The notes beneath the pieces were generated by a model. That model was not told the DNA's origin, made no database searches, and saw only the letters and a program-made list of their open reading frames with translations. From assembly GCA_014238055.1 (NCBI GenBank), contig JABABV010000005.1:1-57299 (forward strand): a stretch of DNA of 57,299 nucleotides, read 5' to 3'. How positions within the stretch are numbered: position 1 is the stretch's first letter; every line of letters starts with the position of its first letter. A program made the position numbers and the translations under genes. Positions 1 through 57,299 of this stretch are shown here, piece by piece. This DNA is from Mycoplasmatales bacterium. GTDB taxonomy: Bacteria; Bacillota_I; Bacilli_A; Mycoplasmatales; JABABV01.

Positions 1-306
1 TGAATTTATTCCAAAAGGAGGATTTCCTACAATTATATATTTTTTATTTTTTATAGGTTTATATTTAAAAAAATCTTGTTTTTTTATAAGTTTATTCTTA
101 GGTTCTAAGTCTATACCGATAGCTTTTTTAGAATCATATTTATATATTAGATTAAAGAAAGCTCCTCCACCTGCGCTTGGTTCAAGTATATAATCAAAAT
201 CATTTAAATTTATTTTTTTAGATTTTATAATATAATCTCAACATTTTTTAGCAACTGTTGGTTTAGTAAAGAATTGATCTAAATCATTTTTATTCTTATC
301 CAGCAT
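1..306 (-). CDS. DNA adenine methyltransferase, N-terminal part (runs off the window)
   Basis: The gene starts at 304-306 and its 3' end lies outside the window; 102 residues are visible. The SAM-binding motif I appears as EPSAGGGAFF (residues 42-51) and the catalytic amino-methyltransferase motif IV as NPPF (95-98), which together indicate an N6-adenine (or N4-cytosine) DNA methyltransferase. An acidic residue after the second strand (GIDLEP, 64-69) fits motif II. A good ribosome binding site, GAAGGAG, sits about 8 bases before the ATG, and a TATAAT box lies further upstream near 354-359. Whether a restriction enzyme is attached or adjacent cannot be seen. The methyltransferase family is secure; the type and recognition site are unknown. 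Confidence 0.75.
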
Positions 307-410
307 TAAAAAATACTCCTTCGTTATTATAATTGATAATATTTTATACAATTATACCATATAGCTAAAATTAACTAAAATATTGCCAAGTAGCGATTTC
401 TACATATTAA

Positions 411-441
411 AAAATCAACTAAGCATAACCTAGTTGATTTT
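411..441 (-). terminator. Rho-independent terminator
   Basis: A 10-bp perfect stem (AAATCAACTA / TAGTTGATTT) with a 9-base loop is flanked by A and T runs, so it could work in either direction. It lies 71 bases beyond the stop of the minus-strand gene at 512-1600 and before the methyltransferase gene, so it most likely ends the surface-protein transcript. Confidence 0.7.
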
Positions 442-511
442 TTTATTATTAAGTTTGTATATGTTAAAAAATTAAAATTAAATATTATTTAAAAGGATAT
501 TTCATTGTGGG

Positions 512-1600
512 TTAGTTTACTTGTAAGATTGTTTCTATTGCACTTTTAATAAGTGTAGAATCTGTATTTAAAGTTCTATCTGTTGTACTCTTAGTATTTT
601 TTAATGAATCTTTATCAAAGATTAATGTATATTTGAATGAGATTCCTAGAGATACAGTATTACGTTGTTTTAATCCTCAAGCTCATGCTACGGGATCAAT
701 TTTAGCTCCTAAAACACTGAATGGTTGTCCAGCTAAAGCTTCACTATAGTGACGTCCAGCTGTGGCATCGATTCCTGTATTAGATTGAACTAATGTAAAA
801 CTGTCTTTACCGTTTGAGAAATGAACGGTTTTACTTAATACTGGGGCAGCTTTTTTATTAGCTAATGATTTTAATTGACTCTTAATTAAACCATTAACGT
901 TAGTTTTATCGATTCCTCATGTTCCGATTTCTTTAAATTCGTTACGTTCTTTAGTAGTAGTATCTGTTATTTTAGTAAAGTTAGCTACTTTTGAACCTAA
1001 ACGATTATTAATAGCAGCGATTAGTTTCGAATCATTAATGCCATTAAAACTAGTTAAGATATCTTTATATAATTTATAGTTAGTTGCATCGTGTCCGATG
1101 TATCCGCTACCAGTTGATGAACCAATAGTTTTATTAATATGACCATTAGTTGAGTCTAGGAATTGAACATTATTATCGCTGTCGATATTGATATATCAAT
1201 TAGCAACATCATGATCATGAACGTCCATAACTTCAACGTGGTATTTACCATCTATAAAAGGAATTGAGAAATATGAGTTTGCTTTTGTCAGATTAACTCT
1301 AATTCCGTCTTTGTAGAATGCTGGAGCAACTACATTTTTACCTACTTTAGTAGCCATTCCTTGAACTAAAACATGAGTTGCTTTGTTCGTAGATTCAGCT
1401 CCACTATAGATTCCTACTAAGTCATCACCATACATTGTTACGTGTTGACCCATTAATTCATTTAAGATCTTATCACGGTTAGCTTGTTGTGGACCTACTG
1501 TGTTAGGGTGATATAGTCCAAAAACTCCACCAATTACAGCAGTTGCACCGAAACCGGCAACAGTTATACCAATAAGGATTTTATCGATATGTTTTTTCAT
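512..1600 (-). CDS. Membrane-anchored surface protein of unknown function
   Basis: The product is 362 residues with TGA read as Trp. Residues 9-30 form one hydrophobic segment after MKKHID, with no Cys that would make it a lipoprotein, so I infer an uncleaved anchor or signal peptide with the rest outside the cell. The remainder is hydrophilic, rich in Asn, Thr, Lys and Gly, and I recognise no domain. Its ATG shares one base with the stop of the SGNH hydrolase gene (TAATG), which implies translational coupling and a linked role at the cell surface. The ribosome binding site is GAGGTGA about 7 bases upstream, inside the preceding gene. I do not assign a function. Confidence 0.75.
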
Positions 1601-3888
1601 TATAAATCACCTCACACGATTTTATTATTTTTTCCTCCGAATGAATCACTTCAAGTTTTAAATATAGCTGGAACCAATGCTGCTACAGCTTTATTATTTT
1701 TCATTTTATCATAAATACTATTTCAACTATTTTTTTGGTTTTGTTGCATTGAATAAATATTATCAAATAATATTTTTCCTAATAAAAAGTAATATTTTTG
1801 CCCCATCAAAGGACTGCTTAATTGCATACTTATTAACACTTCTGCAAAAGATGCATCGTTTTTATTAATTTTTATAGTTTTAGTTGGCGCTTGAAGAATG
1901 CTTCCATCTTTATTAGGAGTAGTTGGAGCATTATGGGGTATTAATTTTGATATAAACGGAAATGCTGCTAATGCATCATTAATTAATCCTAAATTATTTG
2001 CATTAACTACTAAATCTACCAAGTAGTTGTAACCACTTGTTTTAGTAAAATCGTTAGGATCGTTAGAACCACCAGTATTGATAGCGTAATTTAATCAATA
2101 TGAACAATTTCCTCCATCTTTAGCATCATTCTTATAAGGTCCGAAGTCATCAGTATTCAGACTAGCAACATCTTCATTTAATCTTCCGAATGCTTCTAAA
2201 GTGTTAAATCCAACACCAGTTACTGATTTTCCGTCTTTTGATCCAGCATCTTTATATTTTAATGCGAAATCTTTTTCATCTTGTAATATTTTTGAATCTG
2301 TTTGTCAACTATTTATTAAACTAGCAACGTTACTACGTACAATTAATAATAAATTATTAAAATCACTAGTTAAGTTGTCTAAAGCTGTTGTTGAGTAAGC
2401 TTTTGAAGACGCAGGTCCAGCTCCAGTTGGGAAACTGTAGTGATTTGCGGCTGCAATTTGTGGTTGTAAGTAACTTACTGGTACAGCTGGAGTAACTACT
2501 TTAGTTTTTGCATCTGTTTTTGCAGGAGCAATACTAAAGTTACTTAAATTTGCGAAAGGATTGTTATATGTTTTCATATCAGCTTTAATTGAATCACTAA
2601 TATCTAAACGTTGTTTAGTTTTGTTATCTAAAGCATTGTTTGGATTTGCGTTAGTACTTGGGCTTGTTAATCCTGAAAGAATTGAAGCAGCCGCTGAACG
2701 ATATCCTGCTGGTCCTGGGTGAATGTCTGCAGTAACAGGCATATATCAAGAAGCTGGATTGTAGTTCTTAGGTACTGTAAAACTATTTACTTTACCATCT
2801 TTAGAAGCTGGCATAGCGATTGTTCTTGCAGCATCAGTTCCCATGAAAGCAGCATTGTTATACATAAATTTATCTGCATTATCAGTATTTACATAATCTA
2901 CTGAAGCAAATTGGTTAGCAATAACTTTCATAGTTTGGTTTAGTTGTTGCATGATTTGTTCAACTAAGTTTTGACCATTAACAACTGATAGATCTAAGAA
3001 GTTACGTAATTGCATTAAAGGCATTTCATATCCAACAAACATAATTTTTGCATTTGGATTAATTGCTCTAATTGCATTAATAAATGTCTTATCATTATTT
3101 TCAACACTTGCGAAGTGAGCTGCTATTTGAGCAGGATTTACTTGAACCGCATGGTTTCAATCAAATCCAGGTTTCATAGCTGTTTCTAATGTTTTTAGAA
3201 TATCAGCTGGTGAAACTCCTCCACTCATGTAAGAAAGTAATGGATGACCTAATAAGTTTAAGTCTTGTAAAATATCGTTAGCTCCAATTGTAATATTAAT
3301 TAAATTGGCATTTCTAATTGAAGTTTCAATTGAATCACGATTATTATAATAGTTATTGTAGTCGCCTTGACTAAATAGACCACTATGTAAAATTCCGTTC
3401 AAGTGAGCAACGTCATTTGCATTTGGTTGGAATACTGGGTCAATAGTTTTTAACATATTTCCAGAAGTATATCCCCCAACTGCATAATTATCATAAGTTC
3501 CAAGATGTCCGTCGTTTTTCAAACTACGAGCTACTCATGAACTATATGAGTCTCCATAAATTGTTTCAGGTGATTTAGTTGTGTGATTATCACCTTTATA
3601 ATCAACGTAATTATTGTCTTTGTTGTCGAACTCTGTATAACCAGCAGCGATTGAATCACCGAAAGTTACGTAATTAACTTTTCCGTCACTCCCTAAAATC
3701 GACGAGTTGTTGTCGTTAGGATCAGTTCCACTTCCACCATTTGAAGTACCGGGATTATTATTAGCTCCACGATCGTCTTTGGCAGTAGTTAATTTACCGT
3801 TTAACAAAACACTAGTTAGTGCCGTTGTCGAAAGTCCAGTTAATGAAAGAGTTGAAAAAGCAATTCTTTTTATTAATCTTTTTTTCAT
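1600..3888 (-). CDS. Exported SGNH/GDSL-family hydrolase
   Basis: The product is 762 residues with TGA as Trp. An N-terminal hydrophobic stretch (about 8-30) after MKKRLIKR has no lipobox Cys, so it is a signal peptide or anchor, followed by a Gly/Asn/Ser-rich linker (about 38-70). SGNH blocks are visible: block I TFGDS with the nucleophile Ser79; a block II-like AVGG; block III GAND at 202-205; and block V DIHPG with Asp388 and His390. These enzymes are esterases or lipases, and in mollicutes are plausible host-lipid hydrolases. The C-terminal 370 residues are an unrecognised extension, well beyond the usual family size. It is first in a two-gene transcript with the coupled surface protein at 512-1600. 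Confidence 0.85.
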
Positions 3889-3988
3889 AATTTTCTTCTC
3901 CTTTATATAAAAATAGGCTTTTAAAATAATACTTTTTTTATTTCATTATAAATAGTTTGAACTTCAAACCTTTTTACAATACATTAGA

Positions 3989-4016
3989 ATTATACCATTT
4001 TTAAATAAAATAGCAA
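3989..4016 (-). promoter_or_regulatory. Probable promoter of the SGNH hydrolase operon
   Basis: On the minus strand TTGCTA (4011-4016) is followed after 16 bases by TATAAT (3989-3994), a good sigma-A arrangement about 100 bases upstream of the start codon at 3888. Confidence 0.5.
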
Positions 4017-4018
4017 AT

Positions 4019-4051
4019 AAAAATAAACTCACTCGAAAGTAAGTTTATTTT
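4019..4051 (-). terminator. Terminator of rpoBC
   Basis: A roughly 12-bp stem (AATAAACTCACT / AGTAAGTTTATT, one mismatch) with a CGAA loop lies just past the rpoC stop and is followed on the minus strand by a T-rich run. Confidence 0.65.
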
Positions 4052-4059
4052 TTGATTAA

Positions 4060-7000
4060 TTATGCTCTTTTTTTAGTGTAAAAATTATCTTTAGTTACAT
4101 AGTCTTTTAATTCTTCTTCTTCTGGTTCTGGATCGGTAAACTCTTTTTTAAAGTTAAAATCATATTTAGAATATTTTCTAAAATGCGATCCTGTTCCGGC
4201 AGGAATTAAGTTTCCTAAAATAACATTCTCTTTTAGTCCTTCTAAGAAATCAACACGTGATGCGATTGATGAATGAACTAATACTTTTGAAGTCTCTTGG
4301 TAAGAGGCAGCCGCTAAGAATGAATCTGATTTTAATGGAATATATTTAATTCCAATTACAGTCGGTTTAGCGAATGCTGGTTGCTTACCAGCTAAGATAG
4401 CTACTTTATTGGCAGCTTTAAATTCATGAATGTTAATTAATGAACCAGGATATAGATTAGTTTGTCCTGGATTAATAACTAATAATTTAGACATCATTTG
4501 ACGAATAATTATTTCAATATATTTATCGGCAATTTCAATCCCTTGCATACGATAAACTCTTTGAATCTCTTTTAGTAAGTAATTTTGAACTGATTTAATA
4601 TCCGTGATTTCTAGTAATTCACGTAAATCGATCGGTCCGTCGGTAATTTTTTGACCAGGAATTACTTGGTCACCTACTTTAACACGGAAATGTGATTCGT
4701 AAGCACAAGAATAAGGATGTTCTTCATTCGTTGTTGAATTACGAACAACGATTAAAACAGTATTATTTTCTTGTTTAACACGACTAACTACTTCTCCAAA
4801 TGTTTTCGAAATAATCGCAACTTTACCTCAAGGTTTCTTGAAGGCATCGATTAATTCGATTAAACGTGGGAACCCTTGGGTAATATCTGAAACTCCAGCA
4901 ATACCACCAGTATGGAAAGTACGCATCGTTAACTGAGTCCCGGGCTCTCCGATTGATTGTGAAGCAATAATTCCAACTGCTTCTCCAATATTTACGATTG
5001 CATGGCTAGCTAAATCGATTCCGTAACATAATTGACAAACTCCGTTAATGATATTACATCCAAGAACTGAACGTACTTCAACAACTTTAAGTCCTGTCTT
5101 AACGATAGCACTAGCGATTTCTTCAGTAATTAACTGATTACGAGCAACGATTAAGTTACCTTTATTATCACTAATGTTTTCATTACTATAACGTCCACGG
5201 ATTCGTTCTTCCATACGCACGATAGTTGCTTCTGTTTTCGTATCGATGATATTTTTAACTAAAAATCCACGATCAGTAAAACAGTTATTTTTCTTAACGA
5301 TAACGTCTTGACTAGCATCTACTAGACGACGTGTTAAGTAACCTGAAGCAGCTGTATTTAGGGCCGTATCAGAAAGACCTTTACGGGCACCATGACTTGA
5401 TAAGTAAAATTCAAAGGCATTAAGCCCTTCTTTAAATGATGACTTAACTGGAATCTCTTCGATATTTTTAATAACTTTACCAGCTTTAGCAGCGGCTTTT
5501 TTCTGTTTCGAAGCTTTCGCCATCGAACCACGTAATCCGGCTAACTGAACAAAGTTGGAAATATTTCCACGAGCACCAGAATCCATCATCATGAATAAAG
5601 GATTATCTTCATCACTATTTAAATTATCAACTAATAATGATTGAACTTCATCTTTAACTTTCGCTCATTTTTCAATTACTAAACGATAAGCTTCATCTTC
5701 AGTTAACAATCCTTCAGCTTTCATTTCTTTAACTTCATTAACGTATTTATCACCAGAAGCGATATATTCGTCTTTACCTTCAGCTTGAGAAATATCTGAA
5801 ATTGAAATTGAAATTCCTGATTTTGTTGAAAAACGGAATCCTAGATCTTTCAACGCATCTAGAGATTGTTGTAAGATATGAGTATAACGTCATCAAATAC
5901 GTTCTAATCAATTACGTTTAATTGCTTTAGTTATTAAATGTGGTTGTTCAAAAATTGATAAATCGATTTTTGAAAAATATTTCTTCATTGAAATAGATAA
6001 GAAGTTAATGTGATCTTCGTTAGCTTTTATACAATGGCTACGAATTAAATCGTTATTATTAACATCTTCAATCTTATTAATATCTAAAATAATTGATGCA
6101 AGTTCACGTTTAGAAATTTTTGGTTCATATTTAGTAAATAGTAAATGAATAATTTTATTCATTTCTACTTTAGTAAATGGTTTGTTTAACGATAGAGCAT
6201 CCATTGCAATACGCGGATTTTGACCATAAGGAACAAAATATTTAGCATCACATTTATTTTTGATATTACTATCATTTAAATATGGGAACCCAATTGGTAA
6301 GTTTTCATTTAAGATTAATTTTCCAATTGTTGTAATTAAGTAATTTTCTTTTTCAGCATCAGTAAAATTGTATTTAGTTAAACTATTTACATTAATAATA
6401 ACACGAGCATGTAAATTAACTTTTTTATGGTAATATGCTTTGAATGCTTCAGCTACGTCTTTAAAGATTAATTTCTCACCTTTAACGCCGCTTTTTTCTT
6501 TCGTTAAATAATATAGTCCAAGAACCATATCTTGAGTTGGCGTAATAATTGGATGTCCATCTTTTGGACCTAAAATATTACGTGAAGCTAACATTAGTTC
6601 ACGTGCTTCTTCGATTGCTTCAGGAGAAATCGGAACGTGAATTGCCATCTGGTCACCATCGAAGTCAGCATTGAATGCTGGCGTTACTAATGGGTGAAGA
6701 CGCAATACTTTACCACTAATCATTACTGGTTCAAACGCTTGGATTGATAATCTATGTAATGTTGGGGCACGGTTTAATAATACTGGATGTTTGTCAATTG
6801 TTTTTTCAACGATTGGTCAAATATCTGAATTACGTTCTTCAATTAATTTTTTAGCATGACGGATTGAAGTCGCTAGTTCTGCTTTAATTAAATTCGCTAC
6901 GATAAATGGTTCAAATAATTTTAAAATCATTTGTTTGGGAACACCACATTGGAACATCTTTAAGTCTGGTCCAACAGCGATAACAGAACGTCCTGAGTAA

Positions 7001-8196
7001 TCAACACGTTTACCTAATAGATTTTGACGGAAACGACCTTGTTTTCCTTTTAAGTTGTCAGCTAGTGATTTTAAAGGACGACCATCTTTTCCAGTAACTG
7101 GATTATGTTTACGACGGTTATCGAATAAAGCATCAACTGATTCTTGTAACATTCTTTTTTCATTTTGAATGATTAAGTCAGGGGCGTGAATGTCAATTCA
7201 TTTTTTCAAACGATTATTACGAATAATAATACGACGATATAGATCATTAATATCAGTCGTTGAATGACGGCCACCATCTAATTGAATTAATGGTCTTAAT
7301 TCAGGGGGAATAACAGGAATGTCTTGCATGATCATTCATTCAGGACGTTGTTTTGATTTAATAAATGACTCAACAATCGCTAAACGTTTGTAAAGTTTTT
7401 CATTAATCTTACGACGACCACGAATTTGTGAACGTAACAATACTTCTTCAGCTGCTAAATCGATTTTTGATAATAATTTCTTTAAAGCGTCTGCTCCAGT
7501 AGAAATATCAACATTAGCAAAACGTTTTAGAATTGCATTATATTGATAATAATCAATTCCGTAATCTTTACCAACATCAGAATTAGCAATATCTTTTAAT
7601 TCTTGTAATTCTTCTTTTAACTCTTCATAGTCCTCATCACTAATTTTGTCGCGACGAGTAGTAAGAACTTCTTTAATAGCTTGATAATAAACATTTGGCG
7701 CTGTTCTAATATCAATAATTTCTTTATATTTTAAACTCGTTAAACCTTGAGCATCAATAACGACGTGTGATTTAAAGTAAGCGATGTCTTCAGCATTAGA
7801 AAATTTAATATTTAATAATTTTGCAATTGTTGAATGATCTACTTTTAAAAATCATGTATGTGTTACTGGGGCTGAAAGATGGATATGACCCATACGAATA
7901 CGACGGACGCTTGATGGTAAAATTAATGGTTTTACTGTTTGACATTCGCTAGTAGCACCACAAACTTTGTTTTCATCAGAACGTTTATATTTTTTTCCAC
8001 AAATTGGACATTTATAGTCTTTAACAGGACCAAATATCAATTCATCAAATAATCCTTTTTTCTCAGGTTTATAAGATTTGTAATTAATCGTTTCGGGACG
8101 TAATATTTCTCCGAAAGATCATTTTTTAATATCATCTGGGTGTGCTAACGAAATTTTCACACCTTTGATAGAATAATCTAATACGTTTTTATTCAT
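4060..8196 (-). CDS. rpoC: RNA polymerase beta' subunit
   Basis: The product is 1378 residues, the largest catalytic subunit of RNA polymerase. The catalytic Mg-binding motif NADFDGD is at 509-515 with Asp511, Asp513 and Asp515. The N-terminal zinc site is present as CPIC (63-66) with Cys79 and Cys85. The trigger-loop sequence TMRTFHTGG is near residue 1093, and a second Cys cluster ([12 protein letters not shown]) lies just before it. Several conserved tryptophans are encoded by TGA. ATG was chosen because GGAGG sits about 9 bases before it. The gene follows rpoB by only 19 bases, so the two are co-transcribed, and a hairpin terminator lies right after the stop. Confidence 0.98.
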
Positions 8197-8215
8197 TAAG
8201 AATACCTCCAATTAA

Positions 8216-11725
<3,510 letters not shown>

Positions 11726-11855
11726 TTTGCCCCCTAAAAAACGATAAAAATTACTCCTTACCATTGGCTGATGAGAAGTATTTCAATATTAATAGTTACA
11801 TTAAATCATATCGTTACCATATATACAACAATAATACTAACATAAATATTATAAA

Positions 11856-11884
11856 ATTATACTTAAAAATATAATTTTAGTCAA
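11856..11884 (-). promoter_or_regulatory. Promoter of rpoBC
   Basis: TTGACT (11879-11884) and TATAAT (11856-11861) are separated by exactly 17 bases on the minus strand. This is among the closest matches to the sigma-A consensus in the window and gives a 5' leader of about 125 bases before rpoB, in which I see no clear structure. Confidence 0.7.
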
Positions 11885-11919
11885 TAAAAAATTTTATTTT
11901 TAAGTATATTTCGGATAAA

Positions 11920-12348
11920 TTATTTGTGATTATAGAAAAAATTCATAGCTGTTCCACTATGGGTTACTTTAACAAATATTTTTCTACCAACACATTTAGT
12001 TGAATTAGCATCTTTTGTTAATTTATAATCTTGCATATATTCGGTTCAATTTTTAAATGCTCAAGTTTTTTTTAACGGAAAGTTTAAACAAATAAAACGA
12101 CGATCAATTGATAATGAAATTAAGACAGTAAAAATATTTTTACTTATATCTAAATGACTACCTTTAATAATCCCTTTATAAGTTCCTTCATTTAATTTAT
12201 CAAAATCCTTTTTAATTAAAAAACGATCTTCTTGTGATAAATTTTTTAAACATTCTCCTCAAATCTTTAAACAATTATTAGGTCCGTGTTTAATTCAATA
12301 TTTTTTGTTAGTTGTTAGTTTAGCGTCAACGCAACAATTTTTGTTCAT
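11920..12348 (-). CDS. Small Cys-containing protein of unknown function
   Basis: The product is 142 residues with four TGA-encoded tryptophans. It has no signal peptide or membrane segment. There is a Cys pair near the N-terminus (Cys5, Cys6) and further Cys at 26, 33, 87 and 119, and the middle has alternating hydrophobic residues (FTVLISLSI) suggesting a beta-rich fold. I do not recognise the family. It has its own start with an AAAGG-type site about 12 bases upstream, sits alone between rplL and rpoB, and ends about 36 bases before the rpoB -35 box. Codon use looks like that of its neighbours. Confidence 0.65.
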
Positions 12349-12391
12349 TATTAAAACAACCTTTCTCGATCTTTATATATATTAATGATAA

Positions 12392-12431
12392 TAAAAATAA
12401 CAAAGATTTATAAAAACTTTGTTATTTTTAT
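12392..12431 (-). terminator. Terminator of rplJL
   Basis: A perfect 13-bp stem (AAAAATAACAAAG / CTTTGTTATTTTT) with a 12-base loop lies 28 bases past the rplL stop. A and T runs on both flanks would let it act in either direction. Confidence 0.75.
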
Positions 12432-12457
12432 TAAATTAATTGATTGAGTAATTGAAA

Positions 12458-12820
12458 TTACGCAACTGTAACTTCTGCTCCAGCTTCAACTAATTGTTTT
12501 TTAATTTCTTCTGCTTCTTCTGGTTTGATGTTTTCCTTGATTGCAACTGGTGCAGATTCAACGATTTTTTTAGCATCCATTAGTCCAGCACCTGTTAATG
12601 CGCGAACTACTTTGATAACTGCAACTTTTTTAGCACCGATTGCTTTTAAAGTAACTGTTACTTCAGTTGGAGCAGCATCTGCTGCCGGTCCTGCTGCTAC
12701 TGCTACTGCAGTTGGGTCGATTCCAAATTCGTCTTTCATTGCGTCAACTAGATCTTTAATTTCTAAAATTGACATTTCTTTTAATGAAGCTATAAAGCTT
12801 TCTCTTGTTAATTTAGCCAT
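12458..12820 (-). CDS. rplL: Ribosomal protein L7/L12
   Basis: The product is 120 residues, the usual length. The N-terminal dimerisation helix, the Ala/Pro-rich hinge ([16 protein letters not shown]) and the C-terminal factor-binding domain (EKTEV-type core, here [32 protein letters not shown]) are all visible. It forms the ribosome stalk and recruits translation GTPases through L10. A strong AAGGAG site precedes the ATG. It follows rplJ by 30 bases and shares its L10-leader-controlled transcript, which ends at the adjacent hairpin. Confidence 0.98.
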
Positions 12821-12850
12821 GTTTTTCTCCTTGTTTGTTTTAATTTTGTT

Positions 12851-13357
12851 TTATTCAGCTGTTGCTGTTTTTTGTTCATTATATAAATGTAGTGCTATTG
12901 TGATATCTTTTAAAGGCGCGATTAGAGTAGATGCTAGCATTCCTAACAATCCTTCACGTCCTGGGATTGCTGCGATTGAAGCGATCTCTTCATTATTTAA
13001 AATACGACCTTCTAATGAAGCAGTTGTAATTACTAAGTTTTTATGTTCTTGAGTAAATTTATCGATAATTCGAATTGCTGCTGTTTCATCGTCACCATTA
13101 TTAAAGGCAGTTATATTTGGCCCTTTGAAGAAAGGAGCGAAATATTTATATTCACTGTCTTTAACTGCGATGCGTGATAATGTGTTTTTATAAACTTTGA
13201 ATTGAATTCCGTTTTCTTTTAATTCATTACGAAGTTCACTTAACTCAGTTACAGAAAGACCAACATTTTTTGCTACAACAGTTGAAGTTGAAGCTTCTAA
13301 ATTAGCTTTAATTTCTTTAACTATTTCTGATTTAGCGTCACGAATGTTATTGTTCAT
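12851..13357 (-). CDS. rplJ: Ribosomal protein L10
   Basis: The product is 168 residues, typical for L10. The N-terminal rRNA-binding domain (ELRNELKENGIQFKVYKNTLSRIA) and the C-terminal helix that carries L7/L12 dimers are visible. It is the base of the ribosome stalk and, with L7/L12, the usual autogenous repressor of this operon. The ATG follows an AGGAGGTG site. Immediately upstream is an L10 leader with an attenuator hairpin, so its level is probably set by feedback on its own mRNA. Confidence 0.97.
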   Translation of the reverse strand: MNNNIRDAKSEIVKEIKANLEASTSTVVAKNVGLSVTELSELRNELKENGIQFKVYKNTLSRIAVKDSEYKYFAPFFKGPNITAFNNGDDETAAIRIIDKFTQEHKNLVITTASLEGRILNNEEIASIAAIPGREGLLGMLASTLIAPLKDITIALHLYNEQKTATAE

Positions 13358-13440
13358 TTAGTACACCTCCTAATTTTGAATAGTGTATATTTCCAAAATC
13401 TCCAAATTAACTAAGTGTTTGATTTTAACTTTAAATAAAA

Positions 13441-13560
13441 AAAGTTATTCTCATCATCTAAAGACAATTAAGAATAACTTTATTAAAATAAAGTAACTTA
13501 ACCTCGGTAGCAAATATTAAGGATTTTCATCCGGCTACTGTCTGCAGCTAATATAGAGTT
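13441..13560 (-). ncRNA. L10 leader RNA with attenuator hairpin
   Basis: Read on the minus strand, the segment 13498-13560 contains the L10-leader signatures GCAGACAGTAG and CTACCGAGGTT, which base-pair around a kink-turn-like core. It is followed at 13441-13481 by an 11-bp hairpin (AAAGTTATTCT / AGAATAACTTT) and a run of T, an intrinsic terminator upstream of rplJ. This matches the known L10 autoregulatory leader of Firmicutes: bound L10(L12)4 favours termination. The transcription start predicted from the adjacent promoter (about 13559) coincides with the 5' end of the element. Confidence 0.85.
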
Positions 13561-13565
13561 AATAA

Positions 13566-13594
13566 ATTATACTATATTAATTTTAAAAAATCAA
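13566..13594 (-). promoter_or_regulatory. Promoter of rplJL
   Basis: TTGATT (13589-13594), a 17-base spacer and TATAAT (13566-13571) on the minus strand place the start of transcription at the 5' edge of the L10 leader. Confidence 0.65.
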
Positions 13595-13639
13595 ACTTAT
13601 TATTTAAAGAACTTTATTACTTGCAAAATATTTTTTATT

Positions 13640-14848
13640 CTAGCTCTCAACTTGTCCTCCAGCTCACGTATAATTAAAAGCATTTACTCCGCTACTAACA
13701 TCTTTTTTATTAGTAAACATAAAATCAAAGCTTAAATCTATTTTACAAGAAGGTCTATTAGTTGTATTAAATATAAATTTTCATGTTACTTGTTTGCCTT
13801 TTCCTGAGCTATTATTTATGTCTACAAAATCATTAACAAGCTTATAAAAGTGAAATTTTGACATTGAATGAAAATTATTTCTTTCTAAAACGTCTTTAAT
13901 TAGTCCGCTATTTCTTCCTGAACTTGCATGATGATTAGCACCTACTTTTCCATCTGCAGAATCATCTATATAATTTAATCAATTTTGACTTCTAAATTCA
14001 GTTGAGCTTTCAGGTTTTATAGATGCTCTTTCAACAGCAACTAAACTTTTGACTTTTTCTAGCGATTGTAATTGTTTAACTTGAGTAAAAACTCAATCAT
14101 TTATTTTATATTCAGAACTAACTTTAAAAGTTGCTACTGCTTTAATAGGATCAGAATCGAACGCACCATTTTTACCTTTTTTAGAAATAATTGCTGTGAT
14201 TGTTTTTTTATCATTATCTTCAATTGGTTGTCCACCCATGCCTTTGTAACCAGAAGCATCATCGTTAGTTAAAGCACCAAAAGTATCAAATTCTGCAGTA
14301 TCAGCTGTTGCTCATCTAATTTGGTTAACAGTCCCAAACGATCATTGAAAATCTTTTCAATGTGGTGAATTTATTGCCGCTCCTAATAAATTAGTAGCAG
14401 TTTCAGCTAAAGCCGCTTTTTTATAATTATTTCATTGTGTTTCTGAGTTTGGACTTGGCGCTGCTGGCGCCTTTACGCATTCTCATAAACTAGCATAATA
14501 TTTATCGTGTGTTTTATATTGTATCAAAAAATCAGCTGAAACAGAATTATAACCAGGCTTAGTTCATGTTATTGTGACAGTAATTTTTTTTACGTTATTA
14601 TCAACAACAAAGCTTGCATGCGATAATTGACTTTCTGGAGCATTATATCAAGCAGACGCATTAGTATTTTTAACAATATTAATTAAATATTCTATCACGG
14701 CATCAGATTTAAAAACATTTCAATCTTTATCTACATTGACAGCTTTATGACCACAACTTATTACTGTAAATCCAGTAGATGCTATTGTACTAACAATTGC
14801 GCCGCTAGAGAAAATTAATTTTATAATTTTTTTATTATTTATATTCAT
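13640..14848 (-). CDS. Lipoprotein, paralogue of the one at 19784-20749
   Basis: The product is 402 residues. The N-terminal signal ends in the lipobox VISC with the lipidated Cys at residue 32, so it is an outer-face membrane lipoprotein. The mature part is hydrophilic and Asn/Ser/Lys-rich, with many TGA-encoded Trp. The segment EYKINDWVFTQVKQL resembles EYKVDDWEILKVNDF in the second lipoprotein, and both have TAST/GTAS-xx-VISCG signals, so they belong to one paralogous family. No known fold is recognised. The start ATG is preceded by AAGGAG. It is separated from rplJ by the L10 leader, and its own regulation is not apparent. Confidence 0.8.
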
Positions 14849-14906
14849 ATAAATTTCTCCTTTTTTCGTAATAAATCAGGAAATAATATAAATTATTATT
14901 TTAATA

Positions 14907-15395
14907 TTAAATTAAAATATTTAAATCATCGTACTTTTTTAAACATTTTTTTAATAATAATAAAAAATTAGCAGTTGTAATCGATTTATGACTATCTTTA
15001 TGATCAATAACTATTTTAGAATTTTTAATATTTTTATAAATCAATTTATTAATGCTACGATAATCTTTATATTCGATTCGACCAATATGTTTTTTTTCGA
15101 TTATTTTTTGGTCTCAATTAAATTGTTCAGTCCCAAAAACAGTTTTATATTTTAAATTAACATTTTCATTATAAAATTTTATTTCATAATATTTTTGATT
15201 ATGTTCTTTAAAATAATTACTTCGACGATTATTTTTAATAATCGTTCAATTTGATAATAATTTAATCGAACTTCCTTGAGTGGTATAGATATGCCTGTCA
15301 CTAATAGCAATAACTAAATAAGGGTGATGGCCACCTTCATGTTGTTCATAAATTCCATAAATATCACCGATCCTTATTTTGGTTTTTTGTTTCAT
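14907..15395 (-). CDS. Small cytosolic protein, possible PemK/MazF-like fold
   Basis: The product is 162 residues, basic, with no signal peptide or membrane segment. The N-terminus has GDIYGI (10-15), then GGHHPYLVIAISD (21-33). This resembles the PemK/MazF pattern GD-hydrophobic ... G-x-x-P-x-LV-hydrophobic-S that builds the first strands of the toxin SH3-like barrel. The rest, including a Lys-rich C-terminus, shows no clear match. No small antitoxin gene is adjacent, which speaks against a classical type II pair. I therefore offer the fold only as a weak hypothesis; a mollicute-specific RNA-binding or regulatory protein is equally possible. Confidence 0.6.
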
Positions 15396-15487
15396 AATAC
15401 AAATCCTCTCATTTCAAATCGTTCATTCGTCTACTTATATTATATTAAGTTAATTAAAAATAACCAAATCTAAAATTTGTAAACATA

Positions 15488-15519
15488 AAAAAATCACTAT
15501 TTTGAAATAGTGATTTTTA
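15488..15519 (-). terminator. Terminator between two minus-strand genes
   Basis: A perfect stem (AAAAATCACTATTT / AAATAGTGATTTTT) with a 2-4 base loop lies 32 bases past the stop of the membrane-protein gene at 15551-16225 and isolates it from the gene downstream. Confidence 0.8.
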
Positions 15520-15550
15520 ATATTATTTGATAGTTATTTAAAACAAAAAA

Positions 15551-16225
15551 TTAATTTTGATTTAAAGAATTATCGTTGGCGTTGAAATTATTATGTAAAT
15601 TATTAGCTCTTTGTTTTATAATTAAATTAATTCTAGTAATTGAATTATAACTAGTAATATATTTTACTATTCAAACGATTCAATTAATTAATATTGCTAA
15701 AAATCCAATAACAATAATTCCTAACATTGCTCCAGTTGCATGAAATAATTGTGCTTCATTAACTTTAGATGAATTTGTTGCTACCATAGCAGACACCGAT
15801 ACAAATAAAGTTATAATAAGGAAAAATCCAATTACAAAACCAATTATTAAATATATAAAAGTTGCTTTATCACGTTTATTACCAATTGCATATTTTTGAT
15901 TACGTAAATTACTGATTTCAAGATCATCATGATAAGCTAACTCTAAAGCTAAGGGATGATTTGAATTTTTTAAATTACTGATATCAGCATTTTTTAAAAC
16001 TGATTCTAATAGTAAACGATCGTTTTTAATACTAAAATAAATTACGATATAACCTATAAATCAAACTAAGACAAATATCGCGAATAAAAAATTTAATACT
16101 GGAATAAGTCCAATAATAATTCCTGCCATCATAATAAATGTAGCGATATCTCTCATTTTAGATTTCTTTTCAATTCTATCTTGTAACACTAAAGCCCCAC
16201 TATTATCATTGGGATAATTATTCAT
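15551..16225 (-). CDS. Four-helix integral membrane protein of unknown function
   Basis: The product is 224 residues. Hydrophobic segments fall near 27-45 and 48-66, then after a charged central loop near 121-143 and 163-187, giving about four membrane helices. The loop (about 67-118) is hydrophilic. No known family is recognised. The ATG is preceded by AGGA about 7 bases upstream. Directly upstream of that site lie three perfect 12-bp tandem repeats, which could alter translation if the copy number changes. A -10 box (TATAAT, 16312-16317) lies about 90 bases upstream, and the gene ends in its own terminator, so it is probably monocistronic. Confidence 0.7.
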
Positions 16226-16236
16226 ATTAATCCTAC

Positions 16237-16272
16237 TTTCTTAATTTTTTTCTTAATTTTTTTCTTAATTTT
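16237..16272. repeat. Three perfect 12-bp tandem repeats
   Basis: The unit TTTCTTAATTTT occurs exactly three times in a row. It lies 11 bases upstream of the start codon of the minus-strand membrane protein (16225), between its probable -10 box and its ribosome binding site, a position where copy-number slippage could affect expression. Confidence 0.9.
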
Positions 16273-16342
16273 ATTTTTAAATGTATTTAAATATACATTA
16301 TAAGCAAAAAAATTATATCACAAAAAATAGCTCTTAACTAAT

Positions 16343-16353
16343 TATGTTATAAT
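16343..16353 (+). promoter_or_regulatory. Extended -10 promoter of the plus-strand membrane-protein gene
   Basis: TATG-T-TATAAT is an extended -10 element on the plus strand, about 80 bases upstream of the GTG start at 16433. No good -35 is seen, as expected for this promoter class. The opposite-strand TATAAT at 16312-16317 makes this a divergent promoter region. Confidence 0.5.
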
Positions 16354-16432
16354 TAACATATATAAAAAGAAATAATAACTAGACACTTTTAAATTAATAT
16401 TAATCATAATTTTAATTAAAAGGGGGGTTGCC

Positions 16433-17137
16433 GTGGAAAAAGATAATTCACAAACTCATGGTACTAATGTTTATCAAAATATAGTTAATAAATATCGTCA
16501 AAACGATACTGATTATCAAGGCGTAAAAGAAATTAAATTTTCATTATCAAGAAGAATTAATTTAACAGTTCTTGGATTTGTCATAATTTCAGGACTATTA
16601 ACTAATTGTTTAGCGTCAATAGTTAATGTATGTTTTATCGGTAGTCCTAATTCTGTATATGTTAATTATTGAGTTGGTCTAGACGTTACTGATCTATCGT
16701 TTCATTGAGCATTATCATGAATGGTTATTTTATTTAGTTTACGTTTATCTCATATTAAAAATCAAATAAATTATTATTATGTTTTATGAATTTTACTTTC
16801 AATTCATCAATCTTGAGATTCTCTAACTGGTTTTTATTATTTGTTTTATCCCGGTTTAACTCATGTTAAAAATACTCACATTAATGGATTGGGCTATAGT
16901 TTAGTCGTTCTATCTTTATCAGTTGGATCTATAACATCGTTTTTAACTTTATGTTTCAGCGTAATTGCTTTGTTTAATTTACCAGAAAAATATGTTCCTA
17001 AAACTGATTTAGGTAAAAAAATTAAACATCGTCAAAAAGTTAGAGAAGATAAAATTATTGCTAAAATTAAACTTCGTCGCGAATCAAAAATTCGTAAACA
17101 TCACGAAAAAGAACTAAAAATAAAAAACCTACAATAA
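16433..17137 (+). CDS. Multi-pass membrane protein with basic C-terminal tail (only plus-strand gene)
   Basis: The product is 234 residues. A hydrophilic N-terminus (1-40) is followed by hydrophobic segments near 43-69, 89-103, 114-128 and 157-183, then a strongly basic, coiled-coil-like tail from about 190 (KKIKHRQKVREDKIIAK ...). GTG was chosen as start because AGGGGGG lies about 6 bases upstream and no ATG fits. Its last codons (LQ-stop) lie inside the terminator hairpin, with the stop in the loop. I do not recognise the family. It faces away from every other gene in the window. Confidence 0.75.
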
Positions 17138-17155
17138 TAGTAGGTTTTTTATTTT
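17123..17155 (+). terminator. Bidirectional terminator overlapping a stop codon
   Basis: The stem AAAAAACCTAC / GTAGGTTTTTT has the TAA stop (17135-17137) of the plus-strand gene in its loop. T and A runs on both sides let it also end the converging rplK-rplA transcript, whose last stop is at 17166. Confidence 0.85.
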
Positions 17156-17165
17156 TAAAAAATTA

Positions 17166-17843
17166 TTAGTTTGAGTTAACTTTTACTCCAGGACCCATTG
17201 TTGCTGAAATAACAACATTAGTAATGAAGTTACCTTTAACAACGCTTGGACGAGATTTTTTAACTGACTCTAAAAGAAAATTAAAGTTTTCTAATAAATC
17301 TTTTTCTGAGAATGAAACTTTACCGATAATAGTATGTAAGTTACCATCTTTATCAGCACGGAAAGTAATTTTCCCTTTTTTAATTTCATTAACTGCTTTA
17401 GTTAAATCGTTAGTAACTGTTCCAACTTTAGGGTTAGGCATTAAACCTTTAGGACCTAAAATTTTTCCAAAACGACCTAATGTAGGCATCATTGCTGGTG
17501 TTGCAATAATAACATCATAATTAAAACTTGAAGCTTTAACGATTTCTGCTACTTCGTCTTTAGAAATAACTTTATCAGCTTTAGCAGCAACTGCATCTTT
17601 AGCAGCGTCGCCTTCAGCAACTACTAGAATTTTTTGACTTCTACCAGTTCCGTGAGGTAAAACTAATGCTCCACGAATTTGTTGTTCAGCATGACGAGTA
17701 TCAATATTTAAATTAAATGCAATATTAATTGTTGCATCAAAATTTACAACTGAAGTTTTTTTAACTAATGCGATTGCATCAGTTGCAGAATAACGAACAT
17801 CTAAGTCGTTATTTTTTAATATATCTTGATATTTTTTTCCCAT
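17166..17843 (-). CDS. rplA: Ribosomal protein L1
   Basis: The product is 225 residues, close to the usual 230. The L1 core is clear: DATINIAFNLNID near the N-terminus, LPHGTGR, the signature around ATPAMMPTLGRFGKILGPKGLMPNPKVGT and FRADKDGNLHTIIGKVSF. L1 binds 23S rRNA at the E-site stalk and in many bacteria represses the L11-L1 operon through its mRNA. The ATG lies 8 bases after the rplK stop, so the two are co-translated. The converging hairpin at 17123-17155 ends the transcript. Confidence 0.98.
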   Translation of the reverse strand: MGKKYQDILKNNDLDVRYSATDAIALVKKTSVVNFDATINIAFNLNIDTRHAEQQIRGALVLPHGTGRSQKILVVAEGDAAKDAVAAKADKVISKDEVAEIVKASSFNYDVIIATPAMMPTLGRFGKILGPKGLMPNPKVGTVTNDLTKAVNEIKKGKITFRADKDGNLHTIIGKVSFSEKDLLENFNFLLESVKKSRPSVVKGNFITNVVISATMGPGVKVNSN

Positions 17844-17851
17844 GTTAATAC

Positions 17852-18298
17852 CTACTTACCTTTCTTAGCATTGCTATCAGGTGTAATACCTTCTACTACA
17901 ATACCCATATTACGAGCAGTACCAGCAATTATTTTGATTGCTTGGTCAATATTATTTGTGTTTAAATCAGGTAGTTTATATTCTGCGATTTTACGCACTT
18001 CATCAACTGAAATAGTTGCTACTGGATCAGTAGAACCTGTTTTTCCACCTTTTTCAATATTAGCTGCTTTTAAAAGTAAGTTAGATGCTGGTGTTGTTTT
18101 TAAAATAAAGTCAAATGATTTATCATCATATGCAGTAATAACAACTGGCACAACTGTTCCTTGGCGATCTTTAGTAGCATCGTTAAATTGTTTCGTAAAT
18201 TCTGGCATACGAATTCCTAGAGATGCTAACTCAGGACCTGGTTTTGCTTGTCCACCTTTAAATTGCAATTTTGCAATTCGTTTAATTTTTTTAGCCAC
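17852..18298 (-). CDS. rplK: Ribosomal protein L11
   Basis: The product is 148 residues, slightly longer than the usual 141. Conserved parts are the N-terminal IAKLQFKGGQAKPGPELASLGI-type region with Pro-Gly-Pro, and the C-terminal 23S-binding domain ending in IIAGTARNMGI. L11 sits at the GTPase-associated centre and binds the stringent-response factor. The start is GTG, preceded by AAGGAGG at a good distance. It is first in the rplK-rplA operon and is preceded by a leader with two small hairpins, a plausible place for L1 autoregulation. Confidence 0.97.
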   Translation of the reverse strand: MAKKIKRIAKLQFKGGQAKPGPELASLGIRMPEFTKQFNDATKDRQGTVVPVVITAYDDKSFDFILKTTPASNLLLKAANIEKGGKTGSTDPVATISVDEVRKIAEYKLPDLNTNNIDQAIKIIAGTARNMGIVVEGITPDSNAKKGK

Positions 18299-18400
18299 GA
18301 GTATTCCTCCTTAAATTTATCTGTTTTAATAAATACTCTGCGTAGTAATAACGTTACTTCGTAACTTCTACTCACTAATAAATAGTGTTTTATAATTATA
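18299..18400 (-). promoter_or_regulatory. Leader and probable -10 box of rplK-rplA
   Basis: A TATAAT box on the minus strand (18395-18400) would start a leader of about 90 bases. It contains two hairpins, CACTA-TTTAT-TAGTG (18373-18387) and GTTAC-GAA-GTAAC (18353-18365), the latter within a longer imperfect stem. L1 is known to repress its operon by binding such leaders in other bacteria; that this one does so is inference. The -35 region is weak. Confidence 0.4.
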
Positions 18401-18410
18401 TCATAAAACT

Positions 18411-18444
18411 AATGATTAAAGAAATCATCTTATCTTTAATCATT
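18411..18444 (-). terminator. Possible weak terminator downstream of the LicD gene
   Basis: An 11-bp stem (AATGATTAAAG / CTTTAATCATT) with a 12-base loop is followed on the minus strand by only four T. It lies about 240 bases beyond the licD-like stop and just upstream of the rplK -10 box. Confidence 0.35.
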
Positions 18445-18685
18445 GTTTTAACTTTCATCTATGTTAATAGCATTAATGTTAAATTTTTTCCAAAAGTATA
18501 TTGTTTTGATAATTTAATCGTCTCTAAATTCCTATGTGTATTATAATTTTTTAAATTTTTAATATATATAGTAATTTTTGTTTATAGAATTATAAATATA
18601 TTAAATTATCTATAACCAAAATTATTATTTATTAGATTGTATAAAAACTAATATTATTTACAAATTTTCCTTATAACGCATACAT
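18445..18685. other. Intergenic AT-rich stretch without a visible gene
   Basis: Together with the rplK leader this makes a 387-base gap. In this part I see no open frame with a ribosome binding site and no strong structure; it is probably the 3' untranslated region of the LicD-type gene. Confidence 0.4.
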
Positions 18686-19606
18686 TTATTCTTCTAGTTT
18701 ATGAGTCATTACTCTTTCAACAACAGGAGGCATTAAATTATAATCAAAATTATTATTAGTATTAATTTGAGGCGCTATTTTTGAAAAAATTTTATTTAAA
18801 ACTTTGTCATAGTTTTTTAACATATAATATTTTCTACCTTCAAATTCAGTTTCAAATAGATCATTAACATCTGATTTCAATAATTTAAATTCATATTTAT
18901 TTTTTCTATTGTAATCGAAGAAAGCACTTGGATAATAATAATGATTACTTTTTGATTTACTATAAAAAATTCTGTTATACATTTTTATAATAAATCAAAT
19001 TGGTGTAATTAAAACAATTGGTTTTCCAAAAATATAAATAAGCTTATTCATTATGCTAAGCTCTCTAAACTGTATTGCCATAGATTTATTAATTTTTGTA
19101 GAAACTCATACACAAAACTTTATTTTTAAAATATTATAGATTAATTTTAATTTTCGTCGTGGTGCTGTTACCGATATCAAAATATCTAAAAATCCATTTT
19201 GTTTATCTTTACAATAATAAAAATCATCAGAAATAAATTCAGAATTTGTTGAAAAAAATATTTTACACATTGGACGAGCATATTTTTTATCAGTTCAATC
19301 AAAAAATTTTATTTGATTACTATTCTTAAATTTTTTATTAAAAATTTTTTTAAATTTTAAAAAATCTTTAAAATTCATAATTATATCAATATCATCATCT
19401 CAAGGAATAAACCCTTGATGACGAACTGCTCCTAGCATACTTCCGCCAATTAAAGAATATTTAATATTATTATTTTTACAAATGTCATGACATATATCCA
19501 TAATTGTTAATAAATTTTTTTGAATTAAAGCTAACTTTTTAATATCGCTTTTAGACATATTAACTTCTACAGATTTATATATATTTATATTATTATTTTC
19601 CATCAT
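18686..19606 (-). CDS. LicD-family nucleotidyltransferase-fold transferase (phosphocholine-type)
   Basis: The product is 306 residues. The LicD signature is complete: [22 protein letters not shown] at 54-75, with the GG/S pair and metal-binding Asp70-Asp74, encoded with TGA for the Trp. Members transfer phosphocholine or similar phospho-groups onto surface glycans or glycolipids. A hydrophobic patch near 185-207 (KLIYIFGKPIVLITPIWFII) suggests membrane association. The start is the first of two adjacent ATGs, after AAGGA. No choline kinase or cytidylyltransferase gene is nearby, so the donor pathway is unseen. Glycolipid modification is the likely role, by analogy with phosphocholine lipids known from some mycoplasmas. 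Confidence 0.85.
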
Positions 19607-19783
19607 TAAAGTCCTTATTTTAAAAGTTGCTGTTTATTGAATTACATAAAAAAATATAAAATATTAATTAACATTTTATATTTTTAAAAATTATATCATT
19701 ATAGATAATCATTGTCTAATAATTATCAAGTAAATGATTAGATATCCTTTTATAAAGTAATCTATAGATTTTTTACAATCTTC

Positions 19784-20749
19784 TTAAGTAGTACTATTTC
19801 ATTCCTTATGAAGTCCTCTACCGCCATATATATTATTTTTAGTTTTATCTTTGCTATTAGTAAAAGTGGCTGTATGACTTTCTGGAGTTCCATCACTCTT
19901 AGCGGTAAATGTAAAACTCATTGTTTTAGCTTTGTCATCAGTAACTATTTTTCCTCAAGTATAATCTTTAATATTTTTGTCATCAAGACCTCCATCCTTT
20001 AACACTCAACTTCTAAGGAGATCTGAATCCTTTCCGCTATAAGTGTAATTAACGTTAGCTTTTCAAGTATCGTAAGTATAATTAATCGCTCATTGATACG
20101 GATCGTATTCGCCGCTACCTTTTCAAGTTAAAGTTAAATCTATACTAAATTGTACTGGAGCAAATTGAACAAGAAACACTATAGAATCTAAAACTAGATG
20201 CATTGTAATCGTATCTTTACCGTTATCACTAAAGCTAGAAGCTAGTTTTGATGGTATTAAAGCTCCCAGAGTAAAGCCATCGCTATCAAAATTAATGTTC
20301 ATATTAGGTAAACTATGACCATTAATTTTAGCTTGTGTAAACGTTAATCAAGTCTCAAGAAAAGAATGAGATTCTGCTTCGGTTTTAAAATTTGCAAAAT
20401 CATTAACTTTTAAAATTTCTCAATCATCAACTTTGTATTCTTTATTTTTAACGTAAGTCGCTCTTGCTAAAACAGTTTTATTAATCGTTTCATTAGTTAA
20501 TTTATAAGTAACTGAACTACTTTCAGTAGAGTCTAATTTTTTCTTAAAATGTTGACTACCGTCAGTTTTTCAATCTTTTACTTTTAATGCCTTAGCGATA
20601 TTTAGAGCAACTTCTTTATCAGCGGCTTTTTTAAAATCATCGAATGAATATTTTTGACCACAACTAATAACGCTTAAACTAGCAGTTCCTACTGAGACGA
20701 TCCCGGCAGAAGCAGTTAATAGTTTAAATATTTTTTTTGATTTTTTCAT
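19784..20749 (-). CDS. Lipoprotein, paralogue of the one at 13640-14848
   Basis: The product is 321 residues. The signal MKKSKKIFKLL... ends in the lipobox VISC with Cys30 as the lipidation site. The mature part starts with a helical segment (FDDFKKAADKEVALNIAKAL) and continues as a Ser/Thr/Lys-rich, probably beta-rich, exterior domain. It shares the signal pattern and the EYKxxDW segment with the lipoprotein at 13640-14848. Two overlapping ATGs exist; the downstream one (20747-20749) is in the long frame, while the upstream one stops after nine codons. Function is unknown; surface exposure and antigenic roles are usual for such mollicute families. Confidence 0.8.
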
Positions 20750-20792
20750 TCATTAATCACATCCTCATTAAATTAGAATATTAATTGACACT

Positions 20793-21197
20793 TTAATATT
20801 TAATAATCACGGCAGTTCCATAAGCAAAGAAATTAACAAATCCTTGAACGTTATCAACATCAATTCTAAAACTGATAACAGCATTAGCGCCAACTGCGGC
20901 AGCTTTTTCGCGAATTTCTTCAATAATTTTAGCACGATTCATTTTCATTAATTTAATTTGCCCTTGCAAACGGCCACCGACTAAACTTTTTAGTCCTGAT
21001 CCAATTGTACTGAACACATTACGACTAACGACTAATGTTGCTGTCACTAGTTCAACGTATTTAACTGTTTTGGCATCGTGTATAAATCCTGTAGTTAGCA
21101 ATTCAACATCACTTGGGTTTTTAACAATTACTTTACGATTTTTAGTATCTAATTTATCAATTTTAACAGGTGTTTTTTTATCTTGCACTTTATCCAT
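20793..21197 (-). CDS. UPF0145/YbjQ-family protein, copy 1
   Basis: The product is 134 residues. The YbjQ-type core is clear from about 33: LLTTGFIHDAKTVKYVELVTATLVVSRNVFSTIGSG, then GGRLQGQIKLM and GANAVISFRIDVDNV, ending FFAYGTAVIIKY. Family members form small oligomeric barrels sometimes called heavy-metal-binding, but no biochemical role is established. Compared with the copy at 21351-21686 this one has a 32-residue Lys-rich N-terminal extension. ATG follows AAGGAG. The two copies lie head to tail downstream of phoU, with a terminator between them. Confidence 0.85.
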   Translation of the reverse strand: MDKVQDKKTPVKIDKLDTKNRKVIVKNPSDVELLTTGFIHDAKTVKYVELVTATLVVSRNVFSTIGSGLKSLVGGRLQGQIKLMKMNRAKIIEEIREKAAAVGANAVISFRIDVDNVQGFVNFFAYGTAVIIKY

Positions 21198-21298
21198 AAA
21201 AATCTCCTTAATAAATTAATATCAATATAAAAATAATTATAAAATAGATTTGCTTATATATTAATTATATCATTTTCTAAAATTGCTAAATACGCATA

Positions 21299-21333
21299 AA
21301 AAAAACTACTATATATAAAATAGTAGTTTTTTT
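21299..21333 (-). terminator. Terminator of the pst-phoU-UPF0145 transcript
   Basis: A perfect 12-bp stem (AAAAACTACTAT / ATAGTAGTTTTT) with a 7-base loop lies 18 bases past the UPF0145 stop at 21351 and is flanked by A and T runs. Confidence 0.85.
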
Positions 21334-21350
21334 TATTAAATTTAATTAAA

Positions 21351-21686
21351 TTATTTAATTAAAACAGCTGTTGCATAACCGAAAAAGTTCATAACACCGT
21401 TAACATCATCAACATCAATTCGTAATCCGACAACAGCATTAGCTCCTTGTTGGAACGCTTTGTTACGAATTTCTCCTAAAAGTTGTGAACGATAATTTTC
21501 CATTAATTTAATTTGACCTTCTAAACGGCCTCCGATGATACTTTTAAATCCTGAACCCATCGTACTAAACATATTACGACTCACGACTAAAGAAGAACTA
21601 ACAAAGTTAACATATTCAACTGATTTAGCTCCTTGAACAACACCGGTAGTAAAAATTTTCACTTGGCTTGCGCTAGTAATATTCAT
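21351..21686 (-). CDS. UPF0145/YbjQ-family protein, copy 2
   Basis: The product is 111 residues, the normal family length. It contains the conserved VVQGAKSVEYVNFVSSSLVVSRNMFSTMGSG-type N-terminal half, GGRLEGQIKLM and GANAVVGLRIDVDDV. It is clearly paralogous to the neighbouring 134-residue protein. It starts 45 bases after the phoU stop with no terminator in between, so it is probably the last gene of the phosphate operon. A link to phosphate is only suggested by position. The function of the family is unknown. Confidence 0.88.
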   Translation of the reverse strand: MNITSASQVKIFTTGVVQGAKSVEYVNFVSSSLVVSRNMFSTMGSGFKSIIGGRLEGQIKLMENYRSQLLGEIRNKAFQQGANAVVGLRIDVDDVNGVMNFFGYATAVLIK

Positions 21687-21731
21687 TTAAAAATCCTTCT
21701 TTCTTCTTTTCTTCTTTTACAACGTACTTTA

Positions 21732-22415
21732 CTATTCTAACACATTATTTCAAACGTCAATTCTTTTTCCAGTTGAAATATAATAAAACGATTCACAAAT
21801 ACTAGTAACGTGATCGCCAATTCTTTCAACAGCACGGAGAGCAATAATTAGTTTTACGCGTCTTTCAACGGCATTATTATCAGTTAAACTAATTTTTAAT
21901 TTAATTGCTTGTTTTAAAGCTTTTTTATATTCAGCATCAACTAAATCATCAGCTTCTACTAATTGACGGACTTTTTCTTGATCTTCATTTAATAAAACTT
22001 TTTCTAAATCGGCTAAATTTTTGAAAGCGGAACGGAATGCTTTATTAATAATTGCAATATATTTTGGATATTCATTAAAATTAATAATAAAGAAAGCGAT
22101 CGTTGAGGCATAATTACCTAAGCGTTCTAACGATTTAGCAATTTGAGCATAAGATAACGTACGACGTAAATCTTTTCCAACTGGATTTTGAGCAAAAACA
22201 AATGCGACATCATCTAATAAACTATTATAAATACGATGTAATTCTAAACGATTACGTAATACTTTACTTGAAAGTTCATTTGATTGCAGACTTTTATTAC
22301 TATTTAGTGATTTTTTAATTAAAGTATGTTCGTTTAAAATTAATTCGTAAAAATCAATAATCAATGATTTTAATTCACGGACATTACTATTAATAATTGT
22401 TACTTTTTTATCCAT
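21732..22415 (-). CDS. phoU: Phosphate transport regulator PhoU
   Basis: The product is 227 residues, the usual PhoU size. It is all-helical with the two repeated three-helix modules; the E/D-rich signature sequences are visible (ERLGNYASTIAFFI near 117 and AVERIGDHVTSICE near 205). PhoU restrains the Pst transporter and, where present, its histidine kinase. I chose the ATG at 22413-22415 because GGAGGA sits about 8 bases upstream; an in-frame ATG at 22430 would include that site inside the coding region. The last residues follow a TGA-encoded Trp and the stop is TAG. It follows pstB by 23 bases. Confidence 0.93.
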
Positions 22416-22438
22416 TATCATTTCCTCCATTTTGTCAT

Positions 22439-23221
22439 TTATCCTTGACGACCTCTAATATAATTATCAGTTCGTTTATCTTTAGGACCAGTAAAGATTT
22501 TTTTAGTTTTTCCTGATTCAATTAATTCTCCTAAATAGAAGAAAGCTGCTTTATCAGAAATACGCGCTGCTTGTTGCATTGAATGCGTTACGATAACGAT
22601 CGTATAATTACGTTTTAATTCTAAAATTAATTGTTCAATTTTTTTAGTAGCGATTGGATCTAGTGCTGAAGTTGGTTCATCCATTAATAATACTTCTGGA
22701 CGCATCGTGATCGCTCTAGCGATACATAAACGTTGTTGTTGTCCACCAGATAACTCTAATGCTGAATGATTCATAATATCTTTAACTTCATCTCATAGAG
22801 CCGCTCCAATTAATGCTTCTTCTACTAATTTATCAAGTTCTTGTTTCTTTTTAATTCCATGAGCACGCGGACCGAAAGCGACGTTATCATAAATCGACAT
22901 TGGGAAGGGATTTGGTTTTTGGAAAACCATTCCTACTCGAGTACGCAATTCAATAACACTTTGTTTTTTATGATAAATGTTTTCGCTATCAAGATTGATC
23001 AAACCTTTAATTTTAATTCCTGGAATCGTATCGTTCATACGATTAAGACATCTTAAGAAAGTTGACTTTCCACAACCAGAAGGACCAATTAAAGAAATAA
23101 CTTCTTTTTTAAAAATATCGATATTGATATTTTTTAAAGCTTGCTTTTCACCATTTTTATATCAAAAGCTTAAATCTTTAACTTCAAAAATAACTTTTTT
23201 CGTTGTTTTTTCTTTTGCCAT
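22439..23221 (-). CDS. pstB: Phosphate ABC transporter ATP-binding protein
   Basis: The product is 260 residues. The Walker A motif GPSGCGKST is at 46-54, the signature LSGGQQQR at 157-164 and Walker B LLMDEP at 178-183, followed by the switch His in [13 protein letters not shown]. The PstB-specific [23 protein letters not shown] region confirms the assignment. It powers phosphate uptake with the fused permease PstCA and binding protein PstS. The ATG has GGATGAG upstream. It lies 16 bases after the pstCA stop in the order pstS-pstCA-pstB-phoU. Confidence 0.97.
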
Positions 23222-23237
23222 ATTTTCTCATCCTTCT

Positions 23238-25301
23238 CTATTGTTGTAATTTATTCGTTTTTTGATCGATGATGATTACGTCATCAGTTTTTATTTTTTT
23301 ATTTTTATTTTTGATTTTTTTGAAAAATTCTAAAATCGTTGTGTAATGGTGGGCAATCAAAGTGATTGCTAAGACAAATATATAAGTAACTAATGCTGAA
23401 CTATAAGCATACGATAGCGCTACTTTAGAACTAAAAGTTGAATAAATTGCATAATACAACATTCGTGAAGTTAACGTTTGTCCTGAATCTCAAATACCAA
23501 CTTTATGAGCAATCATTCCAACTGTTAAATAAACTGGCGCTGTTTCTGAAAGAATTCTTCCGATTGATAATAAAGTCCCACTAATAATTCCCGTCATCGC
23601 GTTAGGGATAACGATTTTATTAATCGTTTCTCATTTACCTGCACCTAACGCATAAGACGCTAGACGGAGATCTTCTGGCACAGTTTTTAAAGCACCTTCA
23701 ATACTAATCGTTAACATTGGTAAAATAACAATTGTCATCGTAAATCCACCAGCTAATAGAGAACCAGTATCGGAATGGCCTAAATGTAATGTTTGTAAAA
23801 AGAAGATTAGTCCAAACATTCCAAAAAGAATTGAAGGAATTCCCCCTAGTGAATTAATGAAGAAACGAATTATTTTAATAATATGTTTATTCGTAGCAAA
23901 TTCATTTAAATAAATTGCTGTTCCGATCGCTAATGGTAAGGCGCAAAAGATACTAATTACGATAAGGAGCATCGTTACTCCAAGAACTTTTCCTAAATCG
24001 TGTTGTCCTGGTTCTGAAAAACCATAATTAGATAATCCTTTTATCCCCATAACTATAATATCTAATGATATTCATAAAACAAAGATAATAATAATACTAA
24101 AACAAATTATTTCTAAAGCAAATCTTAAATGATCGCTAATACGACGGCGATTATGTTTCGCTTGACGACGCATATATAAGAAAACATTTTCTTTTTTACG
24201 TAACGGTGACGTTATTAAATTAAGGCCTTCTTCAATAAATAAAAGTGTCCGTTTTAATAAATAGTTAATTCATTGAATTAAGAATGAAAATGGCATCGTT
24301 AAATAATGTTTCGTTTGTTGATAAATATTTACTTTAATAGCTTGACCGTTTTTGTCGATCTCAACTGGTAATTTTCAATTTAATTTTTTATGTGAAAATT
24401 TTAAAGTAAATATAATATTAAAAATCATAATAATTATAAACAAAGAAATTCCGGCTGCGAAAAGACCACTTTTACTACTTCCAGAATCAGAACCCATGTA
24501 GTAAGCGATATTTCCTCCTAAAGTATTTAAAGACGACGTAAAGACCCCGAAAATACCATGTCCGTGTAATTGACCGATGTTAGAACCAGAAAGAATTAAT
24601 GATACTGCCATCGTTTCCCCGATCGCTCTTCCAGTTGCAATAATAACGGCGCGTTTTATACCTGGTTTTAATAGTTTCTTAATAACGTGGTAGATTGAAT
24701 AAGTTTTTGAATTACCAAGCGCTAATGTATTATCTAAATAATATTTAGGAATAACATTTAGATAATTATAAATAAAAGAAACTAAAATTGGTAAAACCAT
24801 AAAGACTAACATAATCGAAGCAGTTAAAACGTTACTGCTATATTGAAAGTGAAAAATTAATTGTAATAATTTTCCAATTCCTGTTAAAGCAAACAGACCG
24901 AAAATAATTGAAGGAATCCCTGCTAATATTTCGATAAAGACTCGTAATGTTTTCGTAAATGACTTAATTCGATATTTTAGAAAAATACTCGTTCTAATCG
25001 CCATCGGTACAGCAATAAGAATAGCAGTTCCTGTAGTTACGAAAGTAATGAATAAAGGTCCTCAAATTCCATATTGATTATTAGTTGGATCAAAAGTAGA
25101 TGATAAAAAGATACTCTTAAAACCTTGATCTTTAATCGCTGGTAATGCTTTAATGAAAATAAAAGAAAAAATTAATAACAGCATGCTCGCTAGAAAAATG
25201 GCAATTGCATTAGAACTATATTTAGCAATTTTATCATTTAAAACTTTACGATTAGATAAGTTTTTAATTTCAGTTTTAGAATTATGATTTTTTTTACTCA
25301 T
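23238..25301 (-). CDS. pstA: Fused phosphate ABC permease PstC-PstA
   Basis: The product is 687 residues and carries both permease subunits in one chain. The PstC-like half (about 1-310) has its own six-helix core with the EAA-type loop (LALGNSKTYSIYHVIKKLLKPGI) and a GETMAV segment. A cytosolic linker (about 310-400, ending in RRQAKHNRRRIS) leads to the PstA-like half with TLHLGHSDTGSL and SYALGAGKWETINKIVIPNAMTGI. The frame is continuous through all TGA codons, so this is a true fusion, as known from Mycoplasma genitalium and pneumoniae. The ATG is preceded by GGCGAGGATTACT. It lies 18 bases after pstS. Confidence 0.95.
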
Positions 25302-25319
25302 TAGTAATCCTCGCCATTT

Positions 25320-26417
25320 CTATGGTTTTATTCCAAAAGCATATTTCTGATATTTATAATAACTATCTTTAGCAGTAGCGTTATGTAACATAACATCGCT
25401 ATAATGAGCTTGCAACGTTGCGATTTGATCATCGATTTCTTGATCAGTTAATAATACGTAATGATCTTTTGCAACAATTGAATTATTTTTATTATTTTTT
25501 TGATCGTTTAGAACAAAGGTTACGAAACCGATAATTCAATTGATATGTTTATTGTTAAATGAAAAAGCAGTATTAAACGGTCTGACTCATTGATAGATGC
25601 CTGATTGAGCATTATTAATCGTAGCAATCATTGTTGCTTCTTTACCATCTTTTTGATAACCATAGATATTACTTACTTTAATTGAACTTGAACTATTTAC
25701 TAAAGCAAATCCTAAAGATAAATAAGTAATTGAACCACTAACATCGCTTAGTTTACTTAAAGCTTGTGAATTAGCTTCGTTAGTAGTAATAATATTATTA
25801 TGATTATGATTTTTATCAGCAGTTGTAAAATTTACTTTTGATAAATTACTTAAACCGTTAAAGAAAGCTTCACTAGTTCCGCTAGTAGCGCTTCCTCCTG
25901 ATCGACCTAAAGGAATTATATCAGTACTATTATCATCGCTAGCTCAACTATTTTTTAATAATTGTGCTCAACTGATTTTATTACCTTTATATAAACTAGC
26001 TAACGCAGTTGCGTTCATAATAGGAGCATCATTTCCTTTATCACGTAATTCTTTAGGTAAATTAATCATCATTGCAATAGCATCTTTATTTAATGTAATT
26101 GTACGGTCTTTGTTAGTCGTTCAATTAGCTAAATTACTTTTATTGCTTAAGATGTCATGACTTTTATCACTCGACATGTTTCCTAAATCGGAATGGTTAT
26201 GAATCGTATCATCTAAACCTTTTCCAGAACCACCACTATTAACGTTAACTAAGATTTTTTTATCGTTAAAATATTTGTTTGAATAATCTTTCATTACTGG
26301 TAAAACAGAAGAAGATCCTGTTGCTGCTAATTCATTTAAATTGGAGCTTCATAAAAACATACAACAAAAAGCTAAACCAATTCCTAAAGATAATCATCAA
26401 TATAAAATCTTGCGCAT
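25320..26417 (-). CDS. pstS: Phosphate-binding lipoprotein PstS
   Basis: The product is 365 residues. The N-terminus has a hydrophobic signal with LAFCC, Cys18 or Cys19 being the likely lipidation site. The phosphate-binding elements follow: ATGSSSVLPVM, NSGGSGKGLDD and RSGGSATSGTSEAFF, typical of PstS. It captures phosphate at the outer face and delivers it to PstCA-PstB. The ATG has AAGGTGG upstream. It opens the pst operon; a TTGTAA-17-TTTAAT promoter and an array of TTAAxA hexamers lie directly upstream. Confidence 0.93.
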
Positions 26418-26447
26418 ATTTTACCACCTTGATAAATTAAAATATTT

Positions 26448-26476
26448 ATTAAAATTCTATCTGTAGTTTATTACAA
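26448..26476 (-). promoter_or_regulatory. Probable promoter of the pst operon
   Basis: TTGTAA (26471-26476), a 17-base spacer and TTTAAT (26448-26453) on the minus strand, about 30 bases upstream of the pstS start. Confidence 0.5.
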
Positions 26477-26502
26477 ATCGCCAATTAAAACAAGCATAAT
26501 AA

Positions 26503-26528
26503 TATTAACAAATGTTAATATATTTTAA
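26503..26528 (-). promoter_or_regulatory. Pho-box-like hexamer array upstream of pstS
   Basis: On the minus strand TTAAAA, TTAACA and TTAATA follow one another with exactly 4-base spacers (10-bp period), ending 26 bases upstream of the probable -35 box. PhoP of Bacillus subtilis binds direct TT(A/C/T)A(C/T)A repeats with similar short spacers before pstS. The same segment is also a palindrome (ATATTAACA-AA-TGTTAATAT, 26502-26521). The AT-rich background makes chance a real alternative. Confidence 0.4.
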
Positions 26529-26532
26529 CACT

Positions 26533-27414
26533 TTAATTTATCGGTATTTCAAAAGAAAGTTTTCCGAATTTTTGATTTCTTAAATCGTGCAATAATCGTT
26601 CTTGCGAAAACTTTTCAATTACACTAATATCTTTATGAATTTTATTATATCTTTTAGCGATAACAACTCAACATTCATTGATTGTTTCGGCATTATTTGG
26701 ATCAATTACTAAATCATTCATATTATAAGCATTGATTAATTTATTATTATAATGTTTGTTTAAAAATAATAATGCTGAAGTTGCAACGACTTCTAAAGGT
26801 AGAATCGTTTGTTTAATAGTATTAATTCAAGCTAAAATTTTAGCTGTATTTTGATCTTTAAACTTTGGTCATAAAATTCCTGGACTATCGATTATATCAA
26901 TCGCGTGAGCAGTTTTAATTCATTGTTGATTTTTAGTGACTCCTGGTCTATTTGCAACAACGGCAACTTTTTGCCCAGCTAAAGCATTAATCAAAGTAGA
27001 TTTTCCTACATTAGGAATCCCCATAATCAAAATTCTTAATCTTGGTTTAATAATACCACGATTTTTTTCTTTAGCAATTTTTTCGCTTAGTTGTCGTTTC
27101 ACTTTATTAACTAAAACTTTGATCGTTGATTTAGTTGGTGATTTAACATCTAGTGCTAAAACGTTTTTCTTTTCATTACGAAATTTAGCAACTCATTGTT
27201 TAGTAACTTGAGGATCTGCTAAATCAGTTTTTGTCAAAATATAAAGAACTGGTTTATTATTAATAATATCAGCCAATTCTGGATTTTGACTCGCTAACGG
27301 AGCGCGACCATCTAATAAGACGATAAATAAATCGATTAGTTTACGTTTTTCGATAATTAATCTTTTAGCTTTCGCCATATGGCCCGGGAATCATTGAATT
27401 GTTTTTTCTTGCAT
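26533..27414 (-). CDS. rbgA: Ribosome biogenesis GTPase RbgA (YlqF)
   Basis: The product is 293 residues. The GTPase motifs are in circularly permuted order, the hallmark of this family: G4 TKTD (61-64) comes before G1 GIPNVGKST (132-140), then G3 DSPG. The N-terminal [10 protein letters not shown] segment, with Trp as TGA, is diagnostic for RbgA/YlqF, which drives late 50S subunit assembly. The start ATG has GGAGG about 9 bases upstream. It stands alone, between the pst promoter region and tRNA-Leu. Confidence 0.95.
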
Positions 27415-27487
27415 AACTATTCCTCCATTATTTAAGTTTTTAATACTATTTAAATTATAATAAAAATTTAATTTATTTTAAAAAAAT

Positions 27488-27514
27488 AAAAAAGAGAATT
27501 AAATTCTCTTTTTT
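27488..27514 (-). terminator. Terminator of tRNA-Leu
   Basis: The stem AAAGAGAAT / ATTCTCTTT with a 3-base loop, extended by A and T runs, lies 28 bases past the 3' end of the tRNA on the minus strand. Confidence 0.75.
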
Positions 27515-27541
27515 TAAGTGCTATTGATTACTCATAACATA

Positions 27542-27629
27542 TGGTGCCCGAGGCCGGACTTGAACCGGCACAGGATTAACTCCCGGGGGATTTTAAGTCC
27601 CCTGCGTCTACCTATTCCGCCACCCGGGC
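27542..27629 (-). tRNA. tRNA-Leu (TAA)
   Basis: An 88-base gene with encoded CCA. The acceptor stem GCCCGGG / CTCGGGC, the TTCAAGT T-loop and a long variable arm typical of class II tRNAs are visible. The anticodon loop CTTAAAA gives the anticodon TAA. Confidence 0.95.
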
Positions 27630-27720
27630 AGGGTATACTACTTAATCCTAATTGTTTAATTAGTGTTTCGTTAAGCAGTATAATTGTATCAAAAAAAAAT
27701 AAAATTACAATAGGAAGTTT

Positions 27721-28392
27721 TTATTTTAAGATAAAACCTTTTCCGTGAACTGATAAAATGTAGCTATTTGACAATTTTTGTCGAAGTCTAAAAATATATT
27801 GAGTGACGATTCTAGAGTTATCATCATCGTAACCTCAAATTTTATCGAGAATAATTTCTTTCGAAACGAATTCACCAACATGATTCATTAAAATTTTTAA
27901 AACTTTAAATTCTGTGTTCGATAAACTAATTTCTTTATTATTTAAAAAACAAGTTTGATTTATTAAATCAAGACGTAAGTCTTTATAAAATAATTCAGTG
28001 TCTTTTGAATATTTCTCTGATTTACGACGTAAAATATTACGAATTTTAGCTAAAATATAATTATCGGAATTATCTTTTGCTAAAATGTAATCGATCGTTT
28101 TATTAGAAATTTTAGTAGCTTGATTTTCAGAAAATGATTTAGTGAAATACAAGGAGTGCGCATGTAAATTACGTTCACGTAATTCATTAAATCAAGAATT
28201 AGTAATTATTTTTAAGTCAGTTCATTCAAAAATAATCAAATGAACTTTCTTACTAACTACTTCAGATAATTCCTCACTAGTTATAAAATTAAAATTAACT
28301 TTATAATAAGGTTTTATTTTTTTCAATAATGATTTAACACGACTATCGCCTGGACTATCATTAACTATTCAAATTTGTGCTTTTATTTTCAT
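27721..28392 (-). CDS. OmpR/PhoB-type response regulator with a degenerate receiver
   Basis: The product is 223 residues. Residues 1-122 have the receiver-domain pattern: first strand IWIV followed by Asn11-Asp12 in place of the acidic pair, Thr84 (LYFT) and Lys106 (YILAK) in the switch positions. The phospho-acceptor site reads IIFEW, with Glu56 where Asp is expected. Residues 136-223 are a standard winged-helix domain (LSNTEFKVLKILMN ... IFRLRQKL ... HGKGFIL). No histidine kinase gene is in the window. Most mycoplasmas lack two-component genes, although M. penetrans was reported to have a system. The gene lies 15 bases after crr, so it may be co-transcribed with it. It may bind DNA without phosphorylation. 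Confidence 0.85.
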
Positions 28393-28407
28393 ATTGTAAA
28401 CCTATCT

Positions 28408-28887
28408 TTATGATTTAATACTAAAGATTGGATCACCGATTTTAACGTCACCCATTTTTAAGATTTCAATTTTACTTGAACCTAAAGTGTCGCTAGTTAC
28501 TACGATTGGCGAAGTTGTAGTTGTAGCCATTTTTTTAACTAATGCTAAATCTACAATTGCTAAAGGATCTCCCGCTTTAACTACGTCTCCTTGTTTAACT
28601 TTCTTTTCGAAACCTTTTCCTTCCATAGAAACAGTTTCTAAACCAATATGTAAAAGAATGTTGAATCCTTTTTTATGTTTGATTCCATAAGCATGTCCAC
28701 TTGGAAATACAGCTTGTAAGCTTCCTGCAACTGGTGCAACAAAATTTCCGTCTTCCGGAATAATTGCTACTCCATCACCGATAATACGATCTGAAAATAC
28801 TTGATCTGGTACTTCTGATAAGTTAACGATTTTTCCATTAACTGGTGCATATATTATTACTTCTTTTTTACGTGAGAATAGTCCCAT
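28408..28887 (-). CDS. crr: Glucose-type PTS enzyme IIA
   Basis: The product is 159 residues, the usual EIIA-Glc length. The active-site His80 lies in NILLHIGLETV and the supporting His65 in PSGHAYGI. It passes phosphate from HPr to the EIIB domain of PtsG. It is a separate cytosolic protein here, matching the lack of an EIIA domain in PtsG. The ATG follows a GGGGG site. A TATAAT box (near 28921) gives it its own promoter, and ptsG, upstream on the strand, ends in a strong terminator. The OmpR-type regulator gene follows closely. Confidence 0.96.
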   Translation of the reverse strand: MGLFSRKKEVIIYAPVNGKIVNLSEVPDQVFSDRIIGDGVAIIPEDGNFVAPVAGSLQAVFPSGHAYGIKHKKGFNILLHIGLETVSMEGKGFEKKVKQGDVVKAGDPLAIVDLALVKKMATTTTSPIVVTSDTLGSSKIEILKMGDVKIGDPIFSIKS

Positions 28888-29043
28888 AGTAAAAACCCCC
28901 TTGTTATTATTTAACTATTTTATTATAACAACTTTTTTAAAATTGTAAAACAAAAAAATATAAAATTAATTTTTATGTTTTTTATCTATTTTTAAATTTG
29001 TTTTTTTAGACTATTATAATTCTATTTTTAAGCTATTAAATTA

Positions 29044-29076
29044 AAAAATCCTCAAAAAGAATTTTTGAGGATTTTT
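29044..29076 (-). terminator. Terminator of ptsG
   Basis: A perfect 13-bp stem (AAATCCTCAAAAA / TTTTTGAGGATTT) with a short loop lies 11 bases past the ptsG stop, flanked by A and T runs. Confidence 0.85.
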
Positions 29077-29087
29077 CGTTTATTAAT

Positions 29088-30932
29088 TTATTTTTTAGTT
29101 GTTTTTGGTTTTGTTGTAGTTTTTGGTTTTGCTGCTACTTTAGGTTTTGTAGCTGTTGTAGATTTTACAGTTTTCTTTACTGGTTTATCTTCAATAGTTG
29201 ATGGATTAGCAATATATTCGTTAATTCTTGTTTTAACGACATTAGCTTTTCCTCCTAAAATAACTTGAATACTATTAGTACCTTTACCAACAACTCCAAA
29301 TGCTCCTAATTTCTTAAATAAATCTTCATCTATTTTAGAACCATCTTTTAAAGTAACGCGTAGTCTAGTAGCGCAAGCACCAACTAGTTTTAAATTACTA
29401 CGGCCACCGAGAGCTTTAATAAATTCTTTTGTTTCTGATAACCTATTAGCTGATTTATCTTGTGCATCACTTGATTTTAAAGATTTGTAATCGGCTTTTG
29501 TAATCATTTGAACATTGGAATCGCCCCGACCAGGAGTTTGAATGTCTCATTTTTTGATTGCTCAATAAAAGACAAAGTAATAGATCGGTATCAACGGTAG
29601 TCCAATCACTAAAACCATGTATGGTTTTGTTCCTTGAGTGAATGGTAATCAACCGTATAGTCCTCAATCAATTAGTCCTCCAGAGAAAGTCATTCCTACG
29701 TGAGCCCCTAAAAGATTCATAAGCATGAATGAGAAAGCTGCCATTAAACAATGGAACCCTCAGAATAATATTGGCGCTAAGAATAAGAATGTAAATTCAA
29801 TTGGTTCAGTAATACCAGTAAGCATTGAAGTTAAAGCTGCTGAACCAACGATTCCAGCTGTTTCTTTACGATATTCTAATTTAGATGTCATAATCATCGC
29901 AACTGCTGCTGCTGGTAGACCAAAGATCATTGTCGTATATTGACCTTGATCAAAACGACCTAAATTATTTCCAAAAACAGATTTTAAGTCAGAAAAATTC
30001 ATTAAATAATTATCTGCTAAGAATCACATGTTGATATCTCCAGATGCACTAAACTTACTAACTTCAGTTTCGCTAAATCCTGCTAATGCTAAAACTTGAC
30101 CCATTGTTTCGCCAACGTGAACATGAATAGAATGTCCGTTAACATTAAATATTCCATCATGAATAGCGACCGTATGGGCGTTTAAAGTTCCTCCAGCTGA
30201 ACTAAATCAAAGTGGTGTATAGAAAGCATGATGTAATCCAAATGGTGTTAAAGATTTTTCGATAAAACCAAAAGCAAATGAATCCATCCCGCCTTTTCAG
30301 TTAGCTGAATCGTTACCGAATGCTGCTAATCCTTTTCCGATTTCTGGTCAAATTGCCAAAAATACAATTGCTAAAGGAATAACCGCTAAGAAAGTAACGA
30401 TTGGTACGAATCTTACTCCTGAAAAGAAAGATACGATTGGGTGTAATTCTATTTTGTGTAATTTATTATATAGAACTGCCGAGATTGCTCCGACAACAAT
30501 TCCTCCAAACACCGATGTTTGTAATGATAATATTCCATCATTATAAGTAAACACCGCCCCTGTTAAACCTTTATATCAAAAAACATCTGCTGTACCAGTA
30601 GTACCGATATCTCCATGTGTTGTAATAAAAGTAGATTGTGCTCCGTTAAACACTAAGTAACCAATAACTGCCGTAAGTGCCGCGGCACCAGCATCATCGG
30701 TAAATGTAATCGCGATTGCGACTGCAAATAAGATTGGTAAGTTACTAAAGATAACATCTCCAGAACTAGTTATAAAATCGGTAAATGTAAAAAATCAATT
30801 AGAACTTAATAAATTTTGATGCACTGCAATATTGTGCATTCCTGATCCAATCCCTAGAAAAAGCCCTGCGATTGGCAATAAAGAAATCGGCAACATAAAT
30901 CCACGAGATAGTTGGGAAATTCGTTCTTTCAT
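29088..30932 (-). CDS. ptsG: Glucose-type PTS enzyme IICB with a Lys/Thr-rich tail
   Basis: The product is 614 residues. The EIIC membrane domain (about 1-455) has many hydrophobic segments and the sugar-binding motif GITEPIEF. The EIIB domain follows with the phosphorylated Cys520 in GACATRLRV. Residues 583-614 are a low-complexity Lys/Thr/Pro/Ala tail ([13 protein letters not shown] at the end), which normal EIICB proteins lack. No EIIA domain is attached; crr is the next gene. It imports and phosphorylates glucose or a similar hexose. The ATG follows AGGAGG. The promoter and two direct repeats lie upstream, and a terminator follows. Confidence 0.95.
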
Positions 30933-30986
30933 AATTCCTCCTATTATATAGTTGTGATTTTATATTTTTTTCACTTATTAGACTTT

Positions 30987-31042
30987 CGTTTTATATAAAT
31001 AAAAACTTCTAAAAAGCCTTTTTTAAAAGCGTTTTATATAAA
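30987..31042. repeat. Direct repeat pair in the ptsG leader
   Basis: CGTTTTATATAAA occurs at 30987-30999 and again at 31030-31042, 43 bases apart. Both lie between the ptsG promoter and its start codon, so they may be protein-binding sites or part of a leader RNA. Confidence 0.6.
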
Positions 31043-31057
31043 AGATAATCTAATTCT

Positions 31058-31086
31058 AATATAACTTTTATGTAAAAAAAAATCAA
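31058..31086 (-). promoter_or_regulatory. Probable promoter of ptsG
   Basis: TTGATT (31081-31086), 17 bases, TATATT (31058-31063) on the minus strand. The -35 hexamer lies inside the terminator stem of the ptsI transcript. Confidence 0.5.
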
Positions 31087-31105
31087 GTAAATTTACTTGA
31101 TTTTA
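31076..31105 (-). terminator. Terminator of the ptsI transcript
   Basis: A perfect palindrome (AAAATCAAGTAAA / TTTACTTGATTTT) followed on the minus strand by a run of T, just past the stop of the small membrane-protein gene. Confidence 0.75.
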
Positions 31106-31109
31106 AAGA

Positions 31110-31451
31110 TTATAATGTTGTTAATGAAGAAACGGCAATTATTATTGATAAAATTCCACAAATAATTGCAAAACTAGGTTGTCCTTTAGCAAAGAAATTC
31201 ATTTCTTTATCAGCTTCTAGACTAACTGATTTTTTACGTTCTGCTGAAAAACGTTTTTTATAATCAGCATGATTCCCAACTAATCCATCACGAAGATTAA
31301 ATTTTTTAATAATTTGGGCTTTACGTAATTTTAATTTTCTACTTGAATTTAAATATCAATATAAAGAAAGTAAGGCAAAAATAATCATTACAAAAAATGA
31401 AATAACTGCTACTCAATCAACAGTTCAAGTTCCAAAAAGATTATTTAACAT
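31110..31451 (-). CDS. Small two-helix membrane protein overlapping ptsI
   Basis: The product is 113 residues. Hydrophobic segments lie at about 13-33 and 93-112, with a basic central loop (SSRKLKLRKAQIIKKF ...) that is probably cytosolic. The ATG (31449-31451) lies just before the ptsI stop and overlaps it by 7 bases, so translation is coupled. This links it to the PTS, perhaps as a membrane tether or regulator for enzyme I, but that is inference. I know no named family. The transcript ends at the palindrome directly after its stop. Confidence 0.7.
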
Positions 31452-33175
31452 GTTTCAACCTTTTTATTGAAAGCTAAAACTAATTTTTCAACTTCTTGTG
31501 CTGTTTCACATTCAAGTACTTGCGCTGCAAGTTCTTGAGTATCTTTTATTGTTAATTGACTAATTTGCGCTCTCGTACGTAATATTGAAGAAGCTGAAAC
31601 TGAAAGTTCGTGAATTCCCATTCCGATTAAAACAGGTACTGCTAAATGGTCAGCTGCCATTTCGCCACACATTCCTGTTCAAACGTTATGTTTTTTACCT
31701 GATTGAATAATATTATTTACTAATGTTAAAATCGAAGGATTTAACGGTTCATATAAATAAGCTACTGTTTCGTTCATACGGTCAGCTGCCATTGTATATT
31801 GAATTAAATCGTTTGTTCCGATTGAGAAGAAGTCAACATATTTAGCTAATTTATCAGCGATAACTGCTGCTGCTGGAACTTCCATCATCATTCCGACTTC
31901 GATATTTTTATTATAAGCGATTTTTTCTGTATCTAATTCCGCTTTTACTTTGTCTAAAAATTTAAGAGCATCTTTTAACTCTTTAACAGTCGCAATTAAG
32001 GGGAACATGATTGATAATTGACCGTGCATTGAAGCTCTTAATAAAGCTCTTAATTGAGTTCTAAAGATTTCTTTACGATCTAGACAAAGACGGATTGCGC
32101 GATATCCTAAGAAAGGATTCATTTCTTCAGGGAACTTAAAGTAATTTAATGTTTTATCGCCACCGATATCTAAAGTACGAATGATGACGCGTTTCCCTTT
32201 CATCGCTACTAATGATTCTTTATAAGATTCATATTGTGTATCTTCAGTTGGTCATTGATCGCTTTCCATATATAGAAATTCTGATCTAAATAATCCAACT
32301 GCTTCTCCACCAGCTTCGTTAACGGCAACAACATCTTTTGGATTACCGATATTACCAGCTAATTCAAAATGAACGTTATCTTTAGTTAAAGTTTTTTTAT
32401 TTTTAAATTTCTTTAACAATTCTTTCGTTTTTTCTTCTTCTACTAATAGAGTTTTATGTTCATTAATTTCTTCGGTAGTTGGGTTAATAATAACATAACC
32501 TTTTTGACCGTTTAAAATTAAGATTTCACCATTACGAACGTCTTTCGTAATTGTTTTCAATCCTAGAACTGCGGGAATACCTAAAGAACGCGCCATAATT
32601 GCAGCATGTGAAGTACGTCCTCCGATATTAGTTGCAAATCCTAAAATATATTTTTTATTTAAGACTGCTGTTTGTGAAGGTGTTAAATCTTCAGCAACAA
32701 TGATCACTTTTTCCGAAATAGCTGATAAATCAACTTCTGCTTTATTAGCAATAATCATTTGCATACGACGACTAACATCTTTAATGTCAGCTGAACGTTC
32801 TCTCATATAAGCATCATCAATCGCTTCAAACATGGCGATATATTTTTTTGATACTTTATCTAATGCATATCCTGCATTACAATTTTCAGTTTTAATTAAT
32901 GTGATAACTTCTTGTGTCATTGAAGGGTCGTTAGCAATTTGTAAATGAGCTTCAAAAATTGCTGCCTTTTCTTCCCCTAAATTATTTTTAATAGCACTAC
33001 TGATTAATTTCGTAATTTGTTTAACTGCTTTTTCAATTGCGTTGTTAAATAATTTGATTTCATCTTCAGCTACGCTTTTCTTTTTTGTTAAATCTAGTTC
33101 TACTTCTTCGATTAACAATACTTTAGTAAAGGCGATTCCTTCAGATGCTCCAATTCCTTTAATTAATTTACTCAT
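31445..33175 (-). CDS. ptsI: PTS enzyme I (phosphoenolpyruvate-protein phosphotransferase)
   Basis: The product is 576 residues, normal for enzyme I. The phosphorylated His190 is in [13 protein letters not shown]. The PEP-binding barrel shows [34 protein letters not shown] and the catalytic Cys in TGMCGEMA. It starts the phosphate chain to HPr, then EIIA and PtsG. The ATG follows AAGGAG at 33182-33187. HPr is encoded 143 bases upstream with a hairpin between, so the two are perhaps only partly co-transcribed. A small membrane-protein gene overlaps its 3' end. Confidence 0.97.
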
Positions 33176-33262
33176 AAAAACTCCTTTGTTTTTAAATCCA
33201 CATTATAAATATTCTACTATTTTTTTCAAATAAAGAAAAGATAAATAAAAATAAAAATAAAA

Positions 33263-33286
33263 AAATAACAATTTTCATTGTTATTT
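33263..33286 (-). terminator. Terminator or attenuator between ptsH and ptsI
   Basis: A 10-bp stem (AAATAACAAT / ATTGTTATTT) with a 4-base loop, followed by a T-rich minus-strand run. It would end most ptsH transcripts before ptsI. Confidence 0.6.
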
Positions 33287-33318
33287 ATTTATATTATTTA
33301 ATAATTATTTAGTTTGAA

Positions 33319-33582
33319 TTAAATAATTTTATTAGCTAACATAACTTTTTTAACTTCATCAATTGCTGCTTGAGCGTCTTTACCTTCAGCAACTATTTCA
33401 AATTTTGAATTAGTTCTTACAGCTAAAGCCATTACGTTCATAATTGATTTAAGATTTGCAGTTTCTTCGTTAACGATAATTGAGATATTAGCATTAAATT
33501 TAGAAGCTGTTGATACTAGTAGAGAAGCTGGACGGGCGTGTAGTCCAACTGGATCGATAATTACGCCATTAAATGATGCCAT
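33319..33582 (-). CDS. ptsH: Phosphocarrier protein HPr
   Basis: The product is 87 residues. The active His15 lies in VGLHARPAS, and Ser46 in LKSIMNVMAL sits exactly at the position phosphorylated by HPr kinase in Firmicutes. It relays phosphate from enzyme I to EIIA. A conserved Ser46 suggests regulation by an HprK-type kinase elsewhere in the genome, as known in mycoplasmas. The ATG has AGGAG about 6 bases upstream. It appears to be a single-gene transcript ending in the hairpin at 33263-33286. Confidence 0.97.
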   Translation of the reverse strand: MASFNGVIIDPVGLHARPASLLVSTASKFNANISIIVNEETANLKSIMNVMALAVRTNSKFEIVAEGKDAQAAIDEVKKVMLANKII

Positions 33583-33658
33583 ATAATTCTCCTAATTTCT
33601 TCAAATTTATTAATTTTTATTTTATAAAATTATTGGTGTATAAATTTATATATACAAA

Positions 33659-33732
33659 TGGAGCGGGTGAAGGGAATCGAACCCTCACAGTCAGCTTGGA
33701 AGGCTGAAGTTCTACCATTAAACTACACCCGC
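33659..33732 (-). tRNA. tRNA-Gly (TCC)
   Basis: 74 bases with encoded CCA. The acceptor GCGGGTG / CACCCGC and the T-loop GTTCGATTC are clear. The anticodon loop CTTCCAA gives TCC. Confidence 0.96.
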
Positions 33733-33831
33733 AAAAACAAGTAAAATAATTATATAAACAAAATTAAGAATTGTCAATAATTAATTACTTAAAATTTTTT
33801 CAAAATACATTTAGTCGTTTAAAAAACGATA

Positions 33832-33908
33832 TGGCGCGCCCGCCAGGACTTGAACCCGGAACCTCTTGGTCCGTAGCCAAACGCTCTATCCAATTGAGCT
33901 ACGAGCGC
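33832..33908 (-). tRNA. tRNA-Arg (ACG)
   Basis: 77 bases with encoded CCA. The acceptor GCGCTCG pairs with CGGGCGC, and GTTCAAGTC is the T-loop. The anticodon loop CTACGGA gives ACG, normally edited to ICG. It follows tRNA-Cys by 4 bases in the same transcript. Confidence 0.96.
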
Positions 33909-33912
33909 ATTT

Positions 33913-33986
33913 TGGAGGTGCGAATCGGATTCGAACCGACGATCAAGGAGTTGCAGTCCTATGCCTTACCACTTGGCTATCGCACC
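33913..33986 (-). tRNA. tRNA-Cys (GCA)
   Basis: 74 bases with encoded CCA. The acceptor GGTGCGA / TCGCACC and the T-loop GTTCGAATC are present. The anticodon loop CTGCAAC gives GCA. It is first in the Cys-Arg-Gly tRNA group. Confidence 0.96.
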
Positions 33987-34003
33987 GATTATTACACTAC
34001 AGA

Positions 34004-34032
34004 ATAATAACACAAAGCACGATAAAAAACAA
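34004..34032 (-). promoter_or_regulatory. Possible promoter of the tRNA cluster
   Basis: TTGTTT (34027-34032), 17 bases, TATTAT (34004-34009), placing the start about 10 bases before tRNA-Cys. Confidence 0.4.
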
Positions 34033-34039
34033 TTAAAAT

Positions 34040-35452
34040 TTACTTAGAAATGAAAAAATTACTATTATTGATTAATGAATCAAATTTAGTTTCTAAAATT
34101 GAATAACTTTCAGCGTTAGAAATATCGTTATAAATAAAGTAATTCTCATAATTTTCAGGTAGGACTAAAGCTTTTTGAATTAAAGGCTCACCTTCAAAAT
34201 AACCACCATCAGCAATAGCACTAGGAGAATTTAATTTATTATATAACTTTTTACCAATTGGCATATAGTTTACGAAATCAAAGTTCGACATCTGATTTTC
34301 AGGTCTTTCTAAAAAGTTAATAAATTTATAAACGTTGCTAGTTCTCTTGTGAGAAATTTGACTACTTAAAGTAATCTCATCAATTGCAGTATTGTTTGAA
34401 CTCGGTAAAATAAAAGCATAATCACTTTTTTTAATAGTGTTTTGCGAATCATCGTCAATATTAAAAAACGAAGATAAAGCATCACCATTATAACCAAACA
34501 TAGCATTAGCATGAGTTTTACCTTTAAAAGAAAAATCATCAGCTTGAGTTTGGTCCATTCTTTTGATCGGTCTTATTTTAAAATCGCTTTGATCTTTAGC
34601 GCTAAACATATTCATAAATCCATTATAACTATTAGTTGCTGTTTTACGCATATTGGCAGGTGAAACATCACTAGGAACATTAATTGGATTATTAGTTTTA
34701 TTAATTACGTTTTCAATATTACTACCCATTAATAATAAGTTACGTAAATCATTATTAAAATCTAGTTGAGGGCGAAAATAATGTTTAGATTGATTAAAAA
34801 TATTAATACGGTCACCTTTAGTTCCTGTTTTAGAAACTGTATAGTAAGGATTTCCAGTAATTAAAAAATCTAAAGTTTGAACTCAGTTTCAATGACTACA
34901 TCAATGGTCGTTAGTTTTATTGTTAACTTGACCAGGAGGGGGCATGATTGCTCCATGTGAGGCATAATCGCTATAATTATAAGTCACGCTTAAATCTTGT
35001 CAAAAATAAGGAATTCCATAATCTAATAACTTATTACTATAAGATTCAATTTGACTATATAAAGGCGCTGCTAAAAAATCTTTTTGAATTTCAGCAGGAG
35101 TTGCTTGACTATTAGTTTCTCCTAACGCAAGCTTATTTCATTCAATTGGTTTAATTAATTTATTTTTTGATAAATTCATTACCATATAATCACTAGCAAT
35201 TATGACATCATAACTTTTCGGGTTTAATAATAGTTGTGATTTCATTTCTTCATTAGTATTGATAGTGTCGATATGAACTTTTAAACCACTTTCTTGTTCA
35301 AATTTTTTAACTAAGTCAGGATTAATATAATCATCAAAAGTAGTTAAATAAATATCACTAGAAAAGAAACTAAAATTAATTAATAAAAAAACACTAATAG
35401 CGGCGATAATTAATGATAATCCACTAAAAATAAATATTTTAAAACGATTCAT
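34040..35452 (-). CDS. potD: Spermidine/putrescine ABC transporter substrate-binding protein
   Basis: The product is 470 residues, longer than usual PotD (about 350). The N-terminus has one hydrophobic anchor (about 5-30) and no lipobox Cys. The periplasmic-binding-type start follows: LTTFDDYINPDLVKKFEQESGLKV and YDVIIASDYMVMNL, typical of PotD. The lengthened middle contains Asn-rich segments usual for mollicutes. Its ATG overlaps the potC stop by one base (TAATG). It is last in potA-potB-potC-potD and captures polyamines at the cell surface. Substrate choice within polyamines is not visible. Confidence 0.9.
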
Positions 35453-36246
35453 TATTTTAATCCTTTCTTATTAGAATAATATTGATAAGCATTTTTAAAC
35501 AATCCGATCGAAATAATTGTTACGAGCATTAAACTTGAAAATGCTAAAGTATAAGATTTAATTCCTCTAGACATACTATAGATCATCGTTGAAACTGTAT
35601 TATAATGATTTCCAATTGCAAATTTAGTAATTACAAAATCATCAAAAGACATTGCGAAAGTAATTCCACAAGCACCGATAATAGCAGGATACATGAAAGG
35701 AACGACAACATTTGTGAAAGTAAAAAATGGTTTAGCTCCTAAATCATTACTAGCATTGATCAAATTATAATTTAATTTTTTCATTCTTGGTCAAAGTGCT
35801 AAAATCGCATAAGGAACGTTAAAGACAATATTTATGATAATTGCACTTAGAAGTCCTTGATGAAGATGGAAAACACTTAAAACGATTAAAATTAAAATTA
35901 AAAATGTAATTGCAGTAATAATATCTGGAATAGCAATTGACATTCTTACTGTTTTTAATACTAAACCATTCGTACTTTTTTTATTTTTATGCATTCCAAA
36001 AACGACATTTAAAGCAAAAATAACTGAGACTGCCATTGAAATTAAACTAATCATTAAAGTTAATAAAATCGCTTTTAAAAATGTTGTATGTGCAAATAAA
36101 GAACGATAATTGTCTCAAGTAAAGTGATTAAAGATACTAATAATATTTCCTTTATGACTTGAACTATTAAAAGATCAAATTAACATAAAGGCTAACGGTA
36201 AATAAATCAATATTAATAAAGTTAATAAATAATTCTTTTTAAGCAT
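35452..36246 (-). CDS. potC: Polyamine ABC transporter permease PotC
   Basis: The product is 264 residues with about six membrane helices. The EAA loop reads NASNDLGAKPFFTFTNVVVPFMYPAI, which touches the ATPase, and the FDDFVITKF segment after it is typical of PotC. It pairs with PotB to form the channel. The ATG lies inside the end of potB (8-base overlap), and its stop shares a base with the potD start, so the four genes are translationally coupled. Confidence 0.93.
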
Positions 36247-37048
36247 GTTGACCTACTTTAAAACTACGATTAATTAACAAATTAATTATTATCGTAATTA
36301 AGCCATAACAACTAAAAATAATTACACTAGTAACTACTGTCATTGTGATTGCCATTGTGATCAATCCTTGATTAACTGAATTATAAATATTTTGGCCAAT
36401 CATAATATGGTTAGCACCGATGAATTGTGGAATAGTAACTGAAGTTGACATTGCTAAAAAAGTCATTGATAAACCTGAAAAAATTCCTGGTAGCATTAAA
36501 GGTAAAGTAACTTTTAGAAAAGTTTTACTTTTATTAGCTCCTAAATCTTCACTAGCTTCAATTAAATTTTTATCAATTTTAGAAACGATACTATATATCG
36601 GAATTAACATTAAAGGTAAAAAGATATAAACACTTCCGATAATTAAACCGATTGTGCTTTGAGTGAAACTCGGTGAAAAAACACTATCAAAAAATGTTTT
36701 CAAACCAATTAAACGCATTAAAGCATTTAATCACATTGGTAAAGTAGCTAATAATAATAGTTGATTCTTCAGAATTTGTGATTTGAAATTATTTAAATAA
36801 CAACAAAATGGCACGGCAATTAATACACAAATAAAACTAGCTATTAAAGAAACGATAATTGAATAAATTATGATATGTCAAAAATTAGCAACTTCATTAA
36901 GGTTTTTATAATTATTAAAACTAAAATCAAAAATGATCGTTTTAAAATCAAATTTTGTAAAAGATATTAATAAAGTTAATATCACTGGAATCAAAATAAA
37001 AATGATTAAAAATAGTAAATATGGGATTAATTTTCTTTTTAATCGCAT
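36239..37048 (-). CDS. potB: Polyamine ABC transporter permease PotB
   Basis: The product is 269 residues with about six membrane helices. The EAA loop is EASEDLGANKSKTFLKVTLPLMLPGI, and MWLNALMRLIGLK is a typical PotB segment. It forms the transmembrane channel with PotC. The ATG at 37046-37048 overlaps the potA 3' end by 10 bases; a GAAGGAGC site lies upstream within potA. Confidence 0.93.
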
Positions 37049-38607
37049 ATTTCTGCTCCTTCTATTTTAAGAGATTCTGGTAATCAAGAAATCCCTACTA
37101 AAGGACTTTTTGGTTTTTCATCAATATAAGCTTTATAAGTAATCCCATCTTTAGCAGCAACATAAATTTCAAAATAATTATCTTTTTCTAAGATACGAAT
37201 AATTTTTCCAACTAAAAGAGCATCTTTATTTTTGAAATGTAATACTTTAATATCATCAGGATCGATCTTAATAGTAATATCGCTTCCTTTAGCTAATAGA
37301 GTATTAATTCGATAATCATTTCCTTTTCAAGAAACTAAATCATCACCAATAACTTGAACTCCATAAATAAAAGTACTATTATCGAATGGTTTCATAACGT
37401 GAAGAGCTTTTTTGTTTCAACTAATAGCAACGTTTTTTAATTTTGGTTTAACTGTTGTATCAATTAAATAAGTTCCTTCTTTAGTATCAATAATAACTTC
37501 AAAATGAATTCCTTTATATTCAATCGTCTTAACTTTACCATCGATCATTCCTTGACCAGGTTTAACAATTTTAATATCTTCAGGACGCACTAAAACATCT
37601 ACTAATTGACCTTTTTGCAATTTTGTAGTTGTTGTGCCAAATTGATATTTATTTTTATCTCACATTAAAGTATTACTATCGACAACTTTAGCATCTTCAA
37701 TAATATTAGAATTACCAATAAAACTAGCAACTCATTCATTTATCGGTTGTTCATAAATCATTTCAGGGCTACCCATTTGCATGATGTCACCCTCTTTCAT
37801 AACAACTACTTTATCAGACATTGATAAAGCTTCTGTTTGATCGTGAGTTACATAAATAAACGTAATTCCTAATTCTATTTGTAAACGTTTTAATTCTTTT
37901 TGCATCGATTTACGCGTTAAAAGATCAAGTGCTCCTAAAGGTTCATCTAACAATAATACTTTCGGTTTGTTAATCAAAGCTCTAGCGATTGCAATTCTTT
38001 GTTGCTGCCCACCTGATAATTCCGAAATTTTACGATTTTCAAAACCATTCATATTTAACAATTGTAATAATTTTTTAACTTCATCTTTTAAATATTTTTT
38101 ATTTCATTTTTCTTTATCGTTGGCTTTTAATTTTTTAATTTGTGCTTTTAAATCTTTTACTTCTGCTTTGTAAGCATTTAATTTTTCAAGATCTTTTTTA
38201 ATTGTTTTCTTATTTTTAGAAAAATTATTTTCACAAATTCGTAAATCAAAATAAAGATCTTGCAACTGATTATTAATTGCAAATCTTTTAGCACGTGGTC
38301 CATATACAATATTTTCAAAAACATTTAAATGCGGAAATAAAGCATAGTTTTGAAAAACTGTGTTTCAAGGTCTTAAATATGCTGGTAATTTTTTAATATC
38401 TTGTCCACGATATAAAATTTTTCCTTTATCTGGATTAGAAAATCCCGCGATCATATTAATAGTTGTACTTTTTCCACAACCAGAAGGTCCTAGTAAAGTT
38501 ATAAATTCGTTATTGTAAATTTTTAAATTAAAATTATCAATAACTTTTTGACCATCAAAATATTTATCAACATTTTCTAATTCAATTAGAATTTCTTTTT
38601 TTTGCAT
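37039..38607 (-). CDS. potA: Polyamine ABC transporter ATP-binding protein with a charged insertion
   Basis: The product is 522 residues, much longer than the usual 350-380. Walker [10 protein letters not shown] is at 40-48, the signature LSGGQQQR at 197-204, Walker B VLLLDEP follows, and the switch is VTHDQTEA. Between Walker A and the signature is a Lys/Glu-rich coiled-coil-like insertion (about 120-180). Long PotA proteins are known in mycoplasmas. The C-terminal TOBE-type regulatory domain (about 330-522) is also extended. The ATG lies after a CCCCC/GGGGG site. It opens the pot operon, 30 bases after a terminator. Confidence 0.94.
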
Positions 38608-38643
38608 TTTAAATCCCCCACATTCTTAATGATTTCCTTAAAT

Positions 38644-38671
38644 AAAAAAAACAGATCATTAATCTGTTTTT
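38644..38671 (-). terminator. Terminator upstream of the pot operon
   Basis: The stem AAAAACAGAT / ATCTGTTTTT with a 5-base loop lies 81 bases beyond the ZIP transporter stop and separates it from potA. Confidence 0.8.
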
Positions 38672-38751
38672 AATTAATATTTAGACTAATATTATAAAAT
38701 TATATCATATTAGTATGATGAACTAAATTTTATATTCCTAAATCGTTTTAA

Positions 38752-39570
38752 TTAAGTTCAAATAGCAACAATTGCCATAATCGCAAATCCAATGATCGCA
38801 AAAGAAAATACTTTAAAATCACAACACTTACTTCCAAGAACTGATTTACTTAAACCATGAATTGTTCCTAAAAATAAAAATGTTCCGGCTGAGAAAGCGA
38901 TTAATATCGGCACAATTATATTGTCTTCTAAGTTTAATTTTAATTCATATCCTAAAATTATTCCTAAAGGCGTCGCCAAAGCAAAGATTGAAAATAAAAT
39001 AACTTTACGAACTGTCGTCGCTTTAGTTTTTCATAGTTCAATCGTTAAAGCTAACGAAGCTGATGTTTTATGACTCATAATTGCAATTAAAAGCAATATT
39101 TCTGAACTTTTCTCCTTAGAGATACCTAGTGCTGCTCCAGTAAAAAATGAATGAAGCGATAAAGCTAAGGTAGTTCCGCAAGCTAATATTAAACTACCTT
39201 CTTGTAAGATTTTTTTAGGTTGCGGATTTGTAGTTATTTCTATTTCATGATTCGCTAAATTAATCGTCGAACCGAAACGCTTATGATTAATATAAGCAAA
39301 TAGATGTTCGATAAATAAGAATGTTAAAAAGACCGAACCGACAATCAACATAACTACAGGGTATTCAATATTAGGTCTAATTGCATCGAATTGACTAATT
39401 GCATCTGGAATTAGATGAATCGTGGCAGCTCCTAAAAATACTCCAGTAGCTAAAGCTTCTAAAGAATCAAATTTTGTTCCAATTTTAAATTTTTTCTTCA
39501 TTATTGGGATTAAAAACCCTATTAAAGCTGCTGAAAAAACTAATAATATATATATAATTATTTTTAACAA
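38752..39570 (-). CDS. ZIP-family metal ion transporter
   Basis: The product is 272 residues with about eight hydrophobic segments. The metal-site helices show HSFFTGAALG and SHKTSASLAL, which match the conserved His-containing helices 4 and 5 of ZIP proteins; another His-rich element is AATIHLIPDA. A cytosolic loop between helices 3 and 4 carries a few His (INHKRFGS, NHEIEI). It probably imports zinc, iron or manganese; the metal cannot be told from sequence alone. The stop is TAA just after a TGA-encoded Trp. It is a single-gene transcript. Confidence 0.88.
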
Positions 39571-39646
39571 AATAACACCTTTTTCTTTTTAATTTATTAA
39601 TAATTATATCACATTAATAAAAATAAGATAAATTCTTCTTTTTCAA

Positions 39647-41272
39647 TTATTGTAATGAAATGTTTTTGTTTTGATAAATTTTCTTAAAATAATCATATTT
39701 TCTCAAAAATTTAAAATAAGATAACAACACCATTGAAGATTTAAAATTAATTAATAAATTAAATAACACTATCAAAACAGTCGTTAACGATACTGATCCA
39801 AATCCAATTCAAAATAAATTAATAAAATTAATATTTTCATAGTTTATATATCTATTTAAATAAAGTAATCCAAAAATAGAAACTAAAATTAAACTAATAA
39901 GCATCAATAAGTTTTTAATAAATATTTTTAAATCATAATTTTTTAATAAATTTTTAACACAATATCTTCTTATAACAATAAAACGATAAACAAAAGATAT
40001 TATCGTTGCAAAAATAACTCCATCAGCTTTATAAAATCAAACTAATATTATTGATAATATTAAATTGATAACTAATTCAATAATAGCATGATTTCTAGTT
40101 TCCTTGAAATGACCATAACTTTTTATTAAAGCTCAATAATGATGTCTGATTAAAAATAAACCTAACATCAAGCCGCTTAAAATAGTTAAAGTAATATCGA
40201 AATATTGTTTTGGATGATTTTGTCCAAAAATAGTTGTGATAAAAAATGGCGCAATAATAACATAATTCATAAACACGAAAGCTACGACTACGAAAGTTAA
40301 AAATTCATAATATTTGAAAAAAGTAAAATTAATTTTTTTATTTAAATTGATATTTTGACCAATCGAAGCATTAGAAGATAAAATAATATCTCTAAATAAA
40401 ATTCTTAAAGTTGAAGCAATTGATATATATAAAGAATAAATTGATAAAATAATTAAAATTTCATTACCGAATTTATATGAAGAAATTGATAATATAATAT
40501 CATCGAAATAAAAAATTAAAATAATTGATAATCGATGAATAAAAGAATTCATAAATAAATTATGTAAATTTATTGTTGTTTTAATTTTTTTCAATCAAGG
40601 ATAATGTTTTTTTACATAAAACATTATCGTAAAATTAATTAATATTCTGAAACCTGAATTAATTAATATTGGAATAAGTACGTATCATGGCTTATTTGGA
40701 AAAATAAAAATCATTGAAATAGCAATCATATTGGAAATCAAAGTATAAAATATATTTATAATATAAGTTTTATAAAGTTTCTGATCACTAGATAATAATA
40801 CCGAATATTTTGAAGTAAACATATAAGCAAACATGCTTGGAACTCCAAGAGCAAGAATTAATGCTCTAATATATCAATTACTAAAAATAGTTATATTAAG
40901 AGCGAAAGGATAAAACGATATACTCATCAACAATATAACCATATATAGATATCCTATTTTACGAAATACTTTTGCTGAAGCAGAAAAAATTTCATTCACT
41001 AATTGGTAATTTTTATTACGTAAAGGAATATATAATTTATAAACTACAGCAGCACCGATACCACCATCAACAACACCGAAAAGACCTACTAATTGAGCTG
41101 TAGATCTAACGATACCATTGACGCTATCTCCAAATTTAGTAATGTATAGAAAAATTAATAAAAAAGCAAAAAAAGCAGACAACACTCTTAAAATAAGTGA
41201 TGTTATTGCAATTTTTATGCTATTTTTAATCACTTGATTACTGTGATTATTTATTTTATTGTTAGTTAACAT
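39647..41272 (-). CDS. Polysaccharide/lipid flippase-like membrane protein
   Basis: The product is 541 residues with about 12-14 hydrophobic segments and short loops, the size and pattern of the Wzx/MATE-type oligosaccharide flippases. The N-terminal segment VNGIVRSTAQLVGLFGVVDGGIGAAVVYKLY is typical of that family. It would move a lipid-linked sugar or glycolipid across the membrane. The LicD-type enzyme at 18686-19606 could act on the same kind of surface glycolipid, though they are far apart. The start ATG has a weak ribosome site. No glycosyltransferase gene is adjacent. Confidence 0.75.
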
Positions 41273-41303
41273 ATTTAATTATTATACATTAATATTTATT
41301 TTA

Positions 41304-41846
41304 TTATACATATTTAGCTATTAACCTTAAAGTAGAATCTACCAAAATGACGGTTACGCTTATTAAAAGCGATTGAAAAATAATTGAAGTGAAAAAGATT
41401 CCTCACTCGTTAAACTGATAATTATTAATCGCACTTCAAGATATTAAGTAACCGACAAAAAACATTGCCACTGCAATCAAAACAATAAAATAATCGTAAT
41501 GAATAATATGTTGTAAAAAATTAATAGATAGAATTATTAATACTGCAATTATAAAAGACGCTAGAATAAAGTAGTTATTATCACTATAAGCGAATTCGGA
41601 AAGAGTTATTCCGATGCTACAGCCAACTAATACAGGCATTAACGGGCAAGTTATTGCCATTGCAATAATAAATCAATACGTAAAAATATAACTATGAAGA
41701 TCTCCGATTTTGTAATCACTTGGATAAGTAATTAAACCATCTAGAAAATAACAAAAAAAGAAAGTTCCAATAAAACTAAATATTGTGATTATTTCTAAGT
41801 GAAATTTATAATAAGGTTTCTTTAAAAAAGATAATCTTGTAAACAT
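41304..41846 (-). CDS. Multi-pass membrane protein of unknown function
   Basis: The product is 180 residues with about six hydrophobic segments and few charges. I recognise no family motif. I chose the ATG at 41844-41846 because GGGAG lies about 9 bases upstream; an upstream TTG in frame would add 11 residues without a site. It follows the atp terminator by only 38 bases, so it is expressed either by read-through from the ATP synthase operon or from a short promoter I cannot pin down. The Asn/Ile-rich helices are typical of mollicute-specific proteins. Confidence 0.65.
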
Positions 41847-41884
41847 TTCTTCACGCTCCCTACATATTAATTTTAACAAAATAA

Positions 41885-41921
41885 AATAAAAGTATAGATA
41901 ATTAATCTATACTTTTATTTT
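41885..41921 (-). terminator. Terminator of the atp operon overlapping the atpC stop
   Basis: A 16-bp stem (AAATAAAAGTATAGAT / ATCTATACTTTTATTT) has the atpC TAA (41902-41904) in its loop; the last codons of atpC form one arm. Confidence 0.85.
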
Positions 41922-42317
41922 TTATGCTTATTCTGTTTAAAGTATGTTCCATTGATTTTTGCAATTCAGAAATATTATCTTTATTACTTTTATCAGCGAT
42001 CATTTTTTTCAAATTCTCTAAATGACTTTTTTCAGCATTAACATTAATGTCTTTATCATACTCAATATTATCAGTAATAATTGATGTGTGAGTACGTTCA
42101 ACATAAATAATTCCACCAGATATAGCAGCTCTGCTAACTTTACCTTGTACTGAATTAATCGTTAACGTTGAAACTTCAATTGTTGAAACAAAAGGCGCAT
42201 GGTTTTTTAAAATTCCTGCTTCTCCGATTGGTGTTTTAACAGTTAGTCCTTTAACATCGTCTTCAAAAAAGATTCCTTGAGGAGTGATTATTTTTAATTT
42301 AAACGTTGAATTTTCCA

Positions 42318-42318
<1 letters not shown>
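41902..42318 (-). CDS. atpC: ATP synthase epsilon subunit
   Basis: The product is 138 residues. The N-terminal beta-barrel is clear: LKIITPQGIFFEDDVKGLTVKTPIGEAGILKNHAPFVS. The helical C-terminus follows. It couples rotation and can inhibit ATP hydrolysis. Its ATG shares one base with the atpD stop (TAATG). The final codons lie in the terminator hairpin of the whole operon. Confidence 0.95.
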
Positions 42319-43727
<1,409 letters not shown>

Positions 43728-43742
43728 TTAAATCACTCCTTT

Positions 43743-44585
43743 CTAATTACTATTTGCTCCGGCAATAATTTCCGAAATTTCTTGAGTAATCGCCCCTTGA
43801 CGAGCACGATTATATTTAAGTTCTAAATCTTTTGTTAATTCATCAGCATTATCAGTAGCACTTTCCATCGCAGTGCGACGTGATGATTGCTCACTAATTT
43901 GTGATTCTGCTAACGCTCCAAAAATTAATGAAGAAACGTATAATGGGATTGTTTTTTTCAAAACTGTTTCCGCATCTGGTTCGAATTCATAATTTTGTGA
44001 AATAGCATCTTTATCAGTTTCTTTATTAACTACTGGTAAAATATCAGTAATCGTTGGAATAAAAGTTAATGTATTAACGTATTTAGTATAAATTAATCTA
44101 ACTTTATTAATATTACCGCTATAAAATTGTGATAATACTTCACGACTGATCGTATTAGAAACTTCATAACTAGGTTTGTCCCCAGTTTTTAAGAAAGTAA
44201 AATCTGGCTTACGATTTAACGATAGCATATGATTATTACCTTTCGTTCCGATCATCACTAAAATATCATCAGCTTTTAAATTGTGTTTTAACAATTTTAA
44301 AACATTACTATTGTAACTACCACATAAACCTAAATCAGAAGTAATCGCAATATATAAAGTTTTTTCTTTCGCAACTTTAGGAAATATTTTTTTAACATCG
44401 CGAACATTAATTAATAATTCACTAACAGTTTTATCAACTGCTTCATAATATTCTCTAATGTCATCAAAGTTTTTTTTAGCACGGCGTAATTTAGCAGTAG
44501 CTACTAACTTCATCGCTTTAGTTATTTTAGAAATAACTTTTACAGATTGAATACGACGTTTTGTCTCTTGCATTCCTTGAGCCAT
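43743..44585 (-). CDS. atpG: ATP synthase gamma subunit
   Basis: The product is 280 residues. The N-terminal helix (RRIQSVKVISKITKAMKLVATAKL) and the C-terminal helix (SSRRTAMESATDNADELTKDLELKYNRARQGAITQEISEI region) form the coiled-coil shaft; ITSDLGLCGSYN is the conserved Rossmann-like segment. It rotates within F1. The ATG lies 5 bases after the atpA stop, with GGGG upstream. Confidence 0.97.
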   Translation of the reverse strand: MAQGMQETKRRIQSVKVISKITKAMKLVATAKLRRAKKNFDDIREYYEAVDKTVSELLINVRDVKKIFPKVAKEKTLYIAITSDLGLCGSYNSNVLKLLKHNLKADDILVMIGTKGNNHMLSLNRKPDFTFLKTGDKPSYEVSNTISREVLSQFYSGNINKVRLIYTKYVNTLTFIPTITDILPVVNKETDKDAISQNYEFEPDAETVLKKTIPLYVSSLIFGALAESQISEQSSRRTAMESATDNADELTKDLELKYNRARQGAITQEISEIIAGANSN

Positions 44586-44590
44586 ATTAA

Positions 44591-46255
44591 TTACCCCTTA
44601 CTAGTTTTTTTACTAGGTTTTTTAACACTTTTTTTAGGTGCTGCTTTAGTTGCTTTAGGAGTTTTATTAATTGTTACTTTTGGCAAAGCTGGTGCGTTTA
44701 AAGTCGCAGGATTTCCATAATCCTCAGCTTTATAATCACTTAACGTTGCAATAAATTGCTTAATATAATGTTTAATAGCATAGATTAAATAAGTTTTAAC
44801 TTGGTCATCGTAAGCTTTTTTAACTTTAACAATTTCACGTAATTTTTTAGCATCGGCATTTTTAGTAAAGTAATCGATTAGACCAACTTTAAATTCACCA
44901 ATGTTTGTTACTGGAATTCAACGAATTAATTTTTCTTTAACTGTTAATAAAATAATTGCTTCGTCAACTTGCTCATAAGGAGCGTATTGTTTTTGTTTTA
45001 AAGTTTCTACGATACGTTTCCCGTGTTCTAAAATACGTTTAGTATTTTCATCTAAGTCAGAACCAAATTGAGAAAATGATTCTAATTCACGGAATTGTGC
45101 TAATTCTAATTTCAATGAACCAGAACCTTTTTTAACTGATGCAATTTGCGCTGATGAACCAACACGTGAAACTGAAAATCCAGCATCAATAGCAGGTCTA
45201 ATATTAGCGTTGAATAAATAATCTTGCATAAAAATTTGTCCATCAGTTATCGAAATAACGTTAGTTGGAATATATGCTGAAATATCTCCCGCTTGCGTTT
45301 CGATAATTGGTAAAGCAGTGATTGAACCGCTTCCTAATTCTTCACTCAATTTAGCAGCACGTTCTAATAATCTTGAATGTAAGTAAAATACATCCCCAGG
45401 ATAAGCTTCACGACCCGGCGGACGGCGTAATAATAATGATAGGGCACGATAAGCTACCGCATGTTTAGATAAATCATCATAAATGATTAAAACATCTTTC
45501 CCTTGATTCATTCATTCTTCAGCAATAGTTACTCCAGTATAAGGAGCGATGTATTGTAAAGGTGCTGGATCTGATGCTGTCGCTGAAACGATAGTTGTAT
45601 ATTCCATCGCATTATGAGCGTTTAGTTTTTCAACTACTTGAACTACAGTAGAATTTTTTTGACCAATAGCAACATATACACAATGCATATTTTTACCTTT
45701 TTGATTAATAATTGCATCTACCGCAATTGCAGTTTTTCCAGTTTGACGATCACCGATAATTAATTCACGTTGCCCTTTACCGATTGGCACCATTGCATCA
45801 ATCGCTAAAATACCAGTTTCTAAAGGTTCATTAACTTCTGAACGTTGCATTACTCCAGGAGCAATTTTTTCAATTTCGCTATATTTAGAAGTTTTGATAG
45901 CACCTTTACCGTCAATCGCTACTCCCATAGCATTAACAACTCGACCTTTTAATAAGTCTCCAACTGGAACTTCAATAATTTTTTCAGTTCTTTTAACTTC
46001 GTCGCCTTCTTTAACAGAACCGTAACCCATTAAAACAGCACCTACTGCTTCTTCTTCTAAGTTAAGTACCATTCCAAAAAGGTTATTTGGGAATAATAAT
46101 AATTCTCCAAGCATTGCTTTTTCTAATCCAGAAACAAGTGCAATCCCATCTCCTACGGAAATAACACGACCAACTTCGTTTGCAACAATTTTGTTACCAT
46201 ATCTTTTAATCTGTTCTTTGATTATCGCACTAATTTCATCTGGTTTTAAAGCCAT
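44591..46255 (-). CDS. atpA: ATP synthase alpha subunit with an extended basic tail
   Basis: The product is 554 residues, against about 500-518 in most bacteria. The P-loop GDRQTGKT is at 168-175, and [26 protein letters not shown] and the SRVG segment are standard alpha features. From about residue 516 the protein continues as a Lys/Thr/Pro/Ala-rich tail ending in [10 protein letters not shown], similar in character to the PtsG tail. The frame is continuous with TGA as Trp. The ATG follows AAGGAGG. It is central in atpBEFHAGDC. Confidence 0.97.
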
Positions 46256-46269
46256 TTAAAGTCCTCCTT

Positions 46270-46803
46270 TTAAAATTCAAAATCTCTTAAACTATCAAAG
46301 TGAGATTTAACGCTTTGATCAATGACATAGTCACCAACCTCAACTCTAAGACCACCTAAAAGTTGTTTATCTAGTTTGTTTGTTAGAATAACTTTTTTTG
46401 CTAGTTTGTCTGAAATGATTTTTTCGATTTTTATTATTTCTTCTTTAGTTAATAAAAATGTTGTATATAACGTTCCGCGATTAATTCCATTAGTAAAATC
46501 AACAACTTCAACAAATTCTTTACAAATTCTTTCTAAATAAAGAGTTTTGTTTTTAGCTATTAATAAATGAATGAAATTAACAAACACTTTATTAAAACTT
46601 TTATCGAAAGCTTTTTCGATAAGTTGATGTTTGTTTTCATCATCAATATTATAAGAATTTAACAATTCACCTAATTGTGGATTTTTATCTAATAAAGTAA
46701 TTGTTAATTTAGCATTTTTATAAAATGGATTAAAAATATTTTCTTCTCTAGCTATATCTAATAACGCTTGAACATAACTACTTTTAACTTTGTCTTTTAA
46801 CAT
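46270..46803 (-). CDS. atpH: ATP synthase delta subunit
   Basis: The product is 177 residues, a normal length. The N-terminal helical bundle (YVQALLDIAREENIFNPFYKNA) and the conserved C-terminal LLGGLRVEVGDYVIDQSVKSHFDSLR are visible. It joins F1 to the b-subunit stalk. It lies 8 bases after atpF and 14 before atpA. Confidence 0.96.
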   Translation of the reverse strand: MLKDKVKSSYVQALLDIAREENIFNPFYKNAKLTITLLDKNPQLGELLNSYNIDDENKHQLIEKAFDKSFNKVFVNFIHLLIAKNKTLYLERICKEFVEVVDFTNGINRGTLYTTFLLTKEEIIKIEKIISDKLAKKVILTNKLDKQLLGGLRVEVGDYVIDQSVKSHFDSLRDFEF

Positions 46804-46811
46804 AACAAGTT

Positions 46812-47381
46812 TTAATTAGTTTCTTCGATTTTATCGATTTGAATATCGTTCTTTGCGTTATCTATAAATCGAGATATCAAACGATGATTATCTTTAGTGT
46901 CAATATTTTTTTCAATAATTTCACTAGCTGCGCTTAAAGCAACATCGACAATTTCGTTCTCAATATCTTTTTGCATTTCTGCACGAATACGTTTAATTTC
47001 ATGTTCATTATCTTGCATAATACGCGTAGCTTTATGGTTTGCATCATTAACGATACGTTCACCATTTTCTTGCGCTTTTAAATAAGCAACACTTACTATA
47101 TCAGAAGCTTGTGCTTTAGATTTAATTAAATTTTCATTAGCGTCTTTATTTAATTTTAAAGCTTCTTCTTGATTTTTAAGTGAATTATTAATATTGTCTT
47201 GAATATATTGTTGACGTTCGGCAACTTTATCTTTTACTGGTTTTCATACTAAATGCGTTAGCACGATTAATAAAATTCCAGTAGCTAATATTGTTGTTAC
47301 AATTGTCTCTCAAGCAGGGAATAGACCGGCAATTTTATCGTCGGCATCTCCACTAATTCCATTAATAACAAATGTTAACAT
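46812..47381 (-). CDS. atpF: ATP synthase b subunit
   Basis: The product is 189 residues. One N-terminal membrane helix (about 25-46) is followed by a long charged coiled coil (KDKVAERQQYIQDNINNSL ...), the peripheral stalk. Some mollicute b subunits are lipoproteins, but this one has no lipobox Cys. The ATG at 47379-47381 follows GAGGTGA. It lies 40 bases after atpE. Confidence 0.95.
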
Positions 47382-47421
47382 CGCTTATTCACCTCATTTC
47401 AATATTTGTTCATATAAGCGA

Positions 47422-47697
47422 TTATTTTCCTTTGTATACGAATAGTAAAATAAATGAAATTACTAAACAGTAAAGTGCTGATGATTCGGCAATAGCTGAA
47501 CCAATGATCATCATTGTACGAATTTTAGCTTCAGCTTCAGGATTACGAGCAACCCCTTCACTGGCACCAGATGCGGCAACACCTTGTCCAACTCCGGCTC
47601 CAACTGTTCCAATCATAGCGATTCCGGCTCCAACAGCAACTAATCCGTCTCCTTGACCGATTGCTTGTCCTGCATTTAATACTACTTCTGATAACAT
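47422..47697 (-). CDS. atpE: ATP synthase c subunit
   Basis: The product is 91 residues. Two helices flank the polar loop ARNPEAEAKIR, and the ion-binding Glu71 lies in AIAESSALY. The Gly-rich first helix (GAGIAMIGTVGAGVGQGVA) is typical. The ion is likely H+, judging from the lack of the usual Na+ ligands, but this is inference. It forms the rotor ring of Fo. Confidence 0.97.
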   Translation of the reverse strand: MLSEVVLNAGQAIGQGDGLVAVGAGIAMIGTVGAGVGQGVAASGASEGVARNPEAEAKIRTMMIIGSAIAESSALYCLVISFILLFVYKGK

Positions 47698-47726
47698 AAT
47701 AAACTCCTTAAGTATTTATTTTAAAA

Positions 47727-48533
47727 TTAAACTTTATAACGATCATAGCGTTCTAAGTTTTGCGTTTCGACTGTAACTACATTTTTATATTTTTTCTTTT
47801 TCTTTTTCGTATGAGCATCGTCACTAGTTTCCATTGATCAATAAGCAGTTGTTAAGATCGCGAAAACAAATGATTGTACTACCCCATCGAATAAGTCTGA
47901 ATAAAAATGTAATGGTGGTGCCATTAGGCTACCTAAAATATTTAATTGACCAATCACTGAATCAGGATTAACACCTAAAACTTGAGTTCAAACTCAACCT
48001 GTGAAAGCGTAAAATGATAAAAGCAACATTGAACCAGATAAAATATTTCCAAATAAACGGAAAGATATTGATATAAATGGTGCAAATTGACCAATAATTT
48101 CTACAGGATTTTTAACGTATTTTAAGAAGAATCTTCATTTATGATTCATAATCCCAACAACGTAAATACCGATTAAAGTAATAAATCCTAACGTTCCGGT
48201 AACACTATAAGAACTAGTCGGTCCATCTAGACCAAACATTCCTAACAAGTTAGAAACCATAATAAAACATATTAAAGTAAATATATATGGTCTAATTGCT
48301 TTTAAATGTTTTCCGGTAATTGATTTTACAAGTGAATCAACTGACATAACGATAAATTCTGCGAAAAACGCCATTCCTGTTGGAGCTTTGTCTTTTTCAG
48401 TTTTACGAATTGAGATAGTTGCTCAAATTGAGAAAACTACAAGAATTAAAACAACGATTACAGTTGTAATAACTTGAGGTTGTAATTTATTTCAATCTTT
48501 CATAATTCCATCACTTGCATTTAAAAACATCAT
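47727..48533 (-). CDS. atpB: ATP synthase a subunit
   Basis: The product is 268 residues with about six membrane helices. The essential Arg lies in FAPFISISFRLFGNILSG, a diagnostic match. It forms the ion path against the c ring. The ATG of the MMFLN start shares a base with the stop of the atpI-like gene (TAATG) and follows AGGAGGTGAT; the next ATG (48530) is equally possible. The C-terminus is basic (KKKKKKYKN). Confidence 0.95.
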
Positions 48534-49036
48534 TATTTAACATCACCTCCTGTGTTGTTTTTTTTAATGTTATAAATTGGTAAATTTATTAAAAAAGCAT
48601 TAATTCATGGTAAAGATAGCATTAAAAAACACAACCATCAATTAATCGGATGCAGCGACTCTTCTCAAAGACTAACATTACCGCTATTGGAATTATAATT
48701 GACTTCAAAAGCAATTAAAATTGTAATAGCAAAAATACTCATCTTCATTGAAAAAGCTACAAAACCTCTTAAAAATAAATTCTTTTTAAAAGATCTATTT
48801 TTAGGTGGTTTAACTATTAAAGAAGTTAAAAACACTAATAATAAAAAATATAAGGCTGATCCGATGCCTCCTAATAAACTACCGTAAAAGTAACTATAAT
48901 TATTAGAAAAAATACCAACTATCAGAGTAATAACATCAATAATTAATATTATACCAAATAGTTGTATTAAAAGTTTTCTAATTAAAGGGCTTTTAGTTGT
49001 CGTAATTGTCTGTTCCAAAAATACGATCTCCAGCAT
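48533..49036 (-). CDS. AtpI-like membrane protein heading the atp genes
   Basis: The product is about 167 residues with about four hydrophobic segments. A gene of this kind precedes atpB in other mycoplasmas and corresponds to the ATP synthase assembly factor position (AtpI). Sequence similarity is not strong enough for me to prove the family. The start is uncertain: the ATG at 49034-49036 lies inside the upp 3' end, whereas a TTG at 49016-49018 has GGAG at a good distance. The stop shares a base with atpB. Confidence 0.7.
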
Positions 49037-49640
49037 CACCTAAACCAGGACAAATATAACCGATATCATTTAATTGACGATCTAAAACAGCAGAATAAAC
49101 TGTTACTTCAGGATGGTCTTTAAAAATTCTATCGATTCCTACTTGAGCCGAAATAATCGCACAAATAGAAATATTTTTATAACCTAATTCTTTAACTTTT
49201 TCAATGGCAAAAACAGCGCTTCCACCAGTTGCAAGCATTGGATCAAGAATAATAACTGTAGCGTTTTTGTCGACTTTAGGTAATTTATCATAATAATATT
49301 CTGGATTTAAAGTTTCTTCATTACGTTGAACTCCAATAAATCCTACTCGAGAATTAGGAATAATGCTTCTAGCACCTTCCAACATCCCTAAACCAGCTCT
49401 TAATATAGGTACTAATATAATTGGATATTTCAATTCATATCCAGTAGTTTTTTCGTTAGGCGTATCAATAGTAGTCTCTTTCAATTGAATCTCGGGACTA
49501 ATATGTGCCATTAATAAACTGCTTATTTCAACAACATTTTTATTGAAATCAGCAAAACCAGTATTTACATTTCTTAATTTAGATACTTTTAATTTGATTA
49601 AATTATCATTAATAATGATTGACTTGTTAGTATTGTTCAT
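48993..49640 (-). CDS. upp: Uracil phosphoribosyltransferase
   Basis: The product is 215 residues. The PRPP-binding loop appears as VIILDPMLATGGSA, and VPILRAGLGMLEG and the C-terminal uracil-binding IGYICPGLGDAGDRIFGTD are diagnostic. It converts uracil and PRPP to UMP in pyrimidine salvage. The start ATG at 49638-49640 follows AAGGCGG. It is placed 60 bases after glyA with no terminator, and its 3' end overlaps the atpI-like gene. Confidence 0.97.
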   Translation of the reverse strand: MNNTNKSIIINDNLIKLKVSKLRNVNTGFADFNKNVVEISSLLMAHISPEIQLKETTIDTPNEKTTGYELKYPIILVPILRAGLGMLEGARSIIPNSRVGFIGVQRNEETLNPEYYYDKLPKVDKNATVIILDPMLATGGSAVFAIEKVKELGYKNISICAIISAQVGIDRIFKDHPEVTVYSAVLDRQLNDIGYICPGLGDAGDRIFGTDNYDN

Positions 49641-49700
49641 ATATTTACACCGCCTTGCTAAATATTTTACTCCTCTTTGTCTCAAAAGTTAAGTAAAACT

Positions 49701-50927
49701 TTATTTTTTTAAATTTTTTATTAATTTGATAACTTCTAATTTAGATTCAGCAATTATTTTTTTATCTTCTGAATTGCGTAAAACACGATTAATAATTTCA
49801 GCAACAGTTTTTCAAACATCACCATTTAACCCTTTAGTCGTCATCGCTGCTGTTCCTAATCTTAATCCTGATGTTATAAATGGTTTCTCAGGATCATTAG
49901 GGACTGTATTTTTATTTGATGTAATATTAATTTCATGTAATAATTCTTCAGCTTTTTTACCAGTTAATCCAGTAACACTTTTAACTTCCATTAGTAATAG
50001 GTGATTTTCAGTACCACCTGAAATAATTGGAAATCCTAAAGATTTTAAAGCTGTTGCGAAAATATTACAATTATTTACAACGTTTTGCATATATTTTTTA
50101 AATTCTGGACTACTAGCTTCTTTGAAACAAATCGCTTTAGCAGCAATAATATGTTCTAAAGGTCCACCTTGAAGTCCTGGGAAAATAGCGCTATTAACTT
50201 TTTTAGCAACTTCAGCACTATTAGTTAAAATTAATCCTCCACGAGGTCCTCTTAATGTTTTGTGCGTTGTTGTAGTTACTACATCAGCATAAGGTAATGG
50301 TGATTGATGTAGTCCAGCTACTACTAATCCAGCGATATGTGCAATATCAGCCATTAATAAAGCGCCAACTTTATCAGCTATTTCACGAAATTTAGAAAAA
50401 TCTATTAAACGTGGATAAGCACTAGCTCCGGCAATAATTAATTTTGGTTTTTCAGCTTGGGCAATTCTTAATACTTCATCATAATCGATAAAACCATTTT
50501 TATCGACACCATAAGTAGCACTTTTATAATAATTACCTGACATGTTTAATTTGTAACCATGTGTTAAATGTCCACCAGCATCTAAAGCCATTCCTAAAAT
50601 TTTATCTCCAGGATTTAATAATCCAAAAAATGCTGCTGCATTTGCTTGTGATCCTGAATGAGGTTGCACGTTTGCAAAGTTAGCATTAAAGATTTTTTTA
50701 GCACGGTCGATTGCAGCTTGTTCAATTAAATCAACATATTCGCATCCACCATAATAACGTCTACCTGGATAACCTTCGGCATATTTATTAGTTAAGATTG
50801 AGCCAGCTGCTTTCATAACATCTTCGCTACAAAAATTTTCACTAGCAATTAATTCGATATGATTGTCTTGGCGTTTTTGTTCTAGTTCAATATATTTTTC
50901 TATTTCTTTATCATTTAGTTTCAACAT
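49701..50927 (-). CDS. glyA: Serine hydroxymethyltransferase
   Basis: The product is 408 residues, normal length. PLP-binding Lys223 lies in [29 protein letters not shown] and QPHSGSQAN are the usual active-site segments. It converts serine to glycine and charges folate with a one-carbon unit. The frame passes through one TGA-encoded Trp near the C-terminus. It starts 23 bases after rpiB. Confidence 0.98.
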
Positions 50928-50950
50928 TTTAAATCTCCATTTTATTTATT

Positions 50951-51406
50951 TTATAAATTATTTAATTCTTCTACTCGTCTTCCGTGACGAGGATGTCCTA
51001 CATCAAATTTTGTATTTAAAAATTTATCAACAATTAACTTAGCTGTTTCAAAATCTGTAAATCTACCTGCTAAAGCAAGCATATTAGCATTGTTATGTTC
51101 GCGTGCTAGTTCTGCTAATTCTGGAGCATATACTAAAGCACAACGAATCCCTTTGATTTTATTTGCAGCAATGCTGATTCCGATTCCAGAACCACAAACA
51201 ACGATCCCAATATCATCTTTCGATTGGTCGATTGTTTCAGCAACTTTTTTACCATATTGAGGATAATCAACTGAGTTAGTATCAGTCGTTCCTAAATCGT
51301 TAACGTTGTAATTTTGTTCGATTAAATATTGAGCGATTTGTGCTTTCAACGGAAATCCAGCATGATCTGATCCAATATATATTTTTGGTTTTTGATTATT
51401 TGACAT
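50951..51406 (-). CDS. rpiB: Ribose-5-phosphate isomerase B
   Basis: The product is 151 residues. IYIGSDHAGFPLK at the N-terminus, VVCGSGIGISIAANKIKGIRCALV with the catalytic Cys, and the REHNNANMLALAGR segment identify the RpiB/LacA family. It interconverts ribose-5-phosphate and ribulose-5-phosphate. The ATG at 51404-51406 overlaps the tsaC 3' end by 11 bases; GAGG lies upstream. Confidence 0.95.
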   Translation of the reverse strand: MSNNQKPKIYIGSDHAGFPLKAQIAQYLIEQNYNVNDLGTTDTNSVDYPQYGKKVAETIDQSKDDIGIVVCGSGIGISIAANKIKGIRCALVYAPELAELAREHNNANMLALAGRFTDFETAKLIVDKFLNTKFDVGHPRHGRRVEELNNL

Positions 51407-51935
51407 TTTTATCAACCTCTTTTATTACTAAATTACCTTGACGAATAATTTTTAAATCGTAACTATTTATAATTGTTGAACTAATTCCGTTATTTATAGT
51501 TCCCCCAACATAACAAGCTACTTTATCTCTAAAAGTTTTTTTAGCTTCTGCTTTATTAATGAAAGGTGGCTTACCACTAAGATTTGCGCTCGTTAAATAA
51601 AGCGGGCCGACGCGTGCGATTATTTTATTCAATAAATTATTTTTAACTCATCTAAGCGCTGTATCGCCACAAATAATCGTTAGTTCACCAGGCCAATATC
51701 TTTTCATTAACTTTAAAGCGTTATCATTAACTTTAAAAAATTTCTGCGCCATTGCAATACTATTAACTGCTACAGGTAATTTTTTAGAATGATCGCGTTT
51801 TTTTAAATCATAAATTTTTTGATTAACTAACTTATCATCATATTTACCAATTACGCCAAAAACAGTATCAGTCGGTAAAATTATTAATTTTTGATTTTCT
51901 AAATTTTGACAAATTTTTTTAAATTTAAATATCAT
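51396..51935 (-). CDS. tsaC: Threonylcarbamoyl-AMP synthase (Sua5/YrdC)
   Basis: The product is 179 residues, the short YrdC-type. The nucleotide pocket shows LPTDTVFGVIGKYDD, KKRDHSKKLPVAV, WPGELTII and LTSANLSGKPP. It makes threonylcarbamoyl-AMP, the first step of the t6A tRNA modification. Its ATG shares one base with the btuR stop (TAATG) and its end overlaps rpiB, so it is part of a tightly coupled series. Confidence 0.94.
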
Positions 51936-52453
51936 TAAAATTCAATCCCTCGACGAGCTACTAATTTATCAGTATCGTAATAATGTTTTTCAGATACGAC
52001 TTTACTAATTAGATTAGCAACTTCGTGCAAATTTTGATGTAAGTTATGTCCTGATATTAAAATTTCTTTTTTGTTAGAATTAGTTTTTAAAATTTCAATG
52101 ATACGTTCTTCGCTAACTAATTTATTTGTTATACAATCACTTAATTCATCGCATAGTAACATATCAATCGTATTATCTTTTACTAACTCAGCAAACTTAT
52201 CGATTCCAATAGCAGTGTCTTTTTTTAATTGAACTCGCTCAGAGTCATTCATTTCTCAAATAAATTTTTTATTATTAAAATGAAAATCTTCGATTTCAAT
52301 TCCTAAACTCGCTAAAATTTTATTTTCAGAAGTTGGTCTGTTTTTCAAAAATCGAAGATATTTAACTTTCATTCCTGCTCCTAATGCGCGAATGGCACTA
52401 CCGTTCAAAATTGAAGTTTTACCTTTACCCATTCCATAATAAATATGAATCAT
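51935..52453 (-). CDS. btuR: Corrinoid (cob(I)alamin) adenosyltransferase, CobO/BtuR type
   Basis: The product is 172 residues. The P-loop is YGMGKGKTS (6-14), with RALGAGMKVKYLRFLK after it. LLCDEL and the C-terminal HEVANLISKVVSEKHYYDTDKLVARRGIEF region match the BtuR/CobO family, which adenosylates corrinoids. No cobalamin-using enzyme or B12 importer is seen in the window. It sits in a housekeeping operon 18 bases after prmC and overlaps tsaC by one base. A reassigned function is possible. Confidence 0.85.
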
Positions 52454-52471
52454 AAATTTAACCTCAGTTGA

Positions 52472-53335
52472 TTATTTAAGATTATTAAAGACGATTAAAT
52501 TTCGTCATTTATCGGCATAATCTTTTGAAAATTGATAATTGTTAAAATTATATTTAATTAACAACGCTTCGATAGCATCTTTTTGGAATGCCCCCATTTC
52601 AAATCCCATCATAAATTTAGGATTTAAAATTTTACGAGCATTTTTAAAAATGTTTTCATAATAAACTAATCCAGTTTCGCCACCAAAAAGAGCTACGTCT
52701 GGTTCATGGTCTAAAACACGATTACTCATTATTTTAGTTTCATCGCGCGAAATGTATGGCGGATTTGAAACTAAAATATCAAATTTCATCTTATTTTCAA
52801 CAAAGTAATTTAACATGTCTGAATGTAAAAAAGTTACATTAGCATCGTTTATTTTATTGTTTTCATTAGCTAAAGCTAAAGCATCATCATCGATATCACT
52901 AGCTCAAATTGATGAATTTGTAATTTCCTTATTTAAAGCGATTGCAATAATACCGCTACCGGTACCAATATCTACAATTTTTAAATTTTGATTGTCGACA
53001 AAATATTCATCACTATGATTAATAATTTTTTCAACTAATAATTCCGTTTCGTATCGCGGAATTAAAGCACGACTATCAATTTTAAAATCATAACCGTAAA
53101 AATACACTTCACCGATAATGTACTGGATTGGTTCACCTTTTAAAAATCGATCTAAAGCATTAAAATATTCTTTATCTGAAAAATCGATATTTTTATCTAA
53201 ATTTTGATATAACTCATTTTGATTTAATTTTGTAAAATATAATAATAAAGTTCTAGCAATATTTGCGTTTTCATTAGCAACTTCTAATTTATTAGTTGCT
53301 TGCTTTATTAATTCTTGAAAAGTTATTTTATTCAA
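52472..53335 (-). CDS. prmC: Release factor glutamine methyltransferase
   Basis: The product is 287 residues. The SAM motif is DIGTGSG (122-128) and the catalytic NPPY is at 191-194. The N-terminal helical domain and the [15 protein letters not shown] segment are typical of PrmC/HemK. It methylates the Gln of the GGQ motif in RF1, whose gene precedes it and overlaps its start by 8 bases. Confidence 0.96.
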
Positions 53336-54404
53336 AACTTGCCAATCTTAAACGTTGATCTTCAGCAATTAATGAGTTAATTATTTCGTCTATTTTACCA
53401 GTCATAACTTGATCAAGTTTATTTAAAGTTAAACCAGTACGGTGGTCAGTAACTCGATTTTGGGGATAATTATAAGTACGAATCTTTTCAGAACGTGACC
53501 CTTTTCCAGCTGCTGCTCTAATTCCAGACATTTTTTCATTTTGTTTTTCTAATTCAAAATTATAAATTTTTGCACGTAATGCTTGCATTGCTTTATCTTT
53601 ATTAGAATGTTGTGAACGTCCATCTTGAGAAGTCGCTACTAATCCTGTTGGTAAATGCGTTACTCTAACAGCAGAATCGGTAGTATTAACGTGTTGACCT
53701 CCAGCTCCTCCTGATCGATAAGTATCGATTTTTAAATCTTGAGGATTTATTTGAACTTCAACATCATTAACTTCAGGTAGAACTGTTACTGTTGCCGTTG
53801 AAGTATGAACTCTTCCTTGCGATTCGGTCTGAGGAACTCGTTGAACACGGTGGACACCAGTTTCGAATTTCATTTTAGAAAAAACGTTTTCACCATTTAA
53901 TTCAAATGATATTTGTGAAAAAGCACCATTCAATGTATGACGAATTTCTAAAACTTTTAAGTTTCATTTTTGGTTCTCAGCATATTGAGCATACATTTTG
54001 TAAAGATCTCCAGCAAAGATATTTGCTTCGTCTCCTCCAGTTGCTCCTCTGATTTCAATAATAACGTTTCTTTCATCATGTTCATCTTTAGGTAATAAAA
54101 GAACTTCAATTTCTTTTGATAAAGTTTCTAATAAAGGTTCTATTATTTTAATCTCTTCTTTAGCCATTTCAATTAATTCATGATCTTTTTCAGTTTTTAA
54201 AATTAATTTAGCTTCTTGTAGTTGATCATTTGCAGAAACGTATTTTTTATAAATTTCAACTACTTTTTTAACACTAGAAATTTCTTTGTTTAAAGAACTG
54301 TATTTTTTAATATTAACCATTACTTCTGGGCTTAATAGTTCTTCTGAAATTTGTTCGTAACGATCGACAATTAATTTTAATTTTTGTAAATATTTTTTAT
54401 CCAT
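53328..54404 (-). CDS. prfA: Peptide chain release factor 1
   Basis: The product is 358 residues. GGQ is at 235-237 ([10 protein letters not shown]) and the stop-codon reading tripeptide P-x-T is PQT at 191-193 ([10 protein letters not shown]). RF1 reads UAA and UAG; UGA-specific RF2 is expected to be absent in an organism that uses UGA for Trp. A -10 box (TATAAT, 54450-54455) lies upstream. It heads the long prfA-to-atpC gene series. Confidence 0.97.
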
Positions 54405-54449
54405 ATTTTCTCACCGTCTAGTTATAATTTTTATTAATATAGTTATCTT

Positions 54450-54455
54450 ATTATA
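54450..54455 (-). promoter_or_regulatory. Probable -10 box of the prfA series
   Basis: TATAAT on the minus strand, about 45 bases before prfA; the -35 region is poor. It lies between the rpmE terminator and the prfA start. Confidence 0.4.
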
Positions 54456-54500
54456 CCACTTTATTTTTTTAATATTTTAAGTTAAGTTAAAAAGATTAAA

Positions 54501-54530
54501 AAAAAACAAGTAATTATTTACTTGTTTTTT
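54501..54530 (-). terminator. Terminator of rpmE overlapping its stop codon
   Basis: The stem AAAAAACAAGTAA / TTTACTTGTTTTTT (13 bp, nearly perfect) has the rpmE TAA (54514-54516) at its apex; the last codons (KKTSK) form one arm. Confidence 0.8.
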
Positions 54531-54741
54531 TATTATTTGAGACTTTTGCTAATTTAGCATTGAATTTCTCAACACGTCCGGCAACTTTCGCACCAACTTG
54601 TGTTCCTGTATAAAAAGGATGACAATTACCACATGTATCAACTTTTATACCTTCAATAACTGAACCTGTTTCAAATTTGTTATCACAGTTAACGCAATGA
54701 ACAGTCACACGTTCATATTTGGGATGAGTGTTTTTTTTCAT
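54514..54741 (-). CDS. rpmE: Ribosomal protein L31 (zinc-type)
   Basis: The product is 75 residues. Zinc ligands are CVNC (16-19) and CGNC (37-40), followed by HPFYTGTQ, the L31 signature. The Cys-containing form is the one used when zinc is plentiful. It lies alone between fba and prfA with its own terminator; AAGGAGC precedes the ATG. The C-terminal Lys/Thr/Ser residues are encoded within the hairpin. Confidence 0.95.
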
Positions 54742-54872
54742 TATTATTTGCTCCTTTTTAAAATTAAAATGCTTTTATCATGTTAATCAATTCATAAACA
54801 ATACAAATTAATTATTTACAATAAAGAATTTTAACATATTATAACTCAAAAATCAAATTTTATTTATGACGA

Positions 54873-55736
54873 TTAAGCTTTATTGATAGAACCAAATAAT
54901 TCTAGTTTTTCTTTAATCGTTGCTTTAATAGCATCTGAACCTGGTTTAAATAATTTACGAGGGTCAAATCCTTTACCTTGTTGGTCTTTGTTAGCTTCAA
55001 TATATTTTCTTGTTGCTGCTGCAAATGATAACTGACATTCAGTATTAACATTAACTTTAGCAACTCCAAGTTCGATCGCTTCTTTTACTTGTCCATCAGG
55101 AATTCCTGAACCACCATGTAAAACGATTCCGATATTTGCAGCTTTAGAAATTTCTCCTAAGCGTTCTAAGTTAAGACCTTTTCAGTTAGCTGGGTATGCT
55201 CCGTGAATATTTCCGATTCCAGCAGCTAAGAAATCAATTCCTAATTTAGTAATTGATATAGCATCTTTAGGATCTGCTAATTCACCATTTCCAACAACAC
55301 CGTCTTCTTCTCCACCGATTGAACCAATTTCAGCTTCAACTGAAATATTTTTAGGATGCGCTTTAGCAACAACTTTTTCTGTTTTTGTTAAATTTTCCGC
55401 AATATCTAAATGATGACCATCGAACATTACTGAAGTAAATCCAGCATCACAAGCAGCAAGTGCTCCTTCATAAGTTCCGTGATCTAAATGTAGAGCTACT
55501 GGAACTGTGATGTTCATGTGAGCCATTAAATCAATTGTCATGTCGGCAACTGTTTTATAACCACCCATATATTTACAAGCACCTTCAGATACACCGATAA
55601 TAATTGGCGCTTTATTTTCTTGAGCAGCTTCTAAAATAGCTTTTGTTCATTCTAAATTATTAGTATTTATGTGAGCAATAGCATATTTTCCTGCATACGC
55701 TTTTGCAATCATATCTTTTGCATTAACTAGTTTCAT
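54873..55736 (-). CDS. fba: Class II fructose-bisphosphate aldolase
   Basis: The product is 287 residues. The catalytic and zinc-binding elements are LHLDHG (82-87, with Asp85 and His86), FDGHHLD, GNIHGAYP and LHGGSGIPD, all typical of class II enzymes. It splits fructose-1,6-bisphosphate in glycolysis, downstream of the PTS. The start ATG at 55734-55736 follows TAGGAG. It is separated from pyrG by about 106 bases without a clear terminator. Confidence 0.97.
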
Positions 55737-55842
55737 TTGAAAAACTCCTAAATTTGTTTTTTTTTAATTAAGTTTTGTTTTTATTACAATAACTATTATA
55801 TATTATACAATAAAAGTTAAAATAAAATTAATTATATTTTTA

Positions 55843-57299
55843 TTAGTGTTTTTGATTTTTAAAGCCAGCTTCAATTAAACTTTTAAAAAGCGGATTTGGC
55901 TTGTTAGGTCGTGAATTGAATTCTGGATGCGCTTGTGTAGCGATGAAAAATGGATGATTTTTTAATTCAATCATTTCTACTAAGTTTTCTTTTTGACTTT
56001 TTCCAGAAAATATTAAATCACTATTTTCGAAATTGTCATTAAATTTATTATTAAATTCAAAACGATGACGATGACGTTCTGAAATAACTAAACTACCATA
56101 AGTTTTGGCTGCTAAACTATTTACCGTTAAATTAGTTTTAAATTCACCAAGTCTTAAAGTTCCTCCGATATTATCATTCGATTTTTTACCTCTAACGATA
56201 TCGATCACTGGATATTTCGTATTGGGATCGAATTCTGTTGAATTAGCATTAGTCATTTTTAAAACATTTCTAGCGAATTCAATAATAGCAACTTGCATTC
56301 CTAAACAAATTCCTAAATAAGGAACTTTATTTTCACGTGCAAATTGAGCTGCTAAAATTTTACCTTCAACACCACGAATTCCAAAACCACCACATACTAA
56401 AATAGCATCTATATTAGAAAATATTTCTTGATAATTATTAATATTAGTTTCTTCTGAATTGATTCATTTAATATTAACTTTTTTACCAATTTCAGCCGAA
56501 GCATGCATAATTGATTCTTTAACTGATAAATAAGCATCTTTTAAAACTGTGTATTTACCTACTAGACCTATCGTGATAATAGATTTACTGTCGCTAGTAT
56601 GTTGACTTTTTATTTTATAAGATTCTCATTTAGTAGGTTTAGATATTTCAGTTACCGACATTGATAAAGCTGATAATATTGCTTTTTCAATACCTTGACT
56701 ATGTAACACTAAAGGTACTTCATAGATTGATTTTACATCAGGAGCAAAGAAAATACGTTCTTCTTTGATATATGTAAAGCGTGCTAATTTAGCTTTAATG
56801 TCATAACTTAATTTTTCTTCTGAACGTAAAATTAAAATATCGGGATTAATTCCAAAAGAACGTAAAGATTGAATTGAATGTTGAGTTGGTTTAGTTTTAG
56901 CTTCTCCAGCTGCTTTAATAATTGGCACTAGCGTGTTATGGATAATTAAAACATCGTTTTCATTTTCCATTTTAATTTGACGCATCGTTTCGATGTATGG
57001 TAGTGATTCGATATCACCAACAGTGCCACCAATTTCAATAATTAAAAAATCGACAGGATTGTTTTTTTGTAATTTATAAATATAATTTTTAATTTCATTA
57101 GTAACATGAGGAATAACTTGAACTGTTTTACCCAAGTATTCGCCTTTACGTTCTTTTTTTAAAACATCACTATAAATTTTACCCGTTGTAATATTGTCTG
57201 ATTTTTTTGCTGATACTCCTGAAAATCTTTCATAATGTCCTAAATCTAAATCAGTTTCTGCACCATCATCTGTTACATAAACTTCACCATGTTGAAATG
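55843..57299 (-). CDS. pyrG: CTP synthase, 5' end outside the window
   Basis: 485 codons are visible; the start lies beyond the right edge. The synthase domain shows GETDLDLGHYERF-like text near the edge (here AETDLDLGHYERF), IEIGGTVGDIES and NTLVPI. The glutaminase domain has the nucleophile Cys in GICLGMQ and the His in QAHPEF. It makes CTP from UTP using glutamine. TGA-encoded Trp are present. It is upstream of fba on the same strand. Confidence 0.97.

Follow-up and report, generated by a model that had tools for sequence, protein, structure and literature searches.

Known phosphate-responsive and atypical response regulators

The closest described counterpart of the regulator considered here is the PhoR–PhoB (PhoP) two-component system, with which it shares the OmpR/PhoB architecture, a gene position beside pstSCAB-phoU and PhoB as the best NCBIfam match. 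A complete phoB-phoR-pst locus is found in two genomes of the same order, the Mycoplasmatales. The present regulator differs in lacking PhoR, in its broken acidic pair, in the glutamate at its phospho-acceptor site and in scoring far under the PhoB equivalog cut-off. A second set of comparable proteins comprises the atypical regulators ChxR, HP1043 and RitR, which likewise combine a receiver fold devoid of phosphotransfer residues with an orphan gene and, by prediction in our case, phosphorylation-independent DNA binding; ChxR additionally has a glutamate at the acceptor site. To our knowledge, none of the three is linked to pst, and it is the gene position and lost kinase that set the present regulator apart from them by indicating its ancestry. 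Inverted repeats are bound by HP1043 (PMC3960148), and the palindrome at pstS described below would require the same of our regulator.

Pseudo-receivers are common, and how they are switched in bacteria has been described as a mystery (PMC12632262). A 2015 survey names the Mollicutes as one of five classes that lack aspartate-less receivers (PMC4395418), a 2020 study records almost all Mycoplasmatales as lacking ompR, and OmpR and PhoB go unmentioned in a study of how transcription is controlled in Mollicutes. Pseudo-receivers of the OmpR/PhoB family are already known, and we found no description in the open-access literature of a kinase-less, PhoB-derived case in mycoplasmas. Here we analyze such a candidate, encoded in a stretch of 57,299 nucleotides of a Mycoplasmatales bacterium (contig JABABV010000005.1 of assembly GCA_014238055.1; hereinafter the window).

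Domain architecture of the regulator

The regulator gene, for which the sequence-only reading discussed below gave no strand, lies on the minus strand and is an ATG-initiated open reading frame of 223 codons that requires genetic code 4, with four TGA codons read as tryptophan (Table 1). Its product matches the Pfam Trans_reg_C model over residues 153–222 with 68.2 bits (cut-off 26.2). The Pfam receiver model gives no match to the protein, and a receiver-model search of the source genome found nothing; for the N-terminal half, homology is therefore supported by the alignment and the predicted structure instead. An AlphaFold2 model computed from 31 aligned sequences of the order displays a receiver fold (pLDDT 91.9, pTM 0.70), and Foldseek gives only OmpR/PhoB response regulators as its best matches over the full length (E about 1e-14), with the atypical HP1043 and RitR among the matches. 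A C-terminal winged helix joined to an N-terminal receiver fold is the defining make-up of the OmpR/PhoB family, and an initial sequence-only reading had correctly assigned the orphan regulator to it. Against the PhoB equivalog model TIGR02154, its best NCBIfam match, it reaches 75.2 bits, short of the cut-off of 296.2.

Table 1. Features of the regulator gene and its surroundings (window coordinates).
Feature	Position	Strand	Basis
phoU	21732..22430	-	PhoU, 77 bits
pstB ATPase	22439..23221	-	ABC_tran, 108 bits
pstC-pstA fusion permease	23238..25301	-	BPD_transp_1, two stretches
pstS-like phosphate-binding lipoprotein, predicted target	25320..26417	-	pst operon position, homology to related pstS; no Pfam match over cut-off
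Conserved 25-bp element TGTTAAAATATATTAACATTTGTTA, candidate operator upstream of pstS	26506..26530	-	shared leader element
Regulator CDS, 223 aa, pseudo-receiver plus winged helix	27721..28392	-	ORF, Trans_reg_C, model, Foldseek
Trans_reg_C winged-helix domain, residues 133–223	27724..27996	-	Pfam match and model
Pseudo-receiver domain, residues 1–124, (beta-alpha)5 fold	28021..28392	-	AlphaFold2 model, alignment
Lys106 codon, active-site Lys kept; next residue Asp in place of Pro	28075..28077	-	alignment, model
Thr84 codon, switch Thr kept	28141..28143	-	alignment, model
Glu56 codon (GAA), phospho-acceptor position	28225..28227	-	alignment, model
Asn11-Asp12 codons, acidic pair with first acid lost	28357..28362	-	alignment with PhoB of E. 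coli and 18 canonical class relatives
crr (EIIA-Glc), 15 bp upstream of regulator	28408..28887	-	PTS_EIIA_1, 159 bits; spacing
Promoter-like TTTACA-16-TATAAT upstream of crr, TG before second hexamer	28922..28949	-	consensus match only, 11/12

Degeneration of the receiver and its spread across the order

The receiver was aligned with PhoB of E. coli, 18 canonical relatives from the class and 34 kinase-less sequences from the order, that of the window included. In the model, strands 3, 4 and 5 span residues 52–56, 79–84 and 102–105, such that Glu56 closes strand 3, Thr84 closes strand 4 and Lys106 lies just past strand 5; these residues therefore occupy the acceptor, threonine and lysine sites. 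In place of the canonical residue set the protein has N-D, E, T and K, making it an aspartate-less receiver with Glu56 replacing the acceptor aspartate in both alignment and model. The sequence-only reading had named precisely these residues (N11-D12, E56 in an IIFEW motif, T84 and K106), and its placement of Glu56 at the acceptor position holds. Glu56 comes from the only genome of the window's family in the set compared, and one base error (GAA for GAT or GAC) could create it. On the alignment and the model, the domain is most likely a pseudo-receiver unable to take phosphate in the normal way.

Across the order, the OmpR-type domain (Trans_reg_C) is found over the cut-off in 32 of 320 genomes. 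The earlier suggestion that such a transcription factor would be unusual in this group, with M. penetrans as the exception, was thus too strong, as M. penetrans does not stand alone. All 18 class relatives carry the acidic pair, the aspartate, the Thr/Ser and the lysine, whereas none of the 34 kinase-less order sequences retains both acids of the pair. The acceptor position in the latter is occupied by Asp in 24, Glu in four, Ser in three, and His, Trp and Thr in one each, the glutamates other than that of the window being those of G246, G248 and G094. With Asp12, Thr84 and Lys106 all kept, the window regulator is among the less altered members. As judged from the alignment, loss of the acidic pair is general in the kinase-less regulators of the order and glutamate at the acceptor site is a minority outcome. 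Since the pair is lost alike where the acceptor is Asp, Ser, His, Trp or Thr, the glutamate is not what makes the group phosphorylation-free.

In a phylogenetic tree, a moderately supported branch (86/96) sets off all 34 order relatives and leaves the PhoB of G001 outside. Among them, a pst-linked group from the f3 genomes (100/99) is separate from a 29-member group holding the window sequence (100/99), suggesting that the glutamate in each may have a separate origin. In three pairs of relatives, dN/dS of the pseudo-receiver is 0.014–0.048, indicating that these domains are not decaying and are under purifying selection.

These data bear on whether Glu56 acts as a permanent mimic of phospho-aspartate, with Thr84 and Lys106 closing on it, the regulator locked on and pst constitutively activated. 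Phosphomimicry by Glu56 is plausible: both switch residues are kept around a glutamate that alignment and model place at the acceptor position, the three relatives named above share it, and Asp-to-Glu replacements activate some regulators (PMC4395418, PMC12632262). However, most kinase-less relatives have an aspartate there and others Ser, His, Trp or Thr, and the activity of ChxR is not abolished on replacing its glutamate (PMC4395418). We accordingly regard a locked-on regulator as possible and rather unlikely. Of the two parts of the sequence-only proposal, kinase-independence remains probable, given the orphan gene, the glutamate at the acceptor site and the lack of a kinase, whereas locking by Glu56 is not established in light of the relatives' residues and of ChxR.

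Degenerate OmpR-like regulators also occur in other genomic contexts. In G017, one lies directly after sua5-rpiB (L044:7537-8259); like that of the window, it belongs to the same order, has Trans_reg_C and a degenerate receiver and comes from a genome without HisKA, but it is linked to sua5-rpiB rather than pst, retains the acceptor aspartate and is only 22% identical. As the G017 genome gives no HisKA match and just two HATPase_c matches, a "two-component system" in G017 may lack its kinase. A second degenerate group has smc on one side and a KtrAB-like potassium uptake pair on the other (L050 and L051, from G159 and G043), and in M. marinum (L085) its member adjoins ktrAB alone; this group may be a potassium-linked counterpart. 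A third is found in about ten genomes of genus g32 (L076–L084) beside divergent recO-like and glucose-6-phosphate-isomerase-like genes. Outside these, two Paenibacillaceae proteins recovered via their winged helix (L160, L161) have an N-terminal half that, by eye, apparently lacks the receiver aspartate.

Absence of a detectable histidine kinase

The source assembly (845,282 bases, 96.7% complete) yields no match to HisKA and two to HATPase_c, which are ParE and GyrB only, bearing out the earlier remark that no kinase is near and extending it to the assembly. A hidden histidine kinase was considered and rejected: no HisKA match exceeds the cut-off in the 320 genomes of the order (best 16.8 bits), and single-contig genomes, such as those of Ca. 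M. mahonii (G094) and G247, show the same lack of a match. The HATPase_c matches inspected were those of the source genome, G001 and G003 and four weak ones; the remaining strong matches, about two per genome, are taken to be GyrB and ParE. Of the 33 genomes that have an OmpR-type domain, only G001 and G003 show a HATPase_c match adjoining the regulator. The G001 match is weak (15.5 bits, and the same protein searched alone gives no Pfam match), but as it lies between phoB and pstS it is likely PhoR. That the same search caught this divergent kinase lends some weight to the absence elsewhere. Weak HATPase_c matches in g12 genomes were rejected as kinases, being away from the regulator and in long open reading frames that we read as MORC-like ATPases; two of these adjoin a CysH/DndC-like gene.

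The regulator might nonetheless still be switched by modification: as has been suggested for other pseudo-receivers, its altered receiver could be acted on by a Ser/Thr kinase, by a small phosphodonor or by a ligand. The purifying selection on the pseudo-receivers of relatives and the presence of a Pkinase domain in the source genome and all seven relatives checked are in keeping with this. Yet the Pkinase gene is unlinked to the regulator, and we consider such switching doubtful, slightly more so than the locked-on state.

Genomic neighborhood

In the window the gene order is crr, regulator, tRNA-Leu, rbgA, pstS, with ptsG and ptsI farther upstream than crr and, on the regulator's strand, the pst-phoU genes some 1.3 kb downstream. 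The sequence-only reading had seen both flanks, the adjacent crr and the nearby pst genes, accurately; it undervalued the latter, as the pst neighborhood is the strongest clue to function. Ten genomes have the regulator beside pstS, pstCA (or pstC and pstA), pstB and phoU. In G001 and G003 the order is phoB, phoR, pstS, pstC, pstA, pstB, phoU, and the receiver residues are canonical; in eight pst-linked genomes, the source included, the regulator stands beside pst and no kinase is present there. Genomes of f3 have metG, regulator, pstS, and M. marinum (G091) and G093 have rpsL, rpsG, fusA, regulator, pstS. Thus, the pst side of the regulator is constant among the pst-linked loci and the other side varies. 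PhoU is present in 204 of the 320 genomes, far more widely than the regulator, and most PhoU-bearing lineages lack the latter, probably through loss.

The 15-bp spacing and shared strand suggest that the regulator is probably co-transcribed with crr. It could then be a PTS regulator of carbohydrate uptake, its closeness to pst being incidental, for which the promoter-like site before crr and the ptsG and ptsI genes upstream might also speak. Against this, the other pst-linked relatives examined have no crr nearby, the kinase-less ones having metG or rpsL-rpsG-fusA upstream, so that crr was discarded as a conserved neighbor; moreover, a conserved element lies at pstS, and inspection of the crr leader by eye showed none. 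We judge this alternative improbable.

Several other observations were made at these loci. In the window, two tandem similar small proteins, YbjQ-like by eye, are encoded just downstream of phoU (20793–21197 and 21351–21686), and a 113-residue membrane-like open reading frame without a Pfam match lies between ptsI and ptsG (31110–31451). The PhoB-like gene of G003 (L129:729-1373) is split across frames, with the receiver in one and the winged helix in another. In Ca. Mycoplasma mahonii, the closest pst-type relative (L140:1015-1704) adjoins lpd and fba rather than pst, and phosphonate/phosphate-type ABC transporter genes lie a few kb off.

A candidate operator upstream of pstS

In the leader of pstS, the window, M. 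marinum and G093 all carry the pattern TGTTA-N7-TTAAYA-N2-TGTTA in the same orientation, which in the window overlaps the palindrome TTAACA-N2-TGTTAA (26505–26518). Its start lies 113, 118 and 104 bases, respectively, from the pstS start codon, and its end 32, 34 and 34 bases from a -10-like hexamer. In the best shared 25-mer, 18 columns are identical, as against 13.2 +/- 0.8 in shuffled leaders (maximum 16; 0 of 300 as good), the element having first been spotted by eye and its width of 25 bp set afterwards. Exact matches to the pattern number eight, in seven of the 320 genomes, and four of these are in the pstS leaders of the source genome, M. marinum and G093, a count that is partly circular as these leaders supplied the pattern; the comparison with shuffled leaders and the nearly constant spacing are fairer measures. 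With sites from M. marinum only, a one-mismatch match is obtained in the 115-bp leader of the window, which is expected in 0.3–0.5% of such pieces.

The gene upstream of the element is rbgA in the window and the regulator in M. marinum and G093. We rejected a terminator as its identity on account of its short, A+T-rich stem and because, although the upstream gene differs, the element remains at pstS. TTAACA-N2-TGTTAA occurs exactly twice in the 845-kb source genome, in the pstS leader and inside a coding gene, and we accordingly propose no further targets or genome-wide regulon. An exact-pattern search did not find the element in the f3 genomes, which share a different hairpin-like sequence.

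That the gene is a decaying, functionless remnant is very improbable and largely refuted: the receiver residues and kinase are gone and the gene is missing from most of the order's PhoU-bearing genomes, but its reading frame is intact, the fold is predicted with high confidence, a conserved element stands at the pst promoter and dN/dS is far below 1 in the three pairs of relatives.

Proposed mode of action

We favor, as the probable reading, a PhoB-derived regulator with a pseudo-receiver that has lost PhoR and controls pst without phosphorylation. It builds on the observed degeneration of the receiver, the lack of a detectable kinase, the pst neighborhood, the conserved leader element and purifying selection in relatives. 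From these we infer DNA binding, the target, the direction of control and the input signal. The PhoR kinase would have been lost and the PhoB receiver turned into a pseudo-receiver; the regulator would then dimerize without phosphorylation, bind the candidate element and control the pst-phoU operon, activation being the likelier mode since the element is located immediately before the presumed -35 region. The input might be the amount of the regulator, via the apparent co-transcription with crr, which would couple its level to the uptake of sugar in the source organism only, or a partner, for instance PhoU, a PTS protein or the Ser/Thr kinase of the cell. Counting against control of pst are the tRNA and rbgA genes that separate the regulator from pstS in the window, and the palindromic form of the element, as such sites are less typical of the OmpR/PhoB family than direct repeats.

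More tentatively, we posit that in at least two clades of mycoplasmas a phosphate two-component system may have become a one-component system, losing PhoR and the receiver chemistry, keeping its place and operator at pst and acquiring a new signal.

Significance

The regulator qualifies two survey statements, namely that aspartate-less receivers are missing from the Mollicutes and that ompR is lacking in almost all Mycoplasmatales. As a single order of small genomes offers the canonical counterpart, the lost kinase and a likely operator for comparison, and M. marinum is an isolate, obtained from cephalopods according to a title cited in PMC10449156, the question is a testable one.
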